From an uncultured Ardenticatenia bacterium (GTDB lineage Bacteria > Chloroflexota > Anaerolineae > 4572-78 > NAK82), in contig CAKZLO010000032.1 in assembly GCA_937127125.1 (NCBI GenBank), positions 1 to 64,000 on the forward strand: a stretch of DNA of 64,000 bases. Reading direction: 5' to 3'. Under the pieces are notes generated by a model. The model was given only the letters and a program-made list of their open reading frames with translations, was not told where the DNA came from and searched no databases. The position numbers and the translations under genes were made by a program. This document shows, one piece after another, positions 1 to 64,000 of this stretch (positions within the stretch are counted from its first letter, which is position 1; each line of letters opens with the position of its first letter).

Positions 1-41
1 ACGGGCGCAATGTATTGCGCCCCTACGCACGGTCGCGGCTC
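1..41. repeat. palindromic intergenic repeat, copy 1
   Basis: Bases 1-41 recur almost exactly at 109-149. The core at 3-22 is a perfect inverted repeat (GGGCGCAAT, GT, ATTGCGCCC), followed by a conserved CCTACGCACGGTCGCGGCTC tail. It looks like a REP-type dispersed intergenic repeat. No coding sequence overlaps it convincingly. Confidence 0.8.
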
Positions 42-108
42 AGACTCGATCCGAGCCGCGCGCGTCAGCAAGCGGCCAGAGTACGTGCGTGTTGGCCGGG
101 GGGCGGGT

Positions 109-149
109 ACGGGCGCAATGTATTGCGCCCCTACGCACGGTCGCGGCTC
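109..149. repeat. palindromic intergenic repeat, copy 2
   Basis: Second copy of the unit at 1-41, with the palindromic core at 111-130 and the same tail. The copies are about 108 bp apart and diverge after the CGGCTC tail. Two copies without a regular spacer series do not make a CRISPR array. Confidence 0.8.
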
Positions 150-459
150 GGATTTGGTTGCGGCTCGGATTGGGTTGGGGTGTGGGGTGAAGATGCCTGT
201 GTCAGTCGAGCAGGTGTTGCGACCGTATCGTCAGCCGAGGCCAACGCTGCCGAGCTTCTTTGCGGTAAAAGCTTGGTGTGCTTGGACCAGCGTTGCTGGC
301 CTGGCGGTCAATGAGAAAACGGTTGACAGCGGAGACAAAAAGGAAATAGGCCCCCTGCTCATGTTGTGGCTGTGGTGTCGCATCGTCACCTCTTCCCGGT
401 GCAACACCAGCCAAGATATAGGGGGAAGGTGGTGTTCAGCCGTTACATGCAGAGGGTAG
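150..459. other. non-coding stretch between repeats and tRNA
   Basis: I see no convincing gene here. The short reading frames lack a ribosome site and any recognisable family, and some run through the repeats. A TTGACA at 323-328 has no acceptable -10 partner. Confidence 0.5.
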
Positions 460-532
460 TGGCGGCGGGTGGATTTGAACCACCGACCAAGGGCTTATGA
501 GTCCCCTGCTCTGGCCGCTGAGCTACGCCGCC
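460..532 (-). tRNA. tRNA with CAT anticodon (Met or Ile2)
   Basis: On the minus strand the sequence folds as a 73-nt cloverleaf. The acceptor stem GGCGGCG/CGCCGCC is perfect, the D stem is GCTC/GAGC, the anticodon loop is CTCATAA, the T stem is GGTGG/CCACC with a TTCAAAT loop, and the discriminator base is A. CCA is not encoded. The variable region TGGTC and T arm resemble bacterial tRNA-Ile2 (CAT read after lysidine modification) as well as elongator tRNA-Met, so identity is open. The anticodon stem has an A-G mismatch next to the loop. A promoter lies upstream on the same strand at 559-587. Confidence 0.9.
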
Positions 533-558
533 ATCCAACATATATTCTAGCATCTCAT

Positions 559-587
559 ATTATATATACCAATGCGCTGTCTGGCAA
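559..587 (-). promoter_or_regulatory. promoter of the CAT tRNA
   Basis: Minus-strand TTGCCA (582-587), 17-bp spacer, perfect TATAAT (559-564). It points at the tRNA, whose 5' end is 26 bp further on. The rest of the 533-780 gap shows only a TACAAT at 693-698 upstream of mtnA, with no good -35. Confidence 0.75.
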
Positions 588-780
588 ATCTAACAACCCA
601 TAAGAGTCGTATGCAGAGCTGGTGCCGTGCCATCCCTGAGTTATCAGCTTTACTCCGCTCTGCGCAGACTACCTCTTTTCGGCACGCTGATGTACAATGT
701 CGCGCAACTATGCACCGCCAATCAGACGATGAGAGGCACAGACGGGCGTAGCGAGAATCATCCCTGGAGAATATGGCTCT

Positions 781-1839
781 ATGATCGTCAACGGCAAAGC
801 CTATCGCACTGTGTGGATGGAAGACGACACTGTGTATATGATCAACCAGCTGCGGTTGCCGCATACCTTTGAGATCGTTGCACTACCAGATCATCGCGCG
901 ACAGCAGTTGCAATCCGTGATATGTGGGTGCGCGGCGCAGGTGCCATTGGAGCGGCTGCCGGTTACGCAATGGCCCAGGTTGCTTTGGAGGCTCCCCGTG
1001 GTGTTGGCTTTGCAGCATACGTCCAGCAAGGTGCAGCTACCATTCGGGCGACCCGCCCCACGGCGCAAGATCTGTTCTATGCTGTCAGTCGTGTGCTGGC
1101 TGCCATCGAGGGTGCGCCAGACGCCGAATCAGCACGCCAAGCAGCCGTGCGCACTGCACAAATGCTCGCTGACGAGAATGCTGCTGCCGGCGAGGCGATC
1201 GGACGCTATGGCGCCGTGCTCATGCACGACGGTTGCCGCGTGTTGACACATTGCAACGCTGGCTGGCTGGCTTTCGTCGACTGGGGCTCTGCGTTGGCAC
1301 CCATCTACGCAGCACACCGCGAGGGCAAGCGCGTATTCGTCTACGTGGACGAGACGCGACCGCGCAGTCAAGGAGCCAAGCTGACGGCTTGGGAGCTCGC
1401 TAACGAAGGCGTTCCGCATACCATTATTGCTGATAACGCTGCCGGTTTCTTCATGCAACGCGGAGAGGTCGATTTATGCATTGTGGGCAGCGACCGTATT
1501 GCAGCTAATGGAGACATTGCTAACAAGATTGGCACCTTTGAGAAAGCTGTGGTGGCCCATGAGATGGGCATCCCATTCTACGTGGCTGCGCCAACGTCGA
1601 CCATCGACCCGGCATGCCCTTCAGGAGAGTCCATTCCCATTGAGGAACGCAGCCAGGAAGAGGTATTATACGCCGAAGGGCTGCTGGATGACGGACAATC
1701 GGGGCGGGTGCGCATAGCGCCTGCAGGATCAGCCGCTCGCAACCCCGCTTTTGATGTGACGCCTGCGCGCTACATTACAGCTATTATCACCGAGCGTGGT
1801 ATCTTCAAACCTGGGGACATCCTGCAAGCTCTTGATTGA
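781..1839 (+). CDS. mtnA: methylthioribose-1-phosphate isomerase
   Basis: A 352-residue cytoplasmic protein of the eIF2B-alpha-like isomerase family. It converts 5-methylthioribose-1-phosphate to methylthioribulose-1-phosphate in methionine salvage. The family signature RGAGAIGAAAGYA lies near residue 50, the catalytic-Cys motif THCNAG near residue 160, and the catalytic-Asp motif GSDRIAANGD near residue 240, followed by NKIGT. Length is normal for the family. The ATG follows GGAGA. No other methionine-salvage gene is adjacent; transaldolase follows after 93 bp. Related ribose-1,5-bisphosphate isomerases share the fold, but length and motifs favour MtnA. Confidence 0.93.
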   Translation: MIVNGKAYRTVWMEDDTVYMINQLRLPHTFEIVALPDHRATAVAIRDMWVRGAGAIGAAAGYAMAQVALEAPRGVGFAAYVQQGAATIRATRPTAQDLFYAVSRVLAAIEGAPDAESARQAAVRTAQMLADENAAAGEAIGRYGAVLMHDGCRVLTHCNAGWLAFVDWGSALAPIYAAHREGKRVFVYVDETRPRSQGAKLTAWELANEGVPHTIIADNAAGFFMQRGEVDLCIVGSDRIAANGDIANKIGTFEKAVVAHEMGIPFYVAAPTSTIDPACPSGESIPIEERSQEEVLYAEGLLDDGQSGRVRIAPAGSAARNPAFDVTPARYITAIITERGIFKPGDILQALD

Positions 1840-1932
1840 ATGTGAGCGTTACGCGGAGAAGCAATTGTTTCTAACTCACAGTGACTGACAGAATGGCTAC
1901 ACTACCAGAGTAAAGGAGGAGTTTGAAGTCAG

Positions 1933-3081
1933 ATGAGTTCCAATATCCTGATGGAGTTGCTGCATTACGGCCAGAGCGTGTGGTACGACAATATCCACCG
2001 CGGGTTGTTGCATTCGGGTGAGCTGCAACGTCTGGTTGATGAGGGTGTTCGCGGCGTGACCTCTAATCCGACCATTTTCAAGAACGCCATCAGCCAGGGA
2101 GAGGAGTATCGCAATGATATCGCTACTCTGAGCCAGCAAGGTAAATCGACACTTGAGATTTACGAAGCATTGGCCATTGCCGATATAGGAGCAGCTGCAG
2201 ATGTGCTGCGACCGGTTTATGAGCAGAGCGACGCATTGGACGGTTATGTGAGCATTGAAGTGAACCCCTTGCTGGCGCACGACACGCAGGCAACCATTGC
2301 CGAAGCGCGTCGACTGTTTGCAACGCTAAATCGCCCCAACATTATGATCAAAGTACCTGCCACTCCAGAGGGCATCCCCGCGATTCGCACTTTGATCAGC
2401 GAAGGCGTTAACGTGAACGTTACCCTACTCTTCGCCATCGAGATGTACCGACGTGCTGCCGAGGCATACATTGCTGGTTTAGAAGATGCCGCAGCCGCCG
2501 GCCGCCAGCTGAAACGTATTGCTTCGGTCGCCAGCTTCTTTGTCAGCCGTGTCGACACGCTGGCGGATCGATTGCTGCAGGCCAAAATAGAGGCGACACA
2601 AGACGAGGCGGAAAAAGCGCGTCTGCGTGCCCTACAAGGCAAGCTGGCTATTGCCAATGCCAAAATTGCTTATCGTGAGTACAAGGAGCTGTTTGGTTCT
2701 CCGCGTTTCTTGCGCTTGACCGAGCAGGGTGCGCGCCCGCAACGGTTGCTATGGGCAAGCACCAGCACCAAGAATCCGGCATATCGTGATGTGGTATACG
2801 TAGAGGAGCTCATTGGATCTCCAACTGTCAACACGATGCCACCTCAAACGCTTCAGGCATTCAAGGAGCATGGACAGCTTCGCAACAGCCTGGAGGAAGA
2901 TTTGGCTGGCGCTGAAGCAACCATCCGCCAGTTCGAGGAGGTTGGTTTGAACCTTCGCGCCATCACCGACCAGTTGCTTGAAGAGGGAGTAGCTGCTTTT
3001 TCGCAGTCATTCAACGAGTTGCTGGCAGCGATACAAGCGCAGACGCAGGCAGTGACAGCGCCTTTGTCACCCGGCGCATAA
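1933..3081 (+). CDS. tal: transaldolase
   Basis: A 382-residue transaldolase of the long bacterial type. It transfers dihydroxyacetone from sedoheptulose-7-phosphate to glyceraldehyde-3-phosphate in the non-oxidative pentose phosphate pathway. Visible motifs are GVTSNPTIF near the N-terminus, the Schiff-base lysine segment IMIKVPAT near residue 140, and NVTLLFA just after. The start is well supported by AAAGGAGGAG 10-20 bp upstream. It sits between mtnA (93 bp) and an SGNH hydrolase (33 bp), so the three may be co-transcribed. I see no clear promoter of its own. Confidence 0.93.
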   Translation: MSSNILMELLHYGQSVWYDNIHRGLLHSGELQRLVDEGVRGVTSNPTIFKNAISQGEEYRNDIATLSQQGKSTLEIYEALAIADIGAAADVLRPVYEQSDALDGYVSIEVNPLLAHDTQATIAEARRLFATLNRPNIMIKVPATPEGIPAIRTLISEGVNVNVTLLFAIEMYRRAAEAYIAGLEDAAAAGRQLKRIASVASFFVSRVDTLADRLLQAKIEATQDEAEKARLRALQGKLAIANAKIAYREYKELFGSPRFLRLTEQGARPQRLLWASTSTKNPAYRDVVYVEELIGSPTVNTMPPQTLQAFKEHGQLRNSLEEDLAGAEATIRQFEEVGLNLRAITDQLLEEGVAAFSQSFNELLAAIQAQTQAVTAPLSPGA

Positions 3082-3114
3082 CTAGTGTGCCTTGCCACAG
3101 GGGGATTTTACATA

Positions 3115-3741
3115 ATGAAAACGATACTGTGCTATGGCGATTCGAACACATGGGGCTACAACCCGGTCAATGCAGAACGCTACCCACGCGACGCGCGCTG
3201 GACAGGGGTTCTGGCACACGAACTGGGAGACGCTTACTATGTCATAGAAGAGGGCTTAAACGGGCGCACCACCGTCTGGGACGATCCAATCGAGGGTTAT
3301 AAGAACGGCAAAGAGTACCTGATCCCTTGCCTGGAAACCCATCGTCCCCTTGACTTGGTTGTGTTGATGCTCGGCACCAACGACCTGAAAATGCGTTTCT
3401 CGCTTTCGGCTTATGATATCGCCCAAGGCATCGGGGTGTTAATAGAGATTATCCAGAAAAGTGCCGCTGGACCGGGCGGAAACGCCCCCCAAGTTCTGGT
3501 TATCGCACCGCCCCCTGTGGCCAAGCTGACCGAATTTGCTGAGATGTTTGAAGGGGCAACCGAAAAATCGCGCCGACTGGCACAACATTATCAAGCCATC
3601 GCCCAACAATATGGCTGTGCCTTCCTGGACGCAGGCTCCGTCATAGTCTCCAGCGACGTCGATGGCATACACTTCGACCCCCCCGAGCATCGCAAACTGG
3701 GCCTGGCGGTGGCGCAGCGGGTGAAAGAACTGTCAGGATGA
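3115..3741 (+). CDS. SGNH/GDSL-family hydrolase
   Basis: A 208-residue single-domain lipase/esterase-like hydrolase. Block I GDSNTWG near residue 8 carries the nucleophilic Ser, GTNDLK near residue 93 is block III, and DGIHFD near residue 185 gives the catalytic Asp-His of block V. No signal peptide is visible, so it is probably cytoplasmic. The ATG at 3115 follows GGGGGAT and directly starts the first beta strand; the in-frame upstream codons look like leader. Members of this arylesterase-like group act on short acyl esters. The natural substrate cannot be read from the sequence. Confidence 0.88.
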   Translation: MKTILCYGDSNTWGYNPVNAERYPRDARWTGVLAHELGDAYYVIEEGLNGRTTVWDDPIEGYKNGKEYLIPCLETHRPLDLVVLMLGTNDLKMRFSLSAYDIAQGIGVLIEIIQKSAAGPGGNAPQVLVIAPPPVAKLTEFAEMFEGATEKSRRLAQHYQAIAQQYGCAFLDAGSVIVSSDVDGIHFDPPEHRKLGLAVAQRVKELSG

Positions 3742-3856
3742 GTACTCTATACCTGTATATGTGTTGTCGGCTCGTCACCCCTTGCTCACACATAAGCCGT
3801 GTGTAGAAAGACACTGGCGATAGGTCAAATTTGCAGTGCAGTGGAAGCCGTGCCCT

Positions 3857-4882
3857 ATGTGGAATGAGGTCCTGGAGATTCTGCAGCGTCATAGCCGCTT
3901 TCTCATAACCACCCATTCCAACCCCGATCTGGATGCGTTAGGATGCGAGCTGGCGCTGGCAGAGCACCTGCGTATGCTGGGCAAGCAGGTATGTATCCTG
4001 AACAGCGACCCTGTTGCACGACCGCATCGCTTCATCGACCCTCGGCGACGCATTCGCGTGTATCAGCCGCAACGTCACGATCGTTTGATCAGGCAAGCCG
4101 AGGTGATCATAGTTTTGGATGCTTCAGGAGGATGGAAACGGGTCGGCCGCATTGGGGATATCTTGTCGACAGTATCGGCATGCTCGGTGCGTATCGACCA
4201 TCACCCTGATCCTCAGCACTTCACCGATGTAGAGGTCGTAGATGATGGGGCTGCGGCGACTGCCGAGTTGATCTTTGACCTACTGCGTGCATCTGCAGCC
4301 ACTATTACAGAGACGATGGCCTGTGCACTATATGTGGCGATTCTCACGGATACGGGTTCCTTCCGCTACCCTAAGACCAGCCCTAGAACACACCGCATTA
4401 CGGCAGAGCTCATTGAGCTGGGCGCCAAGCCTGCTGAGCTCTCCAAGCTCGCCTACAACCAATACTCGCTTGGGCTCTTGCGTTTGCAAGGACACATGCT
4501 GGACGTGATGCAATCTGCCGGGGGAGGACGCCTTGTTTGGAGCGTGTTGGACCAGGACACGCTGCGTGCTTACGGGGTGCAGGAGTCAGAACTTGACAAC
4601 TTCGCCAGCTTCGGAATGCAAGTGGCAGGGGTGCTGGTCAGCATCTTGTGTGTGGAGACGCCCGACAAGCGGGTCAAAGTCAGTCTGCGCAGCGATGCGA
4701 CCGTGCCAGTAAACGACCTGGCGGCGGAGTGGGGAGGCGGTGGACATGCCTCTGCAGCTGGCGCCACAGTGGTTGGGGAATTGTACCAAGTCGCGGATAT
4801 GGTTGTTTCCCGCGTGGAAGCGCTGATCAACACCCATGTTCCGGGTGCGGGGACCCCGGAAACTGGGGCAAGATGTGGCTGA
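3857..4882 (+). CDS. nrnA: DHH-family phosphoesterase, NrnA-like
   Basis: A 341-residue DHH/DHHA1 protein resembling NrnA, which degrades short oligoribonucleotides and, in some species, pAp or cyclic dinucleotide products. The N-terminal motif is SNPDLDALG (usual form SHxDxDxxGS), with VLDASG and DHHPD following as metal-binding blocks. The C-terminal DHHA1 motif GGGGHASAAG is intact. The chosen ATG follows GGAAG; an in-frame GTG at 3836 would add seven residues. The replacement of the usual second motif His by Asn-Pro-Asp-Leu-Asp is mild and seen in relatives. It precedes the AGE epimerase by 32 bp. Confidence 0.87.
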   Translation: MWNEVLEILQRHSRFLITTHSNPDLDALGCELALAEHLRMLGKQVCILNSDPVARPHRFIDPRRRIRVYQPQRHDRLIRQAEVIIVLDASGGWKRVGRIGDILSTVSACSVRIDHHPDPQHFTDVEVVDDGAAATAELIFDLLRASAATITETMACALYVAILTDTGSFRYPKTSPRTHRITAELIELGAKPAELSKLAYNQYSLGLLRLQGHMLDVMQSAGGGRLVWSVLDQDTLRAYGVQESELDNFASFGMQVAGVLVSILCVETPDKRVKVSLRSDATVPVNDLAAEWGGGGHASAAGATVVGELYQVADMVVSRVEALINTHVPGAGTPETGARCG

Positions 4883-4914
4883 TGTATTTCCTGATCATCT
4901 AGGAGGAACACTTT

Positions 4915-6189
4915 ATGCCCGATAGCATGCGCATTCGCGAAGTTCGGAAACATTTGGAGCACTACCTGACCACCAGCTTGCTCCCCTTTTGGATTGAGCG
5001 CTCACCGGACTATGAATATGGGGGCTTTCTTACCTACTTCGATCGTCACGGTCGACCGACCGGGGAGACGACCAAGACGTTCTTGATGCAAATCCGTATG
5101 CTGTACACTATGTCGAGCACCCATCGGTACGGCTACGGAGGCGGTCGCTGTGGAGAGCTTGCACGCATGGGCGCCCAGTTCCTGATCGATCACTACTGGG
5201 ACGCAGAGCACGAAGGATGGTTCTGGATTGCTGACCGTGCAGGCAACCCTACTGTGAAGGCGAAGATCGGTTACGGCCAGTGCTTCGCGATGTATGCTTT
5301 GAGTGAATACTACATAGCCACTGGAGACGAGCGCGGGCGCGAAATGGCTGAACGCACTTATGCCGCGGTTTGCAAACATATGGTGGACACTCGATATGGT
5401 GGCTACCTGGAGATCATGCAACCCGACTGGCAGCCCGAGCGCCCGGGACGCTTCGGCGGCGACCGTAAGAGCATGGATGTGCATATGCACATGATGGAAG
5501 CGCTGACGAACATGTATGAGATGTCGCACTCAGCCACGTACCGCCGACGGCTGTTGGAGGTGATTGACCTGATCATCCACCGTATGTTGCGCCCTGAGAA
5601 CGGCACCGGGTACATCCAGTTCGCGCTTGACTTCACACCACTGCCCGCCATCCTCTTTGAAGTGGAATGGGGACGGGACAAACCACCAGAGGATGGTCAA
5701 GCGCGCCCTATCGAATACACCTCATACGGTCACAACGTAGAATTCGCTTGGCTGCTGCTTCATGCCGCTGATGTTCTTGGACAGCCGCGTCAGCAATATG
5801 CCACGGTGGTGCGTCCTATATTCGACAATTGTCTCGAATTCGGCGTGGATTGGGAGTATGGGGGTGTCTTCGTGGAAGGGCCTTATAATCGCCCGACCAC
5901 TCTCACCGAAAAACAATTCTGGCAACAGGCAGAGGTGCTGATCGGCTTCCTGGATGCCTACGCTCTCTTCGGCGACGAGAAATACTGGCGCGCGTTTGAG
6001 AATGTCTACCGATTCGTGTTTGACAAGTTTGTGGTTATGGAAGCAGGCGGAGAGTGGTACGAGCGAGTTGATCGATATGGCAATCCAATTGATGATGCGC
6101 TGGGCCACGCATGGAAGATTAGCTACCACACTGTGCGTTGCATTGTGCAGTGTATCCGTCGTTTGCGCCAGCTTGGGGGTGAAGCGTGA
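4915..6189 (+). CDS. AGE-family sugar 2-epimerase
   Basis: A 424-residue protein of the N-acylglucosamine/cellobiose 2-epimerase family, an (alpha/alpha)6 barrel that inverts C2 of mono- or disaccharides. Conserved catalytic-region segments are KSMDVHMHMMEALTNMYE (residues about 184-201), GHNVEFAWLL (about 265-274) and KISYHTVRC near the C-terminus, which carry the histidines expected for the general acid/base pair. The start follows AGGAGG. Mannobiose or cellobiose epimerase activity is possible, as is N-acylglucosamine epimerase; neighbours do not decide. Confidence 0.87.
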   Translation: MPDSMRIREVRKHLEHYLTTSLLPFWIERSPDYEYGGFLTYFDRHGRPTGETTKTFLMQIRMLYTMSSTHRYGYGGGRCGELARMGAQFLIDHYWDAEHEGWFWIADRAGNPTVKAKIGYGQCFAMYALSEYYIATGDERGREMAERTYAAVCKHMVDTRYGGYLEIMQPDWQPERPGRFGGDRKSMDVHMHMMEALTNMYEMSHSATYRRRLLEVIDLIIHRMLRPENGTGYIQFALDFTPLPAILFEVEWGRDKPPEDGQARPIEYTSYGHNVEFAWLLLHAADVLGQPRQQYATVVRPIFDNCLEFGVDWEYGGVFVEGPYNRPTTLTEKQFWQQAEVLIGFLDAYALFGDEKYWRAFENVYRFVFDKFVVMEAGGEWYERVDRYGNPIDDALGHAWKISYHTVRCIVQCIRRLRQLGGEA

Positions 6190-6350
6190 TGTGGTGCTCT
6201 CAGCCGACCACAGCTTGCCTGTGAGACAATAACGAAGGCATGCATGTGCAGTCTGACACATCTGTCGTACGTGGGCGATAAGTTGAGAGCATCAGCGATG
6301 TTTTGGCAAACCATCAACCATACAGTTAAGGGGGTGTTGAAAGATCACCT

Positions 6351-7625
6351 TTGGTCACTTCTCTGAGTGATATTGAGCAACGCTTTATTCGCTACGTTCA
6401 GATTGACACTCAAAGTAAAGAAAACGTGGCGGAGTTTCCTTCTTCGGCTGGTCAGTGGGAGCTGTTGCGTCTCTTGGCCGACGAGCTGGGTAAACTGGGT
6501 GCGCAGGACGTGACGCTCACACAGTGGGGCTACGTGTTGGCAACCATACCAGCCACGGTGGCGACACGAGACTTGCCCACTGTTGCCTTTTTAGCTCACG
6601 TGGACACGGCACCCGACTATCCCGGTGCGAACGTGCGTCCCATTGTGCATCGCAACTATCGAGGCGGGCCCATTGCTCTGCCGGATGACTCAACTCAAGT
6701 GCTGACATACAAAAATGCTCCTGAGTTACGAGATAAGATAGGCGAGGATATCATTACTGCCAGCGGTACCACATTGCTGGGAGCAGATGACAAAGCAGGT
6801 GTAGCCGTGTTGATGACGCTGGCTGCACATCTGCTGGCAGACCCAAGCGTGCCACACCCTACCATTCGTATTTGCTTCACCCCTGATGAGGAAACTGGTC
6901 GTGGCGTGGACTATCTATCTCTCGAAGAGTTAGGCGCCAATGTGGCATACACTCTGGATGGCGAAGAGGCGGGTGAGATTGTCTACGAGACTTTTTGCGC
7001 TGATCGGGCCATCGTGACCATCACAGGTGTAGCGATCCACCCCGGTAATGCCAAAGGACGGATGGTGAATGCATTACGCCTGGCAGCACGGTTTGCCGAG
7101 ATGTTGCCTCGCGACCACGACACCCCGGAAACAACTGAGGGACGCGAAGGTTACATTCATCTCCACGACATTCACGGCAATGCAGCCCAGGTGCAACTGC
7201 GTATCCTGCTTCGTGACTTTGAGGAAGAAGCTCTGCACGCACGAGCTCGGCTTGTGCGTGCCCTCTGTGAACAGATCCAACGCATGGAGCCGCGAGCGCG
7301 TGTCGAGTGTGTCATCGAACGCCAATATCGGAATATGCGCTATTGGCTGGAAAAGGATATGCGCCCAGTGCGGCTGGCTGAAGAAGCTATCCGCCGTGCC
7401 GGACTGCAGCCGATTAGCGTTCCGACGCGTGGTGGCACCGATGGATCCAGGCTTACCGAACGCGGACTTCCCACCCCTAATCTATTCGTGGGTACGCATA
7501 ACCCTCATGGTCCACTGGAGTGGGTGAGCTTGCAGGACATGGGACGTGCATTGGAGACCTGTGTGCACTTGGTACAACTGTGGGCGGAGCACGGCAGAGG
7601 TTACCGCGGCTGGCAAGGAGGGTAA
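6351..7625 (+). CDS. pepT: peptidase T (tripeptide aminopeptidase), M20B
   Basis: A 424-residue M20-family di-zinc aminopeptidase that releases N-terminal residues from tripeptides in the cytoplasm. Motifs in order are AHVDTAPD (metal His and catalytic Asp) near residue 82, GADDKAG near 145 (bridging Asp), FTPDEETGRG near 181 (general base and metal Glu), YTLDGEEAGE near 201, and a C-terminal GTHNPHGPLEW with the last metal His. The start appears to be TTG at 6351: an in-frame stop lies at 6327 and no better start codon intervenes, although the GGGGGTG upstream is rather far away. The stop overlaps the ribosome site of the next gene. Confidence 0.9.
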   Translation: MVTSLSDIEQRFIRYVQIDTQSKENVAEFPSSAGQWELLRLLADELGKLGAQDVTLTQWGYVLATIPATVATRDLPTVAFLAHVDTAPDYPGANVRPIVHRNYRGGPIALPDDSTQVLTYKNAPELRDKIGEDIITASGTTLLGADDKAGVAVLMTLAAHLLADPSVPHPTIRICFTPDEETGRGVDYLSLEELGANVAYTLDGEEAGEIVYETFCADRAIVTITGVAIHPGNAKGRMVNALRLAARFAEMLPRDHDTPETTEGREGYIHLHDIHGNAAQVQLRILLRDFEEEALHARARLVRALCEQIQRMEPRARVECVIERQYRNMRYWLEKDMRPVRLAEEAIRRAGLQPISVPTRGGTDGSRLTERGLPTPNLFVGTHNPHGPLEWVSLQDMGRALETCVHLVQLWAEHGRGYRGWQGG

Positions 7626-7632
7626 GAAAACA

Positions 7633-9297
7633 ATGCCATATCGGGCAATCGATTTGACGCAGGTGCGAACATATCCCCTACCACAACGTCACAACCTGGT
7701 GGCATTGGAGAACATGGTGCATCCCGGGCAGCCGGTGCCTCCATTCGACAACTCTGAGCTTTTTGAGGTCGCTGGGCGCATTGTGGCAGCACGCCAGGCC
7801 GGGCGGCCTGTTATCTGGATGATTGGAGCGCACGTTGTCAAGCGCGGGTTATCTCCTTTGCTCATCGACTTAATGCAGCGAGGTGTCATTACCCATCTGG
7901 CAGGCAACGGGGCCACTACAATTCACGATTTCGAGATCGCCTTGCAAGGACACACCAGCGAGGACGTGGCACGTAGCCTGGAAGACGGTTCCTTTGGAAT
8001 GGCCGAGGAGACGGGTGCATTGATGAACGGCGCAATCAGAGCAGGCGCTCGTGACGGAATCGGCATGGGTGAAGCGCTGGGCCGCTTTATTGCCTCAGAT
8101 GACCGTTTCATCTACCGCCAATACAGCTTGCTTTACAATGCCTACCGCTTGGGCATTCCCTACACTGTGCACGTCGCCCTCGGAACTGACATCATCCACC
8201 AACATCCCCAGGCTGACTTTGCCGCTATCGGCTGGGCGAGCGGGCTCGACTTTAGAATCTTCTGCGCCTCGGTAAGCGAACTGGAAGGAGGGGTGTTCTG
8301 TAATTTTGGCTCGTCAGTAATTGGGCCGGAGGTCTTTCTGAAGGCACTGTCAATCGTGCGCAATCTCGGCCATACAGTCCGTGTCTTCACCACGGCCAAC
8401 TTTGACTTGATCCCATTAGGCGATTATCGTCGTCCGCTCAAAGACGATGTGCCCGATTATTATTATCGGCCGCGCAAGAATATTGTGAACCGCCCCGTGT
8501 CACTGGGTGGTAAAGGCTTCCACATTGTAGGTGATCACACTGTAACCGTGCCTAACATTCACCATTATGTTGTGCATAATTTGGCACCTTTGCCGGTAGT
8601 CGGGCAACGAGTCGGGGCATCTCAGTATGCCGATAGAACACCCTCGCTGGGCGAAGATGCGCCAGCCGCTACAGCTGTCTTGAGGCAATGGTTAGAGCGC
8701 AACCCCTCTCTGCGGGATCTGGGAGGGGCAATCAGCCAGGGATTCCGCGTCATATGGCATGGCCAGCGCGTCGGTGGGACGCTCTTCCTGGCCGGCAACG
8801 GTGGCAGTATGGCTGATGCATTGCACATCAGCGGAGAGCTGTTGAAATCATTCAAGCGACCGCGCCAACTGCCCGAAGCGCACCACCAGCGGCTGGAGTC
8901 GCTGCCATACGGCGAGACGCTGGCACAGCATCTACAAAGAGGGCTGCGCGCTGTGGTGTTGGGTGCTAACCTTTCTCTCCGATCAGCAGTGGATAACGAC
9001 ATACCTGTGCCCAACATGGCGCTAGCGCAAGAGCTATATGCACTGGCACGCCCGGGCGACGTTTTGTTGGGTATAAGCACCAGCGGTAACGCCCGTAACA
9101 TACTATATGCTGCATCTGTGGCGCGCTCATTGGGCCTGCCAGTTGTTGGGCTGACTGGGGCCCACGGTGGGGAGCTTGCTGCGTTGAGTGATGTGGCCAT
9201 CAAAGTGCCTGCAACCGAGACAGATGCGATACAGACTTTGCACCAGCAGATATATCACCTTCTATGTGACATGCTGGAAGCCCAGATGTTCGGATAG
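7633..9297 (+). CDS. fusion of deoxyhypusine-synthase-like domain and GmhA-like SIS domain
   Basis: A 554-residue two-domain protein. Residues about 1-340 resemble the NAD-binding Rossmann core of deoxyhypusine synthase (segments IGAHVVKRGLSPLLIDLM, HLAGNGATTIHDFE, DGSFGMAEETG). Residues about 370-554 are a sugar isomerase (SIS) domain close to phosphoheptose isomerase GmhA, with GNGGSMADALH, PGDVLLGISTSGN and a terminal YHLLCD. The ATG has AAGGAGG inside the end of pepT. The first assignment rests on fold-like motifs and is less secure than the second. No lipid-A heptose genes are near, so a sugar-phosphate or small-molecule role outside LPS is more likely. Function unknown. Confidence 0.75.
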   Translation: MPYRAIDLTQVRTYPLPQRHNLVALENMVHPGQPVPPFDNSELFEVAGRIVAARQAGRPVIWMIGAHVVKRGLSPLLIDLMQRGVITHLAGNGATTIHDFEIALQGHTSEDVARSLEDGSFGMAEETGALMNGAIRAGARDGIGMGEALGRFIASDDRFIYRQYSLLYNAYRLGIPYTVHVALGTDIIHQHPQADFAAIGWASGLDFRIFCASVSELEGGVFCNFGSSVIGPEVFLKALSIVRNLGHTVRVFTTANFDLIPLGDYRRPLKDDVPDYYYRPRKNIVNRPVSLGGKGFHIVGDHTVTVPNIHHYVVHNLAPLPVVGQRVGASQYADRTPSLGEDAPAATAVLRQWLERNPSLRDLGGAISQGFRVIWHGQRVGGTLFLAGNGGSMADALHISGELLKSFKRPRQLPEAHHQRLESLPYGETLAQHLQRGLRAVVLGANLSLRSAVDNDIPVPNMALAQELYALARPGDVLLGISTSGNARNILYAASVARSLGLPVVGLTGAHGGELAALSDVAIKVPATETDAIQTLHQQIYHLLCDMLEAQMFG

Positions 9298-9355
9298 AAG
9301 AGGGTGTTCGAGCTCCGAAGCGGCATCGTAACATCTGTGCCCGCGCAAAGGGAAC

Positions 9356-9384
9356 TTGCTTCTGACTTGTAAGCCCATTAGAAT
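9356..9384 (+). promoter_or_regulatory. promoter of the first ECF operon
   Basis: TTGCTT (9356-9361), 17-bp spacer, TAGAAT (9379-9384). Transcription would start near 9391, leaving about 34 nt before the ATG at 9425, too short for a riboswitch aptamer. Confidence 0.65.
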
Positions 9385-9424
9385 CCTAAGCACCATCCCA
9401 ACCAAGGAAGGGGGAGATATAGTG

Positions 9425-9967
9425 ATGCTCAGACTGCGTTTTGAACTTCATCCACGCACGGTGGCACTCATCGCCGTCCTTAGCGCTGTGACGGCTGTGT
9501 TGACGTTGGCAGTACGTATTCCCTTCGCGCCTACTCGGGGCTATTTTACCCTAGCGGACGTGGGGGTGTACTTCGCCAGCTTCGCCTTTGGCCCGGCAAT
9601 TGGTTTCATCGTCGGAGGCCTGGGAACCGGCTTGGCAGATGTGCTAGGTGGTTACGCACATTTTGCTGTGTGGTCGTTTATCATCCATGGATTTCAAGGT
9701 TTTGTAGCCGGCTTATTGGGGTGGCGCAAAGGCATAATGGGTATGGTGATGGGCTGGCTCGCTGGGCTGGTAGTAATGGTAGGAGGTTATTTCATTGTCG
9801 AATACTTCCTTTATGGTTTTGGGCCTGCGGCTGCCGAAGCGCTCACCATTAATCTGCCTCAAGTAACGATTGGCGGGATAGTTGGAGTGCTGTTGGTGCA
9901 GGCTGTGCGCCGTGCCTATCCTCAGATTGAGCTGTTGGCGCAGCCGCGCAGGTGGCGCGAGGGGTGA
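9425..9967 (+). CDS. ECF transporter S component
   Basis: A 180-residue membrane protein with five to six hydrophobic segments, of the substrate-capture (S) type of energy-coupling-factor importers. A family-typical stretch PTRGYFTLADVGVYF follows the first helix, and a Gly-rich GLGTGLADVLGGY occurs near residue 75. The start is ATG 9425 after GGGGGAG; GTG 9422 is just in frame upstream. It heads an operon with the fused ATPase and the T component. The substrate is probably a vitamin or nucleobase-like compound, but the sequence does not identify it. Confidence 0.85.
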   Translation: MLRLRFELHPRTVALIAVLSAVTAVLTLAVRIPFAPTRGYFTLADVGVYFASFAFGPAIGFIVGGLGTGLADVLGGYAHFAVWSFIIHGFQGFVAGLLGWRKGIMGMVMGWLAGLVVMVGGYFIVEYFLYGFGPAAAEALTINLPQVTIGGIVGVLLVQAVRRAYPQIELLAQPRRWREG

Positions 9968-10021
9968 GTTGCTCAGGGAGCAACGTCACCCAATTTGCCA
10001 GTTGATTTTTCCCCTGCCTCT

Positions 10022-11815
10022 ATGCATTCCCCTATCCTTTGCATCGAAGACTTGCATTACTCATACCCGGCGCCACACTTTGCTGCATCTGCGGCGACAT
10101 CTGTCAAGCCTGCCTTGCGCGATATCAACCTGGCGATCGAAGCGGGTGAGTGTGTGGCTGTTATGGGGGCCACTGGCGCCGGCAAGACCACCTTATGCCT
10201 GGCGCTCAACGGGCTAGTGCCCCAAGCCACAGGGGGCACTTTTCGTGGCAATGTGTGGGTGAATGGCCACAACACCCGCACCGAGCCAGTAGCTCTTTTG
10301 GCAACCCAGGTTGGGCTCGTTTTTCAGGAAGCAGAGAACCAACTGTTCACGATGAGCGTCGAAGATGAAGTCGCCTTCGGCCTCGAGAACCTGGGATTGC
10401 CAGTGGATGAGATCGAGCGGCGCATTGCGTGGGCATTGGAGGTCGTTGGTATGAACGATCTCCGACGATATCCGCCTGCGCATCTTTCAGGTGGGCAACA
10501 GCAACGTCTGGCTCTGGCAGCAGTGCTGGCCATGCAGCCGATAGTGTTAGTGCTGGATGAACCAACAGCTGGTCTCGATCCTATGGGTCGTCGTGCACTG
10601 CTTGACGCCATAACAAGGCTAAGGCACCAAGGTGCTACAATTGTTATGGCGACACAGGATGCGGAAGCTGTAGCAGCTTTGGCAGATCGCTTGGTGGTGT
10701 TGCAAGATGGCACAATTGTACTGGAGGGAACCCCGCGAGAGGTTTTTGGCCATGTACAGGAGCTAATGGAATTGGGAGTGCCCGTTCCACAGATGTGCCA
10801 GCTGAGCTTCTGCTTGGGAAACCCAACCCCATGGATGACGGTGAAGGAAGCTATTGAGGAGCTGCGAGAGCACTCTAATGTCTGGTCACCGCAAAAGAGC
10901 TTCGACGTTGCCCACCCGCTGAGTGGCCTCACAGCAGTGGCATCGGGTCATTCCCCCAATAACAAGGAGGCAGGTATTGCAGCGCTTTTCGAAAATGTCT
11001 GGTATCGTTACGAAAGCGGTGTACAGGCTCTGACAGCACTTGATCTGACCTTGCAGTCTGGCGAATACATCGCGCTGATTGGTGCCAATGGTTCCGGCAA
11101 GAGCACTTTGGCCCGGCATATGAATGGCCTGTTATGTCCCCAAACTGGGTGTGTGGTGGTGGCTGGGCTGGACACGCGGCATACGTCGCCCGGTGTGCTG
11201 GCACGTCAGGTAGGATATGTATTTCAGAACCCTGACCACCAAATATTCGCCCCCACAGTACGCGACGAAATTGCCTTCGGACCACGCAACCTGGGACTTT
11301 CTGAAGCGCAAGTGAGACAACGCGTCGCACAGGCACTGGAAGCTTTTCAGCTAGTGCGGCTGGCCGACGTCCCACCAGCTATGCTCAGCTTTGGCCAGCG
11401 CAGGCTGGTGACATTGGCATCAGTGTATGCGATGCAGCCGAAAGTGCTGGTCCTTGATGAGCCGTCGAGTGGATTGGACTGCACATTGACCCAAAGACTG
11501 ACAGAGTGGGTATCACAGCAACATCAAGCTGGAAATACAATTGTATTCATCACTCATGATATGCAGCTGGCTGCGCTGGCCTCGCGCTGTGTTGTGATGC
11601 AAAGCGGCCAGATCGCCTTGGACACACCCACTCCGAAAGCCTTTGCACACCCTGACGTGTTGGCACGCGCTGGCATTGTTCCTCCACCCATCGTCGAGCT
11701 AGGCTTGCAGTTAGGTCTGGCCGAACCTCCCTTGACAGTTCGTGACTTCTGCCACTTCCTCAAGCAAGAAAGGTTCAGCAATGAGCTTGCCCAGCGTAGC
11801 GTTTGTCCCCGGTGA
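10022..11815 (+). CDS. ecfA: fused ECF transporter ATPase (EcfA-EcfA)
   Basis: A 597-residue protein with two ABC ATPase domains that power the ECF importer. Domain 1 has Walker A GATGAGKTT (49-57), Q-loop FQEAENQLF, signature LSGGQ (155-159), Walker B VLVLDEP, and Gln212 where the switch His is expected. Domain 2 has Walker A GANGSGKST (354-362), Q-loop FQNPDHQIF, signature LSFGQ (455-459) and a normal ITHD switch. The start is uncertain: ATG 10022 has a poor ribosome site, while TTG 9995 lies 14 bp after GGGAG. The 3' end overlaps the T gene by 35 bp. Confidence 0.9.
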   Translation: MHSPILCIEDLHYSYPAPHFAASAATSVKPALRDINLAIEAGECVAVMGATGAGKTTLCLALNGLVPQATGGTFRGNVWVNGHNTRTEPVALLATQVGLVFQEAENQLFTMSVEDEVAFGLENLGLPVDEIERRIAWALEVVGMNDLRRYPPAHLSGGQQQRLALAAVLAMQPIVLVLDEPTAGLDPMGRRALLDAITRLRHQGATIVMATQDAEAVAALADRLVVLQDGTIVLEGTPREVFGHVQELMELGVPVPQMCQLSFCLGNPTPWMTVKEAIEELREHSNVWSPQKSFDVAHPLSGLTAVASGHSPNNKEAGIAALFENVWYRYESGVQALTALDLTLQSGEYIALIGANGSGKSTLARHMNGLLCPQTGCVVVAGLDTRHTSPGVLARQVGYVFQNPDHQIFAPTVRDEIAFGPRNLGLSEAQVRQRVAQALEAFQLVRLADVPPAMLSFGQRRLVTLASVYAMQPKVLVLDEPSSGLDCTLTQRLTEWVSQQHQAGNTIVFITHDMQLAALASRCVVMQSGQIALDTPTPKAFAHPDVLARAGIVPPPIVELGLQLGLAEPPLTVRDFCHFLKQERFSNELAQRSVCPR

Positions 11816-12581
11816 TTCTTGGCTACATAAGCTCGATCCACGTGTCAAGCTGGGGTTTGCTTTGCTGGCAGCCATGGCTTTGCTAAGCCTGGGCAATCTG
11901 CTTGTGTTCTTTTCTTGTCTGGTTTTATGCCACGTGCTGCTTTTGTCGGCAAAGGTGCCAACCTCGCGCCTTTTGTGGGCGTGGCGTATGATGCTGCCCA
12001 TCACGATTATGATCCCCCTACTTTGGCCTTTGTTCTCAACCTCGGAGGGAACGCTGGCATTGCGCCTCGGCCCCGTAGCCGTGACGTGGGATAGCGTTTG
12101 GCAGGGACTGGCAGCTGCTTTGCGAGTAGATGCACTGGCATTTGCTTTCCTTGTTTGGCTGTTCACCACGGATCAGGACGCGATGGTGCTGGGCTTTAGG
12201 AGACTGGGACTTCCATACACGTGGGGAGTGACGTTGGCGATTACTCTGCGTTACATCCCCACGATTCATATGACGCTGGAGCGCGTTCTGGACGCTCAGC
12301 GCGCAAGGGGTTTGGTCACTTCCTACACCAATCCGCTGCGTGCTGCATATTCCTATTTACCCGCACTGGTACCTGTGCTCATCCTGGCACTTCGCACCGT
12401 TGAGAATCTCTCACGTGCCTTGGAAGCACGAGCCTTTAATGCCCCAGGTCGAGTGCGTACCAGTCGTAAGCAGTTGCATCTCACCACGCGTGATGCGCTT
12501 TTCTTGGCTGCGACAGCGCTAGGATTCGGCGGGCTCATCCTTGCACGGGTCATGTGGGACTGGGGGGCCACGCCTTTGTAG
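11781..12581 (+). CDS. ecfT: ECF transporter T component
   Basis: A 266-residue integral membrane coupling protein linking the S component to the ATPases. It has four to six hydrophobic helices and the two cytoplasmic coupling motifs: AQRARG near residue 173 and ALEARAF near residue 215, both of the Ala-Arg-Gly type. The ATG at 11781 follows AAGG and lies inside the end of the ATPase gene, indicating translational coupling. It is the last gene of this operon; the following 200 bp hold no clear terminator. Confidence 0.92.
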   Translation: MSLPSVAFVPGDSWLHKLDPRVKLGFALLAAMALLSLGNLLVFFSCLVLCHVLLLSAKVPTSRLLWAWRMMLPITIMIPLLWPLFSTSEGTLALRLGPVAVTWDSVWQGLAAALRVDALAFAFLVWLFTTDQDAMVLGFRRLGLPYTWGVTLAITLRYIPTIHMTLERVLDAQRARGLVTSYTNPLRAAYSYLPALVPVLILALRTVENLSRALEARAFNAPGRVRTSRKQLHLTTRDALFLAATALGFGGLILARVMWDWGATPL

Positions 12582-12780
12582 TCCAGAACACGTTTTCGCA
12601 AAGAGGAGAGGCAGGATTTTTTCTCTAGATGCTATAAGCAAGCCGTCGGAGGAGAACCGGATAACAAGCAAATCTGGGGTAAAGTTGGTAGAAGATCCCC
12701 TCCTTCTCGGCGCCTTCATAGGGAGCGGGTTGAGGGAACTGGCCACGCGACCCTTGTCCCGCGTTCCCAGATTAGCAGGG
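12582..12780. other. gap after ecfT
   Basis: No gene, tRNA or convincing terminator is visible. A short in-frame reading frame here has no family resemblance and overlaps the end of ecfT. Confidence 0.4.
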
Positions 12781-12809
12781 TTGACTTGACCTATAGGCGA
12801 AATTATAAT
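12781..12809 (+). promoter_or_regulatory. strong promoter of the DUF4388-GTPase-V4R unit
   Basis: TTGACT (12781-12786), 17-bp spacer, perfect TATAAT (12804-12809). Transcription would start near 12816, giving a leader of about 85 nt that contains the stem-loop at 12843-12879. Confidence 0.85.
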
Positions 12810-12842
12810 GGATTATGTAGCGATGGCTCATCACTCAGTTCA

Positions 12843-12879
12843 GGGGGTGTGGCGCGGCTGAAGAAGCCGGCACACTCCC
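12843..12879 (+). promoter_or_regulatory. stem-loop in the DUF4388 leader
   Basis: Outer stem GGGGGTGTG (12843-12851) pairs with CACACTCCC (12871-12879) through nine pairs with one G-U. The inner stem CGGCT (12855-12859) pairs with AGCCG (12865-12869) around a five-base loop. No T tract follows, so it is not an intrinsic terminator. The ribosome site GAGGG (12888-12892) stays free. It matches no riboswitch class I recognise. Confidence 0.6.
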
Positions 12880-12901
12880 GGTGCGTTGAGGGCGTAGCGC
12901 G

Positions 12902-13726
12902 ATGGCTTTAAAAGGAAACTTGCGCGATTTCAGCACGACCCAGTTGCTCAATTTGATCCACCTCGCTCGCAAGACAGGATGTCTCACAGTGCGTACGCCC
13001 TCAGAGGCTGCCCGGCTTTACTTCCGGGATGGCAAACTAGTCCACGCACACACCGCAGACCAGGATGGACACCTGGCCACCGTCTTGCTGAAAGCCGGGA
13101 AGCTCTCTGCTGAGCAAGTGAAAAAGATATTGGCCCGCCCAGAGGGTCGCAACGACGTCCAGTTAGGGATGCTTCTTATTAAGGCTGGACATATCTCTCG
13201 GGACGACATCGTGCAAAGTGCCAGGCGCTATATGCTGAACATCGTATATACTTTGTTTGGTTGGTATGAAGGACAGTTCGAGTTCACCCCGGATGCAATG
13301 CCCTCCGCCGATCGGATATTGATTCCGATTAACCTTGAGCAGGTTATCATCGAAGGCAGCCGGCGCCTCCATGAGCATGAACGACTGCAAGACGAGCTAC
13401 CCGATTTGGAAAACACTGCTCTGCGCTTTGCCAATCACGCTGATGCACGTCTGCGCGCCGTGAATCTGACGGTGGAAGAGTGGCGTGTCATCTCGTTTGT
13501 CAGCCCGCGTAACACCATCAAGGTGATTGCTCAGGCTAACAACATGGATGACTTCCAAGTGCGCAAGATTGTGTATGGTCTTCTTCAGGCGGGTATTGTG
13601 GAGCTCGTACGCCCAACCGGACAAACCGCTGCTCCAGCTGCTCCAGGCAGGCCTGGTCCTGAGAAACCACCTGCCATCAAACGCAGTCTCATTGAGCGTC
13701 TCATCAATCGTATCAAACGGATATAA
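12902..13726 (+). CDS. DUF4388 domain protein (PatA N-terminal-like)
   Basis: A 274-residue cytoplasmic protein. Residues 1-95 form the DUF4388 domain seen at the start of PatA-type regulators (segments LRDFSTTQLLNLIHLARKTG and LYFRDGKLVHA). Residues about 60-145 resemble a GspE/MshE N-terminal-like helical segment (GMLLIKAGHISRDDI). Residues about 185-240 look like a winged-helix-like part, followed by a Pro/Ala-rich linker and a basic C-terminus. The ATG follows GAGGG at good spacing. It lies 28 bp before a small GTPase and under a strong promoter. The family is linked to signalling and motility-type regulation, but its molecular role is not established. Confidence 0.85.
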   Translation: MALKGNLRDFSTTQLLNLIHLARKTGCLTVRTPSEAARLYFRDGKLVHAHTADQDGHLATVLLKAGKLSAEQVKKILARPEGRNDVQLGMLLIKAGHISRDDIVQSARRYMLNIVYTLFGWYEGQFEFTPDAMPSADRILIPINLEQVIIEGSRRLHEHERLQDELPDLENTALRFANHADARLRAVNLTVEEWRVISFVSPRNTIKVIAQANNMDDFQVRKIVYGLLQAGIVELVRPTGQTAAPAAPGRPGPEKPPAIKRSLIERLINRIKRI

Positions 13727-13754
13727 CGACCTCGTACACGCAGCAGGATAGACA

Positions 13755-14306
13755 ATGCAAGCTGTCAAGATGGTGGTGACCGGCCCCTTCAACGCCGGTA
13801 AGACCCAATTCATTCGCGCTATTAGCGAGATAGACGTCGTATCCACAGAGAGCAAGGTTACTGATGAGGCAGGAAGGATCAAGGATGAGACTACTGTGGC
13901 GATGGATTTCGGCCGCATCACAATCGAAGACGATCTAGTGCTTTACCTTTTCGGCACTCCAGGCCAACGACGTTTCGATTTTATGTGGGAAATCCTTTCG
14001 GAAGGCATGTTGGGCTTCATCGTGATGGTGGACAGTACGCGACCAGAAACTTTCCGAGAGGCGCGCTACATCTTACAAGTGTTCCGCAGCTATGCCCCAA
14101 CCCCCTATGTGGTAGCTGCCAACAAGCAGGACCTTAGCGAAGCCTGGTCACCGGAGGACCTGCGGATTGCGCTCAAAGTTGACCCCGATGTGAAGGTGAT
14201 CCCCTGCGTTGCTACTGATAAGGAACGGGTAAAAAGTGTGATCCTCGAACTCTTGTACACTATCCTTGAGGAGATGGAGCTTGAGGAAGATGAGGAGGAG
14301 CAATAG
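13755..14306 (+). CDS. MglA-like small GTPase
   Basis: A 183-residue Ras-like bacterial GTPase. G1 is GPFNAGKT (residues 9-16), G3 is GTPGQRRF (about 72-79), and G4 is NKQD (about 122-125). The acidic C-terminus (EEDEEEQ) is unusual. It is shorter than MglA proper (about 195) and resembles the stand-alone GTP-binding proteins encoded beside roadblock or DUF4388 genes. It probably acts as a GTP-controlled switch with the flanking DUF4388 and V4R proteins. The start follows AGGATAG. No roadblock/LC7 activating protein is encoded next to it. Confidence 0.88.
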   Translation: MQAVKMVVTGPFNAGKTQFIRAISEIDVVSTESKVTDEAGRIKDETTVAMDFGRITIEDDLVLYLFGTPGQRRFDFMWEILSEGMLGFIVMVDSTRPETFREARYILQVFRSYAPTPYVVAANKQDLSEAWSPEDLRIALKVDPDVKVIPCVATDKERVKSVILELLYTILEEMELEEDEEEQ

Positions 14307-14357
14307 AATCGCTCTCTGAACAGTAAGGGTTATAGCGCGCAAAAGGAGGGTCGGGCC

Positions 14358-14975
14358 ATGCCACAAGACAGATTGTTGCCGAACGCAGCGTTGCGCACAT
14401 TGTTTGAGGCGGTCGAAGAAGTAATGGGGTCGAACGGCACCCGGGCAGTGCTCAAGGCTGGCGGTTTGGAACGCTTTATCAACAACTATCCGCCTAATAA
14501 CACCGATTTGGGGGTGACTTTCGCTGACTACGGTGCCACTGAGCAGGCAGTGGAGGATTTCTATGGCACCCGCGGCGCGCGCGCCATTCTAACTCGCATT
14601 GGACGAGCCACGTTTCAGTATACACTCAAAGAGCAACCTGCTATCTTGGGTCTGGCCAGCATCGCGCTGAAAGCTTTACCAATGGGTATGCGTATGAAGT
14701 TGGTCCTGGAGCGTGTCACGAAGGCAGCGAATGAGGACGTGAACCAACCGGCTTATCTTCGTGAAGAGCAGGACGCTTACTACTTTGTGGTGGAGGAGTG
14801 CCCATGTCGCTGGCGCCCTCCGCATACCAGCCCTGCATGCTTTGTCACGGTAGGCGTGCTTCAGGAGGCTATGGCTTGGGCAACTGGAAAAAACTTCCGT
14901 ATTGAAGAAGTCGCCTGCATCTCAAATGGAGCAGCGGCTTGCGTCTACCGTATTCCCAAGCAACCTATCGAATAG
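14358..14975 (+). CDS. V4R (4-vinyl reductase) domain protein
   Basis: A 205-residue protein ending in a V4R small-molecule-binding domain, the fold found in BchJ-like proteins and in sensor regions of XylR-type regulators. The motif VEECPCRW near residue 137 and CISNGAAACVYRI at residues about 185-197 carry the conserved Cys residues. The N-terminal 100 residues are helical, with no recognised domain. The start follows AGGAGG. Its place after the small GTPase suggests it senses a ligand for the module; the ligand is unknown. The gene for thiamine pyrophosphokinase starts 6 bp later. Confidence 0.85.
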   Translation: MPQDRLLPNAALRTLFEAVEEVMGSNGTRAVLKAGGLERFINNYPPNNTDLGVTFADYGATEQAVEDFYGTRGARAILTRIGRATFQYTLKEQPAILGLASIALKALPMGMRMKLVLERVTKAANEDVNQPAYLREEQDAYYFVVEECPCRWRPPHTSPACFVTVGVLQEAMAWATGKNFRIEEVACISNGAAACVYRIPKQPIE

Positions 14976-14981
14976 TCGAGT

Positions 14982-15659
14982 ATGGCTGCCCAACACGTGG
15001 TGATACTCGCTAATGGTCAGCTGTCCGATTTGCAGCGTGCCCGCCAACGCATTCAGACGGCTGATCGCTTGATTTGCGCCGATGCTGGTGCTGCTCACGC
15101 CATTGCCATGGGAGTAATGCCAGATCTGGTAGTGGGCGATCTGGATTCATTGAATCCTGATCATTGCACTATGCTGGAAGCAGCAGGAGTGCGCTTTGAG
15201 GTGTACCCTAAGCTTAAGGATAAGACTGACTTAGAGCTGGCACTCCATCTGGCCGTTGCAGAGGGGGCAGCTCGAATTGACCTGCTGGGGACCCAGGGAG
15301 GACGTTTGGACCAGTCACTCGCCAATTTGTTGTTGTTGGCACGCCCTGAGTGGCAGACAGTACGACTCCACGTCATTGAGGGTGACCAGACGGCCTGGGT
15401 GGTGCGTTCTGGACAAGCCAGCGTGGTCAGCGGGGCGATCGGGGACAGCCTGTCCTTGCTCCCTCTTACTCCAGAGGTAGGAGGCGTTAGTCTCTCCGGG
15501 GTGCGCTGGCCGTTATCCGATCGTACGTTACGCCTAGGTGACACCCTCACCATAAGCAATGAGCTGATAGAGGCGTCTGCTCGCGTGGAAGTTGGCACAG
15601 GCCTTCTGCTAATTGTCCACCGAGGTAACGCATGTTCAGTTGATTTTTACCAGAAATAG
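14982..15659 (+). CDS. thiN: thiamine diphosphokinase
   Basis: A 225-residue enzyme that transfers pyrophosphate from ATP to thiamine to give TPP. The N-terminal catalytic domain shows ICADAGAAHA near residue 31, VVGDLDSL near residue 48, and DKTDLELAL near residue 80. The C-terminal domain begins near residue 135 with the typical beta-rich SLLPLTPEV stretch. Start at 14982, 6 bp after the V4R stop. Together with the TPP-riboswitch YkoE-C-D operon at 38.1-42.7 kb it supports salvage of thiamine or its precursors. Confidence 0.9.
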   Translation: MAAQHVVILANGQLSDLQRARQRIQTADRLICADAGAAHAIAMGVMPDLVVGDLDSLNPDHCTMLEAAGVRFEVYPKLKDKTDLELALHLAVAEGAARIDLLGTQGGRLDQSLANLLLLARPEWQTVRLHVIEGDQTAWVVRSGQASVVSGAIGDSLSLLPLTPEVGGVSLSGVRWPLSDRTLRLGDTLTISNELIEASARVEVGTGLLLIVHRGNACSVDFYQK

Positions 15660-15667
15660 GTTATAAT
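15640..15667 (+). promoter_or_regulatory. promoter of the S1-domain protein gene
   Basis: TTGATT (15640-15645), 16-bp spacer, perfect TATAAT (15662-15667), partly inside the end of thiN. The start of transcription would be near 15674, about 36 nt before the ATG. Confidence 0.75.
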
Positions 15668-15709
15668 AAGAGTAGCCAAAGCCCTTATGGGAGGATACAA
15701 AAGAGGTTC

Positions 15710-16966
15710 ATGGAACACGAGCAATCATCCGGAAGCGAAGGTGCTGTACGCAGCGATGCGCTGGAAACAATGGCCGACTTGTTCGGCCACTCGGCGGAGT
15801 TGAAAAAGGTCAAACATGGTGACACTTTGACAGGTACTGTAGTGCGTGTTTCACCTACAGAAATTCTGATCGATATCGGTTGCAAGTGTGAAGGGATAGT
15901 CAGTGGACGTGAGCTGGAACGGCTCTCACCAGAAGACCGAGCGTCGCTAAGAGTAGGCGATCAAGTCGTTGTCTATGTTCTTAGACCGGAGGACGAGGAG
16001 GATGGGCATATTGCCCTATCTTTGGCACGCGCATGGGTGGAGAAGGATTGGGCAGACGCACAACGCATGTTCGAGAACGGAGAAGTGTACGAAGGAACAG
16101 TCTCCGGTTACAACAAAGGTGGACTGATAGTCAACTTCGGACGTGTGCGCGGTTTTGTGCCGGTCTCCCAGCTGGAAAGCAGCCGTGGTGTCGCTAGAAC
16201 TGGCAGCGAAGACCAGTGGAGCCACATGGTTGGGCAGAAACTGCGGCTAAAGATTATTGAAATCGATCGGCGTCGCAACCGCTTGATTATGTCGGAGCGC
16301 GCCGCGATGCAAGAATGGCGTAAGGGGCAGCGCGACCGACTTCTGACTAGTTTGAAGGAGGGAGATGTTCTTACAGGCCGGGTAAGCAGCCTGGCAGACT
16401 TTGGTGCTTTCGTAGATTTGGGTGGAGCGGACGGCCTCGTCCACCTTTCGGAGCTGGCGTGGACGCCGGTCGCGCATCCGCGCGACATCCTAAAGGTGGG
16501 CGACATGGTGCAGGTATATGTCTTGCAGGTTGATAGTGAACGTCAACGCATCAGCCTTAGCTTGAAGCGTCTGCAGCCAGAACCCTGGGCACAAGTTCTT
16601 GGCCAGTATGAGATCGGTCAGATCGTCCCTGCTACAATTACGCGGTTGGCCAGCTTTGGTGCATTTGCCAGAGTTGGCGAAATAGAGGGTCTGATCCACA
16701 TTTCGGAGCTGACAGACGAAAATATCACCCATCCGCGAGAAGTGGTTAACGAAGGTGATGCAGTACAGGTTAAGATCATTCAAATTGATCCAGAACGTCG
16801 ACGTATAGGGCTTAGCTTGAAACAGGCTCGTGGCGTTGCTGATTGGGAAGAATATCGGGCTGCCCATCAAGCAGCGCCGATATCCTCTGAGGCGATGCAC
16901 AATGTGATGCCGGCCGCGGCGAGCACGGAAAACATAGACGCCGCGAGTGCACCGCCCCAGGGATAG
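15710..16966 (+). CDS. rpsA: 30S ribosomal protein S1-like, four S1 domains
   Basis: A 418-residue RNA-binding protein with four S1 (OB-fold) repeats at roughly 36-105, 122-195, 212-285 and 300-370, the last two with typical ADFGAFVDLGG and ASFGAFARVGE cores. It has the short bacterial S1 form, unlike the six-domain protein of E. coli. It would help the 30S subunit hold mRNA. The N-terminal 30 residues and the last 40 are low-complexity. Two purine-rich sites (GGGAGG and AGAGG) precede the ATG. clpC follows after 63 bp. Confidence 0.9.
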   Translation: MEHEQSSGSEGAVRSDALETMADLFGHSAELKKVKHGDTLTGTVVRVSPTEILIDIGCKCEGIVSGRELERLSPEDRASLRVGDQVVVYVLRPEDEEDGHIALSLARAWVEKDWADAQRMFENGEVYEGTVSGYNKGGLIVNFGRVRGFVPVSQLESSRGVARTGSEDQWSHMVGQKLRLKIIEIDRRRNRLIMSERAAMQEWRKGQRDRLLTSLKEGDVLTGRVSSLADFGAFVDLGGADGLVHLSELAWTPVAHPRDILKVGDMVQVYVLQVDSERQRISLSLKRLQPEPWAQVLGQYEIGQIVPATITRLASFGAFARVGEIEGLIHISELTDENITHPREVVNEGDAVQVKIIQIDPERRRIGLSLKQARGVADWEEYRAAHQAAPISSEAMHNVMPAAASTENIDAASAPPQG

Positions 16967-17029
16967 CAGTGCCACGACTTAGGACCGGCATGGGCAGATT
17001 TGTGGAGGGTTGGTAGAAGGTGCGAAGCT

Positions 17030-19519
17030 ATGACGGATAAATTCGATCGGTTCACAAAACGAGCGCGCCGCGTCCTGACAGCGGCACAGGAAGAAGCAAT
17101 ACGCCTGAATCACAATTACATCGGTACCGAACATCTACTGTTAGGGTTGGTGCGCGAAGAGAACGGCGTGGCCGTGCGTGTGTTGCGCGAGTTGGATGTA
17201 GATCCACGTCAGGTGCGTGAGATGATCGAGCGCACCGTAGGACGAGGGCAACGCGCGATCCAAGGCAAATTGACTCTCACCCCACGCACCAAGCGCGTGA
17301 TTGAGCTGGCAGTCGATGAAGCACGCCGTATGGGCCATCACTATATTGGCACTGAGCATTTGCTGCTGGGCATTGTGCGCGAGGGGGAAGGCGTTGCAGT
17401 CGAGATACTCAAGAGTCTGGGTGTAAGCCTCGAAGCAGTACGCGCTCAGACTGCCAAGGTGATCGTCGAGTCGGCCACCCAAACCGAGACAACACGACAG
17501 GAACGACAAAAACCCACCCCCTTGGTAGACCAGCTCGCCACCGACCTTACGCAGAAAGCCGCTGAAGGGAAACTGGATCCGGTGATTGGGCGTAAGAATG
17601 AGATTGAGCGCGTTATCCAGATACTTTCACGTCGCACCAAGAACAACCCTGCATTGATCGGCGAGCCAGGCGTCGGAAAGACAGCCATAGTGGAAGGGCT
17701 GGCGCAGCGTATCGTCAATGGCGAAGCGCCCGAGACATTGCTCGGCCGCCGAGTGGTACAGCTAGACGTCGGTTCCCTCGTAGCCGGGACCATGTATCGT
17801 GGTCAGTTCGAGGAACGCCTGAAACGCGTGATTGAAGAGATTCGCGAATCGCGTGCCATACTATTTATTGACGAACTGCATATGCTGGTCGGCGCCGGGT
17901 CAGCGGGTAGCTCAGTGGATGCCGCCAACATTCTGAAGCCAGCCCTTTCGCGCGGGGAAGTGCAGTGCATCGGTGCAACCACGCTGGATGAATACCGCAA
18001 GAACATCGAAGCGGATGCAGCACTGGAACGACGTTTTCAGCCAGTGCGTGTGGAGGAGCCAACTATTGAGGAGACGATCGAAATCCTCAAAGGTATTCGG
18101 AGCCGCTATGAAGCACACCACGGTCTAGAAATCACCGACGAGGCACTGGTGGCAGCGGCCCATCTGGCCGCGCGCTATATCCCTGACCGGTACCTGCCTG
18201 ATAAAGCGATTGACCTTGTTGATGAAGCTGGAGCGCGTGTCCGTCTGTACAAGATCCCCCTCGCCGGAGCGATGGAACGCACCGCCATGCAGATGCGTGA
18301 ATTGCGTCGCCAGAAAGAGGAGGCCATTAGTGCGCAGCGGTTCGAGGATGCTGCTGACTTGCGCGACCGCGAGCGGGCTCTGGCGGCGCAGCTGAGCCGT
18401 CTGCGATTGGGTTGGCAAAACTTGGCCGAAGAGGAAGAAATCAAGGTCACAGAGAAGGACATCGCAGAGGTGGTCTCTATGTGGACCGGCGTGCCAGTGC
18501 AGGATCTGGCGACAGAAGAGAAGGAGCGTCTGCTCCACATGGAGGAAGCGCTGCACCGACGCATCGTAGGGCAGGACGAAGCCATTGCTACCATCTCCAA
18601 GGCGGTGCGAAGGGCACGTGCCGGCTTGAAAGATCCTCGCCGCCCGATCGGCGCCTTCATCTTCCTTGGGCCTACCGGTGTCGGCAAGACTGAGCTTGCG
18701 AAAGCTTTGGCCGAGTTCATGTTCGGAAGCGAGGACGCGCTTATCAAGATCGACATGAGCGAATTCATGGAACGACACAATGTCGCTCGCTTGGTAGGGT
18801 CGCCCCCGGGTTACGTTGGGTATGAAGAGGGCGGTCAGCTAACCGAGGCAGTGCGTCGGCGACCTTACTCGGTGATCCTCTTCGATGAGATCGAGAAGGC
18901 ACACCCCGAAGCTTTCAACATGTTGCTGCAAATTATGGAAGATGGTCATTTGAGCGATGCAAAGGGTAAGCGCGTAGACTTTCGCAACACAATCATCCTG
19001 CTTACATCGAACATAGGTGCTGACCTCATCAGCCGTGAGACAACGTTAGGCTTTAACGTGCCGCGTGACGAGGTAAAGAGCGAAGCTGAGCGCTACGAAC
19101 GGATGAAAGAAAAGGTGATGGGGGAGCTCAAGCGCACCTTCCGGCCAGAGTTCCTCAACCGCTTGGATGCAACGATTGTCTTCCACGCCTTGAACCGTGA
19201 GCAGATTAAGCAAATCGTTGATTTGGAGATCAAGAAAATTCTTAAGCGGCTTGAGGACAAACGCATCCAATTGGTGATCACCGAACAGGCCCGCGAGCAT
19301 CTGGCAGAGAAAGGGTACGATCCGCATTTTGGTGCCAGACCGCTGCGGCGCGTCATCCAGAATGAAGTGGAGGATGTACTGAGTGAGGGGTTGCTTAGCG
19401 GCCAGTTCCGCCCGGGCGATACTGTGCAGGTTGACGCACGCGATGGGCAGATTGTGATGGAAACCATTGCGCGACAGGAAATCGCGGAAGATGCGCCACA
19501 ACCCGAAGTAGTGCCCTGA
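17030..19519 (+). CDS. clpC: ATP-dependent Clp protease ATP-binding subunit ClpC
   Basis: An 829-residue AAA+ unfoldase. Two Clp N repeats occur at residues 1-145 (both with [10 protein letters not shown]). NBD1 carries GEPGVGKT near residue 213. A UVR-type middle segment ([21 protein letters not shown]) near residue 430 marks ClpC. NBD2 carries [20 protein letters not shown] near residue 548 and a C-terminal D2-small domain. It feeds substrates to ClpP. No ctsR, mcsA or mcsB precedes it, unlike Firmicutes. The chosen ATG has AGAAGG at nine-base spacing. rsfS follows within 28 bp. Confidence 0.95.
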
Positions 19520-19546
19520 GCCTATGCTTAAGGAGGAGAAAGCTCA

Positions 19547-19891
19547 CTGGAAGCGAACGAACTTGCTCACGCCATCGTAGATGCAGCTGCCGAGAAAAAG
19601 GCGGCTGATATCGTCTTGCTTGATCTGAGAAAGGTAACCCTTATTGCGGACTATTTTATAGTCTGCAGTGGGCAAAGTTTGCGACAGATAAAATCTATCA
19701 CTGAAGGAGTGCTCGAATCGATCCGAGGACTAGGAGTGCGCCCTCTGGCTGTGGAAGGCGAGTCAGACTCGGGGTGGGTGCTTGTAGACCTCGGGTCGGT
19801 GATTGTGCACATCTTTTCTCCTGAGCTGCGAGCATACTATGCCCTCGAAGAGCTCTGGCGCGACGCGTCCGTGGTCGTCCATGTGCAATGA
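19547..19891 (+). CDS. rsfS: ribosome silencing factor RsfS, probable CTG start
   Basis: A 114-residue protein that binds uL14 and blocks subunit joining in starvation. The family N-terminal helix (ELAHAIVDAAAEKKAADI) lies upstream of any ATG, GTG or TTG. In that frame the only plausible initiator is CTG at 19547, exactly 8 bp after a strong AAGGAGGAG, and an in-frame stop at 19529 rules out anything earlier. The core ADYFIVCSG and the C-terminal GDSGW-like ESDSGWVLVDLGSVIVHIF are intact. A start at TTG 19616 would remove the conserved first helix. Confidence 0.88.
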   Translation: MEANELAHAIVDAAAEKKAADIVLLDLRKVTLIADYFIVCSGQSLRQIKSITEGVLESIRGLGVRPLAVEGESDSGWVLVDLGSVIVHIFSPELRAYYALEELWRDASVVVHVQ

Positions 19892-20162
19892 GCAGCTATT
19901 GGTGGAAGAGTGAATCTCCCCGATTTCATATATGTATCCCAGTAGATTCGTGATATCCAACTTGCAGGGTATTGCGAGCTTCCTGTGCGAATTATGTATC
20001 AGACTGGTCGCAGGCCATAAAGCCATCTTCTAGCAACGCTACGCCTGTGAAGTCTTCGGAAACCACATTCATAAAGGAACCGACAGTCTACAAGCACTGT
20101 CCAAAACAATCGGAAGCTCGGGCACACCTTCCGCGGTGGTCTCGGAGAAGGAGATCAGAGTA

Positions 20163-20852
20163 ATGCAATTTACCAGCAATGAGCTCTATATGTTACTGAA
20201 CACTCGTCCGCCTGACCGCGTATTGTGGCTGAGTGGTGCCGACCTGCAAGGCGCCTATCTTAGCCGTGCAGATCTATCTGGCGCAGATCTGAGTCGAGCC
20301 AACTTACGCGACGCGAATCTCAGCGGCGCAGATCTGAGCCGTGCTAATCTAAACGGTGCAGATCTGCGGAGCGCCGACCTGCGAGGGGCACGCCTGGAAG
20401 GTGTTGCCGCGCGTGGCGCACTATTGCACCAGTGCAGGTTGTACGAGGCGATCCTCCATCATGCTGACTTGCATGAAGCTGATCTGGATGCTGCCGACCT
20501 GCGGCGAGCGGATCTGCGAGGAGCTGATTTGAGCGGCGCCAATCTGAATGAGGCGCGCCTCGCTCATGCTTCGTTGAGTCACTGTAACCTGAACCTGGCC
20601 AATTTAGCCCGCGCTGATCTAAGTGAAGCTCGGCTTAGCGGTGCCATGTTACGCGGCGCCAATCTCAGCCAAGCAAAGTTGGTAAATACCGATCTGCAAG
20701 GTTGTGATCTCAGCGGAGCAGACCTGACCGAAACAGACCTACAAGGCGCGAATTTGGGTGGAGCTAATCTGGCAGAAGTGCAAATGTCCCGTGCCAACTT
20801 AGAGGGGGCGATTCTGCCTGAAGAGACAGGGTCAGCGCCTAAGAAGAGCTAG
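20163..20852 (+). CDS. pentapeptide-repeat protein
   Basis: A 229-residue protein made almost entirely of A(D/N)Lxx pentapeptides from residue 24 to about 222, which would fold as a right-handed quadrilateral beta helix. There is no signal peptide, transmembrane segment or added catalytic domain. The ATG follows AAGGAGA. Some family members mimic DNA and protect gyrase (Qnr, MfpA); most are of unknown role. Nothing here points to a particular one. It is convergent with mutY (44 bp between stops). The 271 bp between rsfS and this gene hold no gene I can support. Confidence 0.88.
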   Translation: MQFTSNELYMLLNTRPPDRVLWLSGADLQGAYLSRADLSGADLSRANLRDANLSGADLSRANLNGADLRSADLRGARLEGVAARGALLHQCRLYEAILHHADLHEADLDAADLRRADLRGADLSGANLNEARLAHASLSHCNLNLANLARADLSEARLSGAMLRGANLSQAKLVNTDLQGCDLSGADLTETDLQGANLGGANLAEVQMSRANLEGAILPEETGSAPKKS

Positions 20853-20896
20853 CCCACCTCTTGGGATCTCGGCTGGATAACCTGCTTTGATGTGTT

Positions 20897-21973
20897 TTAT
20901 GACCTCTCCTGTAAGAGCTTCACAACTTTGCGATCGGTGACTGGAAAGGCATAGTCGGATAGCTCTTGGGGGGTGACCCATCGCCAGCTGGCACACCCGA
21001 TTGCTTGGGGCTCTCCGGAGACCAAACGGCAGACGAAAACGTGTAAAGTGATGCGGAAATGAGTGTAACCGTGACGCAGGGTTGTCAACGGGCGCTCTAC
21101 CGCGACTTCGATACCAAGCTCCTCGTACACTTCACGACACAGGCACTCTGGCAAAGTTTCCCCATTCTGACATTTGCCACCAGGGAATTCCCATAACCCA
21201 CCCAGCATTGCATCTGGTTTGCGCTGTGCGATGAGCACCCTTCCGTCCGGACGCCAGATGACTCCTGCAGTCACCGTAAAGTGAGGAAGCGCACTGCGAG
21301 CGCGACGTAGTGGAAGTAGCTCCTGTATGCCCTGTGCATAAGCTTGGCAACTCATCTGCCATGGACAATCTGTACAACGTGGATTCTTGGGAGTGCAGAT
21401 CAGAGCACCCAGCTCCATCAATGCCTGGTTGAAGTCACCCGGACGGTCACAGGGGAGCAATGCACTCGCTCTGTCTCGGAGGTAACGCAATGTAGCGGGC
21501 TGGGCAATTTCCTCTCGAATGGCCAGTAGGCGGGCCAACACGCGTCGCGCGTTGGCGTCCACCGCTGGCACACACTCGCCGAAAGCAATGCTGGCGATGG
21601 CACCCGCCGTGTAATCTCCTAAACCGGGAAGCCGACGCAATACCGCATAGCGATCGGGTAAGCATCCGCCGTGCTCAGCCATGACGCGTTGCGCAGTGGC
21701 ATGAAGGTTACGTGCACGCGCGTAATACCCCAGCCCCTGCCAGACTTTCAACACTTCATCGAGTGATGCGGCTGCCAAATCAGGTAACTTAGGAAAGCGT
21801 CTGAGAAAAGCGTCATAGTAGGGTATAACAGTGCTTACCTGGGTCTGCTGAAGCATCACTTCACTGACCCAGATGCGATAAGGGTCACGCGTGCCACGCC
21901 ACGGCAGATCTCGCCGGTGTGCATCGTACCAACTTAGCAGCTGTTGTCTCAGTTCACTTTCACTACTTGTCAT
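20897..21973 (-). CDS. mutY: A/G-specific adenine glycosylase MutY
   Basis: A 358-residue base-excision repair enzyme that removes adenine opposite 8-oxoguanine. The HhH-GPD core shows SEVMLQQTQV (catalytic Glu) near residue 40 and LPGLGDYTAGAI with the catalytic Asp in VDANARRVLAR near residue 145. The iron-sulfur loop is C-x6-C-x2-C-x5-C around residues 198-214. The C-terminal third is the NUDIX-like 8-oxoG reading domain (WEFPGGKCQNGE). The start has no strong ribosome site; coupling to htrA, 46 bp upstream, is likely. Confidence 0.94.
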   Translation of the reverse strand: MTSSESELRQQLLSWYDAHRRDLPWRGTRDPYRIWVSEVMLQQTQVSTVIPYYDAFLRRFPKLPDLAAASLDEVLKVWQGLGYYARARNLHATAQRVMAEHGGCLPDRYAVLRRLPGLGDYTAGAIASIAFGECVPAVDANARRVLARLLAIREEIAQPATLRYLRDRASALLPCDRPGDFNQALMELGALICTPKNPRCTDCPWQMSCQAYAQGIQELLPLRRARSALPHFTVTAGVIWRPDGRVLIAQRKPDAMLGGLWEFPGGKCQNGETLPECLCREVYEELGIEVAVERPLTTLRHGYTHFRITLHVFVCRLVSGEPQAIGCASWRWVTPQELSDYAFPVTDRKVVKLLQERS

Positions 21974-22019
21974 CAGTGTGCTAAGTAGAGGGCAAGGGAA
22001 GAGTGGACATGCTCATGGA

Positions 22020-23216
22020 CTACGGTTGTTCAGTCAGCGTGGCGCTCAGTTGCAACGATTGCCCATTACGCAGCACGCTTAATGTCACCGTCTGCCCCAC
22101 ACGTGTGCTCTCCTCGAGGTACTCCTGTAAGCTGTTCCAATCCCGAATGGGCACACCGTCGATCGCAACAAGGATGTCACCGCCCACCAACAGGCGCTGA
22201 TTCCCCACCACTATCTGCCGCACTGCACCACGTATGCCAGCACGGTCTGCTGGGCTGTTACGATACAGGCGCGCCACCAATACGCCGCGTTCCACCGGCA
22301 GACCAAGCGCTCGCGCCAGCTCCGGAGTGATGGAATAACCCAATACCCCTAGCCAGGGGTGGGCATATCGTCCGTATTGAATTAGCTCAGGCACCACACG
22401 CCGGACAGTATCGACACTCACGGCGAAGCCGATCCCCTCGGCGTTCTGGCGGATAGCTGTGTTCACCCCGATTACCTCTCCCCGTACGTTGAGCAGAGGC
22501 CCTCCGGAGTTGCCCGGGTTAATCGCAGCATCAGTCTGAATCACATTGTAGATCACAGTGTTGTCGTCCTTCTGCAGAGGACGCCCTAACGCGCTGATGA
22601 CGCCCACAGTGAGGGTGCGGTCAAGACCGAAAGGATTGCCAATGGCAATCGCACGCTGTCCCACACGCAAAGTTGCCCCATCACCAAGCGGCACGGGAAC
22701 GAGCTTCTCTGGAGCCACAGTAATGCGCAACACAGCTAGATCATTAGGTGGATCTATCCCCACCAGCTGGGCAGGTACCTGTGTCTGATCTGACAGAATG
22801 ACCTCAATACTTTCCGCGTTCTCTACGACGTGATAGTTGGTCACAATGTGGCCTTCTTTGTCGATCACAAAGCCAGAACCTGTGCCCTCACTGGGCAATG
22901 GCCCCCAGAAGAAATCTAGGGTGATCACACGCGAGGTGATGTGCACCACTGAGGGGCTGACGCGTGCGTACAGCTCACTGACCAGTCGGTCCGCCGCCTC
23001 AACGAGTGCTAAATCCTCCTCTAAAGGGAGTACAACAGTGGGCAGAGAGGTAGGCGTTGCATCGATCTGCGCTAACACAGCAGGCGATGATAAAGATGGA
23101 ACGAGAATTGCCTGAGACAGTGCACCACCACCCACTGGACAGGTTGCACTGAGCAGCAACAGGGCCAGTAACCCAATGGTAACGCCGCACAACGCGGACG
23201 TCCTGCGTCTATTCAT
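22020..23216 (-). CDS. HtrA/DegP-like serine protease with PDZ domain
   Basis: A 398-residue secreted or membrane-anchored protease for envelope protein quality control. Residues 1-30 are a signal or anchor segment. The trypsin-like triad is His in TNYHVVENAE near residue 130, Asp in NDLAVLRI near 163, and Ser in NPGNSGGPLLN near 237. One PDZ domain spans about 295-390. A Cys lies in the hydrophobic segment (LLSATC), so lipidation is possible though the lipobox is imperfect. A promoter sits at 23319-23347. mutY follows in the same direction. Confidence 0.92.
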   Translation of the reverse strand: MNRRRTSALCGVTIGLLALLLLSATCPVGGGALSQAILVPSLSSPAVLAQIDATPTSLPTVVLPLEEDLALVEAADRLVSELYARVSPSVVHITSRVITLDFFWGPLPSEGTGSGFVIDKEGHIVTNYHVVENAESIEVILSDQTQVPAQLVGIDPPNDLAVLRITVAPEKLVPVPLGDGATLRVGQRAIAIGNPFGLDRTLTVGVISALGRPLQKDDNTVIYNVIQTDAAINPGNSGGPLLNVRGEVIGVNTAIRQNAEGIGFAVSVDTVRRVVPELIQYGRYAHPWLGVLGYSITPELARALGLPVERGVLVARLYRNSPADRAGIRGAVRQIVVGNQRLLVGGDILVAIDGVPIRDWNSLQEYLEESTRVGQTVTLSVLRNGQSLQLSATLTEQP

Positions 23217-23318
23217 TTTCCTATCCCATCCCTTCTAAGAAACTCCACGTGGACGAACAGAGAGATTACCCCTGCCTTCCCACGCCTTGCTAATCTGTCC
23301 AGCTTCCAAGACAAGGAG

Positions 23319-23347
23319 ATTGTACTGCCCGTTTGAGGGTGTAACAA
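23319..23347 (-). promoter_or_regulatory. promoter of htrA
   Basis: Minus-strand TTGTTA (23342-23347), 17-bp spacer, TACAAT (23319-23324). The leader to the htrA ATG at 23216 would be about 95 nt. Confidence 0.65.
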
Positions 23348-23394
23348 GTTCTGCACGGGAAGACGGAATTCCCCCTGTTCTATCGAGAGGGCGT

Positions 23395-23423
23395 TTGCTC
23401 GCCTCCGCAAAACGGGCTACAAT
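23395..23423 (+). promoter_or_regulatory. promoter of the O-antigen-ligase-like gene
   Basis: TTGCTC (23395-23400), 17-bp spacer, TACAAT (23418-23423). The -10 box overlaps an in-frame ATG at 23422, which argues for the downstream ATG at 23491 as the real start. It is divergent from the htrA promoter 50 bp away. Confidence 0.55.
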
Positions 23424-23490
23424 GACCAAAGATGTTGTGCATTACGGGCCACATCGGCGATGTGTCCTTGCTAGCGGACAGAGAACATCG

Positions 23491-26094
23491 ATGCGATCAG
23501 CCAGGGCATTTGGGGCTCAATCCTTGTTCTTCCTCGCCATCCTGTATTTCACCTTTTTCGGTGGCTCGTTTTATTCCGATTTTCTGCTCCCTGTACGCGT
23601 ATTCCACCACCTTATTGTTAGTGTTGCCCTAATTGGTTGGCTGCTACATAAGCTGCACCGCGGCCAAAGGCTGCCACGCACACCATTGGATGCTCCTATT
23701 GTCGCCTGCCTAACAGCAGTGTTTGTCAGTGCACTACTGGGCATGCATACACGCTTCAGCCTGGAAAAGCTATGGACACCTTTCACATGGGTATTAATCT
23801 TCTACCTGCTGATTGATTTAGGCCAATATGGCTACATTTCCCGCGTGTTGCGTGCCCTTTACATGGGTGCCTCGGTTGTATGTGTGGTTAGCGTGATCGA
23901 GCTGGTGAGCTGGTACTTTGGACTGCCACTGTTGCCTCAATTTATTCAAAGCTGGCCTGCTGCCGGTAGCGGACAACTTATCCCACCTACCTTGCACCGT
24001 CTGACGATCGCTATGAATGGGCCCACCCCACTTTCTGCCTATATGGCCTTGCTAATACCACTGGCAATTGCAGTATTCCTCACTGCACGTGCCCGGGACA
24101 CCAAATGGGCAATGCTTCTCTGGCTGGCGGTTGCGTTTGTGATTGAGCTATTCAGCATGTCCCGTGGGGGAATTCTGGCATTATTGGTCTCTCTACCCCT
24201 GACAGCTCTGATCTTCTTGCTAGCACGACGGGGTGACAGTGTGCCCGCAGCAACGCACAATGAGGCCGATCCGTTGCACACACGCGCTCTGTTTTATGTG
24301 AAACGCAATGGGATGGTGTTGGCAGTGTTAGTAGTGCTTGGAGCACTTATGGCCACACTTGGCCCTCTCTGGGCACGGAGCACATTTGCTGGCAGGGTTG
24401 GCAGTACTGACTTCCGTTTTACGCTGTGGCAGGTTGCCCTAACAACTTTTCGCGAGAACCCTCTGGTGGGCGTGGGGCCCTTCAATTTTGGTCGCAGTCT
24501 CCTTCGGTGCAATGATGCCTCATTACCGCGCAGTCAAATTATGACCGCGCACAATCTATATTTGAACACAGCTGCGGAAACCGGTTTGCTGGGTCTGATA
24601 GCTGGCGGCTGGCTGCTGGGGAGCGTTGCGCGCACGTTTCGAGAACGCTGGCAAGCGGCCTCCAATGTGCATGAGCGAATGCGCATAGGGGCGGTGGGCG
24701 CGGCGCTGGCAGGTTTCGCTGCTCAAAATATGGTGGATACATTCACTGCCACCCCTGTCATATTGCCTGTGTTGATTCTGGTGGCGTATGTCTTCACCAC
24801 ACCGATGACAGAACATCGCCAGTCACTTCCTCTCTATGAGACGCGTACGTCTCCCCGGGGTAGCCGCCTGATCACCCTCGTCGTGTCCGGCATCTTGACG
24901 TTGTACACCATTGGCATGCTATGGTGGGATGGAGCACAATATTACTTGCAACGCAGTATCCGCCTAGCACAAGAAAGGGATTGGGAAGACGCTATCGCAG
25001 CTGCTACACTTGCCCACCAGATGGATCCGTCGATGGCATTACATAGCTTCCAGCTGGCATACATTCTGAGCACGGCTGACACGCATGTGGATGCAGCTGA
25101 TGCACAGACCTTCACCCATCAGGCAGGTGCGTTGTATCAATCTGCCCTTTCAGCAGAGCCTGTACATGGTCGCCAGAGCGCCAATCTGGCAGCGACGCTT
25201 TGGCGGCAAGGCGACCGAGAAGGGGCTTTGAGCGCAATGCGAGATGCTGTGGCAGCAGATCCAGCGCCGATACTGGCGATTAATCTGGGTTATTTCTATC
25301 AAGAGATAGGCGATTTGCCGCACGCTGTGGCGTATTACAGTCGCGCGTTAGCATCTGCTCCGGAGCTGGCTGCCTCTCAGTTCTGGACAGCAGATCCCGT
25401 ACGGTTGACGCAGTGGCCTGAGATTGTGCGTCAAGCGGAACAGGTTGTGCCTGCCCACCTATCCCTTCCGCGTTGGCGTTTGCTCTTGGCATTAGCACGC
25501 CAGGAGTGGACAGAGGTGGAGGAGCACGGCGAAGTGCTGTTGCGTGACTTACCTACCGATTGCCTCGCATTATCGGCCATTGCGCGTGCTCACCTAACAG
25601 ATGCCCAGCTGCAAGATGCCATGGCGGCGACAGAACAGGCGATCCATGCTGACGCCGCCTGTGGGGAAGCGTACATTGTGCGTGGGCAAATTCACTCACT
25701 ACAGGGGCACATATCTGCTGCTGAACGCGATTGGCGCATTGCTTTGTTCCTTGGTCGATCACGCGCTGCGTATCACCTGGGGCAGCTGTACGAGTCACGT
25801 GGAGACCTGCATGCAGCTGCAAGGTTCTATCGCTATGCTCTGGGGGTAATTGCCTTGCCTGCCGACGTCGAAGTGGTCCTATACGACCGTCTTGTCACGT
25901 TTGACCTGCTGCCTCCGCTTTTCAACCTCGGTATTGGGCCCGAACAGGCAGAACCTTACCTGGCATTGGGCAGACTATATCAAATGCAGGGTGACTATGT
26001 TGCTGCACGCCAGCTCTATGAAATGCTCTTGAGGCAAGACCCTTACTTCCTCGAAGCTCATAAGCGATTGCAGATGCTCGAGGCAACCCGGTGA
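23491..26094 (+). CDS. O-antigen ligase/polymerase-like membrane protein with TPR domain
   Basis: An 867-residue protein. The first about 460 residues hold around ten membrane helices with the Wzy_C/WaaL-type loop (NPLVGVGPFNFGRSL near residue 325 and AHNLYLNTAAETGLLGL near 352), typical of enzymes joining polysaccharide to a lipid or protein acceptor. Residues about 490-867 are tetratricopeptide repeats (for example GDLPHAVAYYSRAL and GDYVAARQLYEMLL). The start is set at ATG 23491 because the promoter -10 overlaps the earlier ATG. Its stop overlaps the next start by 4 bp, pairing it with a GT-C glycosyltransferase. Acceptor and sugar are unknown. Confidence 0.83.
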   Translation: MRSARAFGAQSLFFLAILYFTFFGGSFYSDFLLPVRVFHHLIVSVALIGWLLHKLHRGQRLPRTPLDAPIVACLTAVFVSALLGMHTRFSLEKLWTPFTWVLIFYLLIDLGQYGYISRVLRALYMGASVVCVVSVIELVSWYFGLPLLPQFIQSWPAAGSGQLIPPTLHRLTIAMNGPTPLSAYMALLIPLAIAVFLTARARDTKWAMLLWLAVAFVIELFSMSRGGILALLVSLPLTALIFLLARRGDSVPAATHNEADPLHTRALFYVKRNGMVLAVLVVLGALMATLGPLWARSTFAGRVGSTDFRFTLWQVALTTFRENPLVGVGPFNFGRSLLRCNDASLPRSQIMTAHNLYLNTAAETGLLGLIAGGWLLGSVARTFRERWQAASNVHERMRIGAVGAALAGFAAQNMVDTFTATPVILPVLILVAYVFTTPMTEHRQSLPLYETRTSPRGSRLITLVVSGILTLYTIGMLWWDGAQYYLQRSIRLAQERDWEDAIAAATLAHQMDPSMALHSFQLAYILSTADTHVDAADAQTFTHQAGALYQSALSAEPVHGRQSANLAATLWRQGDREGALSAMRDAVAADPAPILAINLGYFYQEIGDLPHAVAYYSRALASAPELAASQFWTADPVRLTQWPEIVRQAEQVVPAHLSLPRWRLLLALARQEWTEVEEHGEVLLRDLPTDCLALSAIARAHLTDAQLQDAMAATEQAIHADAACGEAYIVRGQIHSLQGHISAAERDWRIALFLGRSRAAYHLGQLYESRGDLHAAARFYRYALGVIALPADVEVVLYDRLVTFDLLPPLFNLGIGPEQAEPYLALGRLYQMQGDYVAARQLYEMLLRQDPYFLEAHKRLQMLEATR

Positions 26095-27737
26095 GTTCAC
26101 CAGATACCAAGACTGCGTTTTTTCGCGCACTCATGCGAAACCATCAGTGCCTTCTCTTCTGGGTAACTATAGCAGCCCTTCTGGGAGGTGCATACTTGCT
26201 GTATGCCTGGGTGTCCTACGGCATAGTTGGCTTCCCTCTCGATGACGCTTGGATCCATCAAACATATGCTCGCAATCTAGGCACCCTTGGCGAGTGGACA
26301 TTCCAACGTGGCGAAGTAAGCGCTGGCTCTACAGCACCTCTGTGGAGCATCTTGTTGGCGCTGGGTTACCGGCTGGGCGTTCCCTACCTTGTCTGGACCT
26401 ATATGCTTGGCATCTTCGTGCTGGGAACCACTAGCTGGTTGGCAGCGAGAATAAGTGCCAGATTGTTGCCCGGAAATCCCTTCGCTGCGTGGGTGGCCGG
26501 AATGGCCAGTGTGACACAGTGGCAGCTAGTATGGGCATCCATATCAGGTATGGAAACGGTGTTGTATGCTTGCTTGGGGCTGACTTTGGTGTATTTGGCT
26601 TGCAGCAGCCGGCCGGCTTCAGACAGTCCACAGCCGGCAGAAGGACGTCGCAGCGAGGAGTTTGCTCATCCAGAGTTTCTTGCCCGGCGCACAAAGTACT
26701 TTGTTGCAGGGCTGGTCGGTGGCTTATTGGTGCTGACGCGGCCGGAAGGGTTGCTTCTAGTAGGATTAGTTGCGCTGTGTGTAATCTGGGAGCTGCGTTA
26801 CAACCTGCGTCGGTTAGCGACTCTTGGGGGGTTGTTAGGCCTGGGCGTGGTACTTCCTTTGTTGCCCTATCTGGTGTTTCACCTTACCACGAGCGGTTAC
26901 CCATTCCCCAACACCCTCTATGCCAAACAACAAGAATACCGAGCACTATTAGAGATGTATCCTTTGGGACAACGCTGGCTGATGGTCGCTACGGCAGCAC
27001 TCGTAGGTGGTCAGGTGTTGTTATTGCCAGGTTTTCTATTTGCCATCTGGCGTGTTGTACTCGTTGCCCAGAGGGATAATGCTCCCGAGAGGAACCCCAG
27101 AGGCCTGACAATCCTTGTGCTTGCGGGCTGGTGGTTTGCGCACTTGACACTATATGCCTTGCAGTTGCCACTCACCTATCAGCATGGTCGCTATCAGATG
27201 CCCGTCTTGGTTGCTTTTCTTGTTGTCGGTGTGACTGGCAGCGTTGTATTGCTTGATAGATTTCAGAGGGGAACGATACGGCGTCTGTTGGAACGTACAA
27301 TCTTGATAGCTGGTGCGGTGACAAACCTCACCTTCCTCGTCCTGGGGGCGCAAGCATACGCACACGATGTCGGCTTTATCGAGGGAGAAATGGTTGCTAC
27401 TGCGCGCTGGCTTGCTGCTAACACCTCGGAGGAAAGCTTGATAGCCGTTCATGATATCGGCGCCGTTGGGTACTTTGCTGAGCGTCGTCTGATCGACCTA
27501 GCCGGGCTGATCACTCCGCAGATCATCCCCATTATGGACGATGAGCAAGCACTTTTGCGCTTTGTCGAGGCAAAGAAGTGCGACTATATCGTCTTCTTCC
27601 CAGACTGGTCGCCCGCTTATCGGCGCATGGCCCAAGATTCTCGCCTGGAGCAAGTGTTTTCCAGCGGACATGCCTGGACGCGCGCACAGGGTCGTGAGAA
27701 TATGACAGTGTATCGCCTGCAGCGCCGATCGCCTTGA
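26091..27737 (+). CDS. GT-C family membrane glycosyltransferase (GT39-like)
   Basis: A 548-residue protein with about ten to eleven membrane helices. The first outer loop carries FPLDDAWIHQTYARNL near residue 45, with the paired acidic residues of polyprenyl-phosphate-sugar-dependent GT-C transferases, then GSTAPLWSILLALG. The C-terminal 100 residues are soluble and include HDIGAVGYFAERRLIDLAGL, common in this family. It starts with GTG overlapping the previous stop (GTGA), so the two are coupled and probably act together in extracytoplasmic glycosylation or polysaccharide assembly. It converges on ychF with a 9-bp gap. Confidence 0.82.
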   Translation: MSSPDTKTAFFRALMRNHQCLLFWVTIAALLGGAYLLYAWVSYGIVGFPLDDAWIHQTYARNLGTLGEWTFQRGEVSAGSTAPLWSILLALGYRLGVPYLVWTYMLGIFVLGTTSWLAARISARLLPGNPFAAWVAGMASVTQWQLVWASISGMETVLYACLGLTLVYLACSSRPASDSPQPAEGRRSEEFAHPEFLARRTKYFVAGLVGGLLVLTRPEGLLLVGLVALCVIWELRYNLRRLATLGGLLGLGVVLPLLPYLVFHLTTSGYPFPNTLYAKQQEYRALLEMYPLGQRWLMVATAALVGGQVLLLPGFLFAIWRVVLVAQRDNAPERNPRGLTILVLAGWWFAHLTLYALQLPLTYQHGRYQMPVLVAFLVVGVTGSVVLLDRFQRGTIRRLLERTILIAGAVTNLTFLVLGAQAYAHDVGFIEGEMVATARWLAANTSEESLIAVHDIGAVGYFAERRLIDLAGLITPQIIPIMDDEQALLRFVEAKKCDYIVFFPDWSPAYRRMAQDSRLEQVFSSGHAWTRAQGRENMTVYRLQRRSP

Positions 27738-27746
27738 GCAACGCCT

Positions 27747-28883
27747 TCAGCTGAAGTGAATGTGAATCACATCCCCATCTTGCACGACGTAGTCGCGACC
27801 TTCAGAACGCAACCGACCGATCTCACGCGCATGAGCCAGCGAGCCTGCTGACAGCAGTTCATCCCAGCTGATCACGTCAGCTCGAATGAAGCCGCGCTGC
27901 ATATCAGTGTGCACCTGGCCAGCAGCATGCCAGGCCGTTAGGCCGCGACGCACGGCCCAAGCATGCACTACTTCGCCACCTGTGACCGTAAAGAAGGTGA
28001 TTAGATCGAGCAAGCGGTAACCAGCGTGAATCAAACGATCTACGCCGGGCTCGCTAAGACCTAGCTCGGCACGATAAGCAGCTGCCTCTTCCGGCGGCCA
28101 ATCGGCCAGTGCGGCTTCACATTCCGCGCAGATGACGATTGCCTGACTGCCCTCTTGATCCGCTACCTCCAGAACTCGAGCTGCCAACGGTCCTCCTCCC
28201 GGTAATGCCTCCTCGCTCACATTCGCCACCAGGAGCCGTGGCTTGTTGGTGAGCAGGAACAACTCGTCAAGCAAAGCACGCGTCGCATCTGCGCTTGCAC
28301 TCTCTGTTTTAGTTGTATGACCGACCGAAAGCGTAGAAACAAACGTACGCGCGGGCTGTCCAGCTGCCAGGTGGTCCATCAGACGCATGAGCGTGGTCAA
28401 CTCCCACTCATACGCCTTAGGATTGCTCTTGGCCGCACTCTTCGTACGCTCAATGCGCCGTTCCACCGTTCCCAGATCGGCCAACGAGAGCTCCAGATCG
28501 AGCACGCCAAGATCTGCTACCGGGTCGAGACTTTCCGCAACATGGGGTACATCAGGATTCTCAAAGCAACGAAGCACCATAGCAAGTGCATCCACTTCCC
28601 GGATAGCGGCCAGGAACTGATTACCTAAACCCTCACCGCGATGGGCACCTTGTACCAGGCCCGCAATGTCCACGAATTGCACAGTAGCGGGAACCACCTT
28701 GACCGGCTTGATCAGTCGAGCCAGCGCATCCAGGCGCATATCTGGTACTGCTGCCACTCCAACGTGTGGCTCAATGGTTGTGAAAGGATAACGTGCCACT
28801 GCAACGTTGGCACGTGTCAGCGCATTAAACAAGGTGCTCTTGCCTGCGTTGGGCAGACCGACGATCCCCACCCGAAGGGGCAC
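27747..28883 (-). CDS. ychF: redox-regulated ATPase YchF
   Basis: A 378-residue Obg-family P-loop protein that prefers ATP and associates with ribosomes. G1 is GLPNAGKS (residues 8-15), G3 is DIAGLVQGAHRGEGLG near residue 71, and the G4 position reads NVSEE (the NxxE form that allows ATP binding). A helical coiled region spans about 130-200 and a C-terminal TGS domain ends near VIHIHFS. The initiator is GTG at 28883 with GAGG upstream, immediately after the stop of the metallo-hydrolase/receiver gene (3 bp), so it is the last gene of that operon. Confidence 0.94.
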   Translation of the reverse strand: MPLRVGIVGLPNAGKSTLFNALTRANVAVARYPFTTIEPHVGVAAVPDMRLDALARLIKPVKVVPATVQFVDIAGLVQGAHRGEGLGNQFLAAIREVDALAMVLRCFENPDVPHVAESLDPVADLGVLDLELSLADLGTVERRIERTKSAAKSNPKAYEWELTTLMRLMDHLAAGQPARTFVSTLSVGHTTKTESASADATRALLDELFLLTNKPRLLVANVSEEALPGGGPLAARVLEVADQEGSQAIVICAECEAALADWPPEEAAAYRAELGLSEPGVDRLIHAGYRLLDLITFFTVTGGEVVHAWAVRRGLTAWHAAGQVHTDMQRGFIRADVISWDELLSAGSLAHAREIGRLRSEGRDYVVQDGDVIHIHFS

Positions 28884-28886
28884 GTT

Positions 28887-30206
28887 TCATCCTCGCCTGC
28901 GTGTCAGTAGCCAGCGCCGCACTCGCGCGCGCAGTGCTGCTGGCGTAACCGGCTTATCGATGTAATCGTTCACTCCACTCTCAAACGCGCGCACAATGTC
29001 TTTTTCTGCATCGAGCGCGGTCAAAATGACGATAGGTAGATCTCGAAACTCCTCTGAGGCACGCAGCACCTGCACTACCTGAAGGCCATCCATCTCAGGC
29101 ATCATCACGTCCAACAACACTAAGTCGGGAGTCCGCTCTCTCACAATGGTCAGTGCCTCATGGCCATTTGAGGCTTCCAAGACCTCATAACCATCACGCG
29201 ACAGCACTGTACTCAGATAACGCACCATAGCTGGTTCGTCATCTACCACCAGGATCCGAGAGCGGTGTCCGATTTCTGAGCTCGGTTGACCCGAGATCTG
29301 AACCAACGGGATCCGGCTTGTCTCTGGGAGATCGATCTGCATACCCTCAGCGGCTGCGAACACTCGTAAATCGGAACCCAGCCGGCGTGCATATGCCTGC
29401 CCGGCCATCTCAAGTTGCTCCAGTTCCTGATCACTGCGGTCCGGGTCATGATGAATGAAAGCCAATTGCTTCGCACGCGCTGCAACGCACACCTCTACAG
29501 CATACTCCAACGAGCTGTGGCCCCAATCTCGACGCCTGCTCAGCTCGTCTGCAGTGTATTGCGCATCGTGAATCACCAGGTCAGCACCAGCCAAGAAATC
29601 TACATGTTTCCTATCCCCAATGTGAACGATGTCGGTCGGTTTGGGATCGGTTACTCCAGAGCGATATAAGCTGGGGGCGAAGGGCTCATGATCGGTGACG
29701 TACACCAAGTGTACATCTCCGGAGCAGAGACGGTAGCCAAGCGTGAGAATGGTATGATTGAGAAAACGCGATTCCACAAGGATGTCCCCGATGGTGAATG
29801 TTTCTTCGCCAATCTCCCGAAACTCGATCTGTGCCTGCCGCTCGTCCAGAGGAATGGGAAAGTTCAGATAATCCATCTGTTGAGCGAAGACCTCTTTTAC
29901 GCTTTTTCCTGTACTAGAGGCAGCATAGATTGTGATTCGGCTTTGCGGGCAAGTCATTGGGGTGAAGAAAGCGAGCCCCTGGGTATGATCCCAATGAGTA
30001 TGACTGATGAGTATGTTGATTTCGGGTAGGGACGTGTCTGCCATTAGGGCACGCCCTAGCTCACGCAACCCTGTCCCCCCGTCCAGAATCAAAAGATTTC
30101 CTGCGCTGCTGCGTACCTCAACACAAGAGGTGTTACCGCCATAGCGCATAGTCCGACGGCCTGGGGTAGGAATGGAGCCACGTGTGCCCCAGAATCTGAT
30201 CCGCAT
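28887..30206 (-). CDS. metallo-beta-lactamase-fold hydrolase fused to a receiver domain
   Basis: A 439-residue two-domain protein. Residues 1-300 form a metallo-beta-lactamase-fold phosphodiesterase-like domain (WGTRGSIPTPG at 6-16, HTHWDH at 69-74, a later HDAQYTADEL, and a WGHSS histidine). Residues about 315-435 are a CheY-like receiver: VVDDEP acidic pocket, LLDVMMPEMDG with the phosphoacceptor Asp, LTALDA, and DKP lysine. This suggests phosphorylation-controlled hydrolysis. No histidine kinase gene is adjacent. The ATG at 30206 follows GGGAAGG; an upstream extension has no sequence like the family. Substrate unknown, with cyclic nucleotides possible by family resemblance. Confidence 0.85.
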   Translation of the reverse strand: MRIRFWGTRGSIPTPGRRTMRYGGNTSCVEVRSSAGNLLILDGGTGLRELGRALMADTSLPEINILISHTHWDHTQGLAFFTPMTCPQSRITIYAASSTGKSVKEVFAQQMDYLNFPIPLDERQAQIEFREIGEETFTIGDILVESRFLNHTILTLGYRLCSGDVHLVYVTDHEPFAPSLYRSGVTDPKPTDIVHIGDRKHVDFLAGADLVIHDAQYTADELSRRRDWGHSSLEYAVEVCVAARAKQLAFIHHDPDRSDQELEQLEMAGQAYARRLGSDLRVFAAAEGMQIDLPETSRIPLVQISGQPSSEIGHRSRILVVDDEPAMVRYLSTVLSRDGYEVLEASNGHEALTIVRERTPDLVLLDVMMPEMDGLQVVQVLRASEEFRDLPIVILTALDAEKDIVRAFESGVNDYIDKPVTPAALRARVRRWLLTRRRG

Positions 30207-30262
30207 TGCGCACCCTTCCCATCCCGTTTGATCTTGTGAGTAAGTTTCTTCTAGAGTTAGAG

Positions 30263-32317
30263 TTAACGCATTTGTTTCAGTTGATCTTCCAGTTCGCCAG
30301 CATCTACGACGGGTGGTTGACAGACGAAACCTCTGCATACATAGGCGGTCGCTTGGCCGTCTCGCATTGTACGTCCCCTCAGCAGCGGGATATGTTCCGT
30401 CGCATCACTATCACACGGAGAGAATGCTATGTTCACATGCGGGCGATAACCTCTGAAGAGCACATCCAACAACCTTGTTGTATCTGGTGCACCCGGAAAC
30501 CCTACCACAGCAACAATAACAGGTGGTGCAAGATAGTATGCCGCAACACTTAGCCAATGTCCAAAACTGCTCGGATAGCGTTCCATGAATGCTGACATAC
30601 TACGCAGGATCGTTTCAGCTGCATCGTAATAGCGACTGTCACCCGTGTATGTTGCCAGATGCAACAGGAGGTCAGCTGCCATTGCATTGCCTGATGGGGT
30701 AGCAGAGTCTTGGAGCTGTCTGGGACGCACTAGCACTTGTTCGTGATCATCGCGCGTGTCAAAGAATCCTCCTTCGGGATCCAAAAACCGTTCCAAAATG
30801 ACCTCTGCCAACCCACGCGCTTCAAGAAACCAGCGCACCTCAAAGGTGGTTTGGTAAAGTGTAAGGAGCGCTTTTGCGTAGGCGGCGTAATCCTCCAAGT
30901 ATGCTTGATGACGTGCTCCCATTCCTTGGCGCCAAGAACGCATCAGGTGTCCTTCCTTGCGCAGCTCTTTTAGTATAAACTCTGCGTTGCGTTCAGCCAC
31001 TGCCAGATAATCAGGACGCCCCAGTGAGCGCGCTGCCTCGGCGAAAGCGCTCATCATCAACCCATTCCACGCCGTGATCACTTTCTCATCCCTGTCTGGT
31101 CGGATGCGCTGTGATCGTGCTTGCAAGAGGATCTGACGCGCTCGTTCGAGCACGGCCTGCACAGATTCAACCTCTCGCTGCTCAGAAGCGGCTATGTCCT
31201 CCGGTTCCAGTGCCACGTGCAAAATATTTCTGCCCTCGAAATTGCCGCGCTCTGTAACACCAAAGTGGCGGCTCACCAGCTCTGCATCGGACTGCCCTAA
31301 CAACGCTTTAATCTCTTCGGAACTCCACAGGTAGAACTTGCCTTCCTCTCCTTCGGTATCCGCATCCTGAGCGGAACAAAAACCACCCTCGGCGAGGGTC
31401 ATCTCTCGCACTACGTAGTCAAGAGTTTGCTCAACAACACGACGGTACAAGGGCAAACCACTCAGCTGCCATGCGTGCAAGTAAACACGTGATAACAGTG
31501 CGTTGTCGTACAACATCTTTTCGAAGTGGGGCACTAACCAACGTGCGTCAGTGGCATATCGGTGGAAGCCCCCTCCCAGCTGGTCGTAAATGCCCCCATG
31601 CGCCATGCGAGTCAGCGTGCGGTACACCATCTGCAACGCACGTTCTTCACCTGTGCGCAGATAGTGGCGTAGCAGGAATTCCAATACCAACGCAGGGGGG
31701 AATTTAGGTGCACCCCCGAAGCCTCCGTATATCTCGTCAAATGTGCTCGATAACTGTATGTAAGCTTGATCCAAAGTTCGAACGGACAAATCTTTTCCAT
31801 TCAAGCGTGGCAGTTGCATATTCTGCCGCAAATAGGCCAGCAGCTGGGAGCTACTCTCCAAGATCTTCTCTCGCTCTTCGCGATATGCACGCGCTACAGC
31901 GAGCAACACCCGTTTGAAAGAAGGCATCCCATAACGTTCTTCAGGCGGAAAGTAAGTCCCACCATAGAAGGGTATTCCATCAGGTGTCAGGAAAACCGAC
32001 ATCGGCCATCCGCCTTGACCGGACATGGCTGCCACTGCTGTCATATAGATGGCATCCAGGTCAGGCCGTTCCTCCCGATCTACCTTGATATTCACAAAGT
32101 GCTCGTTCATGATCGCTGCTGTTTCGGGATCCTCAAAGGACTCGTGTGCCATAACATGGCACCAGTGGCACGAGGCGTAGCCAATGCTTAGGAAAATGGG
32201 TTTGTCTTCCACTCGTGCGCGTGTTAGAGCCTCTTCACCCCACGGATACCAATCGACGGGATTTTCAGCGTGCTGCAACAGGTAGGGACTAGCTTCACTA
32301 CTTAAACGATTAGGCAT
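30263..32317 (-). CDS. YyaL/SSP411-like thioredoxin-fold DUF255 protein
   Basis: A 684-residue cytoplasmic protein related to human SPATA20 and B. subtilis YyaL. The N-terminal thioredoxin-like domain (residues 1-165) contains the family motif [17 protein letters not shown] with CxxC near residue 54. The rest is an (alpha/alpha)6 barrel related to N-acylglucosamine epimerase and glycosidase folds ([18 protein letters not shown] near residue 415). The biochemical role of the family is not established. The start is [13 protein letters not shown], as in homologues, after GGAAGGTGA. It follows tlyA by 76 bp. Confidence 0.88.
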
Positions 32318-32393
32318 CTCAATCACCTTCCATTTCCAAGCCTGTTCCACCGGAACTATAACAAACAGTGCTAACAACGACAGCGACTTTTTT

Positions 32394-33176
32394 TCAGCCA
32401 AGCACCTTTTCGATCTCTTCTTGTAGGTTCACCTGCCTGGAGGGGGCCTCTTGAGACAGGTGTATGAAAAACTCAACGTTGCCGGCCGGCCCCAAGATCG
32501 GCGAACGTACGAGCTCCCAGGTTCTCAGCCCACAGTCTACAGCTACCTGGATCACCTGCTCAAGCACCTGACGATGCACATTGGGGTCACGCACGACCCC
32601 GCCGCGCTCAACCAGCGCCCGGCCCGCTTCAAACTGTGGCTTCACCAACGCGATGATCCGCGCCGAAACACTATCGAGCCACTTGACCACCACTGGGAGC
32701 ACCTTAGCCAGTGAAATAAACGACACATCGATGGTTACCACATGCACCAATTCGGGCAGCTGCTCAAGATAGCGCACGTTCGTACGTTCGATCACCACGA
32801 CACGTGGATCCTGACGTAACGACCAAGCTAGCTGACCGTACCCGACATCAATGGCGTACACTCGGGCTGCACCCCTCTCCAGCAGACAGTGGGTAAATCC
32901 TCCCGTGGAAGCTCCTACATCAGCGCATACAGCACCCTCTACCGACACAGCAAAGGCATCTAAGGCAGCGGCCAGCTTCAGGCCACCTCGGGACACATAG
33001 GGCAATCTGGAGCGCACTTCTATTGTGGCGTTATGCGCCACACGCATACCCGGCTTCGTGACAACTTTGCCGTCCACCCATACCTCTCCTGCGAGAATCA
33101 GCGCTTGTGCCTGATTCCCAGAGGCCACGAGCTCACGTTGTACGAGCAGATGATCCAAGCGAACTTTATTGAACAT
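32394..33176 (-). CDS. tlyA: TlyA-family rRNA 2'-O-methyltransferase
   Basis: A 260-residue protein with an N-terminal S4 RNA-binding domain ([19 protein letters not shown]) and an FtsJ-like SAM-dependent methyltransferase ([20 protein letters not shown] near residue 86, then DVSFISL near 152 and KPQFE near 177). TlyA methylates 2'-O of rRNA (C1409 and C1920 in mycobacteria) and affects capreomycin sensitivity. ATG 33176 is only about 4-6 nt after the predicted transcription start, so the mRNA may be effectively leaderless. Longer in-frame starts lie inside or upstream of the promoter. Confidence 0.9.
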
Positions 33177-33188
33177 TTTGTATTGCAT

Positions 33189-33217
33189 ATGATAGACGCA
33201 AGACATGCACGTGTCAA
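33189..33217 (-). promoter_or_regulatory. promoter of the tlyA-yyaL-MBL/REC-ychF unit
   Basis: Minus-strand perfect TTGACA (33212-33217), 17-bp spacer, TATCAT (33189-33194). The predicted start of transcription, about 33180-33182, is nearly at the tlyA ATG (33176). Confidence 0.8.
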
Positions 33218-33299
33218 GGCCTTTTTCCACACCTCACCCATTACCGCGGTTCACGAGAGGCAAGTATGTATAACGCACATTTCAACATAGCGCCGAAAC

Positions 33300-33328
33300 T
33301 TGCCTCGCTCACCAGTTTTTGGCATAAT
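33300..33328 (+). promoter_or_regulatory. promoter of nifJ
   Basis: TTGCCT (33300-33305), 17-bp spacer, CATAAT (33323-33328), giving a leader of about 80 nt. It is divergent from the tlyA promoter. Confidence 0.6.
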
Positions 33329-33414
33329 TAATGTAGGCTGGCCTGGGCGTCTCTCCAGGCAAAAGCTTTGATTGTTCGATCAAATGGAAAGAACTTGCTG
33401 GAGGTAACAGTATT

Positions 33415-36400
33415 ATGACCCGCAGAATGGTAACGGTAGATGGCAACGAAGCGACTGCCTATGTTGCTCATCGCGTCAGTGAGGTTATTGCCATCTACCC
33501 GATCACACCCTCCTCCCCAATGGGTGAGTGGGCAGATGCTTGGTCGGCACAGGGAGTGCCCAACATCTGGGGCACAGTGCCGTTGGTGATTGAGATGCAA
33601 TCAGAGGGCGGCGCTGCTGGCGCTGTGCATGGTGCCTTGCAAACCGGCAGCCTGTGTACCACCTTTACCGCCTCACAAGGTCTGCTGCTGATGATCCCTA
33701 ATATGTACAAAATCGCTGGTGAGCTCACGCCCACCGTGTTCCATGTTTCGGCGCGCACGTTAGCGACGCATGCGCTCTCCATATTTGGCGACCATTCCGA
33801 CGTGATGGCAGTACGTGGCACCGGCTTCGCCCTGCTCGCTTCCTCATCGGTACAAGAAGCACAGGATATGGCGATGATCGCTCACGCTGCTACGCTCAAA
33901 GCACGGGTGCCGTTCTTGCATTTCTTCGATGGCTTTCGCACTTCGCACGAGATCAACAAGATCGAGCAGCTGACACTGGATGATATGCGCGCTATGATTG
34001 ACGACGATCTGGTGCGTGCTCACCGCGAGCGCGCTATGACGCCGGACCGTCCCATCTTACGTGGTACTGCGCAGAACCCTGATGTCTTTTTCCAGGCACG
34101 CGAGGCGATCAACCCCTACTATCTGGCCTGCGCAGGAATAGTACAGGAGACCATGGACCGTTTTGCGCGCCTGGTGGGTCGCCAATATCACCTGTTTGAC
34201 TATGAGGGAGCACCTGATGCCGAACATGTGATCATCATCATGGGATCGGGCGCGATCACTGCGGCTGAGACGGCGCGCTATCTTGTGGCGCAGGGCGAGA
34301 AGGTAGGTGTCGTTACTGTGCACTTGTATCGTCCCTTCTCCAACGTGCATTTCTTGCAGGCCCTGCCGCCCACCACCAAGTCTATCGCTGTGTTGGACCG
34401 CACTAAGGAGCCTGGCGCCGCAGGCGAGCCGCTGTACACCGATGTAGTGACAGCTATAGCAGAAGGTATGGCGCAGGGTATTGCCCCCTTCCGAACGGTT
34501 CCTCGCATCATTGGTGGCCGGTATGGACTCTCCTCCAAAGAATTCACCCCAGCTATGGTGAAGGGTGTCTTCGACGAAATGCGTAAGGAGCAACCGAAGA
34601 ACCACTTCACCGTGGGTATCACGGATGATGTGACCCACACAAGCATTGAGTATGATCCTTCGTTCGATATAGAGAGCGAGGACACTGTACGTGCTGTCTT
34701 CTTCGGGCTGGGCTCGGACGGCACAGTGGGCGCCAATCACAACTCGATCCGCATTATTGGCGAGAAGACGGACAATTATGCACAAGGCTACTTCGTTTAC
34801 GACTCGCGTAAGGCGGGTACGGTTACTATGTCCCATCTGCGCTTTGGCCCGAGACCGATCCGCGCGCCCTACCTGATTAACAAAGCCAGCTTTGTTGCCT
34901 GTCACCAGTTCCCCTTCCTTGAGCGTTTTGATATGCTCAAGTATGCCAAGCCCGGTGCTGTGTTCCTGCTGAACAGCATCTACGGGCCAGATGAAGTGTG
35001 GGATCACCTGCCACGTGAGGTACAGCAGGATATCATCGAGAAGAAGCTGCGCTTCTACGTGATTGATGCCTATGAAGTGGCACGGCGCACCGGTATGGGC
35101 GGCCGCATCAACACCATCATGCAGACCTGTTTCTTCGCCATCAGTGGAATATTACCACGTGATCAAGCTATAGCAGCCATTAAAGAGACCATCCGCGAGA
35201 CTTACGGCAAGCGAGGCGAGGAAGTCGTACAGCGCAATTTCAACGCGGTCGATCAGGCGCTTGCGAATTTGTACGAAGTGCAAGTACCTGACAAAATCAC
35301 CAGTACCTTCACTCGCCGGCCACCTATGCCTGAAGACGCGCCGCCGTTTGTGCGCGACGTGCTCGGTGCCATAGTTGCTGGTGAAGGTGACCGCCTGCCG
35401 GTCAGCGCCATGCCAGTGGACGGCACTTTCCCGACGGCTACCACGCGCTACGAAAAGCGCAACATTGCGCTGGAGATCCCAGTTTGGGAGCCGGACATCT
35501 GCATTCAATGTGGCAAATGTGTGTTTGTTTGTCCGCACGCGGTCATCCGCGCCAAGGTTTACGACCCAGCCTATCTGGTCAAGGCGCCGCCGACCTTTCG
35601 GTCCACCGCTGCCAAGTTCAAGGAGGTCTCCAAGGATATGAGGTACACGCTGCAGGTGGCGCCAGAGGATTGCACTGGCTGTGCGCTATGTGTGGAGGCG
35701 TGCCCAGCTAAGGACAAGACACAGCTGGGCCGCAAGGCGATCAACATGGCACCTCAGCCGCCCATCCGTGCCCAGGAGCGCGAAAATTGGGAGTTTTTCC
35801 TCTCCCTGCCTGAGGTGGAGCACGGCAAGTTTAGCTTCAACATGGTGAAGAATGTGCAGCTGTTGCAGCCACTATTTGAGTTTTCCGGTGCCTGTGCCGG
35901 TTGCGGTGAGACGCCCTATCTCAAGCTGATGAGTCAGCTGTTCGGCGACCGCATCATTGCTGCAAACGCTACGGGTTGCAGCTCCATCTACGGCGGCAAT
36001 TTGCCCACCACCCCATGGGCGACCAACGCCGAGGGACGCGGCCCGACGTGGTCGAACTCATTGTTCGAGGACAACGCCGAGTTTGGGCTGGGCATGCGCC
36101 TCACCTTGGACAAACAGCTGCAATATGTGCGTGAGCTGCTCCCGCAGTTCGCCGCCCAACTGGGAGACCAGCTGGTGAACGAACTGCTGCGCGCAGATCA
36201 ATCGGATGAGGTGGGCATTCGCAAGCAACGCGAGCGCGTTGCCTTGCTCAGACAGCGATTGCAAGGCAGCACGCATCCACGCGCGCGCGATCTATTGAGC
36301 CTGGCCGACGTGCTGGTGCGCAAGAGTGTCTGGATCATTGGAGGTGATGGCTGGGCTTATGACATTGGCTACGGTGGGTTGGATCACGTGCTCGCCTCGG

Positions 36401-37014
36401 GGCGCGATGTCAATATATTGGTGTTGGATACAGGGGTCTATTCCAATACTGGCGGCCAAGCGTCCAAGGCGACACCTCGTGCAGCAGTGGCTAAGTTCGC
36501 TGCGCAAGGCAAGGATCGACCGCGCAAGGACTTGGGTTTGATGGCCATTGCCTATGGCACCGTCTACGTAGCCAGCGTGGCAATGGGATACAACGACCAG
36601 CAGACGCTCCGCGCCTTCCTCGAAGCGGAATCCTATCCCGGTCCTTCATTGATCATCGCCTACAGCCACTGCATTAACCATGGCATCGATATGCGTAAGG
36701 GGTTGGAGCAACAAAAACTTGCTGTCCAGTCTGGTCTATGGCCCGTCTACCGCTACGATCCGCGGCTGGTGGCTGAGGGCAAGAACCCACTCATTTTGGA
36801 GTACAAGGGGCCTCAGATCCCACTGGAAGAGTACGTCTACAGCGAAACGCGCTTCCGTATGCTGGTCCAAGCTGACGAGGCACGCGCCGAGATGTTACTA
36901 CGGCAGGCCAAGGAGGATGTCCTGATGCGCTGGAAATTCTACCAGCAGATTGCTGCCATGCGTTACGGCGATGGCGCTGAGTCCACCGAGGAAATTCGGC
37001 AGGTAGAGGGATAA
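33415..37014 (+). CDS. nifJ: pyruvate:ferredoxin (flavodoxin) oxidoreductase, single chain
   Basis: An 1199-residue homodimeric-type enzyme that oxidises pyruvate to acetyl-CoA and CO2 and reduces ferredoxin or flavodoxin. It begins with the pyrimidine-binding domain (YPITPSSPMGEWAD near residue 28). Two 4Fe-4S motifs follow in the ferredoxin-like domain (CIQCGKCVFVCP near 696 and CTGCALCVEACP near 752). The C-terminal TPP domain shows GCGETPYLK near 830 and GDGWAYDIGYGG near 979, with LDTGVYSNTGGQ. Length is typical. The ATG has GGAGGT at nine bases. A dihydroorotate-dehydrogenase-like gene begins 7 bp later. Confidence 0.96.
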   Translation: MTRRMVTVDGNEATAYVAHRVSEVIAIYPITPSSPMGEWADAWSAQGVPNIWGTVPLVIEMQSEGGAAGAVHGALQTGSLCTTFTASQGLLLMIPNMYKIAGELTPTVFHVSARTLATHALSIFGDHSDVMAVRGTGFALLASSSVQEAQDMAMIAHAATLKARVPFLHFFDGFRTSHEINKIEQLTLDDMRAMIDDDLVRAHRERAMTPDRPILRGTAQNPDVFFQAREAINPYYLACAGIVQETMDRFARLVGRQYHLFDYEGAPDAEHVIIIMGSGAITAAETARYLVAQGEKVGVVTVHLYRPFSNVHFLQALPPTTKSIAVLDRTKEPGAAGEPLYTDVVTAIAEGMAQGIAPFRTVPRIIGGRYGLSSKEFTPAMVKGVFDEMRKEQPKNHFTVGITDDVTHTSIEYDPSFDIESEDTVRAVFFGLGSDGTVGANHNSIRIIGEKTDNYAQGYFVYDSRKAGTVTMSHLRFGPRPIRAPYLINKASFVACHQFPFLERFDMLKYAKPGAVFLLNSIYGPDEVWDHLPREVQQDIIEKKLRFYVIDAYEVARRTGMGGRINTIMQTCFFAISGILPRDQAIAAIKETIRETYGKRGEEVVQRNFNAVDQALANLYEVQVPDKITSTFTRRPPMPEDAPPFVRDVLGAIVAGEGDRLPVSAMPVDGTFPTATTRYEKRNIALEIPVWEPDICIQCGKCVFVCPHAVIRAKVYDPAYLVKAPPTFRSTAAKFKEVSKDMRYTLQVAPEDCTGCALCVEACPAKDKTQLGRKAINMAPQPPIRAQERENWEFFLSLPEVEHGKFSFNMVKNVQLLQPLFEFSGACAGCGETPYLKLMSQLFGDRIIAANATGCSSIYGGNLPTTPWATNAEGRGPTWSNSLFEDNAEFGLGMRLTLDKQLQYVRELLPQFAAQLGDQLVNELLRADQSDEVGIRKQRERVALLRQRLQGSTHPRARDLLSLADVLVRKSVWIIGGDGWAYDIGYGGLDHVLASGRDVNILVLDTGVYSNTGGQASKATPRAAVAKFAAQGKDRPRKDLGLMAIAYGTVYVASVAMGYNDQQTLRAFLEAESYPGPSLIIAYSHCINHGIDMRKGLEQQKLAVQSGLWPVYRYDPRLVAEGKNPLILEYKGPQIPLEEYVYSETRFRMLVQADEARAEMLLRQAKEDVLMRWKFYQQIAAMRYGDGAESTEEIRQVEG

Positions 37015-37020
37015 ACGACG

Positions 37021-38040
37021 ATGACTGATCTGAGCACTACATATCTGGGACTGCAGCTGAAGAATCCCTTGGTCGCTTCTGCCTCGCCGCTCTCTGAAAA
37101 GGTAGAGGTGGCGCGTCAGCTGGAGGAGGCCGGCATCGGTGCTATCGTGATGTATTCGCTGTTTGAAGAGCAGATCATTCATGAGAGCTTGGAGCTGGAT
37201 TATTATCTCGAGCGCGGCACGTACGCCTATGCCGAAGCCTTGACCTACTTTCCGGATGTTGGACGGTATGGTCTGGTACCAGATAAATATCTTGATAAGA
37301 TTCGCGAGCTCAAACGCAACCTCAGCGTGCCAATCATCGCCAGCTTGAACGGAGTTTCTCCTGGTGGGTGGATCAAGTATGCCCAGAAGATCGAGGATGC
37401 TGGTGCCGACGCGTTAGAGCTCAATATTTACTATCTAGCTACAGACTCCGATCTGACAGGGACAAAACTGGAGGACCGTTACATAGACCTGGTACGCTCG
37501 GTGCGTTCCAGTGTACGAATTCCTTTGGCGGTGAAACTGAGCCCGTTTTTCACTGCCTTGCCGAATATGGCGAAACGGTTGGTGGAAGCGGGCGCGGATG
37601 GGTTGGTGCTCTTCAATCGTTTCTATCAACCGGACTTTGACTTAGAGGCATTGGAGGTTGTGCCCAACCTGACATTGAGCCGGCCTGAGGAGCTACGTCT
37701 ACCGTTGCGTTGGATCGCGATTCTGTATGGTCGTGTCGAGGCCGATCTGGCTCTCACTACTGGCGTACATAGCGGCAGGGATGTGGCAAAAGCTATTCTG
37801 GCTGGTGCTTCGGTAGCAATGACTGCCTCAGCGCTGCTCCTCAATGGTGCAGGCCACGCAACCAGCATCCTATCAGAGTTGCAGCAGTGGATGGCAGAAC
37901 ACGAGTACACCTCGGTTGCGCAGATGAGAGGCGCGATGAGCCAGCAGTCGGTGGCAGAACCAGCCGCTTTCGAACGCGCCAACTATGCGAAAGTGCTCAG
38001 TTCGTTCGACGTGAACGCGATCAGCATGCGGGAGCGTTAG
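37021..38040 (+). CDS. dihydroorotate-dehydrogenase-like flavoprotein
   Basis: A 339-residue FMN-type TIM-barrel protein. It begins like PyrD proteins ([21 protein letters not shown]), has PIIASLNG near residue 105, LELNIYYL near 136, AVKLSPFF near 165, and [13 protein letters not shown] near 262. It lacks an evident partner PyrK, and such proteins are frequently encoded directly after pyruvate:ferredoxin oxidoreductase, as here (7 bp). A role in pyrimidine synthesis is therefore doubtful; it may accept or donate electrons with the oxidoreductase. True substrate unknown. Confidence 0.85.
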
Positions 38041-38119
38041 CAGACCGGTCGTGGAAGAGAGTCTCGGTCGCCGGTAGGAGTTACGTTTGCAGTGGAGTGC
38101 GCAATGGTGCATTTTCTCC

Positions 38120-38148
38120 TTGACAAGAACATAGCTATCGGGTATAAT
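38120..38148 (+). promoter_or_regulatory. consensus promoter of the thiamine-uptake operon
   Basis: TTGACA (38120-38125), 17-bp spacer, TATAAT (38143-38148): a perfect match to the sigma-70 consensus. Transcription would begin near 38155, just before the TPP aptamer. Confidence 0.9.
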
Positions 38149-38167
38149 TTATTCTAGAAGTGAATAA

Positions 38168-38270
38168 GCGATACCGGGGGAGCTGAGTGAGCTCAGCTGA
38201 GAGGAGACCGGATGGATGTCTCGACCCCTTGAACCTGACCTGGGTAATGCCAGCGTAGGGAGTGTATGTG
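38168..38270 (+). ncRNA. TPP riboswitch (THI element)
   Basis: The thi-box is clear: CTGAGA at 38197-38202 after a stable AGCTGAG/CTCAGCT stem, and GAACCTGACCTGG at 38231-38243 followed by TAATGCCAGCGTAGGGA to 38261. ATAC (38171-38174) and GTAT (38264-38267) can close P1. CCTGACCTGG (38234-38243) in the aptamer can pair over ten bases with CCAGGTCGGG (38293-38302) of the terminator, giving an antiterminator when TPP is absent. Binding of TPP would release the terminator and switch the operon off. Confidence 0.95.
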
Positions 38271-38279
38271 AAAGTGCAC

Positions 38280-38317
38280 AGCCACCCACCGACCAGGTCG
38301 GGTGGCTGTCTCATTTT
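38280..38317 (+). terminator. riboswitch-controlled terminator
   Basis: AGCCACCC (38280-38287) pairs with GGGTGGCT (38300-38307), followed by GTCTCATTTT. The T tract is short, so termination may be moderate, and the hairpin also sits just before the ribosome site AAGGAGG at 38318-38324. Confidence 0.75.
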
Positions 38318-38334
38318 AAGGAGGGTTGAGCTAT

Positions 38335-39477
38335 ATGGACATTGCCCGTTATCTAGTCGAAAAGATTGGCCCGCGTTGGGCAGGTCGTGATAGTGCTGCA
38401 CAGGCTGCTCAGTTTGTGGCAAGAGAGTTCGCGCAACTGGGCCTTCAGGTGACAACCCAGGATTTCCCTTTCCTGGGTTGGGAGGTGGATGAGCTGCCCG
38501 TGTTGGAGATACTCGAGCCTCAGCCGGGTTATGCGTCTGTTGCGCTGATGGAATATTCAGGCTCGACCCCTATGGAAGGACTAGAGGGAGAGCTTCGTCC
38601 GGCCGGCCTAGCCGGCATTGTGCCTGGTTTTCTGGATTGGCCGCGTTATGCCATCGTGGACGGCAATGACAGAGTAGCAGCATATTTGATCGCTCACATC
38701 GGTCTGGCTGGATGGTTTGCTCCGGCGATTCCGCTCGCCAACCCCGAGCCGTTCTACTCTTTCCCGATGGCGATCCTGTCCCAAGCCGATCATCAGCGCT
38801 TTCAGGAATGGCTGAGCGCAGGGGAACGCGTTCGTGTACGCTTTCGAGCACGTGGCCACTACAAAGGAGATTACATCGGTCACAACGTGATCGCCAGTCT
38901 GCCTGGCAAGACGGAGTGCAGCGTGGTGTTATGCGCTCACCTCGATACGGCATATGGCACTCCGGGCGCCAACAATAACGCAGGGGGCATTCAGGCACTT
39001 TTCCACGTGGCACAACAACTACTGGCCATACCCGATCGCAAACTGACTTACCAGCTACTTGCCTGTGATGCTACCGAGTGGCATTACCTGGGCTCACATT
39101 TCTTCGTTCAAGAAGCACGAGCCCACGGTCGCCTCAAGAATATTCTGGCAGGCATCAATCTGGACACTATTGCCTCTGGAGATCAGCTCTTTTTCTTGGC
39201 ATGGCCGCAAAGCATGCGCGACCGCGCTGAAAGTGTGGTGAGCCAGTTGAAATTGCATGAACGTTTCCGCACAGTAGAGTTCCTTGGCCATTTGGCCGGC
39301 TCCGATCATTATTCCTTTATCCAGGCAGGGATACCGGCTGCAGAGATTCTTTTCTGGCCTTGCCCGGTGTATAAAACCCCTGAAGACGATATGAGGTTTG
39401 TGGATGAGAAGATGATTATGTTAGGCGCAGAAATTGCATATGCTTTGGCGCTCACTTTTGAAAAGGAGGTGAAATAA
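38335..39477 (+). CDS. M28-fold metallopeptidase-like protein under TPP control
   Basis: A 380-residue cytoplasmic protein with the M28 aminopeptidase fold. The first metal site reads AHLDT (His202, Asp204). The segment that normally holds the bridging Asp (G-x-x-D-N) reads GANNNAGG, with Asn214 at that place. The usual Glu-Glu pair reads Thr247-Glu248, so the general base is missing. A later NLDTI and SDHYSF supply the remaining Asp and His. It is the first gene behind the TPP riboswitch, and the YkoE gene starts one base after its stop. It may process or bind a thiamine-related compound; ordinary peptidase activity looks doubtful. ATG 38335 has AAGGAGG at ten bases. Confidence 0.87.
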   Translation: MDIARYLVEKIGPRWAGRDSAAQAAQFVAREFAQLGLQVTTQDFPFLGWEVDELPVLEILEPQPGYASVALMEYSGSTPMEGLEGELRPAGLAGIVPGFLDWPRYAIVDGNDRVAAYLIAHIGLAGWFAPAIPLANPEPFYSFPMAILSQADHQRFQEWLSAGERVRVRFRARGHYKGDYIGHNVIASLPGKTECSVVLCAHLDTAYGTPGANNNAGGIQALFHVAQQLLAIPDRKLTYQLLACDATEWHYLGSHFFVQEARAHGRLKNILAGINLDTIASGDQLFFLAWPQSMRDRAESVVSQLKLHERFRTVEFLGHLAGSDHYSFIQAGIPAAEILFWPCPVYKTPEDDMRFVDEKMIMLGAEIAYALALTFEKEVK

Positions 39478-39478
39478 G

Positions 39479-40075
39479 ATGGCTGGCGAAAGAATGGATC
39501 TGGGACTGACACGGTGGACAACCCGCGAGATCGTCATTATGGCGGTCATTTCAGTGGCACTTGGGTTGATCTTTATGGCATACGGTGTGCTGTATCTCGC
39601 CCTCGTGCCACTGCTGGGACAGGTGGGGATCATGCTCCTGTTAGGATTCTACTACCTGACAGGTATTCTGGTCCCTTACATTGTACGTCGCCCCGGCGCA
39701 GCGCTGGTGTCCTCGTTCCTGGCTGCCTTCACCGAGCTCCTTGTCGGCAGCCCATTCGGTATCGCTGCTGTGTGGGCTGGTCTGGTACAGGGGGCCGGCG
39801 CAGAAGTCGTCTTTGCCCTGCGACGCTGGCGCGATTATCGCTTGCCGGTCTTGATGGGGGCAGCAGTCCTTTCTGGGGTGTTCGCCTACGTGTATGAGTA
39901 CTTCCTGCTCAGTTATGCTGTGCTCGATCCCGCCGTGCAGCTCGGGCTTTTCTTGGTGCGCATTCCGAGCGCAATAGTTTTAGCTGGCTTGCTGGGCAAG
40001 GTACTGGGCGATGCCCTTGCACGTACAGGGGTGCTGCGCGGCCTGGCGATTACGCGTGAGGGGACGAGGGTTTGA
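39479..40075 (+). CDS. ykoE: YkoE, S component of thiamine-precursor ECF importer
   Basis: A 198-residue membrane protein with about six helices, matching the YkoE family that binds hydroxymethylpyrimidine or thiamine. Family features include the TREIVIMAVISVALG first helix, YLTGILVPYIVRRPGAAL near residue 60, and AAFTELLVGSPFG near 82. Its AAGGAGGTGA ribosome site lies in the last codons of the M28-like gene. The TPP riboswitch upstream supports the substrate class. It overlaps ykoC by 4 bp. Confidence 0.93.
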   Translation: MAGERMDLGLTRWTTREIVIMAVISVALGLIFMAYGVLYLALVPLLGQVGIMLLLGFYYLTGILVPYIVRRPGAALVSSFLAAFTELLVGSPFGIAAVWAGLVQGAGAEVVFALRRWRDYRLPVLMGAAVLSGVFAYVYEYFLLSYAVLDPAVQLGLFLVRIPSAIVLAGLLGKVLGDALARTGVLRGLAITREGTRV

Positions 40076-40899
40076 GCGTAAGCCTGTATCAGGAGAACGA
40101 CACCTTTTTGCACCGCCTCAATCCAGTGGCGAAGATTGCTGCATTCTCTTGTTTCATCCTGGCTTCGACCCTTTACCTGGATGTGGCGGTGCCGTTTGCC
40201 ATGCTCGTCCTTTCGTGGCTGATCGGGTGGAGTCTGGCGCACATCAGTCCACTCGCTCTCTTGCGCCGTCTGAGCCCAATACTGGCAGCTGCCGTAGGGC
40301 TTACAATATTCAACACCCTTTTCTACGGTGGCCCTCGCGGAGACCCAATTCTGGCGCTCGGTCCTATCTACATCTGGCGTGAGGGTTTGGAGGTCGGTAG
40401 CAGTATCGGTCTGCGCATCCTGTGCGTTGCCTCCTACTCCATCTTGTATGTATGGACAACCGACCCTGGACGGCTGGTTGCCAGTTTAATTCAGCAAGCG
40501 CGTATGCCGTACCGTCTGGCTTATGCAATTCTGGCCGCATATCGCTTTGTGCCCATCTTGCAGCGGGAACTGGCCAACATTCAAGCCGCTCAACAGGTGC
40601 GTGCAGTCCATTTGAGAGGGCATGGTGGCTTGTTCCGTCGCATCGTCAGCTATAGCATTCCACTCCTGGTCAGCGGGATACGTCAGGCCGAACGACTGGC
40701 CATTGCGATGGATGCACGAGGTTTCGGGACACTGCCGGAACGGACGTACTACGTTCGCACACCATTGAGACTCGCGGATTATGCGTTTTCTATTGCCTCC
40801 ATAGTGGCATGCGGTCTGCTCTTGCTTGCACTAGGCGAACTGGGGTTGCTCCATGGTTTCCTGATCGGGGTCGCGGAACGCGTGGCAGGTGCGCAATGA
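40072..40899 (+). CDS. ykoC: YkoC, T component of thiamine-precursor ECF importer
   Basis: A 275-residue EcfT-type coupling protein with an N-terminal LNPVAKI motif, five or so membrane helices and the two coupling motifs, here QQVRAVHLRG near residue 175 and AMDARGFG near residue 212. It starts at TTG overlapping the ykoE stop (TTGA), about nine bases after AGGGG. Its stop overlaps the ykoD ATG (ATGA). Confidence 0.92.
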   Translation: MSVSLYQENDTFLHRLNPVAKIAAFSCFILASTLYLDVAVPFAMLVLSWLIGWSLAHISPLALLRRLSPILAAAVGLTIFNTLFYGGPRGDPILALGPIYIWREGLEVGSSIGLRILCVASYSILYVWTTDPGRLVASLIQQARMPYRLAYAILAAYRFVPILQRELANIQAAQQVRAVHLRGHGGLFRRIVSYSIPLLVSGIRQAERLAIAMDARGFGTLPERTYYVRTPLRLADYAFSIASIVACGLLLLALGELGLLHGFLIGVAERVAGAQ

Positions 40900-42674
40900 C
40901 GGCTGAATACGGCATCCGGGTTAATGCCTTGCGCTTTCGTTACATGGACTCTCCCACACCAGTCCTCAACAGCGTGGATATGGAGATTCGGCCTGGTGAG
41001 ACAGTTCTCCTACTCGGCCGAAGTGGCTGCGGCAAGAGCACGCTGGCTCTGTGTCTGGACGGTCTCATTCCCCACGAAATCCCTGGCGATTTCGACGGTG
41101 AGGTGTGGATCGGGCCATACATGACATTGCATACGTCCCCCGATCGCTTGCGCCAGGTGGTGGGGATCGTTTTTCAGGATCCGGAAGCACAGCTGGTGAT
41201 GCCGCGCGTGGATGAGGAAGTCGCTTTTGGCCTGGAGAACCTTGCCTTCCCCGCAACAGCGATGCCAGCACGTATCGGCAATGCATTAGCCCTGGTGGGG
41301 CTTTCCGAGAAAGCCAAGGCGTGGGTGGAAACTCTGTCGGGTGGGCAGAAACAACGTCTGGCGTTGGCTGCTGTGCTGGCTATGCAACCATCTGTGCTGA
41401 TACTCGACGAACCGACTGCTAATCTCGATCCGTCGGCAACTCTTGCGTTTTATCGCACCATGGAACATCTACGCCACAGCACGAAAGCGACCACCCTACT
41501 CATCGAGCATCGCATTGACGCCACATTGCCCTTAGTAGATCGCGTTGTGGTGATGGGTGAAGACGGGCGCGTGATCACGGCCGGCAGTCCCCGTGAAATA
41601 TATGCAGCGAGCGATGCCGCACTACAGCGGGAAGGCGTCTGGGTACCGAGCAGCTGTCGCCTAGCAGCTGCTCTGAGATCTATCGGATGGCCGTTGGAGG
41701 GCTGTCCCTTAACCATCGCGGAGATGGAACAAGTGATACGTTCATCTCTGGTGCTGCACGCGGGCGCGGGTGCCTCGTTGCCAATAGGCACTGCTGCGGA
41801 TACTTCACATCAAGCCCTCTCCGGCCATCCTGACGAGGCCATCTCCGTCGAGGGGGTAAGTTTTGCCTATCCCGACGGCACCGTCGCGCTCAGGGATGTA
41901 CATCTCCACGTGCCACGCGGCAGTTTCTTCGCGCTCGTAGGAGCCAATGGATCAGGAAAGACCACATTGGCCAAAATCCTGACGGGTCTCTTGCCGGCCA
42001 GGAATGGCAAAATCAGCATCCTGGGGCAGGAGGTCACATCGCGCAACCGCTCCCAAATATCCCGCTGGGTGGGCTACGTCTTCCAGAACCCGGAACACCA
42101 GTTTGTAGCCGAACGCGTGAGTGACGAGCTGGCCTACTCACTGGACAGTCAGCTGGAAGCTATGGAGAGACAACGTCGGATTGAAAAACTGCTGGCGCAG
42201 TTTGGATTGAGCGATGAGAGGGGTTCCAACCCCTTCTCGCTCAGCCAAGGTCAGAAGAGACGTCTAAGCATTGCCACTATGGTGGCGATGGAACAACCTA
42301 TTCTCATCCTAGACGAACCCACCTTTGGTCAGGATTATCGCAGCGCTCAAGAGGTGATGTCTGTTATTCGTTCGCTACAACAGGCTGGTACCACCATTGT
42401 GTGCATCACGCATGATATGCAGCTGGTGGCCGATTACGCTCAAGAGGTGGCTGTAATCGAACAAGGCCAGGTGACTTTCCAGGGCTCACCCCGTGCCCTT
42501 TTCCGGCAGCCTGAGCTCCTGGAACGCGCCGGGCTCGACCTTCCCCCGTTAGCTGTGCTGGGTGCCCGTCTGGGGCTGGAGGGCCTTTACACTGTCGAGG
42601 ACTGGCTGTTGTGGGCGTCCGCCTATGCGCCCATAGTCGACAAGGCACATTATTGTCGCACTCAAGGATGGTGA
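40896..42674 (+). CDS. ykoD: YkoD, fused double ABC ATPase of the thiamine-precursor importer
   Basis: A 592-residue protein with two ABC domains. Domain 1: Walker A GRSGCGKST near residue 40, Q-loop FQDPEAQLV, signature LSGGQ, Walker B LILDEP, and a switch His in LIEHR. Domain 2: Walker A GANGSGKTT near residue 349, FQNPEHQF, signature LSQGQ, Walker B LILDEP, CITHD. It energises YkoE-YkoC. It is the last gene of the riboswitch operon and converges on pstB (57 bp between stops, no obvious terminator). Confidence 0.93.
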   Translation: MTAEYGIRVNALRFRYMDSPTPVLNSVDMEIRPGETVLLLGRSGCGKSTLALCLDGLIPHEIPGDFDGEVWIGPYMTLHTSPDRLRQVVGIVFQDPEAQLVMPRVDEEVAFGLENLAFPATAMPARIGNALALVGLSEKAKAWVETLSGGQKQRLALAAVLAMQPSVLILDEPTANLDPSATLAFYRTMEHLRHSTKATTLLIEHRIDATLPLVDRVVVMGEDGRVITAGSPREIYAASDAALQREGVWVPSSCRLAAALRSIGWPLEGCPLTIAEMEQVIRSSLVLHAGAGASLPIGTAADTSHQALSGHPDEAISVEGVSFAYPDGTVALRDVHLHVPRGSFFALVGANGSGKTTLAKILTGLLPARNGKISILGQEVTSRNRSQISRWVGYVFQNPEHQFVAERVSDELAYSLDSQLEAMERQRRIEKLLAQFGLSDERGSNPFSLSQGQKRRLSIATMVAMEQPILILDEPTFGQDYRSAQEVMSVIRSLQQAGTTIVCITHDMQLVADYAQEVAVIEQGQVTFQGSPRALFRQPELLERAGLDLPPLAVLGARLGLEGLYTVEDWLLWASAYAPIVDKAHYCRTQGW

Positions 42675-42731
42675 CTGGTCGAGGGAAGAAAATACAGAAT
42701 GGTCACCTACAAACGGGTAGCCAATTTGCAT

Positions 42732-43493
42732 TTAGCCCGCACGGCCTGTGATGTAATTCTCTGTCAGGGGCTGGGATGGGTTCGTGAAAATTTTGGCAGT
42801 GGAGTCGAATTCCACTAACTCGCCTAACCAGAAGAAGCCGGTCCATTCAGACACACGCGCAGCCTGTTGCATACTGTGTGTGACGATCACGATACAGTAA
42901 TTGACTTTGAGTTTCTGCATTAATTCCTCAATTTGAAGTGTTTCGATAGGATCGAGCGCCGAACAAGGCTCGTCCATCAAAATCACCTCTGGCTTAACAG
43001 CGATGGCCCGTGCAATACACAAACGCTGTTGCTGCCCCAATGAGAAACTCAATGCATCTTGGTTGAGGTGGTCCTTGACCTCTTCCCACAGGCCAGCTCC
43101 ACGCAAGCTCTCCTCTACAATGTCGTCCAGCTGGGATTTGCGCACCGTCCCCAGCGCGCGTGGCCCAAATGCCACATTGTCGTACACTGACTGGGGAAAG
43201 GGATTGGGACGCTGGAACACCATCCCCACACGCCGTCGCAGATCTGTCACATTAACACGTCGTTCATAGATATCTTGCCCTTCGAGCAAAACCTTCCCTT
43301 CTACACGCGTGCCGCTTATGGTGTCGTTCATACGGTTCAGGCAGCGCAGAAAGGTGGACTTGCCGCAACCGGAAGGTCCAATGAGCGCAGTGATCTGACG
43401 GTCGGGGATGGTCAAAGTGACACCAGATAGAGCGCGAAACTTCCCGTAATAAAAGTTGAGATTCTGCACAACGAATTTGTTCATGATGCCCAT
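42732..43493 (-). CDS. pstB: phosphate transporter ATPase PstB, second paralogue
   Basis: A 253-residue ABC ATPase of the phosphate importer. Walker A is GPSGCGKST (39-47), the Q-loop is the standard FQRPNPFP with Gln94, Walker B is VILMDEP, and the switch is VTHS. The signature, however, reads FSLGQ (150-154) in place of LSGGQ. It lies one base after the other PstB. The two could form a heterodimer in which the normal LSGGQ of the partner serves this subunit's ATP site. Confidence 0.92.
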
Positions 43494-43494
43494 G

Positions 43495-44289
43495 TTATCC
43501 GAAGCGGCCCGTGATGTAATCTTCGGTGCGCTTATCCCTCGGAGCTGTGAAAATGTTCCGGCCAGGCTGGTGTTCGACTAGTTCGCCTCCTAGAAAGAAC
43601 GCAGCGTAGTCTGCCACGCGTGCTGCCTGTTGAATACTGTGAGGCACCATAATAATGGTGTAGTGTTTCTTGAGTGCAAATAGCGACTCCTCAACCTTAC
43701 CAGTCGAGATTGGATCAAGCCCAGAGGTAGGCTCATCCAGCAGCAACACTTCGGGCTCCATTGCTAGGCTGCGCGCAATGCACAGACGCTGCTGCTGGCC
43801 GCCCGATAATGCGTTGGAGGGCTCATCGAGACGATCTTTTACCTCGTCCCACAACGCTGCTTGCTTCAAACTGCGCACCAGAATTTCCTCCAGGCGTGTA
43901 GGATCGCGTACACCAGCCAGCTTGGGACCGTAGAGGACGTTCTCTCGCACGGTACCGGGTAACGGCAACGGTAGCGCAAAGACGATACCTACGCGGCGCC
44001 TGAGCTCTGATACATTCACCTCTGGTGCATAGATGTCCTGCCCATCTAAGAGAATACGCCCCACCATGCGGGTATCCTCGAGTAGATCGTTAAGCCGGTT
44101 AATCAGTCGCAGCAAGGTGGATTTGCCACCTCCAGTGGGCCCAATCAGAGTGGTAATCGCGTTGGCTGGTATGTCCAGAGATATGTTGCGCAGACGCAGC
44201 TGGTCACCATACCAGTAGCTGACATTCTCAATCTGCACTTTCGCTGGCCGATCAATGAACGGATCATCCTCGGGTGTGTTCATCACCAT
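43495..44289 (-). CDS. pstB: phosphate transporter ATPase PstB, first paralogue
   Basis: A 264-residue PstB. Walker A is GPTGGGKST (50-58), the signature LSGGQ (161-165) is normal, Walker B is VLLLDEP and the switch is VPHS. The Q-loop reads FALPLPLP, with Ala105 replacing the conserved Gln. It overlaps pstA by 7 bp. ATG 44289 follows GAAGGAGG; ATG 44283 is an alternative. The complementary defect in the second PstB suggests a specialised pair. Confidence 0.92.
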
Positions 44290-45131
44290 GGTCGCCTCCT
44301 TCGAAAGTAACCACGAATCAGTGTCGCGACCAGGTTCATCGAAAGCACCAACGCCAGCAGCACGAGGGCAGTGCCGTATTGGATCTCGTGGGGCATACCG
44401 GGTACTTGCGTACTGATGACATAAAGGTGATAAGGTAATGCCATTGTGCGATCAAACGGCGAGTGCGGCAAGCGTGGCAGGAAGAACGCCGAGACGGTAA
44501 ACAATATTGGAGCCGTCTCGCCCGCCGCGCGCAGCAATCCCAGAATGACACCGGTAATGATGCCTGGCAATGCTTGAGGAAGCACTATATAGTGTATACC
44601 TTGCCAACGTGTGCCCCCCAGACTAGCGATGACAGTGCGATACTCGGTCGGTACGGCGCGCAAAGCCTCCTCTGATGTGCTAATGATAACGGGCAGCGTC
44701 ATAATAGCCAACGTCAGTGAGCCCGCCAGGATTGAGGTACCGAAATGGAGAAAGAGAACGAACAGCCCGAGGCCGAAAAGCCCATAGACTACCGAAGGGA
44801 TACCTGCCAGGTTGACAATGGCCAGGCGAATAGCACGCGTGAAGAGGGTATCACGGGCGTATTCCGACAAGTAGATGGCACCACCCACACCAACCGGGAT
44901 AGCTGCCACCGCTGTGCCGAATGTTAGCACCAACGTTCCAACAATGGTGGGCAGTATGCCACCTGCCTTCATACCATCATGTGGCATGGTGGTCAAGAAT
45001 TCCCAACTGATTGCCCCGATGCCGCGTACCACAATGACTCCAACGATCACCAATATTGGCACCACTACTGCCAGCGCAATAAGGCTCAGCATGACAAATC
45101 CCACGCGCTGCACGATGAAGCGCGTGCCCAT
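44283..45131 (-). CDS. pstA: phosphate transporter permease PstA
   Basis: A 282-residue membrane permease with six predicted helices and the binding-protein-dependent-transport loop (ASLGGTRWQGIHYIVLPQALPG near residue 188 in parts), which contacts PstB. Together with PstC it forms the high-affinity phosphate channel. Its ATG shares one base with the pstC stop (TAATG), so the two are coupled. Confidence 0.94.
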   Translation of the reverse strand: MGTRFIVQRVGFVMLSLIALAVVVPILVIVGVIVVRGIGAISWEFLTTMPHDGMKAGGILPTIVGTLVLTFGTAVAAIPVGVGGAIYLSEYARDTLFTRAIRLAIVNLAGIPSVVYGLFGLGLFVLFLHFGTSILAGSLTLAIMTLPVIISTSEEALRAVPTEYRTVIASLGGTRWQGIHYIVLPQALPGIITGVILGLLRAAGETAPILFTVSAFFLPRLPHSPFDRTMALPYHLYVISTQVPGMPHEIQYGTALVLLALVLSMNLVATLIRGYFRRRRPW

Positions 45132-46042
45132 TACCGCAGCCCTCCTCGTCGTCGCTTTTGGAATATTGGCCTGGCAGCTGCCAAGTTGATTAGGAAAGTC
45201 AGTACGAATAGAATGATGCCGATCCCAAACAAAGCCTGGAAGTGAACACTGCCTTGAGCAACTTCGCCCATTTCAGCCGCAATGGTCGCTGTCATGGTAC
45301 GCACGGGGCGAAATAGCGAATCCAGCGTAAGAGGCATTCGCGCTGCATTTCCGGTTACCATCATCACGGCCATAGTCTCTCCGATGGCACGTCCCAGACC
45401 GAGCATCACGGCCACGACGATGCCCGAGCGAGCAGCCGGCACAACCACACGCCAGATCACCTGCCATTTTGTCGCCCCTAGTGCCAAGCCAGCATCCCGG
45501 TAGCTCTTAGGCACTGCGTCCAGCGCATCCTCGGCGACGCTGACAATGGTTGGTAAGGCCATATAGGCCAAAATGATCGCACCAGTGAATGCTGTGAGGC
45601 CTGTCGGCACGTCAAGAGTGGTGCGTACCAGCGGCGCCACAATGTTCATGCCGAAAAACCCGAGCACGACAGAGGGGATACCAGCCAACACTTCGATTAG
45701 CGGCTTCAGCACCTCACGTGCCCAATTGGGAGCAACCTCACGCACAAAAACGGCTGTGGCCAGTCCCAATGGCAACGCGATCACTATGGCAGTCAGCGTC
45801 ACCAAGATGGAACCTAGAATGAGTGGCAACGTGCCAAAGAGCCCAAATGTAGGGTACCAGCGGGTGCCTAAGAAGTTGGCCCAAGGTACTTGAAAAAAGA
45901 ACGGCATGCCCTGGCGCAACAGGAAGAGGAATATGAGAACGACAAACCCAATCGTGGAGAAACCCAGAACCCGGATGAGTGATTCAATAACAGCTTCAGA
46001 TTGGTACGTCTTGGTTCTGGTAGTTAGATCACCTTTCAACAT
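45131..46042 (-). CDS. pstC: phosphate transporter permease PstC
   Basis: A 303-residue permease with six helices. Typical features are IEVLAGIPSVVLGFFG near residue 117, VPKSYRDAGLALGATKWQ near 178 (the EAA-type loop) and GRAIGETMAV near 220. It is the partner of PstA in high-affinity phosphate uptake and lies 31 bp after pstS. Confidence 0.94.
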   Translation of the reverse strand: MLKGDLTTRTKTYQSEAVIESLIRVLGFSTIGFVVLIFLFLLRQGMPFFFQVPWANFLGTRWYPTFGLFGTLPLILGSILVTLTAIVIALPLGLATAVFVREVAPNWAREVLKPLIEVLAGIPSVVLGFFGMNIVAPLVRTTLDVPTGLTAFTGAIILAYMALPTIVSVAEDALDAVPKSYRDAGLALGATKWQVIWRVVVPAARSGIVVAVMLGLGRAIGETMAVMMVTGNAARMPLTLDSLFRPVRTMTATIAAEMGEVAQGSVHFQALFGIGIILFVLTFLINLAAARPIFQKRRRGGLR

Positions 46043-46073
46043 CTCGATCGGTCCGACGGAGGTCAGTCAGTTC

Positions 46074-47078
46074 TCAGGGAAGGACTGCCACAGCAGGGGA
46101 TGATATGTCATTAGATAATGTGACTCTCTCACGCAGTGGAACAAAGCCCAACTCGGCAACACGTTTTTGTCCTCCCGTCCGAACCCACTCAATGTAATCC
46201 TTAATCACGCTCTGTGGCTCGCCAACAGTGTACATATACAGGGGTCGTGAGATCGGGTAGATCCCCTGATTTACCGTCTCGACAGAAGGGATCACAGGCG
46301 CATCGTCCTCCCTTGCCGTCACTGCGAGCACTTTCTGATCAGGGGTTACATAGCCTAGTCCATCGTAGCCGATAGCGTTGGGATTCTGTCGGACTTCGGC
46401 ACTGATGCCTTCTGATGAGGGCATCAACAACGTGTCCGGCGAGAACAGTGATTCGTCGTTGGGATTACCCATCCGCACGACATTTTCCAGGAAGTACACG
46501 TAAGTGCCGGAGTTGGATTCGCGCGACAAGAGGACGATAGGGCGATCTTCACCGCCTACCTCGCGCCAATTGGTGATGCGTCCTGTATATATTCGAGAGA
46601 TTTGCTCCAGTGTCAAGCTATCTACCGGGTTCGATGGGTGGACTACTATAGCGATGGCATCGCGTGCAACGGTGAATTCCACCGGCGTAACGCCATTAGC
46701 ACGTGCCCTCTCCACCTCCTCAGGTTTGATCTCCCGCGAAGCGTTAGCGATGTCCACGGTGCCATTGATGAGTGCAGCGATGCCAGTACCGGAGCCACCG
46801 CCGGTAACCGAGATGCGTACCTCGGGATGAAGGTGCATATAATCCTCTGCCCAAGCAAGCGCCAAGTTGACCATAGTGTCAGAGCCCATGTTTTCAATCG
46901 TGGTGACCAGGGCTGTGCGAGGCAACTCGTGGGCAGAACTGGCAGGGGCACATGCAATTAACACACTGGTCGACAGCAAGAGTAACAACAGGGGCTCCGG
47001 GCAACGTGTCAATCGCCAGAGACACTTGCCCGCACACCCTGCCGGACTGCGATACCGGTGAGCCATTGCAGCCCCCAT
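46074..47078 (-). CDS. pstS: phosphate-binding lipoprotein PstS
   Basis: About 334 residues. A basic N-terminus and a hydrophobic stretch lead to a lipobox (LIAC), so the protein is anchored by lipid on the outer face of the membrane. Phosphate-site motifs are NMGSDTM near residue 64, GGGSGTGIAAL near 93, and SRESNSGTY near 178. The start is uncertain: ATG 47078 has GAGG at ten bases, while TTG 47084 and ATG 47066 are alternatives. It heads the pstSCAB operon. No PhoU or PhoR/PhoB gene is in the window. Confidence 0.9.
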   Translation of the reverse strand: MGAAMAHRYRSPAGCAGKCLWRLTRCPEPLLLLLLSTSVLIACAPASSAHELPRTALVTTIENMGSDTMVNLALAWAEDYMHLHPEVRISVTGGGSGTGIAALINGTVDIANASREIKPEEVERARANGVTPVEFTVARDAIAIVVHPSNPVDSLTLEQISRIYTGRITNWREVGGEDRPIVLLSRESNSGTYVYFLENVVRMGNPNDESLFSPDTLLMPSSEGISAEVRQNPNAIGYDGLGYVTPDQKVLAVTAREDDAPVIPSVETVNQGIYPISRPLYMYTVGEPQSVIKDYIEWVRTGGQKRVAELGFVPLRERVTLSNDISSPAVAVLP

Positions 47079-47350
47079 GGTCAAGTATGCCTCAGTCCTT
47101 CAGGATTGTCAGGATGGTGTGCGTTAATAGGGTAAATATGATAGTGAAACACGGATGCAGCCCGCCTCATGCCGTCAAGGCGTTCTTCAGCGGGCGCCAT
47201 TGAGTGAGTAGGCCGACCTCTCTTGAAAATACTATCACTCACCTATGTTAGGTACTTTAACCGAACCCAACCGAATTGTCAATTTTGAAGCGACTGGGGA
47301 GAGCGGTTACGGCAGACAGAAACTATTTCGCTTAAGTGAATATCGCGCCT
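47079..47350. promoter_or_regulatory. pstS-hflX intergenic region with repeats
   Basis: No gene is visible. AACCGAA occurs twice with a 10-bp period (47259-47265, 47269-47275), a layout like helical-phase direct repeats bound by response regulators. GCCCGC/GCGGGC (47160-47165, 47190-47195) can form a hairpin with an inner GCC/GGC, and TGAGTGA (47201-47207) is repeated inverted at 47235-47241. A Pho-type control of pstS is a guess; I could not place a clear pstS promoter. Confidence 0.35.
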
Positions 47351-47379
47351 TTGACCAGATGCTCGACTCGCAATATCAT
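47351..47379 (+). promoter_or_regulatory. promoter of hflX
   Basis: TTGACC (47351-47356), 17-bp spacer, TATCAT (47374-47379). Transcription would start near 47386, shortly before the ribosome site GGGAGG at 47404-47409. Confidence 0.8.
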
Positions 47380-47408
47380 TATATTGTGGTGCAGAATATT
47401 GCTGGGAG

Positions 47409-48776
47409 GTGACCATAATCCGGATTCGTACCGAAAGAGACAGTCATCATAAGGTTTGTCGAGAGCATGCGGTGGAAGCGCCGCGCGAGCGCGGGTTCCT
47501 GGTAGGTGTGGATCTCAAGGGCCCTCGCTCATTCTCTCCAGATGGACATATATCGCGCTTCGCCATTGAAGACTCACTTGAAGAGCTGGCAGCATTGGCA
47601 ACAACGGCCGGCATTGAGGTGGTCGGCGGTACCTATCAACGCTTGGAACGCATCAACCCGGCTACCTGTATCGGCAAGGGCAAGTTGGAAGAGTTGCAAA
47701 GTCTCCGAGACGAGCTCAACGTTGATCTGTTCATCTTCGACGATGAGCTCTCACCCGCTCAGATCCGTGAACTGGAACGTGCCCTTGAGCGCAAGGTGAT
47801 CGACCGCACTGCTCTCATTCTGGATGTTTTTGCGCAGCATGCTCACACACGCGAAGGTCAGCTCCAGGTGGAACTGGCTCAATATGAGTATCGCTTGCCA
47901 CGCCTGACCCGGTTGTGGACACACTTGGCGCGTCAGGCAGGCGGTCGTGCGGGTGGAGCTACTGGTGGTGTGGGCTTGCGCGGACCAGGTGAAACGCAGC
48001 TGGAGAGCGATCGCCGCCTTATTCGGCACCGCATTGCTCGCCTCAAGGCAGAGTTAGAGCTGGTGCGTCAGCATCGTGCACGATATCGAAGGAAGCGCCG
48101 TCGGGCAGCGATACCTACGGTTGCCATCGTAGGTTACACCAACGCGGGCAAGAGCACCCTACTCAATGCAGTTAGTCACGCTAATGTACTGGTGGCAGAC
48201 ATGCTGTTCGCCACACTCGATCCCACCACGCGTCGCGTGGTGCTGCCGGGCGGCAGAGAAGTGCTGTTCACTGACACAGTGGGCTTCATTCAGAAGCTGC
48301 CTACCAACCTGGTAGCCGCTTTTCGCGCTACATTGGAAGAAATCGCTGAAGCTGATCTGATCGTGCATGTGATTGACATCACCCACCGCAACGCGATGCA
48401 GCAGGCCGCCACTGTAGCCACTGTCCTGGAAGAAATTGGCGCCACGCACGCTCCGTTAGTGAGCGCGTTGAACAAGATCGACCGTTTGGCCGATCCATCT
48501 GCTTTGGACAAGCTACTGACTGGCTTTCCAAACAGCATCGCTATCTCAGCGGTCACTGGTCAGGGGATCAGTTCGCTCCTAAGACGTATTGAAGAGTTGC
48601 TGAATTCTGATATGGTTCCGCTGCACGTACGACTTCCCTATGATCAGGGTCAGCTGCTGAAATTGCTCCACGAACACGGTCACGTGCTGCATGAGGAATA
48701 TGGTCCGCAGGGCACTACGGTGGAAGGACTGATCCCAGCCCATCTTAGTGCGCAGTTCCGACCGTTTGCCCTTTAG
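47409..48776 (+). CDS. hflX: ribosome-associated GTPase HflX
   Basis: A 455-residue GTPase that splits stalled or hibernating ribosomes. The N-terminal HflX domain (GGTYQRLERINPATCIGKGK near residue 75) and the Gly-rich GPGETQLESDRRLIR linker near 195 precede the G domain: G1 GYTNAGKST near 241, G3 DTVGFI near 291, G4 NKID near 357. The start is unclear: GTG 47409 overlaps its own ribosome site, while the spacing from GGGAGGTG would suit ATA 47415 or ATC 47418, neither a usual initiator. The 3' end overlaps the convergent radical SAM gene by 32 bp. Confidence 0.92.
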   Translation: MTIIRIRTERDSHHKVCREHAVEAPRERGFLVGVDLKGPRSFSPDGHISRFAIEDSLEELAALATTAGIEVVGGTYQRLERINPATCIGKGKLEELQSLRDELNVDLFIFDDELSPAQIRELERALERKVIDRTALILDVFAQHAHTREGQLQVELAQYEYRLPRLTRLWTHLARQAGGRAGGATGGVGLRGPGETQLESDRRLIRHRIARLKAELELVRQHRARYRRKRRRAAIPTVAIVGYTNAGKSTLLNAVSHANVLVADMLFATLDPTTRRVVLPGGREVLFTDTVGFIQKLPTNLVAAFRATLEEIAEADLIVHVIDITHRNAMQQAATVATVLEEIGATHAPLVSALNKIDRLADPSALDKLLTGFPNSIAISAVTGQGISSLLRRIEELLNSDMVPLHVRLPYDQGQLLKLLHEHGHVLHEEYGPQGTTVEGLIPAHLSAQFRPFAL

Positions 48777-50025
48777 CTGTATGCCGAGCGTTCCGAGGAG
48801 GGGGAAAGATGTTATGGTTGTTGCACGCTCGATCCACTTCGCGCACCGTTAAAAGCCCTCCGAACAGACGATACTCATCCATACGGCACGAGTTGATCAA
48901 CGTGCCATTATAGACGGTCATATCCGGGCAGCTATCGCACATATCGGCCATACCGTTGGGCTGGACGTCGGGAGCTTGGATAATGCCAATACTCTGCACG
49001 TACAAGGGCTCGAACAGACGCAATGGATTGCGCAACACATCGCCGATCCAATTCCGCCAAGCTTGCCGCACATTGGGATCCCAGAAACCCAACAAGAAGA
49101 TATAAGGACCAATACGAGAGCAGGAAAGATATGCCAGGTAGGTGCCAACAAAGAGATGATGACCCACCTGCGCAATTTCCATCGTTTGTTTACCCACCGA
49201 GCCAAATATTCGCCGTCGCGATCCAATCAAAGCACCCGCCAGCCATTTGAATGAGTCGTGTCGGACAGTTCCGCCCAAGTAGCAAGCCGCTTCGTACTCT
49301 GGAAAATTATCCTTGATGATCTGGTACACCTCGGGTGAGGTAACAAATTTTTCTTCGAAATGTTCAGTGACATAGCTCAGTTTGCTCAGATCCACTTCCT
49401 GTTTGGTTGGGTCGTATGCCACCATCGAGTCCGTAATTGCCGTGCGATAGGTGATAAACACCAGTCCATTGACGCGGTCAATGTTCTTCTGGGCCCAACG
49501 TACCACATCCGGGATCTCATGGAAGGTGGACGGATACACCGTGGAGTTAAAGACGACCAACATACCACCCTCTGCGGCAATCAGATCCGCGTACTCCTGG
49601 CGCAATTCGTTCAGCTCCCCTTCGGTTTTCCCTTGCCACTTAGGCCGCCCCTGATGGCTGTCAATGTGAATGGTGAAACCAGCCACTCCTGCCTTCTTTA
49701 GTTCCTTGAGCATCTCAGGTAGCTTAATAGCATTTGTGAGTATGATTGGCTTCATACGGTTCTCGGCGATGTAGGCCACAATATCTAGAATATCCGGGTG
49801 CAGCAACGGCTCTCCACCGGCGATGGAAACGTTATCCGGATTGCGCCATCGTTTGAAGAAACGGATTTCCTCTTTTATCTCTTCGAGAGGCTTGTGACCG
49901 GTAAGATGCTGGCGATAGCAACCCTCGCAACGCAGGTTGCAGACATCAGTGACTTCAAGCCAGGCGATCGCATTATCATTCATAGACCATGGCATGCGGT
50001 ATAAATTGCTCTTCTCCAGCGCCAT
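48745..50025 (-). CDS. radical SAM protein of unknown specificity
   Basis: A 426-residue radical SAM enzyme. The cluster motif CNLRCEGC (CxxxCxxC) is at residues about 29-36, followed by SIAGGEPLLHPD (GGE motif for SAM) near 67. A C-terminal set of Cys residues around GMADMCDSCPDM and LINSCRMDEY could hold a second cluster, though it is not a canonical SPASM pattern. It begins with ATG 50025 after AGGGGGA. It lies downstream of the nucleobase operon on the same strand, separated by a 14-bp-stem hairpin. Substrate unknown. Confidence 0.85.
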   Translation of the reverse strand: MALEKSNLYRMPWSMNDNAIAWLEVTDVCNLRCEGCYRQHLTGHKPLEEIKEEIRFFKRWRNPDNVSIAGGEPLLHPDILDIVAYIAENRMKPIILTNAIKLPEMLKELKKAGVAGFTIHIDSHQGRPKWQGKTEGELNELRQEYADLIAAEGGMLVVFNSTVYPSTFHEIPDVVRWAQKNIDRVNGLVFITYRTAITDSMVAYDPTKQEVDLSKLSYVTEHFEEKFVTSPEVYQIIKDNFPEYEAACYLGGTVRHDSFKWLAGALIGSRRRIFGSVGKQTMEIAQVGHHLFVGTYLAYLSCSRIGPYIFLLGFWDPNVRQAWRNWIGDVLRNPLRLFEPLYVQSIGIIQAPDVQPNGMADMCDSCPDMTVYNGTLINSCRMDEYRLFGGLLTVREVDRACNNHNIFPPPRNARHTAKGQTVGTAH

Positions 50026-50093
50026 GTTCGTGCTTTCCCCCTTGTCTGGATTGATGACAGCTCATGGGTTTTTTACGGTAGGTTTCACCTTCC

Positions 50094-50137
50094 CTTTCTG
50101 CTTCCTCGCCCGCCGTAACGGTAGAGGAAGCAGAAAG
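50094..50137. repeat. perfect 14-bp inverted repeat (hairpin)
   Basis: CTTTCTGCTTCCTC (50094-50107) and GAGGAAGCAGAAAG (50124-50137) are exact reverse complements around a 16-base loop. It lies between the BMP stop and the radical SAM start. Neither strand has a T tract after it, so it may act as an mRNA 3'-end stabiliser or processing stem rather than an intrinsic terminator. Confidence 0.7.
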
Positions 50138-50157
50138 GTTAAGAGGACATGTCGTGA

Positions 50158-52341
50158 CTACTTGGGGATCTCGCCTACGACCCCTTCGACAAGCCAATCA
50201 AATGACAGAAGCTGCTCGTCGGTCATAGTCTCACCCGCTTTTACGCGCTCCACACCTTTGTTGTCCTTAATGGGACCGCTGAATGGGTGTAGCTCACCAC
50301 TGATAATCTTGGCCTTGGCAGCGTTCACCTCGTCCTGTACCTCCTGGGGCACCATCGCGCCGAAGGGTGCCAGATCAAGAATGCCATCTGCCATATGTCC
50401 CCAGTAGGCATGTGTCTGCCATGTGCCGTTGTACAGATCTTCAATGGTCTTCTTGTAGTAAACACCCCAATTCCAGATTGGACCAGTGAGCACTGCTTTG
50501 GGTGCGATGTCAGGTTTAATGGTATTGTAGCCCACCGCGTAGACACCGGCCTCTTCCGCCGCTTTGTCCGGTTCTGGCGAGTCGCTCTCCCGTGCAATCA
50601 CGTCTGCGCCGGCATCCAGCAGTGCTTGTGCCGCCTCTCGCTCTTTAACTGGATCGAACCAATTGAAAATCCACACCGGCCGCACTTCAACCTGAGGATT
50701 TACTGCGCGGGCCCCGCGAGCGAAGGCGTTCAGGTTACGCACCACCTCAGGAATAGGGTAGGGCGCCACGTACCCCAGAATGTTCTTCTTGGTCATGCGG
50801 CCAGCGGTCATTCCTGCCAGGTACCACGGTTCGTAACCGCGCCCGTCGTATGTGGCGACATTCTCGGCCGTCTTGTAGCCAGTGCAGTGCTCAAATCGCA
50901 CCTTGGGGAATTCTTGGGCTACGGCAATCACCGAGTCCATATAACCAAATGAAGTTGCGAAGATGATATCGTAGCCCTTCTGGGCATAGTCACGAATGAC
51001 GCGCTCAGCATCCGCACCCTCGCTTACTGCTTCACTGTAGGCAGTCTCTAAATAGGGCAGATCCCGCGCGGCCATTTGACGACCCTGATCATGAGCATAG
51101 CTCCAGCCCATATCACCCACTGGTCCGACATAGACCCAAGCCGCTTTGATCTTTCTCTCAACTGCCGCCAGCGTCGCAGGAGCTGGTCTGTTCTTCGCCT
51201 TCTCCGATGGCTCTCCCAATCCTTCTGGTGCCTCCCGCGGCGCCTCGCCTTTCACTCCCTCTACCCAATAATCCATGCTCAATACTTCGGGGTCAGTCAG
51301 GCATTTGTCCTCGCTGACGATTAACTTTCCGTTGGCACCTCTAATTGGGCCGCAGAACACATCCCATTTGCCGCTCTTGATGAGCTCCTTGCGTTCCTCG
51401 ACCAGTTTCCTGATGTGTTCGGGCACACGTGGTGAGAGCGGCGCCAGGTCAACAATGCCGTCTTCCATACCGCCATAGTACGACTCAGTCTGATAGGTGC
51501 CTTCCAGTACAGCCTTGGCAATCTGAGCATACTTGGGCCCCCAGTTCCAGATAGGACTGGTGAGCACAGTGTCCCCAACGAACGCGGTCATATCAGAATC
51601 ATAGCCGATAGAGACTTTGCCTGCATCGGCAGCCGCTTTCTGCGGCTCTGTAGTGTCCTGGTGCTGAGCGATGACATCGGCGCCCTCAGCCAGCAACGCT
51701 TCCGCCGCTTCCTTCTCCTGCTGCGGGCCAAACCATGTATTCGTCCATACGACACGCACCTCCGCTTGGGGGTTTACCTCGCGCACGCCCAATGTGAAGG
51801 CGTTGATACCACGAATCACTTCGGGGATTGGGAACGCGGCGACGTACCCAATAATGTTGCTCTTTGTGGCGGCACCAGCTACCAGACCGGAGAGATAGCG
51901 AGCCTGTTCCATTCGCCCGAAAACTGTGGACACATTGGGCGCCGTCTTATAGCCGGAGATGTGCACGAACCACACATCGGGAAACTCCTGTGCCACGGCG
52001 ATCGTCGGGTCCATGAAACCAAAGGAAGTGGTGAAGATCAGCTTATAGCCCTTGCGCGCGAAGTCGCGAATGACTCGCTCCGCCTCCGGCCCCTCGGGCA
52101 CATTCTCGATATAGGCGGTTTCGACCTTATCACCTAGCTCTTTCTCGACATAGAGGCGTCCCTGATCGTGTGCCCATGTCCATCCCAAGTCGCCAATCGG
52201 CGCTACATAGACAAAGGCGATCTTCAGCTTGCCTTCCTGTGCCATCTCGCGCGCCTGAACGACCTGGGGTGCACCCAATGCAACAACCATGCTGAGCACA
52301 GTTAGCAACGCAAGCACTACCGAAATTTGCTTAGTGTTCAT
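50158..52341 (-). CDS. tandem BMP-family (PnrA-like) substrate-binding protein
   Basis: A 727-residue exported protein with two full BMP domains, at about 38-375 and 400-727. Residues 1-30 form a type I signal peptide ending near VVQA; no lipobox is present. Both halves share GDxGWxxAHDQGR, AERVIRD, KGY..IF.TSFG, IAVAQEFP, GYKTA.NV, NIIGYVA/NILGYVA and PIPEV, so they arose by duplication. Pocket segments differ: FVHISGYKT against FEHCTGYKT, and HQDTTEP against RESDSPEP. BMP proteins usually bind nucleosides or purines, which fits the adenine deaminase and hydantoinase genes upstream. No permease or ATPase gene is adjacent. The ribosome site is AGGAGG. Confidence 0.9.
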   Translation of the reverse strand: MNTKQISVVLALLTVLSMVVALGAPQVVQAREMAQEGKLKIAFVYVAPIGDLGWTWAHDQGRLYVEKELGDKVETAYIENVPEGPEAERVIRDFARKGYKLIFTTSFGFMDPTIAVAQEFPDVWFVHISGYKTAPNVSTVFGRMEQARYLSGLVAGAATKSNIIGYVAAFPIPEVIRGINAFTLGVREVNPQAEVRVVWTNTWFGPQQEKEAAEALLAEGADVIAQHQDTTEPQKAAADAGKVSIGYDSDMTAFVGDTVLTSPIWNWGPKYAQIAKAVLEGTYQTESYYGGMEDGIVDLAPLSPRVPEHIRKLVEERKELIKSGKWDVFCGPIRGANGKLIVSEDKCLTDPEVLSMDYWVEGVKGEAPREAPEGLGEPSEKAKNRPAPATLAAVERKIKAAWVYVGPVGDMGWSYAHDQGRQMAARDLPYLETAYSEAVSEGADAERVIRDYAQKGYDIIFATSFGYMDSVIAVAQEFPKVRFEHCTGYKTAENVATYDGRGYEPWYLAGMTAGRMTKKNILGYVAPYPIPEVVRNLNAFARGARAVNPQVEVRPVWIFNWFDPVKEREAAQALLDAGADVIARESDSPEPDKAAEEAGVYAVGYNTIKPDIAPKAVLTGPIWNWGVYYKKTIEDLYNGTWQTHAYWGHMADGILDLAPFGAMVPQEVQDEVNAAKAKIISGELHPFSGPIKDNKGVERVKAGETMTDEQLLSFDWLVEGVVGEIPK

Positions 52342-52476
52342 AGCTGTTCTTCCTCCTTCTGTCTAATAGTCAGGGGATCAGGTGTATCTTTTTCACCAAG
52401 GTTAACCCGACTGTGCGCATCACCTCCTCTCAGTTTAGAACTTAGTGCAGAATGTGGCAACTACCACGTCGTGTCA

Positions 52477-54183
52477 CTAGCTTTCAAACAGAGACACTAC
52501 TTCGTTGCGCTCTACATCTACCAAACCGTGGTCGGTCAACTTGAGCGCTGGAATGACCGGCAGTGCCAGAAAACTAAGGGTCATAAAGGGATCGTGCAAA
52601 CGACAACCCAGCTTACGCGCGGCCTCGGTTACCTCGTCCATCTGACGGCGTACTGTCTCAAAAGGCTGGTCGCTCATTAATCCAGCAATCGGGAGGGGGA
52701 GCTGTGCCAACACGGTGTTGCCTGAAGCAACGGTAAGGCCTCCCTGGGCTGCAACGGTGGCCTGGATAGCGGTCATCATACTAAGATCATCCACTCCCGT
52801 TACCACAATGTTATGATGGTCGTGTGCCACGCTGCTAGCAACAGCGCCCTCACGCAGCCCCAAGCCTTTGACGAAACCCAGGCCCACTCGGCCCGTGGCC
52901 AGGTGACGCTCGACTACGGCCAGCTTCAGAATGTCACGCTCCACGTCGGAGACGATCTCGCCATCGCGGTTGGGCATCTCCTCAATGAGATGCTCAGTCA
53001 CGATCTGTCCTGGAACGATGCCCAACACGCGCACCCGCCGGCCATTAGCTGGGACACGCAGGGTAGTCTTAGCCCAGTTGACATTGACTGAACTGCGCAG
53101 CACTGGGCGCGGTTTGGGGCGTACCCAAGGCATTGCCTGACCATCACGCGCTACCAGCTTACCATTGCGGAAGACCATCTCCGCATAAGGTCTCTTCAGA
53201 TCAGAGAACACCACCAAGTCAGCTCGACGAGCTGGTGCCACGGCTCCTCGATCATGCAACTGAAAATACTCACTGGGGTTTAACGTCGCCATACGGATTG
53301 CTGTGACTAGGTCCACTCCTTCAGCAATCGCCACACGTATCATGTGATCGATGTGCCCTTCATCCATTATATCGGCTGGCACACGGTCGTCCGAGCAGAA
53401 GCACAGACGGCGGCTCGTGTGTTCGTTCACAATTGGCAGCACATCGCGCAGGTTGCGAGCCGTGGTAGCCTCACGCAAGAAGATAAACATACCCAGCTCT
53501 AGCTTGCGCAACGCTTCCTCTGGAGTAATGCACTCGTGGTCGGAGCCGATGTTTGCTGCAGCATAAGCCATCAGTCCTTTCCCCTGCAATCCTGGGGCAT
53601 GGCCGTCTTTAATGCGGCCTTGAAAAGCACGCAAACGGTCGAGCACTTCTGGCTGGCCATTGATCAAGCCGTGGTAATTCATCATTTCACCCAGCCCAAG
53701 TACATACTCCTCATGCAACAATGTCTGCAAATCGTACCAGTAGAGAGCAGCGCCGGTGGTTTCTTTATCGGTCGAGGGCACACAAGAAGGCGCCATAATG
53801 TACACGCTGAGCGGGTTGTATTTGGCCATATCCAGCATATAACGGATGCCTTCCAACCCGAGCACATTGGCAATCTCATGCGGATCCGCTATCACGGTAG
53901 TGGTGCCACGCGGCACCACCATCCGCGCATACTCGTTGGGAGGCACCATAGCACTCTCAATGTGGACGTGAGCGTCGATGAAGCCAGGGCACACATAACG
54001 CCCTCTTAGGTCAAGTTCCTCACGGCCACTGTAATCGCCCAGGCCTATGATGCGTGTCTCCAGGATGGCAATGTGACACTCTTGGATCTGGCCGGTGAAT
54101 ACGTTCACCACACGCGCATTCTTGAGCACAAGATCGGCTGGCATATCACCACGTGCAGCCTTGATAACCTCTGCCAGATCCAT
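52477..54183 (-). CDS. ade: adenine deaminase
   Basis: A 568-residue amidohydrolase that deaminates adenine to hypoxanthine. It has the metal motif DAHVHIES near residue 69, PHEIANVLG near 101, FCSDDRVPADI near 275 (metal Asp region) and the C-terminal ADE domain with VAHDHHNIVVTG near 462. Length matches bacterial Ade. It lies between the dihydropyrimidinase gene and the BMP-family binding protein, 135 bp before the latter, and probably takes imported purines into salvage. Confidence 0.95.
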   Translation of the reverse strand: MDLAEVIKAARGDMPADLVLKNARVVNVFTGQIQECHIAILETRIIGLGDYSGREELDLRGRYVCPGFIDAHVHIESAMVPPNEYARMVVPRGTTTVIADPHEIANVLGLEGIRYMLDMAKYNPLSVYIMAPSCVPSTDKETTGAALYWYDLQTLLHEEYVLGLGEMMNYHGLINGQPEVLDRLRAFQGRIKDGHAPGLQGKGLMAYAAANIGSDHECITPEEALRKLELGMFIFLREATTARNLRDVLPIVNEHTSRRLCFCSDDRVPADIMDEGHIDHMIRVAIAEGVDLVTAIRMATLNPSEYFQLHDRGAVAPARRADLVVFSDLKRPYAEMVFRNGKLVARDGQAMPWVRPKPRPVLRSSVNVNWAKTTLRVPANGRRVRVLGIVPGQIVTEHLIEEMPNRDGEIVSDVERDILKLAVVERHLATGRVGLGFVKGLGLREGAVASSVAHDHHNIVVTGVDDLSMMTAIQATVAAQGGLTVASGNTVLAQLPLPIAGLMSDQPFETVRRQMDEVTEAARKLGCRLHDPFMTLSFLALPVIPALKLTDHGLVDVERNEVVSLFES

Positions 54184-54243
54184 AAGATGGCTCTCCCTTG
54201 CCTGTACCTCGGTATACCTCGGAACAGGTCACCTTCGTTGCCC

Positions 54244-55728
54244 TTAGTGCTGCACTGCAAATTGGTACGGTGCCCGCCTGAGAAACTGCCCCCGTCCCGG
54301 CTGAGCGACAATCTGCCCGTCGCGCACGATAATCTCTCCACGGCTCAGCACAATGCGTGGCCAGCCGATCACCGGCCAACCATCAAACGGGGTATAATCG
54401 CAATTTTGGTGCAGTGTTGCCGCCGACATTGTAACGGAATATTCCGGGTCGAAAAGAACCAAGTCTGCATCCGCGCCAGGCATCAGCGATCCTTTTCGCG
54501 GATAAAGACCAAACAGACGCGCCGCTGCTGTGCTCGTGCGCTCAACGAACTGAGGAAGTGACAGGCGGCCTGTACGCACGCCAAAATGATACAGGAGCGA
54601 CAGGCGCGTCTCAATTCCCGGCACACCGCCAGGTACCTTGTCAAAGGTAAGCGGGTGCTCCAGCCACGTGGATTCTGGCTCGGCCGCCTGCACGCTGCCA
54701 TCAGGCAGCCGCCGAAACTCAGGGGTGCGCCGTGCACCGGACTTCTGAGCCGAGGTGAAGGGGCAATGGTCGGTCACCACGCAGCCCAGTAGACCCTCCT
54801 GCAATGCTTGCCACAAGGCAGCGTTGTCCGCCGCCTTGCGAAGCGGTGGCGCCATCACATACCGCGCTGCTACCTCATCCGGCTGATCATACAGCGTGTC
54901 GGTAAGCAGCAGATGTTGTGGACACACTTCTGCACTGAGCATTTGACCCCGTTCCCGAAATTCCTGCAGTACAGCAATGGTCTCTGCTGCACTGACATGG
55001 GCGATATGCACAGGAATACCCACCAGACCAGCAAGTGTCAGGACGCGGTACGTAGCCTCTGCCTCACATACCGCTGGATGCACATGCGGATGCCAGCGCA
55101 CCTCCACGTGGCCAGCCTTATGGTGCAACTGTGTCAGATATTTAATCACAGCGTGGTTCTCGGCATGCACCAGCGGCAATCCACCGTGAATCTTAAGCTG
55201 CTCCAGTGCCAGTAAAATGTCACCGTCGTCCAGGCGGATACCTTCATAGGCCATGTAGATCTTGAAGCTGGAAATGCCTGCAGCAATGACGCGCTCAACC
55301 TCTCGCAGGCTGTGTTCATCTGCGCGGTTGAAAGACATATGGAAGCTGTAATCAATCACGGCCTGCGGAGCCGCTTCAGCGAGACGTGCTTCGAAAGCTT
55401 GCATCCACGTCTGATCGGGTGGGGCTTCCACGAAATCAATCACAGTGGTGGTGCCGCCGCATGCCGCCGCCACTGTACCGGTCAACCAATCGTCGCTCGA
55501 GACAATGCGATGCGGACCCTGCGCATACTGCAAGTGAACGTGTGTGTCAATGCCACCCGGCATTACAAGCAGACCTCGCGCATCCAGCTCTGGCACACTG
55601 TCGGCAGCAATGTCATGACCAACAGTGCTGATTCGACCCGCCCTGATCAGCAGGTCGGCCTGAAATATCTCATTGGCACTAACCAACATCCCATTGCGGA
55701 TGAGCAGGTCAGGTTGGGAAGAGGACAT
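54244..55728 (-). CDS. dihydropyrimidinase / hydantoinase
   Basis: A 494-residue amidohydrolase that opens the ring of dihydropyrimidines or hydantoins. The metal motif DTHVHLQ is near residue 60, the carboxylated lysine lies in SFKIYMAYEG near 151, HAENH near 184 and HIAHVSA near 240 give metal histidines, and TDHCPF near 316 holds the catalytic Asp. ATG 55728 is the right start: upstream codons belong to the aminotransferase gene, whose stop is 8 bp before it. It may act on pyrimidines or on allantoin/hydantoin compounds; the neighbours suggest nucleobase breakdown. Confidence 0.9.
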   Translation of the reverse strand: MSSSQPDLLIRNGMLVSANEIFQADLLIRAGRISTVGHDIAADSVPELDARGLLVMPGGIDTHVHLQYAQGPHRIVSSDDWLTGTVAAACGGTTTVIDFVEAPPDQTWMQAFEARLAEAAPQAVIDYSFHMSFNRADEHSLREVERVIAAGISSFKIYMAYEGIRLDDGDILLALEQLKIHGGLPLVHAENHAVIKYLTQLHHKAGHVEVRWHPHVHPAVCEAEATYRVLTLAGLVGIPVHIAHVSAAETIAVLQEFRERGQMLSAEVCPQHLLLTDTLYDQPDEVAARYVMAPPLRKAADNAALWQALQEGLLGCVVTDHCPFTSAQKSGARRTPEFRRLPDGSVQAAEPESTWLEHPLTFDKVPGGVPGIETRLSLLYHFGVRTGRLSLPQFVERTSTAAARLFGLYPRKGSLMPGADADLVLFDPEYSVTMSAATLHQNCDYTPFDGWPVIGWPRIVLSRGEIIVRDGQIVAQPGRGQFLRRAPYQFAVQH

Positions 55729-55736
55729 ATGTCCGC

Positions 55737-56930
55737 TCAATCGAGCTGGTTGAGAAAATGTTCGATACGATCCAGCGCTATCTTGATGTTCTCCATACTG
55801 GTTGCATATGAAAGACGCATATGACCATCTGCACCAAATTCGCACCCAGGCACTACTGCCACCTTCTCGTGTTCCAATAGCAAGCGACAGAAGGTCATTG
55901 AGCCATCAATTTGGGCACCCTGATAGCTGCGCCCGAAAGTCTCTGCGATGTGCGGGAAAGTATAGAAAGCCCCTTTCGGCTCCGTACAAGTGATGAAGGG
56001 CATGGCTTGCAGACGTTCAACCATATAGCGACGACGGCGATCAAATTCCTGCCGCATCATTTCTACTGAACTTTGGTCGCTCTGCAAAGCAGCCAGAGCA
56101 GCATATTGTGCCACCGAGTTGGGATTGCTCGTTGAGTGGCTTTGAATGCGTGCCGTTGCGGCGATGATCTCCGATGGGCCAACTGCGCAACCGATGCGCC
56201 AGCCAGGCATAGCATATGTTTTGGACATAGCGGCCACAATGATGGTCAGGGAGTATATCTCTTCTCCCAGCGAGGCGATGCTGGTAAAGGGCACATCGTA
56301 GACCAGTGCGTCGTAGACTTCATCGGACAGCACAGGTATCTGCTTTTCCACCAACACCTCGGCCAACGCCATCAGTTCATCACGTGTGTATACCGCGCCA
56401 GTAGGATTGGAGGGCGAGTTAAGGATGAATAGGCGCGTGCGCTCAGTGATGGCATGTCGCAACATGTCAGGGGTAACCTTGAAGTTCTGCGCCGGAGTGG
56501 TCTCGATGATGACTGGTACGCCTCCTACTGAACGCACCTGCTCCGGGTAGCTCACCCAATAAGGTGCCGGGATGATCACCTCATCGCCTGGGTTAACCAA
56601 AGCATAGATAATGTTCCAGACCGCTTGCTTGCCACCAGCGGTGACGATGATCTGCTCCGGTTGGTAGGTGACGCCGCGTTGCTGTCCGATATGCTGCGCC
56701 CACGCAGCACGCAACTCCGGGATCCCTGCTACTGGTGTGTAGCGGGTGGCACCAGCTTCGATAGCCTGCTTCGCTGCTGCAGCGACATGTGGCGGCGTGG
56801 CAAAATCAGGTTCTCCGGCTGCCATTGCGATGACATCTTCACCGGCACGCTTCATAGCAGCAGCGCGCGCCGTGATGGCCATAGTGGCCGATTCCTGGAT
56901 GCTACGAACATTGTCGCTAAGTCGGTACAT
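55737..56930 (-). CDS. PLP-dependent aminotransferase, class I
   Basis: A 397-residue fold-type I enzyme of the AspC-like (AAT I-gamma) group. The nucleotide-like cofactor loop GGKQAVWN is near residue 101, the substrate/PLP Asn-Pro segment SPSNPTGAVY near 173, SDEVYDAL near 203 and the Schiff-base lysine in AAMSKTYAMPGWRIG near 240. The final substrate Arg is in MRLSYAT near 378. It might use aspartate, beta-alanine or another amino acid. ATG 56930 follows CAGGAGAG. It is the first gene of the nucleobase operon, with a promoter at 56968-56996. Confidence 0.88.
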   Translation of the reverse strand: MYRLSDNVRSIQESATMAITARAAAMKRAGEDVIAMAAGEPDFATPPHVAAAAKQAIEAGATRYTPVAGIPELRAAWAQHIGQQRGVTYQPEQIIVTAGGKQAVWNIIYALVNPGDEVIIPAPYWVSYPEQVRSVGGVPVIIETTPAQNFKVTPDMLRHAITERTRLFILNSPSNPTGAVYTRDELMALAEVLVEKQIPVLSDEVYDALVYDVPFTSIASLGEEIYSLTIIVAAMSKTYAMPGWRIGCAVGPSEIIAATARIQSHSTSNPNSVAQYAALAALQSDQSSVEMMRQEFDRRRRYMVERLQAMPFITCTEPKGAFYTFPHIAETFGRSYQGAQIDGSMTFCRLLLEHEKVAVVPGCEFGADGHMRLSYATSMENIKIALDRIEHFLNQLD

Positions 56931-56967
56931 AGGGATTACTCTCCTGTAGCAGAACTTGTACAGCGCT

Positions 56968-56996
56968 ATTATAGGCTGGAGCTCGGGTTCGCACAA
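56968..56996 (-). promoter_or_regulatory. promoter of the aminotransferase-hydantoinase-ade-BMP operon
   Basis: Minus-strand TTGTGC (56991-56996), 17-bp spacer, perfect TATAAT (56968-56973). The leader to ATG 56930 would be about 30 nt. Confidence 0.7.
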
Positions 56997-57261
56997 GCGC
57001 TAATGGGCGAGAGCTCCTGCAAATATTCGACGGTCGACTGCATATTAAGTCAAGGTCCCTGATCGCACAGCTTTAAGAGATTGTGAAGGGTTATGCATCA
57101 CATGAGCACACATCTCCCCGTGCGTTTCTGTTGTATCGGGCCACTCGGCAAATACTGTGTATCTCGCAAAAGCAAGATACACTTATCAGAGTGCAAGTCG
57201 CTAAGTTGCAGTAAGGGTCGTAAGAAACATGGAACTTTGTCTTCCTGCCTTGCATTTGGCT
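56997..57261. other. gap with a hairpin between the aminotransferase promoter and ridA
   Basis: No gene is visible. GTGTATCT and AGATACAC (57157-57182 overall) form an 8-bp stem with an inner GC/GC pair closing an AAAA loop. It may mark the 3' end of the ridA transcript, but there is no T tract. Confidence 0.45.
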
Positions 57262-57648
57262 TCATGTAGCTTTGAATGCAACTGCCTCAATTTCGACGCG
57301 TGCACCTAGGGGCAGCGCGCTGACTTGCACCGTCGATCGCGCCGGCGGTGCAACGGGGAAGAACTCGGCGTAAACACGGTTCATCGCTTTGAAGTCGGCC
57401 ATATCGGTGAGAAATACTGTCGTCTTTACGACGTCGGCCATTGTGCAACCTGCTGCCGCCAGAATCGCTTCCAGGTTACGCAACGTCTGGCGCGTTTGCT
57501 CTTCAATGCCCCCGGCAACCAATTGGCCGGTAGTGGGGTCGACTGCAGCCTGCCCAGCTGTGTACACGAAATTGCCCACCTGGATCCCTTGTGAGTATGG
57601 CCCTATCGCAGATGGTGCTTGATCAGTAGCGATGACGCGACGTGACAT
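57262..57648 (-). CDS. ridA: RidA family enamine/imine deaminase
   Basis: A 128-residue YjgF/YER057c/UK114 protein that hydrolyses reactive enamines and imines from PLP enzymes. The N-terminal AIGPYSQG (residues 14-21), the VYTAGQ strand and the C-terminal catalytic Arg in PPARSTVQVSALP (near 105) and the Glu in VEIEAVA are all present, as in active RidA. ATG 57648 follows GGAGG. It stands near an operon with a PLP aminotransferase and pyrimidine hydrolase, which fits either a general RidA or a RutC-like role. Confidence 0.94.
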   Translation of the reverse strand: MSRRVIATDQAPSAIGPYSQGIQVGNFVYTAGQAAVDPTTGQLVAGGIEEQTRQTLRNLEAILAAAGCTMADVVKTTVFLTDMADFKAMNRVYAEFFPVAPPARSTVQVSALPLGARVEIEAVAFKAT

Positions 57649-57682
57649 AGCCTGCCTCCAAATGTAGGATAGTTTGGAGGCT

Positions 57683-57712
57683 ATTATAGTGATCAACATA
57701 TAAGCCAAACAA
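57683..57712 (-). promoter_or_regulatory. promoter of ridA
   Basis: Minus-strand TTGTTT (57707-57712), 18-bp spacer, perfect TATAAT (57683-57688), 35 bp before the ATG. Confidence 0.65.
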
Positions 57713-57796
57713 ATGTGCCCCTCAACAGGGGGCACATTCGAAAGAGATGCTTTGGGGATATGACATCCATCTACATGCAGCGGCGAAGCTCACACA

Positions 57797-58051
57797 TCAA
57801 CGCGAAAGAAGCTGTAAAGGAATGGGCTGCCGATTACCTTCGTGGAAATTATCACACCCTGGCTCGTCGCAGCATGCTGGCCGACGGCCTTGCCACAGCC
57901 GCCCCAGCACCACGGACAAGCTTAACAAGGCAATTAGCCCAGCGATGAGTGCCAGCGCCACAGAAGGGGTAAGCAACAAATTCACCTCCGGCCAAATAAG
58001 GCTACCGCTCCAGATTACGACTCCCAACAGGAGAATCAATGCGCTCTTCAT
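57797..58051 (-). CDS. small membrane protein
   Basis: An 84-residue protein with two hydrophobic segments (about 3-22 and 28-50), a positively charged RLWQGRR after the second, and a soluble tail with CCDEPGC. The ATG at 58051 has AAGGGAGA at good spacing. I do not recognise a family. It could be a small helper or a spurious frame; the ribosome site and two clean helices favour a real gene. Confidence 0.5.
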   Translation of the reverse strand: MKSALILLLGVVIWSGSLIWPEVNLLLTPSVALALIAGLIALLSLSVVLGRLWQGRRPACCDEPGCDNFHEGNRQPIPLQLLSR

Positions 58052-58187
58052 AGACCATCTCCCTTCCGTCCAATGCTCAGTTTCATGGTAAGGCAGATAG
58101 TCCCAGGATGCATCCGACAAGTAGCTGTCCTAAGAGCGCTCGAATTGCGCATTAAGTTGCCAGACCATCCGCTAAATCGCTTAGCCA

Positions 58188-58745
58188 CTACATGTGGGCA
58201 ACGGAGGGGTGCTCAACCCCTGCACGCCGTTGTTCGATAAACGTCAGCACAAAGAGGAACGAGGAAAGCCGATTAAGATAGGCCAATGCGAGGCTATCGC
58301 AACGCTCTTCGCTATGGATCAATCGGGCAACAGCACGTTCCGCTCTACGGGTTACTGTGCGCGCCAGATTGAGCAGGGCCCCTTCACGCGTATCACCCGG
58401 CACCAAAAAGTGGGTGAGTCGGGGTAACTCCGCGCTCAACTCATCGGTGAGATCCTCCAACCACTTGACCCGTTCTGTGTCAATCTGGAAACGAGCTCGC
58501 AGCTCTGGATCAGTTGTCGCCAGTTCGGCCATAATGTGGTAAAGGTCGCGCTCAATAGCCAGCAGTGTTTCCTGAATGTGAGGATCGGGTAGTGTAGCGC
58601 GACACAGGCCCAACACGGCCTGTAACTCGTCTACTTGACCATACGCTTCGGGGTGCAAGTCATATTTGGGCACCCGTTGCTTACCGATCAAGCCAGTGTA
58701 ACCATCGTCACCATTACCTGTATAGAACTTTGCACGTTTGGACAT
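58188..58745 (-). CDS. PduO-type ATP:cob(I)alamin adenosyltransferase
   Basis: A 185-residue cytoplasmic enzyme of the PduO/MMAB family, which adds the adenosyl group to cob(I)alamin. The N-terminal ATP loop reads YTGNGDDGYTGLIGKQRV (residues 8-25; the usual form is TkxGDxGxT), and the C-terminal RTVTRRAERAV near residue 128 and YLNRLSSFLFVL near 157 are typical. Its start lies 3 bp after the lipA stop, so both are in one operon. No B12-dependent enzyme gene is in the window. Confidence 0.93.
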   Translation of the reverse strand: MSKRAKFYTGNGDDGYTGLIGKQRVPKYDLHPEAYGQVDELQAVLGLCRATLPDPHIQETLLAIERDLYHIMAELATTDPELRARFQIDTERVKWLEDLTDELSAELPRLTHFLVPGDTREGALLNLARTVTRRAERAVARLIHSEERCDSLALAYLNRLSSFLFVLTFIEQRRAGVEHPSVAHM

Positions 58746-58748
58746 CGC

Positions 58749-59663
58749 TCAAGAACCTGTGACGCTTAGCTCGGCTGCTTGTACGTCAGCGTGATAACTA
58801 CTGCGCACCAGCGGTGCGCTCTCCACCCACTTGAATCCAAGGGCCATCCCCTCCACCTGCAGCTGACGGAACTCATCCGGGGTCCAGTAACGCACCACAG
58901 GCACGTTATGGGCTGAAGGACGCAGGTATTGACCAATGGTCAGGACATCCACCTGACGGGCACGCAGATCTCGCATAACCTGGAGAACTTCCTCCCATGT
59001 CTCCCCCAATCCGACCATAATCCCAGATTTGGTCATAATCTCTGGTGCCATCTCCTTCGCCATCTCCAGAACGTGCAGTGACCGCTCATATATCGCTTGA
59101 GGACGGATGGTACGATAAAGACGCGGTACCGTCTCCACGTTGTGATTGAGTATCTCAGGACGAGCATCCATCACCTGTTGCAACGCCGCTCGACTTCCTT
59201 TGAAATCAGGTATGAGCACTTCAACCGTGCACCCGGGCACCATAGTGTGTATCAGCTCAATGCTGCGAGCGAAGATATGCGCACCGCCATCAGGCAATTC
59301 GTCACGATTGACCGATGTTAGCACGGCGTGTTTCAGATTCATTGCCTTGACGGCTTGAGCAACACGCAGGGGCTCCTCTTCGTCCAAAGCACCAGGGCGA
59401 CCAGTGCGGATGTTACAGAAAGCACAGCTGCGTGTGCACACGTCACCGAGAAGCAGGAACGTAGCCGTACCGCGCCCCCAGCACTCCCCGATGTTTGGGC
59501 ACATAGCTTCCTCACAGACTGTGTGCAGCGCCTTGGAACGCATGAGTTGACGCACCCTATTGTAGGTCTCACCGGACGGCATACGCACCCGTAGCCATTC
59601 GGGCTTACGACGTGAATCGCCAGATGACTGTCCACCAGAGCCGACAGAACCGGAAGAATCCAT
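58749..59663 (-). CDS. lipA: lipoyl synthase
   Basis: A 304-residue radical SAM enzyme that inserts sulfur into octanoyl groups of lipoyl domains. The auxiliary cluster motif [12 protein letters not shown] (C-x4-C-x5-C) is at residues about 50-61, the radical SAM motif CTRSCAFC at about 76-83, and the C-terminal RSSYHA Ser that ligates the auxiliary cluster is near residue 287. Length is normal. It precedes the adenosyltransferase gene. A likely promoter lies far upstream (59841-59868), with an inverted repeat in the leader. Confidence 0.95.
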
Positions 59664-59784
59664 ACGCTATGCTCCGTGGCATTACTACACCTTTACTAAT
59701 TTTACTGATGTCCTATCCAGCCTTTGCCTAAACACGATAGATTGATTCACCAAGTAGTGTATCTCCAATTTGCTCCACAGCTCG

Positions 59785-59820
59785 ATGTGACACAAACCAG
59801 CTCACCATCACCTGTGTCAC
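59785..59820. promoter_or_regulatory. inverted TGTGACACA/TGTGTCACA pair in the lipA leader
   Basis: TGTGACACA (59785-59793) and TGTGTCACA (59812-59820) are exact reverse complements, and each is itself a TGTGnCACA palindrome. They may be a dimer-binding operator pair or an RNA hairpin just downstream of the lipA promoter. Confidence 0.55.
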
Positions 59821-59840
59821 AAAAGCTCCTTTCAGTTTGG

Positions 59841-59868
59841 ATTATAGTACACCCTAGCAACCTGGCAA
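59841..59868 (-). promoter_or_regulatory. probable lipA promoter
   Basis: Minus-strand TTGCCA (59863-59868), 16-bp spacer, perfect TATAAT (59841-59846). It would give a leader of about 170 nt before the lipA ATG. Confidence 0.6.
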
Positions 59869-60205
59869 AGAACTGTTCAAAGGCAACGCGAACCTCACTG
59901 GGGGTAGATAACGCCAAACCAGAGGTCTCGAAGATGCAGCAAACGACTGTGCATTCACATCACCACCGTCTCTAATGGACGCTCGATCAAGCACCACCAA
60001 TGTTTTACGTGTCCGTTGAATTGGCTATGATTGATACACAATCTAGCAAACACCATCTTCGTTTGACAGGTATGTTATTGGTCACTATGATTTTCGTAAG
60101 TGGCGTGGCTGAAACTGTAGCGAGGTGAGCTGGCCCGTCTCTTCGGACTAGGAATTGTGCCGGAGGAGGGCCAATCTCCCCATTGTAGGTGATCCTGTAG
60201 GGTGG
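59869..60205. other. non-coding part of the lipA-polyol gap
   Basis: No gene is visible. GATTG and CAATC form a short inverted repeat around 60028-60042, which may be an operator but is too short to press. Confidence 0.35.
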
Positions 60206-60233
60206 TTGGTTAGCTGGTATATTTGACTACAAT
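60206..60233 (+). promoter_or_regulatory. promoter of the polyol cluster
   Basis: TTGGTT (60206-60211), 16-bp spacer, TACAAT (60228-60233), about 40 nt before ATG 60280. Confidence 0.5.
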
Positions 60234-60279
60234 CCACGCATAAGACTCATTCACTCACTTGAGCCAAGGAGATGACCCC

Positions 60280-61317
60280 ATGAAAGCGCTGTTTCTCGAG
60301 AGAACAGGTGTGCTGTCAATACGCGAGTTCGACCTGCCAGAACCTCTGGGCCCAGACGACGTACGGATCAAGATCCATACAGTGGGAATTTGTGGTAGTG
60401 ATGTGCACTACTACAAGCATGGGCGCATTGGACGATACGTAGTCGAGCAGCCCATGGTGCTGGGACATGAAGCTTCTGGCACAGTTATAGAAGTGGGCAA
60501 AAATGTAAAGCATCTAAGGCCTGGCGACCGGGTATGCATGGAGCCCGGCATACCGGATCCCAACAGCCGGGCGTACCGCGAAGGCAAATACAATCTCGAT
60601 CCTAGTGTGAGATTCTGGGCCACCCCCCCGGTTCATGGGGTGCTACGCGAATCTGTGGTACATCCAGCTTCCTATGTTTTCAAGTTGCCCGAGAATGTAA
60701 GCTATGGTGAGGGCGCCTTGGTTGAGCCATTAGCCATCGGTGTCTACGCAGCGCAAAAGGCTGAGATTGTCCCTGGTGACATTGCAGTGGTTATGGGTGC
60801 TGGCACCATTGGGATCGTGACGACGCTAGCAGCGTTGGCGGCTGGCTGCAGCAAGGTGATTCTGACCGATGTAATCCAAGAGAAGCTGGATGTTGCCGCG
60901 CGCTTCGGCCCAATTGTGCCTGTCAATGTGAAAAAACAAAATCTTTTGGATGTTGTAATGGAACAGACAGAGGGCTGGGGAGCCGATATCATATTTGAGG
61001 CCAGTGGCAGCTCAGCAGCCGCGGCAAATATCTTCGATCCCCTGTGCCCCGGCGGGCGAATTGTATACATAGGTCTTCCGGGTGAGCCGGTAGCGCTGGA
61101 CATGGCCTATGGCATTAGTAAGGAAGCTCGCATCTACACCATTATGCGCTATGCCAACATCTATCCCAGAGCTTTGGCCTTGATGGGATCGGGCAAGATC
61201 AACCTTAAACCTCTTATCACTGATATCTACAGCTTTAACGACAGCATCAAGGCTTTCGAGTATGCTAGCAATCCTCGGCCTACGAGCATCAAGGTACAGA
61301 TCGTGATGGATCTTTGA
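60280..61317 (+). CDS. sorbitol/xylitol-type NAD-dependent polyol dehydrogenase
   Basis: A 345-residue medium-chain dehydrogenase. Catalytic zinc ligands are visible: Cys in [14 protein letters not shown] near residue 39, His-Glu in MVLGHEASG near 64, and Glu in LVEPLAIG near 150. The Rossmann motif GAGTIG is near 173, and an Asp after the second strand (LTDV) favours NAD. The four structural-zinc cysteines are missing from the [19 protein letters not shown] lobe, as in mammalian sorbitol dehydrogenase. ATG 60280 has AAGGAGATG. It is followed by an FGGY kinase, consistent with polyol oxidation to a ketose and phosphorylation. Confidence 0.88.
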
Positions 61318-61360
61318 TAGGTATTGCCCTTTATCCTCACCAGAGGCAGCGCACATTTCT

Positions 61361-62905
61361 ATGCTAGATCTCATGCTCGGTTTCGATGTGGGCACCAGCG
61401 GTCTCAAAGCTGCATTGCTGCACAGCTCCGGTGAAGTTATCGCCGAAGCCAGCGAGGAATACCCCACCTATCACCCCCATCCTAATTGGGCGGAGCAAGA
61501 CCCTGAGGACTGGTGGCATGCTTTGTGCGCTGCCTCCCGTCGTGTGATGATGTCTGTTGCGACATCTGATCGCTCTCTGGCAGGTGTGTGCATCAGCAGC
61601 CAGGCACCGGTGATCGTCCCTGTAGCCGCCGACGGTCGTCCGCTGATGCGCGGGATGTTATGGTTGGACAAGCGTGCTGAGGGTGAATGTGCTTCGATCC
61701 GAGAGGTCATCGGCGAGCAACGAATACTTGAGATTACCGCTAACAACCTTTCGTCCTATTTAGGAGCTCCCAGCTATGTATGGCTGAAAAGGAACTGCCC
61801 TGATCTCTTTGCCCGGACTCATCAGTTCCTGATGGCAAATGGCTACCTGAATTTGCGGCTTACAGGCCGGTTTACAATGGATGTCTCTCAGGCACCGTTG
61901 CAGCTGCTGTACAATGTTAAATCAGGCACATGGTCATCCGAGATCCTGCAAGTTTTGGATTTGCCTGTGGAGAGATTTCCTACTGTGCACGGTTGCCTTG
62001 AGATCATAGGGGAAGTGCGTCAGGATGCAGCAAAGGAAACTGGCATCCCACCCGGTACACCTGTCCTAGCGGGCACAACCGACACTCCCGCCGCCATGGT
62101 AGGGATGGGGGTGGTGCGCAATGGTCAAGCGTTCATCTCCCATGGAACTGGATGCAACATTGGTCTGTGTGTTTCCAGGCCCTGGTTTAGTCGTCACATC
62201 GTGTGCATCCCCCATGCGATACCAGGACTGTGGATGCTGTCAACGGTTATGACTTCGTCAGGCGGTTCAATGAAATGGTTTGTAAACCACTTGTGCAGTC
62301 AGGAGCGTCAAGAGGCAATAGCGGCGGGGCAAGACCCCTACGTCTGGGTGGATGCCGACGCTCGGACCGCACCACCTGGAAGCCGAGGGTTGCTCTTCCT
62401 ACCCTATCTGATAGGGGAACAATCACCCATCTGGGATCCGGACGCGCGTGGCGCTTTTGTGGGCATTTCAGTGGATACCACCCGCGGTGAAATGCTACGG
62501 GCGATTATGGAAGGAGTAGCGTTTGGCATCCGACAAAACCTTCAGGTGTATTTGGATGGTGGCTGGGAAGTGTACGACATCCGAGCCCAAGGGGGGCCGA
62601 CGAAGAGCCCACTCTGGAATCAGATTGTGAGTGATGTGATCGGGCGCACGATGTATGTGTCCTCCTTACGGAATAGCGCCCCAGTTGGAGATGCACTCTT
62701 GGTCGGTCTCGCTACCGGGATCTATCAGGACGTCGGGGAGCTAGAAAAAGTCTGTCCTGCCCTGTCCTCAGCGTATACCCCCAACGTGGAGACAAAGTCG
62801 ATCTACGATCAACTCTATTCTATCTACAGAGGGCTCTACGGTTGCTTAGCTGATGCGTTCCACGAGCTGGCTATGGTCCGAAATTCCAGCCTTAGGACAA
62901 GATAA
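61361..62905 (+). CDS. FGGY-family carbohydrate kinase, xylulokinase-like
   Basis: A 514-residue sugar kinase. The N-terminal phosphate loop GFDVGTSGLKAALL (residues 7-20), the WAEQDPEDWW segment near 43, GTTDTPAAMVGMG near 240 (catalytic Asp region) and RAQGGPTKSPLWNQIVSD near 409 fit the FGGY family, nearest the xylulokinases. The product of the upstream dehydrogenase (for example xylulose from xylitol) would be a natural substrate, but erythritol or other polyols are possible given the GlpA-like gene that follows 3 bp later. Confidence 0.87.
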   Translation: MLDLMLGFDVGTSGLKAALLHSSGEVIAEASEEYPTYHPHPNWAEQDPEDWWHALCAASRRVMMSVATSDRSLAGVCISSQAPVIVPVAADGRPLMRGMLWLDKRAEGECASIREVIGEQRILEITANNLSSYLGAPSYVWLKRNCPDLFARTHQFLMANGYLNLRLTGRFTMDVSQAPLQLLYNVKSGTWSSEILQVLDLPVERFPTVHGCLEIIGEVRQDAAKETGIPPGTPVLAGTTDTPAAMVGMGVVRNGQAFISHGTGCNIGLCVSRPWFSRHIVCIPHAIPGLWMLSTVMTSSGGSMKWFVNHLCSQERQEAIAAGQDPYVWVDADARTAPPGSRGLLFLPYLIGEQSPIWDPDARGAFVGISVDTTRGEMLRAIMEGVAFGIRQNLQVYLDGGWEVYDIRAQGGPTKSPLWNQIVSDVIGRTMYVSSLRNSAPVGDALLVGLATGIYQDVGELEKVCPALSSAYTPNVETKSIYDQLYSIYRGLYGCLADAFHELAMVRNSSLRTR

Positions 62906-62908
62906 ACT

Positions 62909-64000
62909 GTGCGACAAATAGAGGTTGAAGCCTTAGCGATCGGCGGCGGTGCCATCGGAGCAGGAATAGCGCGTGACCTGGCTATGCGCAACCTGCGCGT
63001 AGTCATCGTAGAAAGGTCGGATTGGGCCAGCGGCACAACAGGACGCTACAACGGGTTGCTGCACAGTGGCAGCCGCTACTCAGTCCGAGACACAACCGTC
63101 GCTCGCGAGTGCATTCAGGAGAATGTGGTACTACGCAAGATTATGCCAGCTTGTATCGAAGATACTGGCGGTTATGTGGTGGCCACCCCTTGGGATGACC
63201 CTGCCTATGGAGATCACCTGATTCAATGCTGCACTCGGGCTGGTGTCCCAATTGAGGAAGTGTCCGTCGATCGTGTACTTCGAGACGAACCGTATCTGCA
63301 TCGTGGTATCAGGCGTGCCTTACGCGTTCCGGATGCCACCGCCGATTCATTCCTTGCAACACGAGCCACCATCGAATCTGCACGCGAATACGGTGCGTAT
63401 GCATGGAATTATCATCCAGTCGTCAGCCTGTTGAGAAGAAATGATCGGATCGTCGGCGCGGAATGCATCGATTTGATCAGCGGAGAGCGGGTTGTGATAT
63501 TGGCCGTGGTCGTGGTGAATGCAGCCGGAGCGTGGGTGGGTGAAATAGGTGCTCTTGCCAATGTGAGGATCCCTCTAGTATGCAGCAAAGGGAGCATGAT
63601 CGCGACAAATCATCGCATCGTTAATACGGTTGTCACGCGCCTGCGCTGGCCGTCTGAGTGTGACTCTGTGTTGCCATCCCACTCGGTGTCAGTGCTGGGC
63701 TGCACTGATGTCGTTGTCAACATACCTGATCTCGTTGGTGCAGATGCTGAGGAAATCAGTCGTATCGGCGAAGAATGCGCTAAGCTGGTACCAGTGACGC
63801 GCTACCTGCGCAAGTTGCGTGTGTGGACTGGAGTGCGGGCGCTTTACCCGACAGAATCTGCAACTGAGAGCACGGCGACCAGGCTGAGCCGCAGCCATGT
63901 CATCGTGGATCACGAAATGACAGACGGTGTCACCAACTTGATCTCAGTTGTTGGCGGAAAATGGACAACTCATCGGCTTATCGCAGAACAAGTCTCAGAT
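62909..64000 (+). CDS. GlpA-like FAD-dependent polyol-phosphate dehydrogenase (partial)
   Basis: An open frame of 364 codons running off the window end. It starts with GTG 62909, 3 bp after the kinase stop. The FAD-binding GGGAIGAGIARDLA (residues 11-24), VIVERSDWASGTTGRYNGLL (near 36-55, the GlpA/GlpD flavin segment) and HSGSRY follow the glycerol-3-phosphate dehydrogenase pattern. VNAAGAW near residue 205 and a late VVGGKWTTHR (near 350) also match. The association with a sugar kinase resembles erythritol/threitol pathways, in which a GlpD-like enzyme oxidises a polyol phosphate. The C-terminal part is missing. Confidence 0.88.
   Translation, partial: MRQIEVEALAIGGGAIGAGIARDLAMRNLRVVIVERSDWASGTTGRYNGLLHSGSRYSVRDTTVARECIQENVVLRKIMPACIEDTGGYVVATPWDDPAYGDHLIQCCTRAGVPIEEVSVDRVLRDEPYLHRGIRRALRVPDATADSFLATRATIESAREYGAYAWNYHPVVSLLRRNDRIVGAECIDLISGERVVILAVVVVNAAGAWVGEIGALANVRIPLVCSKGSMIATNHRIVNTVVTRLRWPSECDSVLPSHSVSVLGCTDVVVNIPDLVGADAEEISRIGEECAKLVPVTRYLRKLRVWTGVRALYPTESATESTATRLSRSHVIVDHEMTDGVTNLISVVGGKWTTHRLIAEQVSD

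Follow-up and report, generated by a model that had tools for sequence, protein, structure and literature searches.

In the analyzed window, a stretch of 64,000 nucleotides, a gene for a protein with the M28 peptidase fold is located between a TPP riboswitch and the transporter gene ykoE. This arrangement raises the question of which function a peptidase-like protein could serve in a riboswitch-controlled uptake operon. Two readings were offered in the preliminary description, a thiamine-salvage hydrolase and a binding protein. The second of these is favoured by the results given here.

Regulatory leader and operon structure

The host genome of the window (G000) belongs to the Chloroflexota and is 95% complete; its same-genus relatives are labelled as Anaerolineae/Ardenticatenia MAGs. 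The operon has the order promoter, TPP riboswitch, terminator-like hairpin, M28-fold gene, ykoE, ykoC and ykoD. Its features, together with the gene for thiamine pyrophosphokinase (TPK), are:

14982 to 15659, + strand: TPK (TIGR01378, 173 bits, cut-off 76.4; PF04263 and PF04265)
38120 to 38148, + strand: promoter of the sigma-70 type, TTGACA-N17-TATAAT (12 of 12 consensus bases, consensus scan)
38166 to 38279, + strand: TPP riboswitch aptamer (Rfam RF00059, 72.4 bits, E=2.6e-12)
38277 to 38314, + strand: expression platform, a GC-rich hairpin with a T-rich tail, probable terminator (fold -27.9 kcal/mol, z -4.8)
38335 to 39477, + strand: M28-fold pseudoenzyme of 380 aa, as read from the PF04389 match, the residues N214/T247/K347 and the AF2 model
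39479 to 40075, + strand: YkoE, S component of a group I ECF transporter (PF09819, ABC_cobalt family, E 3.8e-29; 5EDL, E 9e-38)
40072 to 40899, + strand: YkoC, ECF T component of the CbiQ family (PF02361, E 5.8e-35)
40896 to 42674, + strand: YkoD, double ECF ATPase (PF00005 in two stretches; TIGR04520, 442.9 bits)

The promoter lies 18 bases ahead of the aptamer. The number of sites found by the promoter scan in the leader region was not above that of shuffled sequences; the site at 38120-38148, however, matches perfectly and is correctly placed. The loop of the hairpin (CCAGGTC) could pair with the complementary GACCTGG of the aptamer, as read from the sequence. The hairpin was not among the elements listed by the pattern scanner of the leader region. 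It was found in all four orthologous loci with differing stem sequences, which fits a transcription-terminating expression platform.

The open reading frame starts with the ATG at 38335, which is preceded by AAGGAGGG, and ends at 39477. The gene junctions of the operon measure 1-4 nt, with a single base between the M28-fold gene and ykoE, whereas ykoC overlaps ykoE and ykoD overlaps ykoC. The RF00059 element lies directly upstream of the M28-fold gene on the same strand, which places the gene in a TPP riboswitch regulon, and YkoE, a T component and a double ATPase occur together as in YkoEDC group I ECF operons. The M28-fold gene is therefore, as described previously, the first gene behind the riboswitch and coupled to the YkoE-C-D importer.

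Just upstream of the riboswitch (33415-38040), genes resembling pyruvate:ferredoxin oxidoreductase, a TPP-dependent enzyme, and dihydroorotate dehydrogenase are located; the orthologous operons have other genes at this position. Directly behind ykoD, on the opposite strand (42732-44289, -), there are two tandem ABC ATPases which by appearance resemble paralogous PstB phosphate-transport ATPases.

Family, orthologues and active-site residues

The protein matches PF04389 over residues 184-361 (E=2.4e-25, 89.8 bits, cut-off 21.3) and is thus a member of the M28 family by homology. Its profile matches were to M28 and DUF4910 only, and it is not a member of the M20 family to which YlmB belongs. No signal peptide was found, and a cytoplasmic location is the best reading. 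The AF2 model (pLDDT 87), which supersedes an earlier model built from 4 sequences (pLDDT 70), is most similar to 2EK8 (Foldseek E 8e-23), PaAP, BSAP and 3IIB. Transferrin receptor and nicalin were also among the matches; these and nicastrin are M28-fold proteins with protein-protein roles.

Orthologues of the window protein were identified in G287 (80%), G051 (79%) and G031 (66%). Since G031 represents another family within the class, the carriers are four genomes from two families. At all three orthologous loci a TPP riboswitch (65-70 bits) precedes the M28 gene and ykoE and ykoC follow downstream, and the upstream neighbours differ. The E-value of the riboswitch (2.6e-12) and the same arrangement in four genomes of two families indicate more than chance. 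Six further relatives, at loci lacking the riboswitch, have intact residues at all three positions discussed below. The question raised in the preliminary description, whether homologues with altered residues recur beside TPP riboswitches, could thus be answered positively: all four homologues with Asn214 and Lys347 are located behind a TPP riboswitch with ykoE, and intact homologues occur without it.

The gene is rare, with 4 carriers among about 660 sampled Chloroflexota genomes. It was found in none of nine other genomes of the order of G031, and a scan of genome contigs returned no carriers beyond the two same-genus genomes again. A plasmid search gave only distant M28 matches (25-32% identity) of partial length. 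The open-access literature searched contained no account of an M28 protein encoded in an operon under a TPP riboswitch. The dN/dS ratio was 0.07 for G287 and G051, the least saturated, moderately diverged pair, and ranged between 0.04 and 0.16 across all pairs, which is not above that of the neighbouring ykoC. These ratios indicate strong purifying selection and hence a functional gene; a decaying gene was rejected on the same grounds. As the four sequences form one clade, the residue changes amount to a single evolutionary event.

The zinc ligands of the aminopeptidase 1AMP are His97, Asp117, Glu152, Asp179 and His256 (PMC7522609, Table 1). The last of these is part of an IHTTQD motif and not of the SDH motif, which begins at residue 228, 28 residues before His256. 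In all four orthologues the bridging Asp (1AMP Asp117) is replaced by Asn214, whereas Asp is found in all six intact relatives. The general-base Glu (1AMP Glu151) is Thr in three orthologues and Gly in the fourth. The alignment to solved M28 enzymes thereby confirms the earlier assignment of Asn214 and Thr247 to these two positions. The zinc-ligand His of the Y-H-T-P-x-D motif (1AMP His256) is Lys347 in 4/4 orthologues, and this column holds His in the six intact relatives, 2EK8, 6HC6 and 1AMP. The accompanying claim of otherwise preserved metal ligands was therefore wrong; to uphold it, His325 in the SDH motif would have to be counted as the last ligand. A metal site complete except for two residues was rejected accordingly, as Lys347 replaces a third position.

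In total, three of six catalytic or metal positions are lost, and His202, Glu248 and Asp277 (1AMP His97, Glu152 and Asp179) are invariant in the four orthologues. Site 1 (Asp117/Glu152/His256) now reads Asn/Glu/Lys and site 2 (His97/Asp117/Asp179) reads His/Asn/Asp, which makes a two-zinc hydrolase site very unlikely from the residues present. Lys347 probably pairs with Glu248. The drift of the general-base position to Gly in G031 argues that general-base catalysis is not maintained. Asp245 was considered as a substitute base and rejected, since Asp is frequent there in intact relatives.

Compared to the M28 aminopeptidases (2EK8, BSAP 6HC6, 1AMP, SGAP 1CP7), the window protein has the same fold, the same ligands at 202, 248 and 277 and the same motif order (AHxD, GANxNAGG, xEx, NxD, SDH, Y-x-xPxD). 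It differs in the three replaced residues, the lack of a signal peptide and the location in a riboswitch-controlled vitamin operon. Judged by its residues, it is an M28 homologue but no M28 peptidase, and the gene should not be annotated as an aminopeptidase. A comparable loss or alteration of metal ligands is known from transferrin receptor, nicastrin, nicalin and GPAA1, which are, however, large eukaryotic proteins with protein-binding or transamidase roles and no vitamin link. The window protein adds a case from bacteria to the M28 pseudoenzymes, one in which the site is modified and partly retained.

Intact relatives and thiamine metabolism of the carriers

Five of the intact relatives (G071, G184, G227, G274 and G502) have N-terminal extensions resembling lipoprotein signals; their loci showed no riboswitch. 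The closest intact relative is the M28 protein of G565 (L056:2038-3276, -) with 29% identity, which is sister to the four orthologues in an unrooted FastTree phylogeny (local supports 0.996-0.999). Like the window protein it lacks a signal peptide, both have the middle region and the EW motif in common, and its operon contains an ECF transporter of the ykoE-ykoD-ykoC type. Unlike in the window protein, all catalytic residues are intact. The operon comprises ykoE-like, ykoD-like and ykoC-like genes, hyuA, hyuB, a PLP decarboxylase, a class III aminotransferase and the M28 gene. The top NCBIfam model for hyuA is caprolactamase alpha with a score below the cut-off, so that these genes are referred to as hydantoinase/caprolactamase-like. 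No TPP riboswitch was found at this locus, and its YkoE lacks Glu77 and Gln95. A non-thiamine, lactamase-like operon with a ykoE-type ECF transporter is a plausible evolutionary source of the M28-fold gene: as this one locus suggests, the thiamine operon may have acquired an ECF-tied M28 amidase that lost its catalysis. The region L056:2038-13603 (contig 1 of G565, -) is possibly an uptake-and-breakdown system for lactams or hydantoins.

In the four carrier genomes, which are drafts (95, 95, 82 and 99% complete), no ThiC, no TMP synthase of the ThiE or ThiN type and no full-length ThiD was found; the matches to the ThiD family are partial and of the pfkB type. In G565, a related genome, the same searches recovered both ThiE and ThiD, and they therefore work in this phylum. 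By the gene content of these drafts, the four carriers are apparently thiamine auxotrophs. TPK is present in all four genomes and would turn imported thiamine into TPP. In the window its gene is located outside the operon, 23 kb upstream; a riboswitch of its own was not seen there. A second TPP riboswitch in G000 governs an ABC importer of the ThiB/ThiP type, which probably carries thiamine itself. Given the absent synthesis genes, the TPK and this second importer, the carriers appear to take up the complete thiamine skeleton. The thiamine salvage route requires ThiE, Th1 or ThiN (PMC10470507). Without ThiC, ThiE, ThiN and full-length ThiD, the carriers would have no means of turning a released aminopyrimidine back into thiamine, and this speaks against a salvage hydrolase of the YlmB type.

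Proposed function and alternative explanations

The gene ykoE (PF09819) was found in 64 of 301 sampled Chloroflexota genomes. Apart from the four M28-carrying loci, which are left out of this count, the position between riboswitch and ykoE could be inspected in 24 sampled Chloroflexota loci: it is occupied by TPK in 10 and by YkoF in 1, and 13 have no gene there. Irrespective of a riboswitch, YkoF was also found just upstream of ykoE in four further genomes. The presence of TPK or YkoF elsewhere suggests that the genes in this position deal with thiamine itself. In other bacteria, the ykoE operon encodes YkoF, a soluble protein that binds thiamine and the role of which has been called unclear, and the B. 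subtilis YkoE binds thiamine with a Kd of about 4.5 nM (PMC5037267). No match to the YkoF family (PF07615) was found in any of the four carrier genomes.

With about even confidence, the window protein is considered to be a cytoplasmic M28-fold pseudoenzyme that serves thiamine uptake by binding the imported vitamer and so corresponds in function to YkoF, although its fold is unrelated. Like YkoF, which binds thiamine and HMP and is encoded in the B. subtilis operon ykoFEDC, it is soluble, first behind the riboswitch and directly before ykoE. The two differ in fold and sequence, and ligand binding is only predicted for the window protein; its likeness to YkoF in function is one of operon position only. 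We infer the thiamine-type ligand, the lack of catalysis and the step served, which would be that of a YkoEDC partner or of a feeder of TPK.

At low TPP, the riboswitch would permit expression of the operon, and YkoEDC would bring in thiamine or a thiamine vitamer. The former di-zinc site would form a largely metal-free pocket (Asn214, Thr/Gly247 and Lys347, the latter probably paired with Glu248), in which the imported vitamer or its phosphate ester could be bound. The bound vitamer might then be passed towards TPK or buffered, or the M28-fold protein might gate the transporter. The invariant His202, Glu248 and Asp277 could retain one metal ion and some chemistry.

More tentatively, and with the balance somewhat against it, the protein could represent a new class of bacterial vitamin-handling protein, in which an M28 zinc site was rebuilt (Lys for His, Asn for the bridging Asp) to bind thiamine or thiamine phosphate, and which was recruited from a lactam/hydantoin-type ECF operon into the position of YkoF or TPK. 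A second, unrelated soluble protein in the YkoF position would point to a requirement for a soluble partner among group I thiamine ECF transporters, and it provides a clean test case in auxotrophs to which thiamine fragments are of no use.

The main idea of the preliminary description was an M28 counterpart of the M20 enzyme YlmB, which would deformylate formylaminopyrimidine for HMP salvage. YlmB is likewise TPP-linked and hydrolase-like in fold, within the broader group of di-zinc peptidases, the di-zinc sites of M28 and M20 enzymes are related, and the riboswitch and the linkage to ykoE would suit such a role. YlmB belongs to another family, though, and the ThiD and ThiE it needs are absent from the carrier genomes. 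This candidate was rejected on the pathway genes, which were detectable in G565, and with Lys347 and the loss of catalytic residues added it is now highly improbable. An ordinary aminopeptidase merely located in the operon is the least probable reading of all: the nearest solved structures are aminopeptidases, but three catalytic or metal positions are lost in all orthologues, the signal peptide is missing and the linkage to riboswitch and ykoE is conserved. A role as structural or regulatory partner, either of YkoEDC or of some other protein, and without a thiamine-type ligand, is unlikely but of more weight, as M28-fold pseudoenzymes with protein-protein roles exist and the gene is co-transcribed with the transporter. 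A pure scaffold would not need the active-site motifs, which are kept except for three substitutions, and the position in the operon is elsewhere occupied by thiamine-handling proteins.

A hydrolase with altered chemistry, which converts a modified whole vitamer (e.g., acylated or ring-opened) to thiamine and in which the substrate or a single metal compensates for the lost residues, is likewise rather doubtful. The bridging Asp, the base (Thr or Gly) and one zinc ligand are all gone, and none of the M28 hydrolases compared here has the same residue set. The invariance of His202, Glu248 and Asp277 is in its favour, as is the second riboswitch-controlled importer, which probably takes thiamine itself. 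The YkoE pocket also bears on this explanation. In 5EDL, thiamine is contacted by Tyr46, Trp49, Glu77, Gln95 and Asp131 (PMC5037267). All four M28-linked YkoE proteins have Leu, Tyr, Glu, Gln and Glu at these positions, compared to Y-W-E-Q-D in B. subtilis, whereas TPK-linked YkoE proteins mostly have x, Trp, Ser, Gln and Asp. The pyrimidine contacts Glu77 and Gln95 are thus kept, while the thiazole side differs by Leu for Tyr46 and Glu for Asp131, and Trp49 is replaced by Tyr. Judged by these contacts, the pocket suits thiamine or else a vitamer that is altered in the thiazole half. The cargo may therefore differ from thiamine, and the altered thiazole side keeps the hydrolase of altered chemistry alive beside the preferred binding protein. 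At five other loci (L063, L064, L066, L067 and L068), riboswitch-linked YkoE proteins have Glu at the pyrimidine contact Gln95 and may accept a different vitamer.
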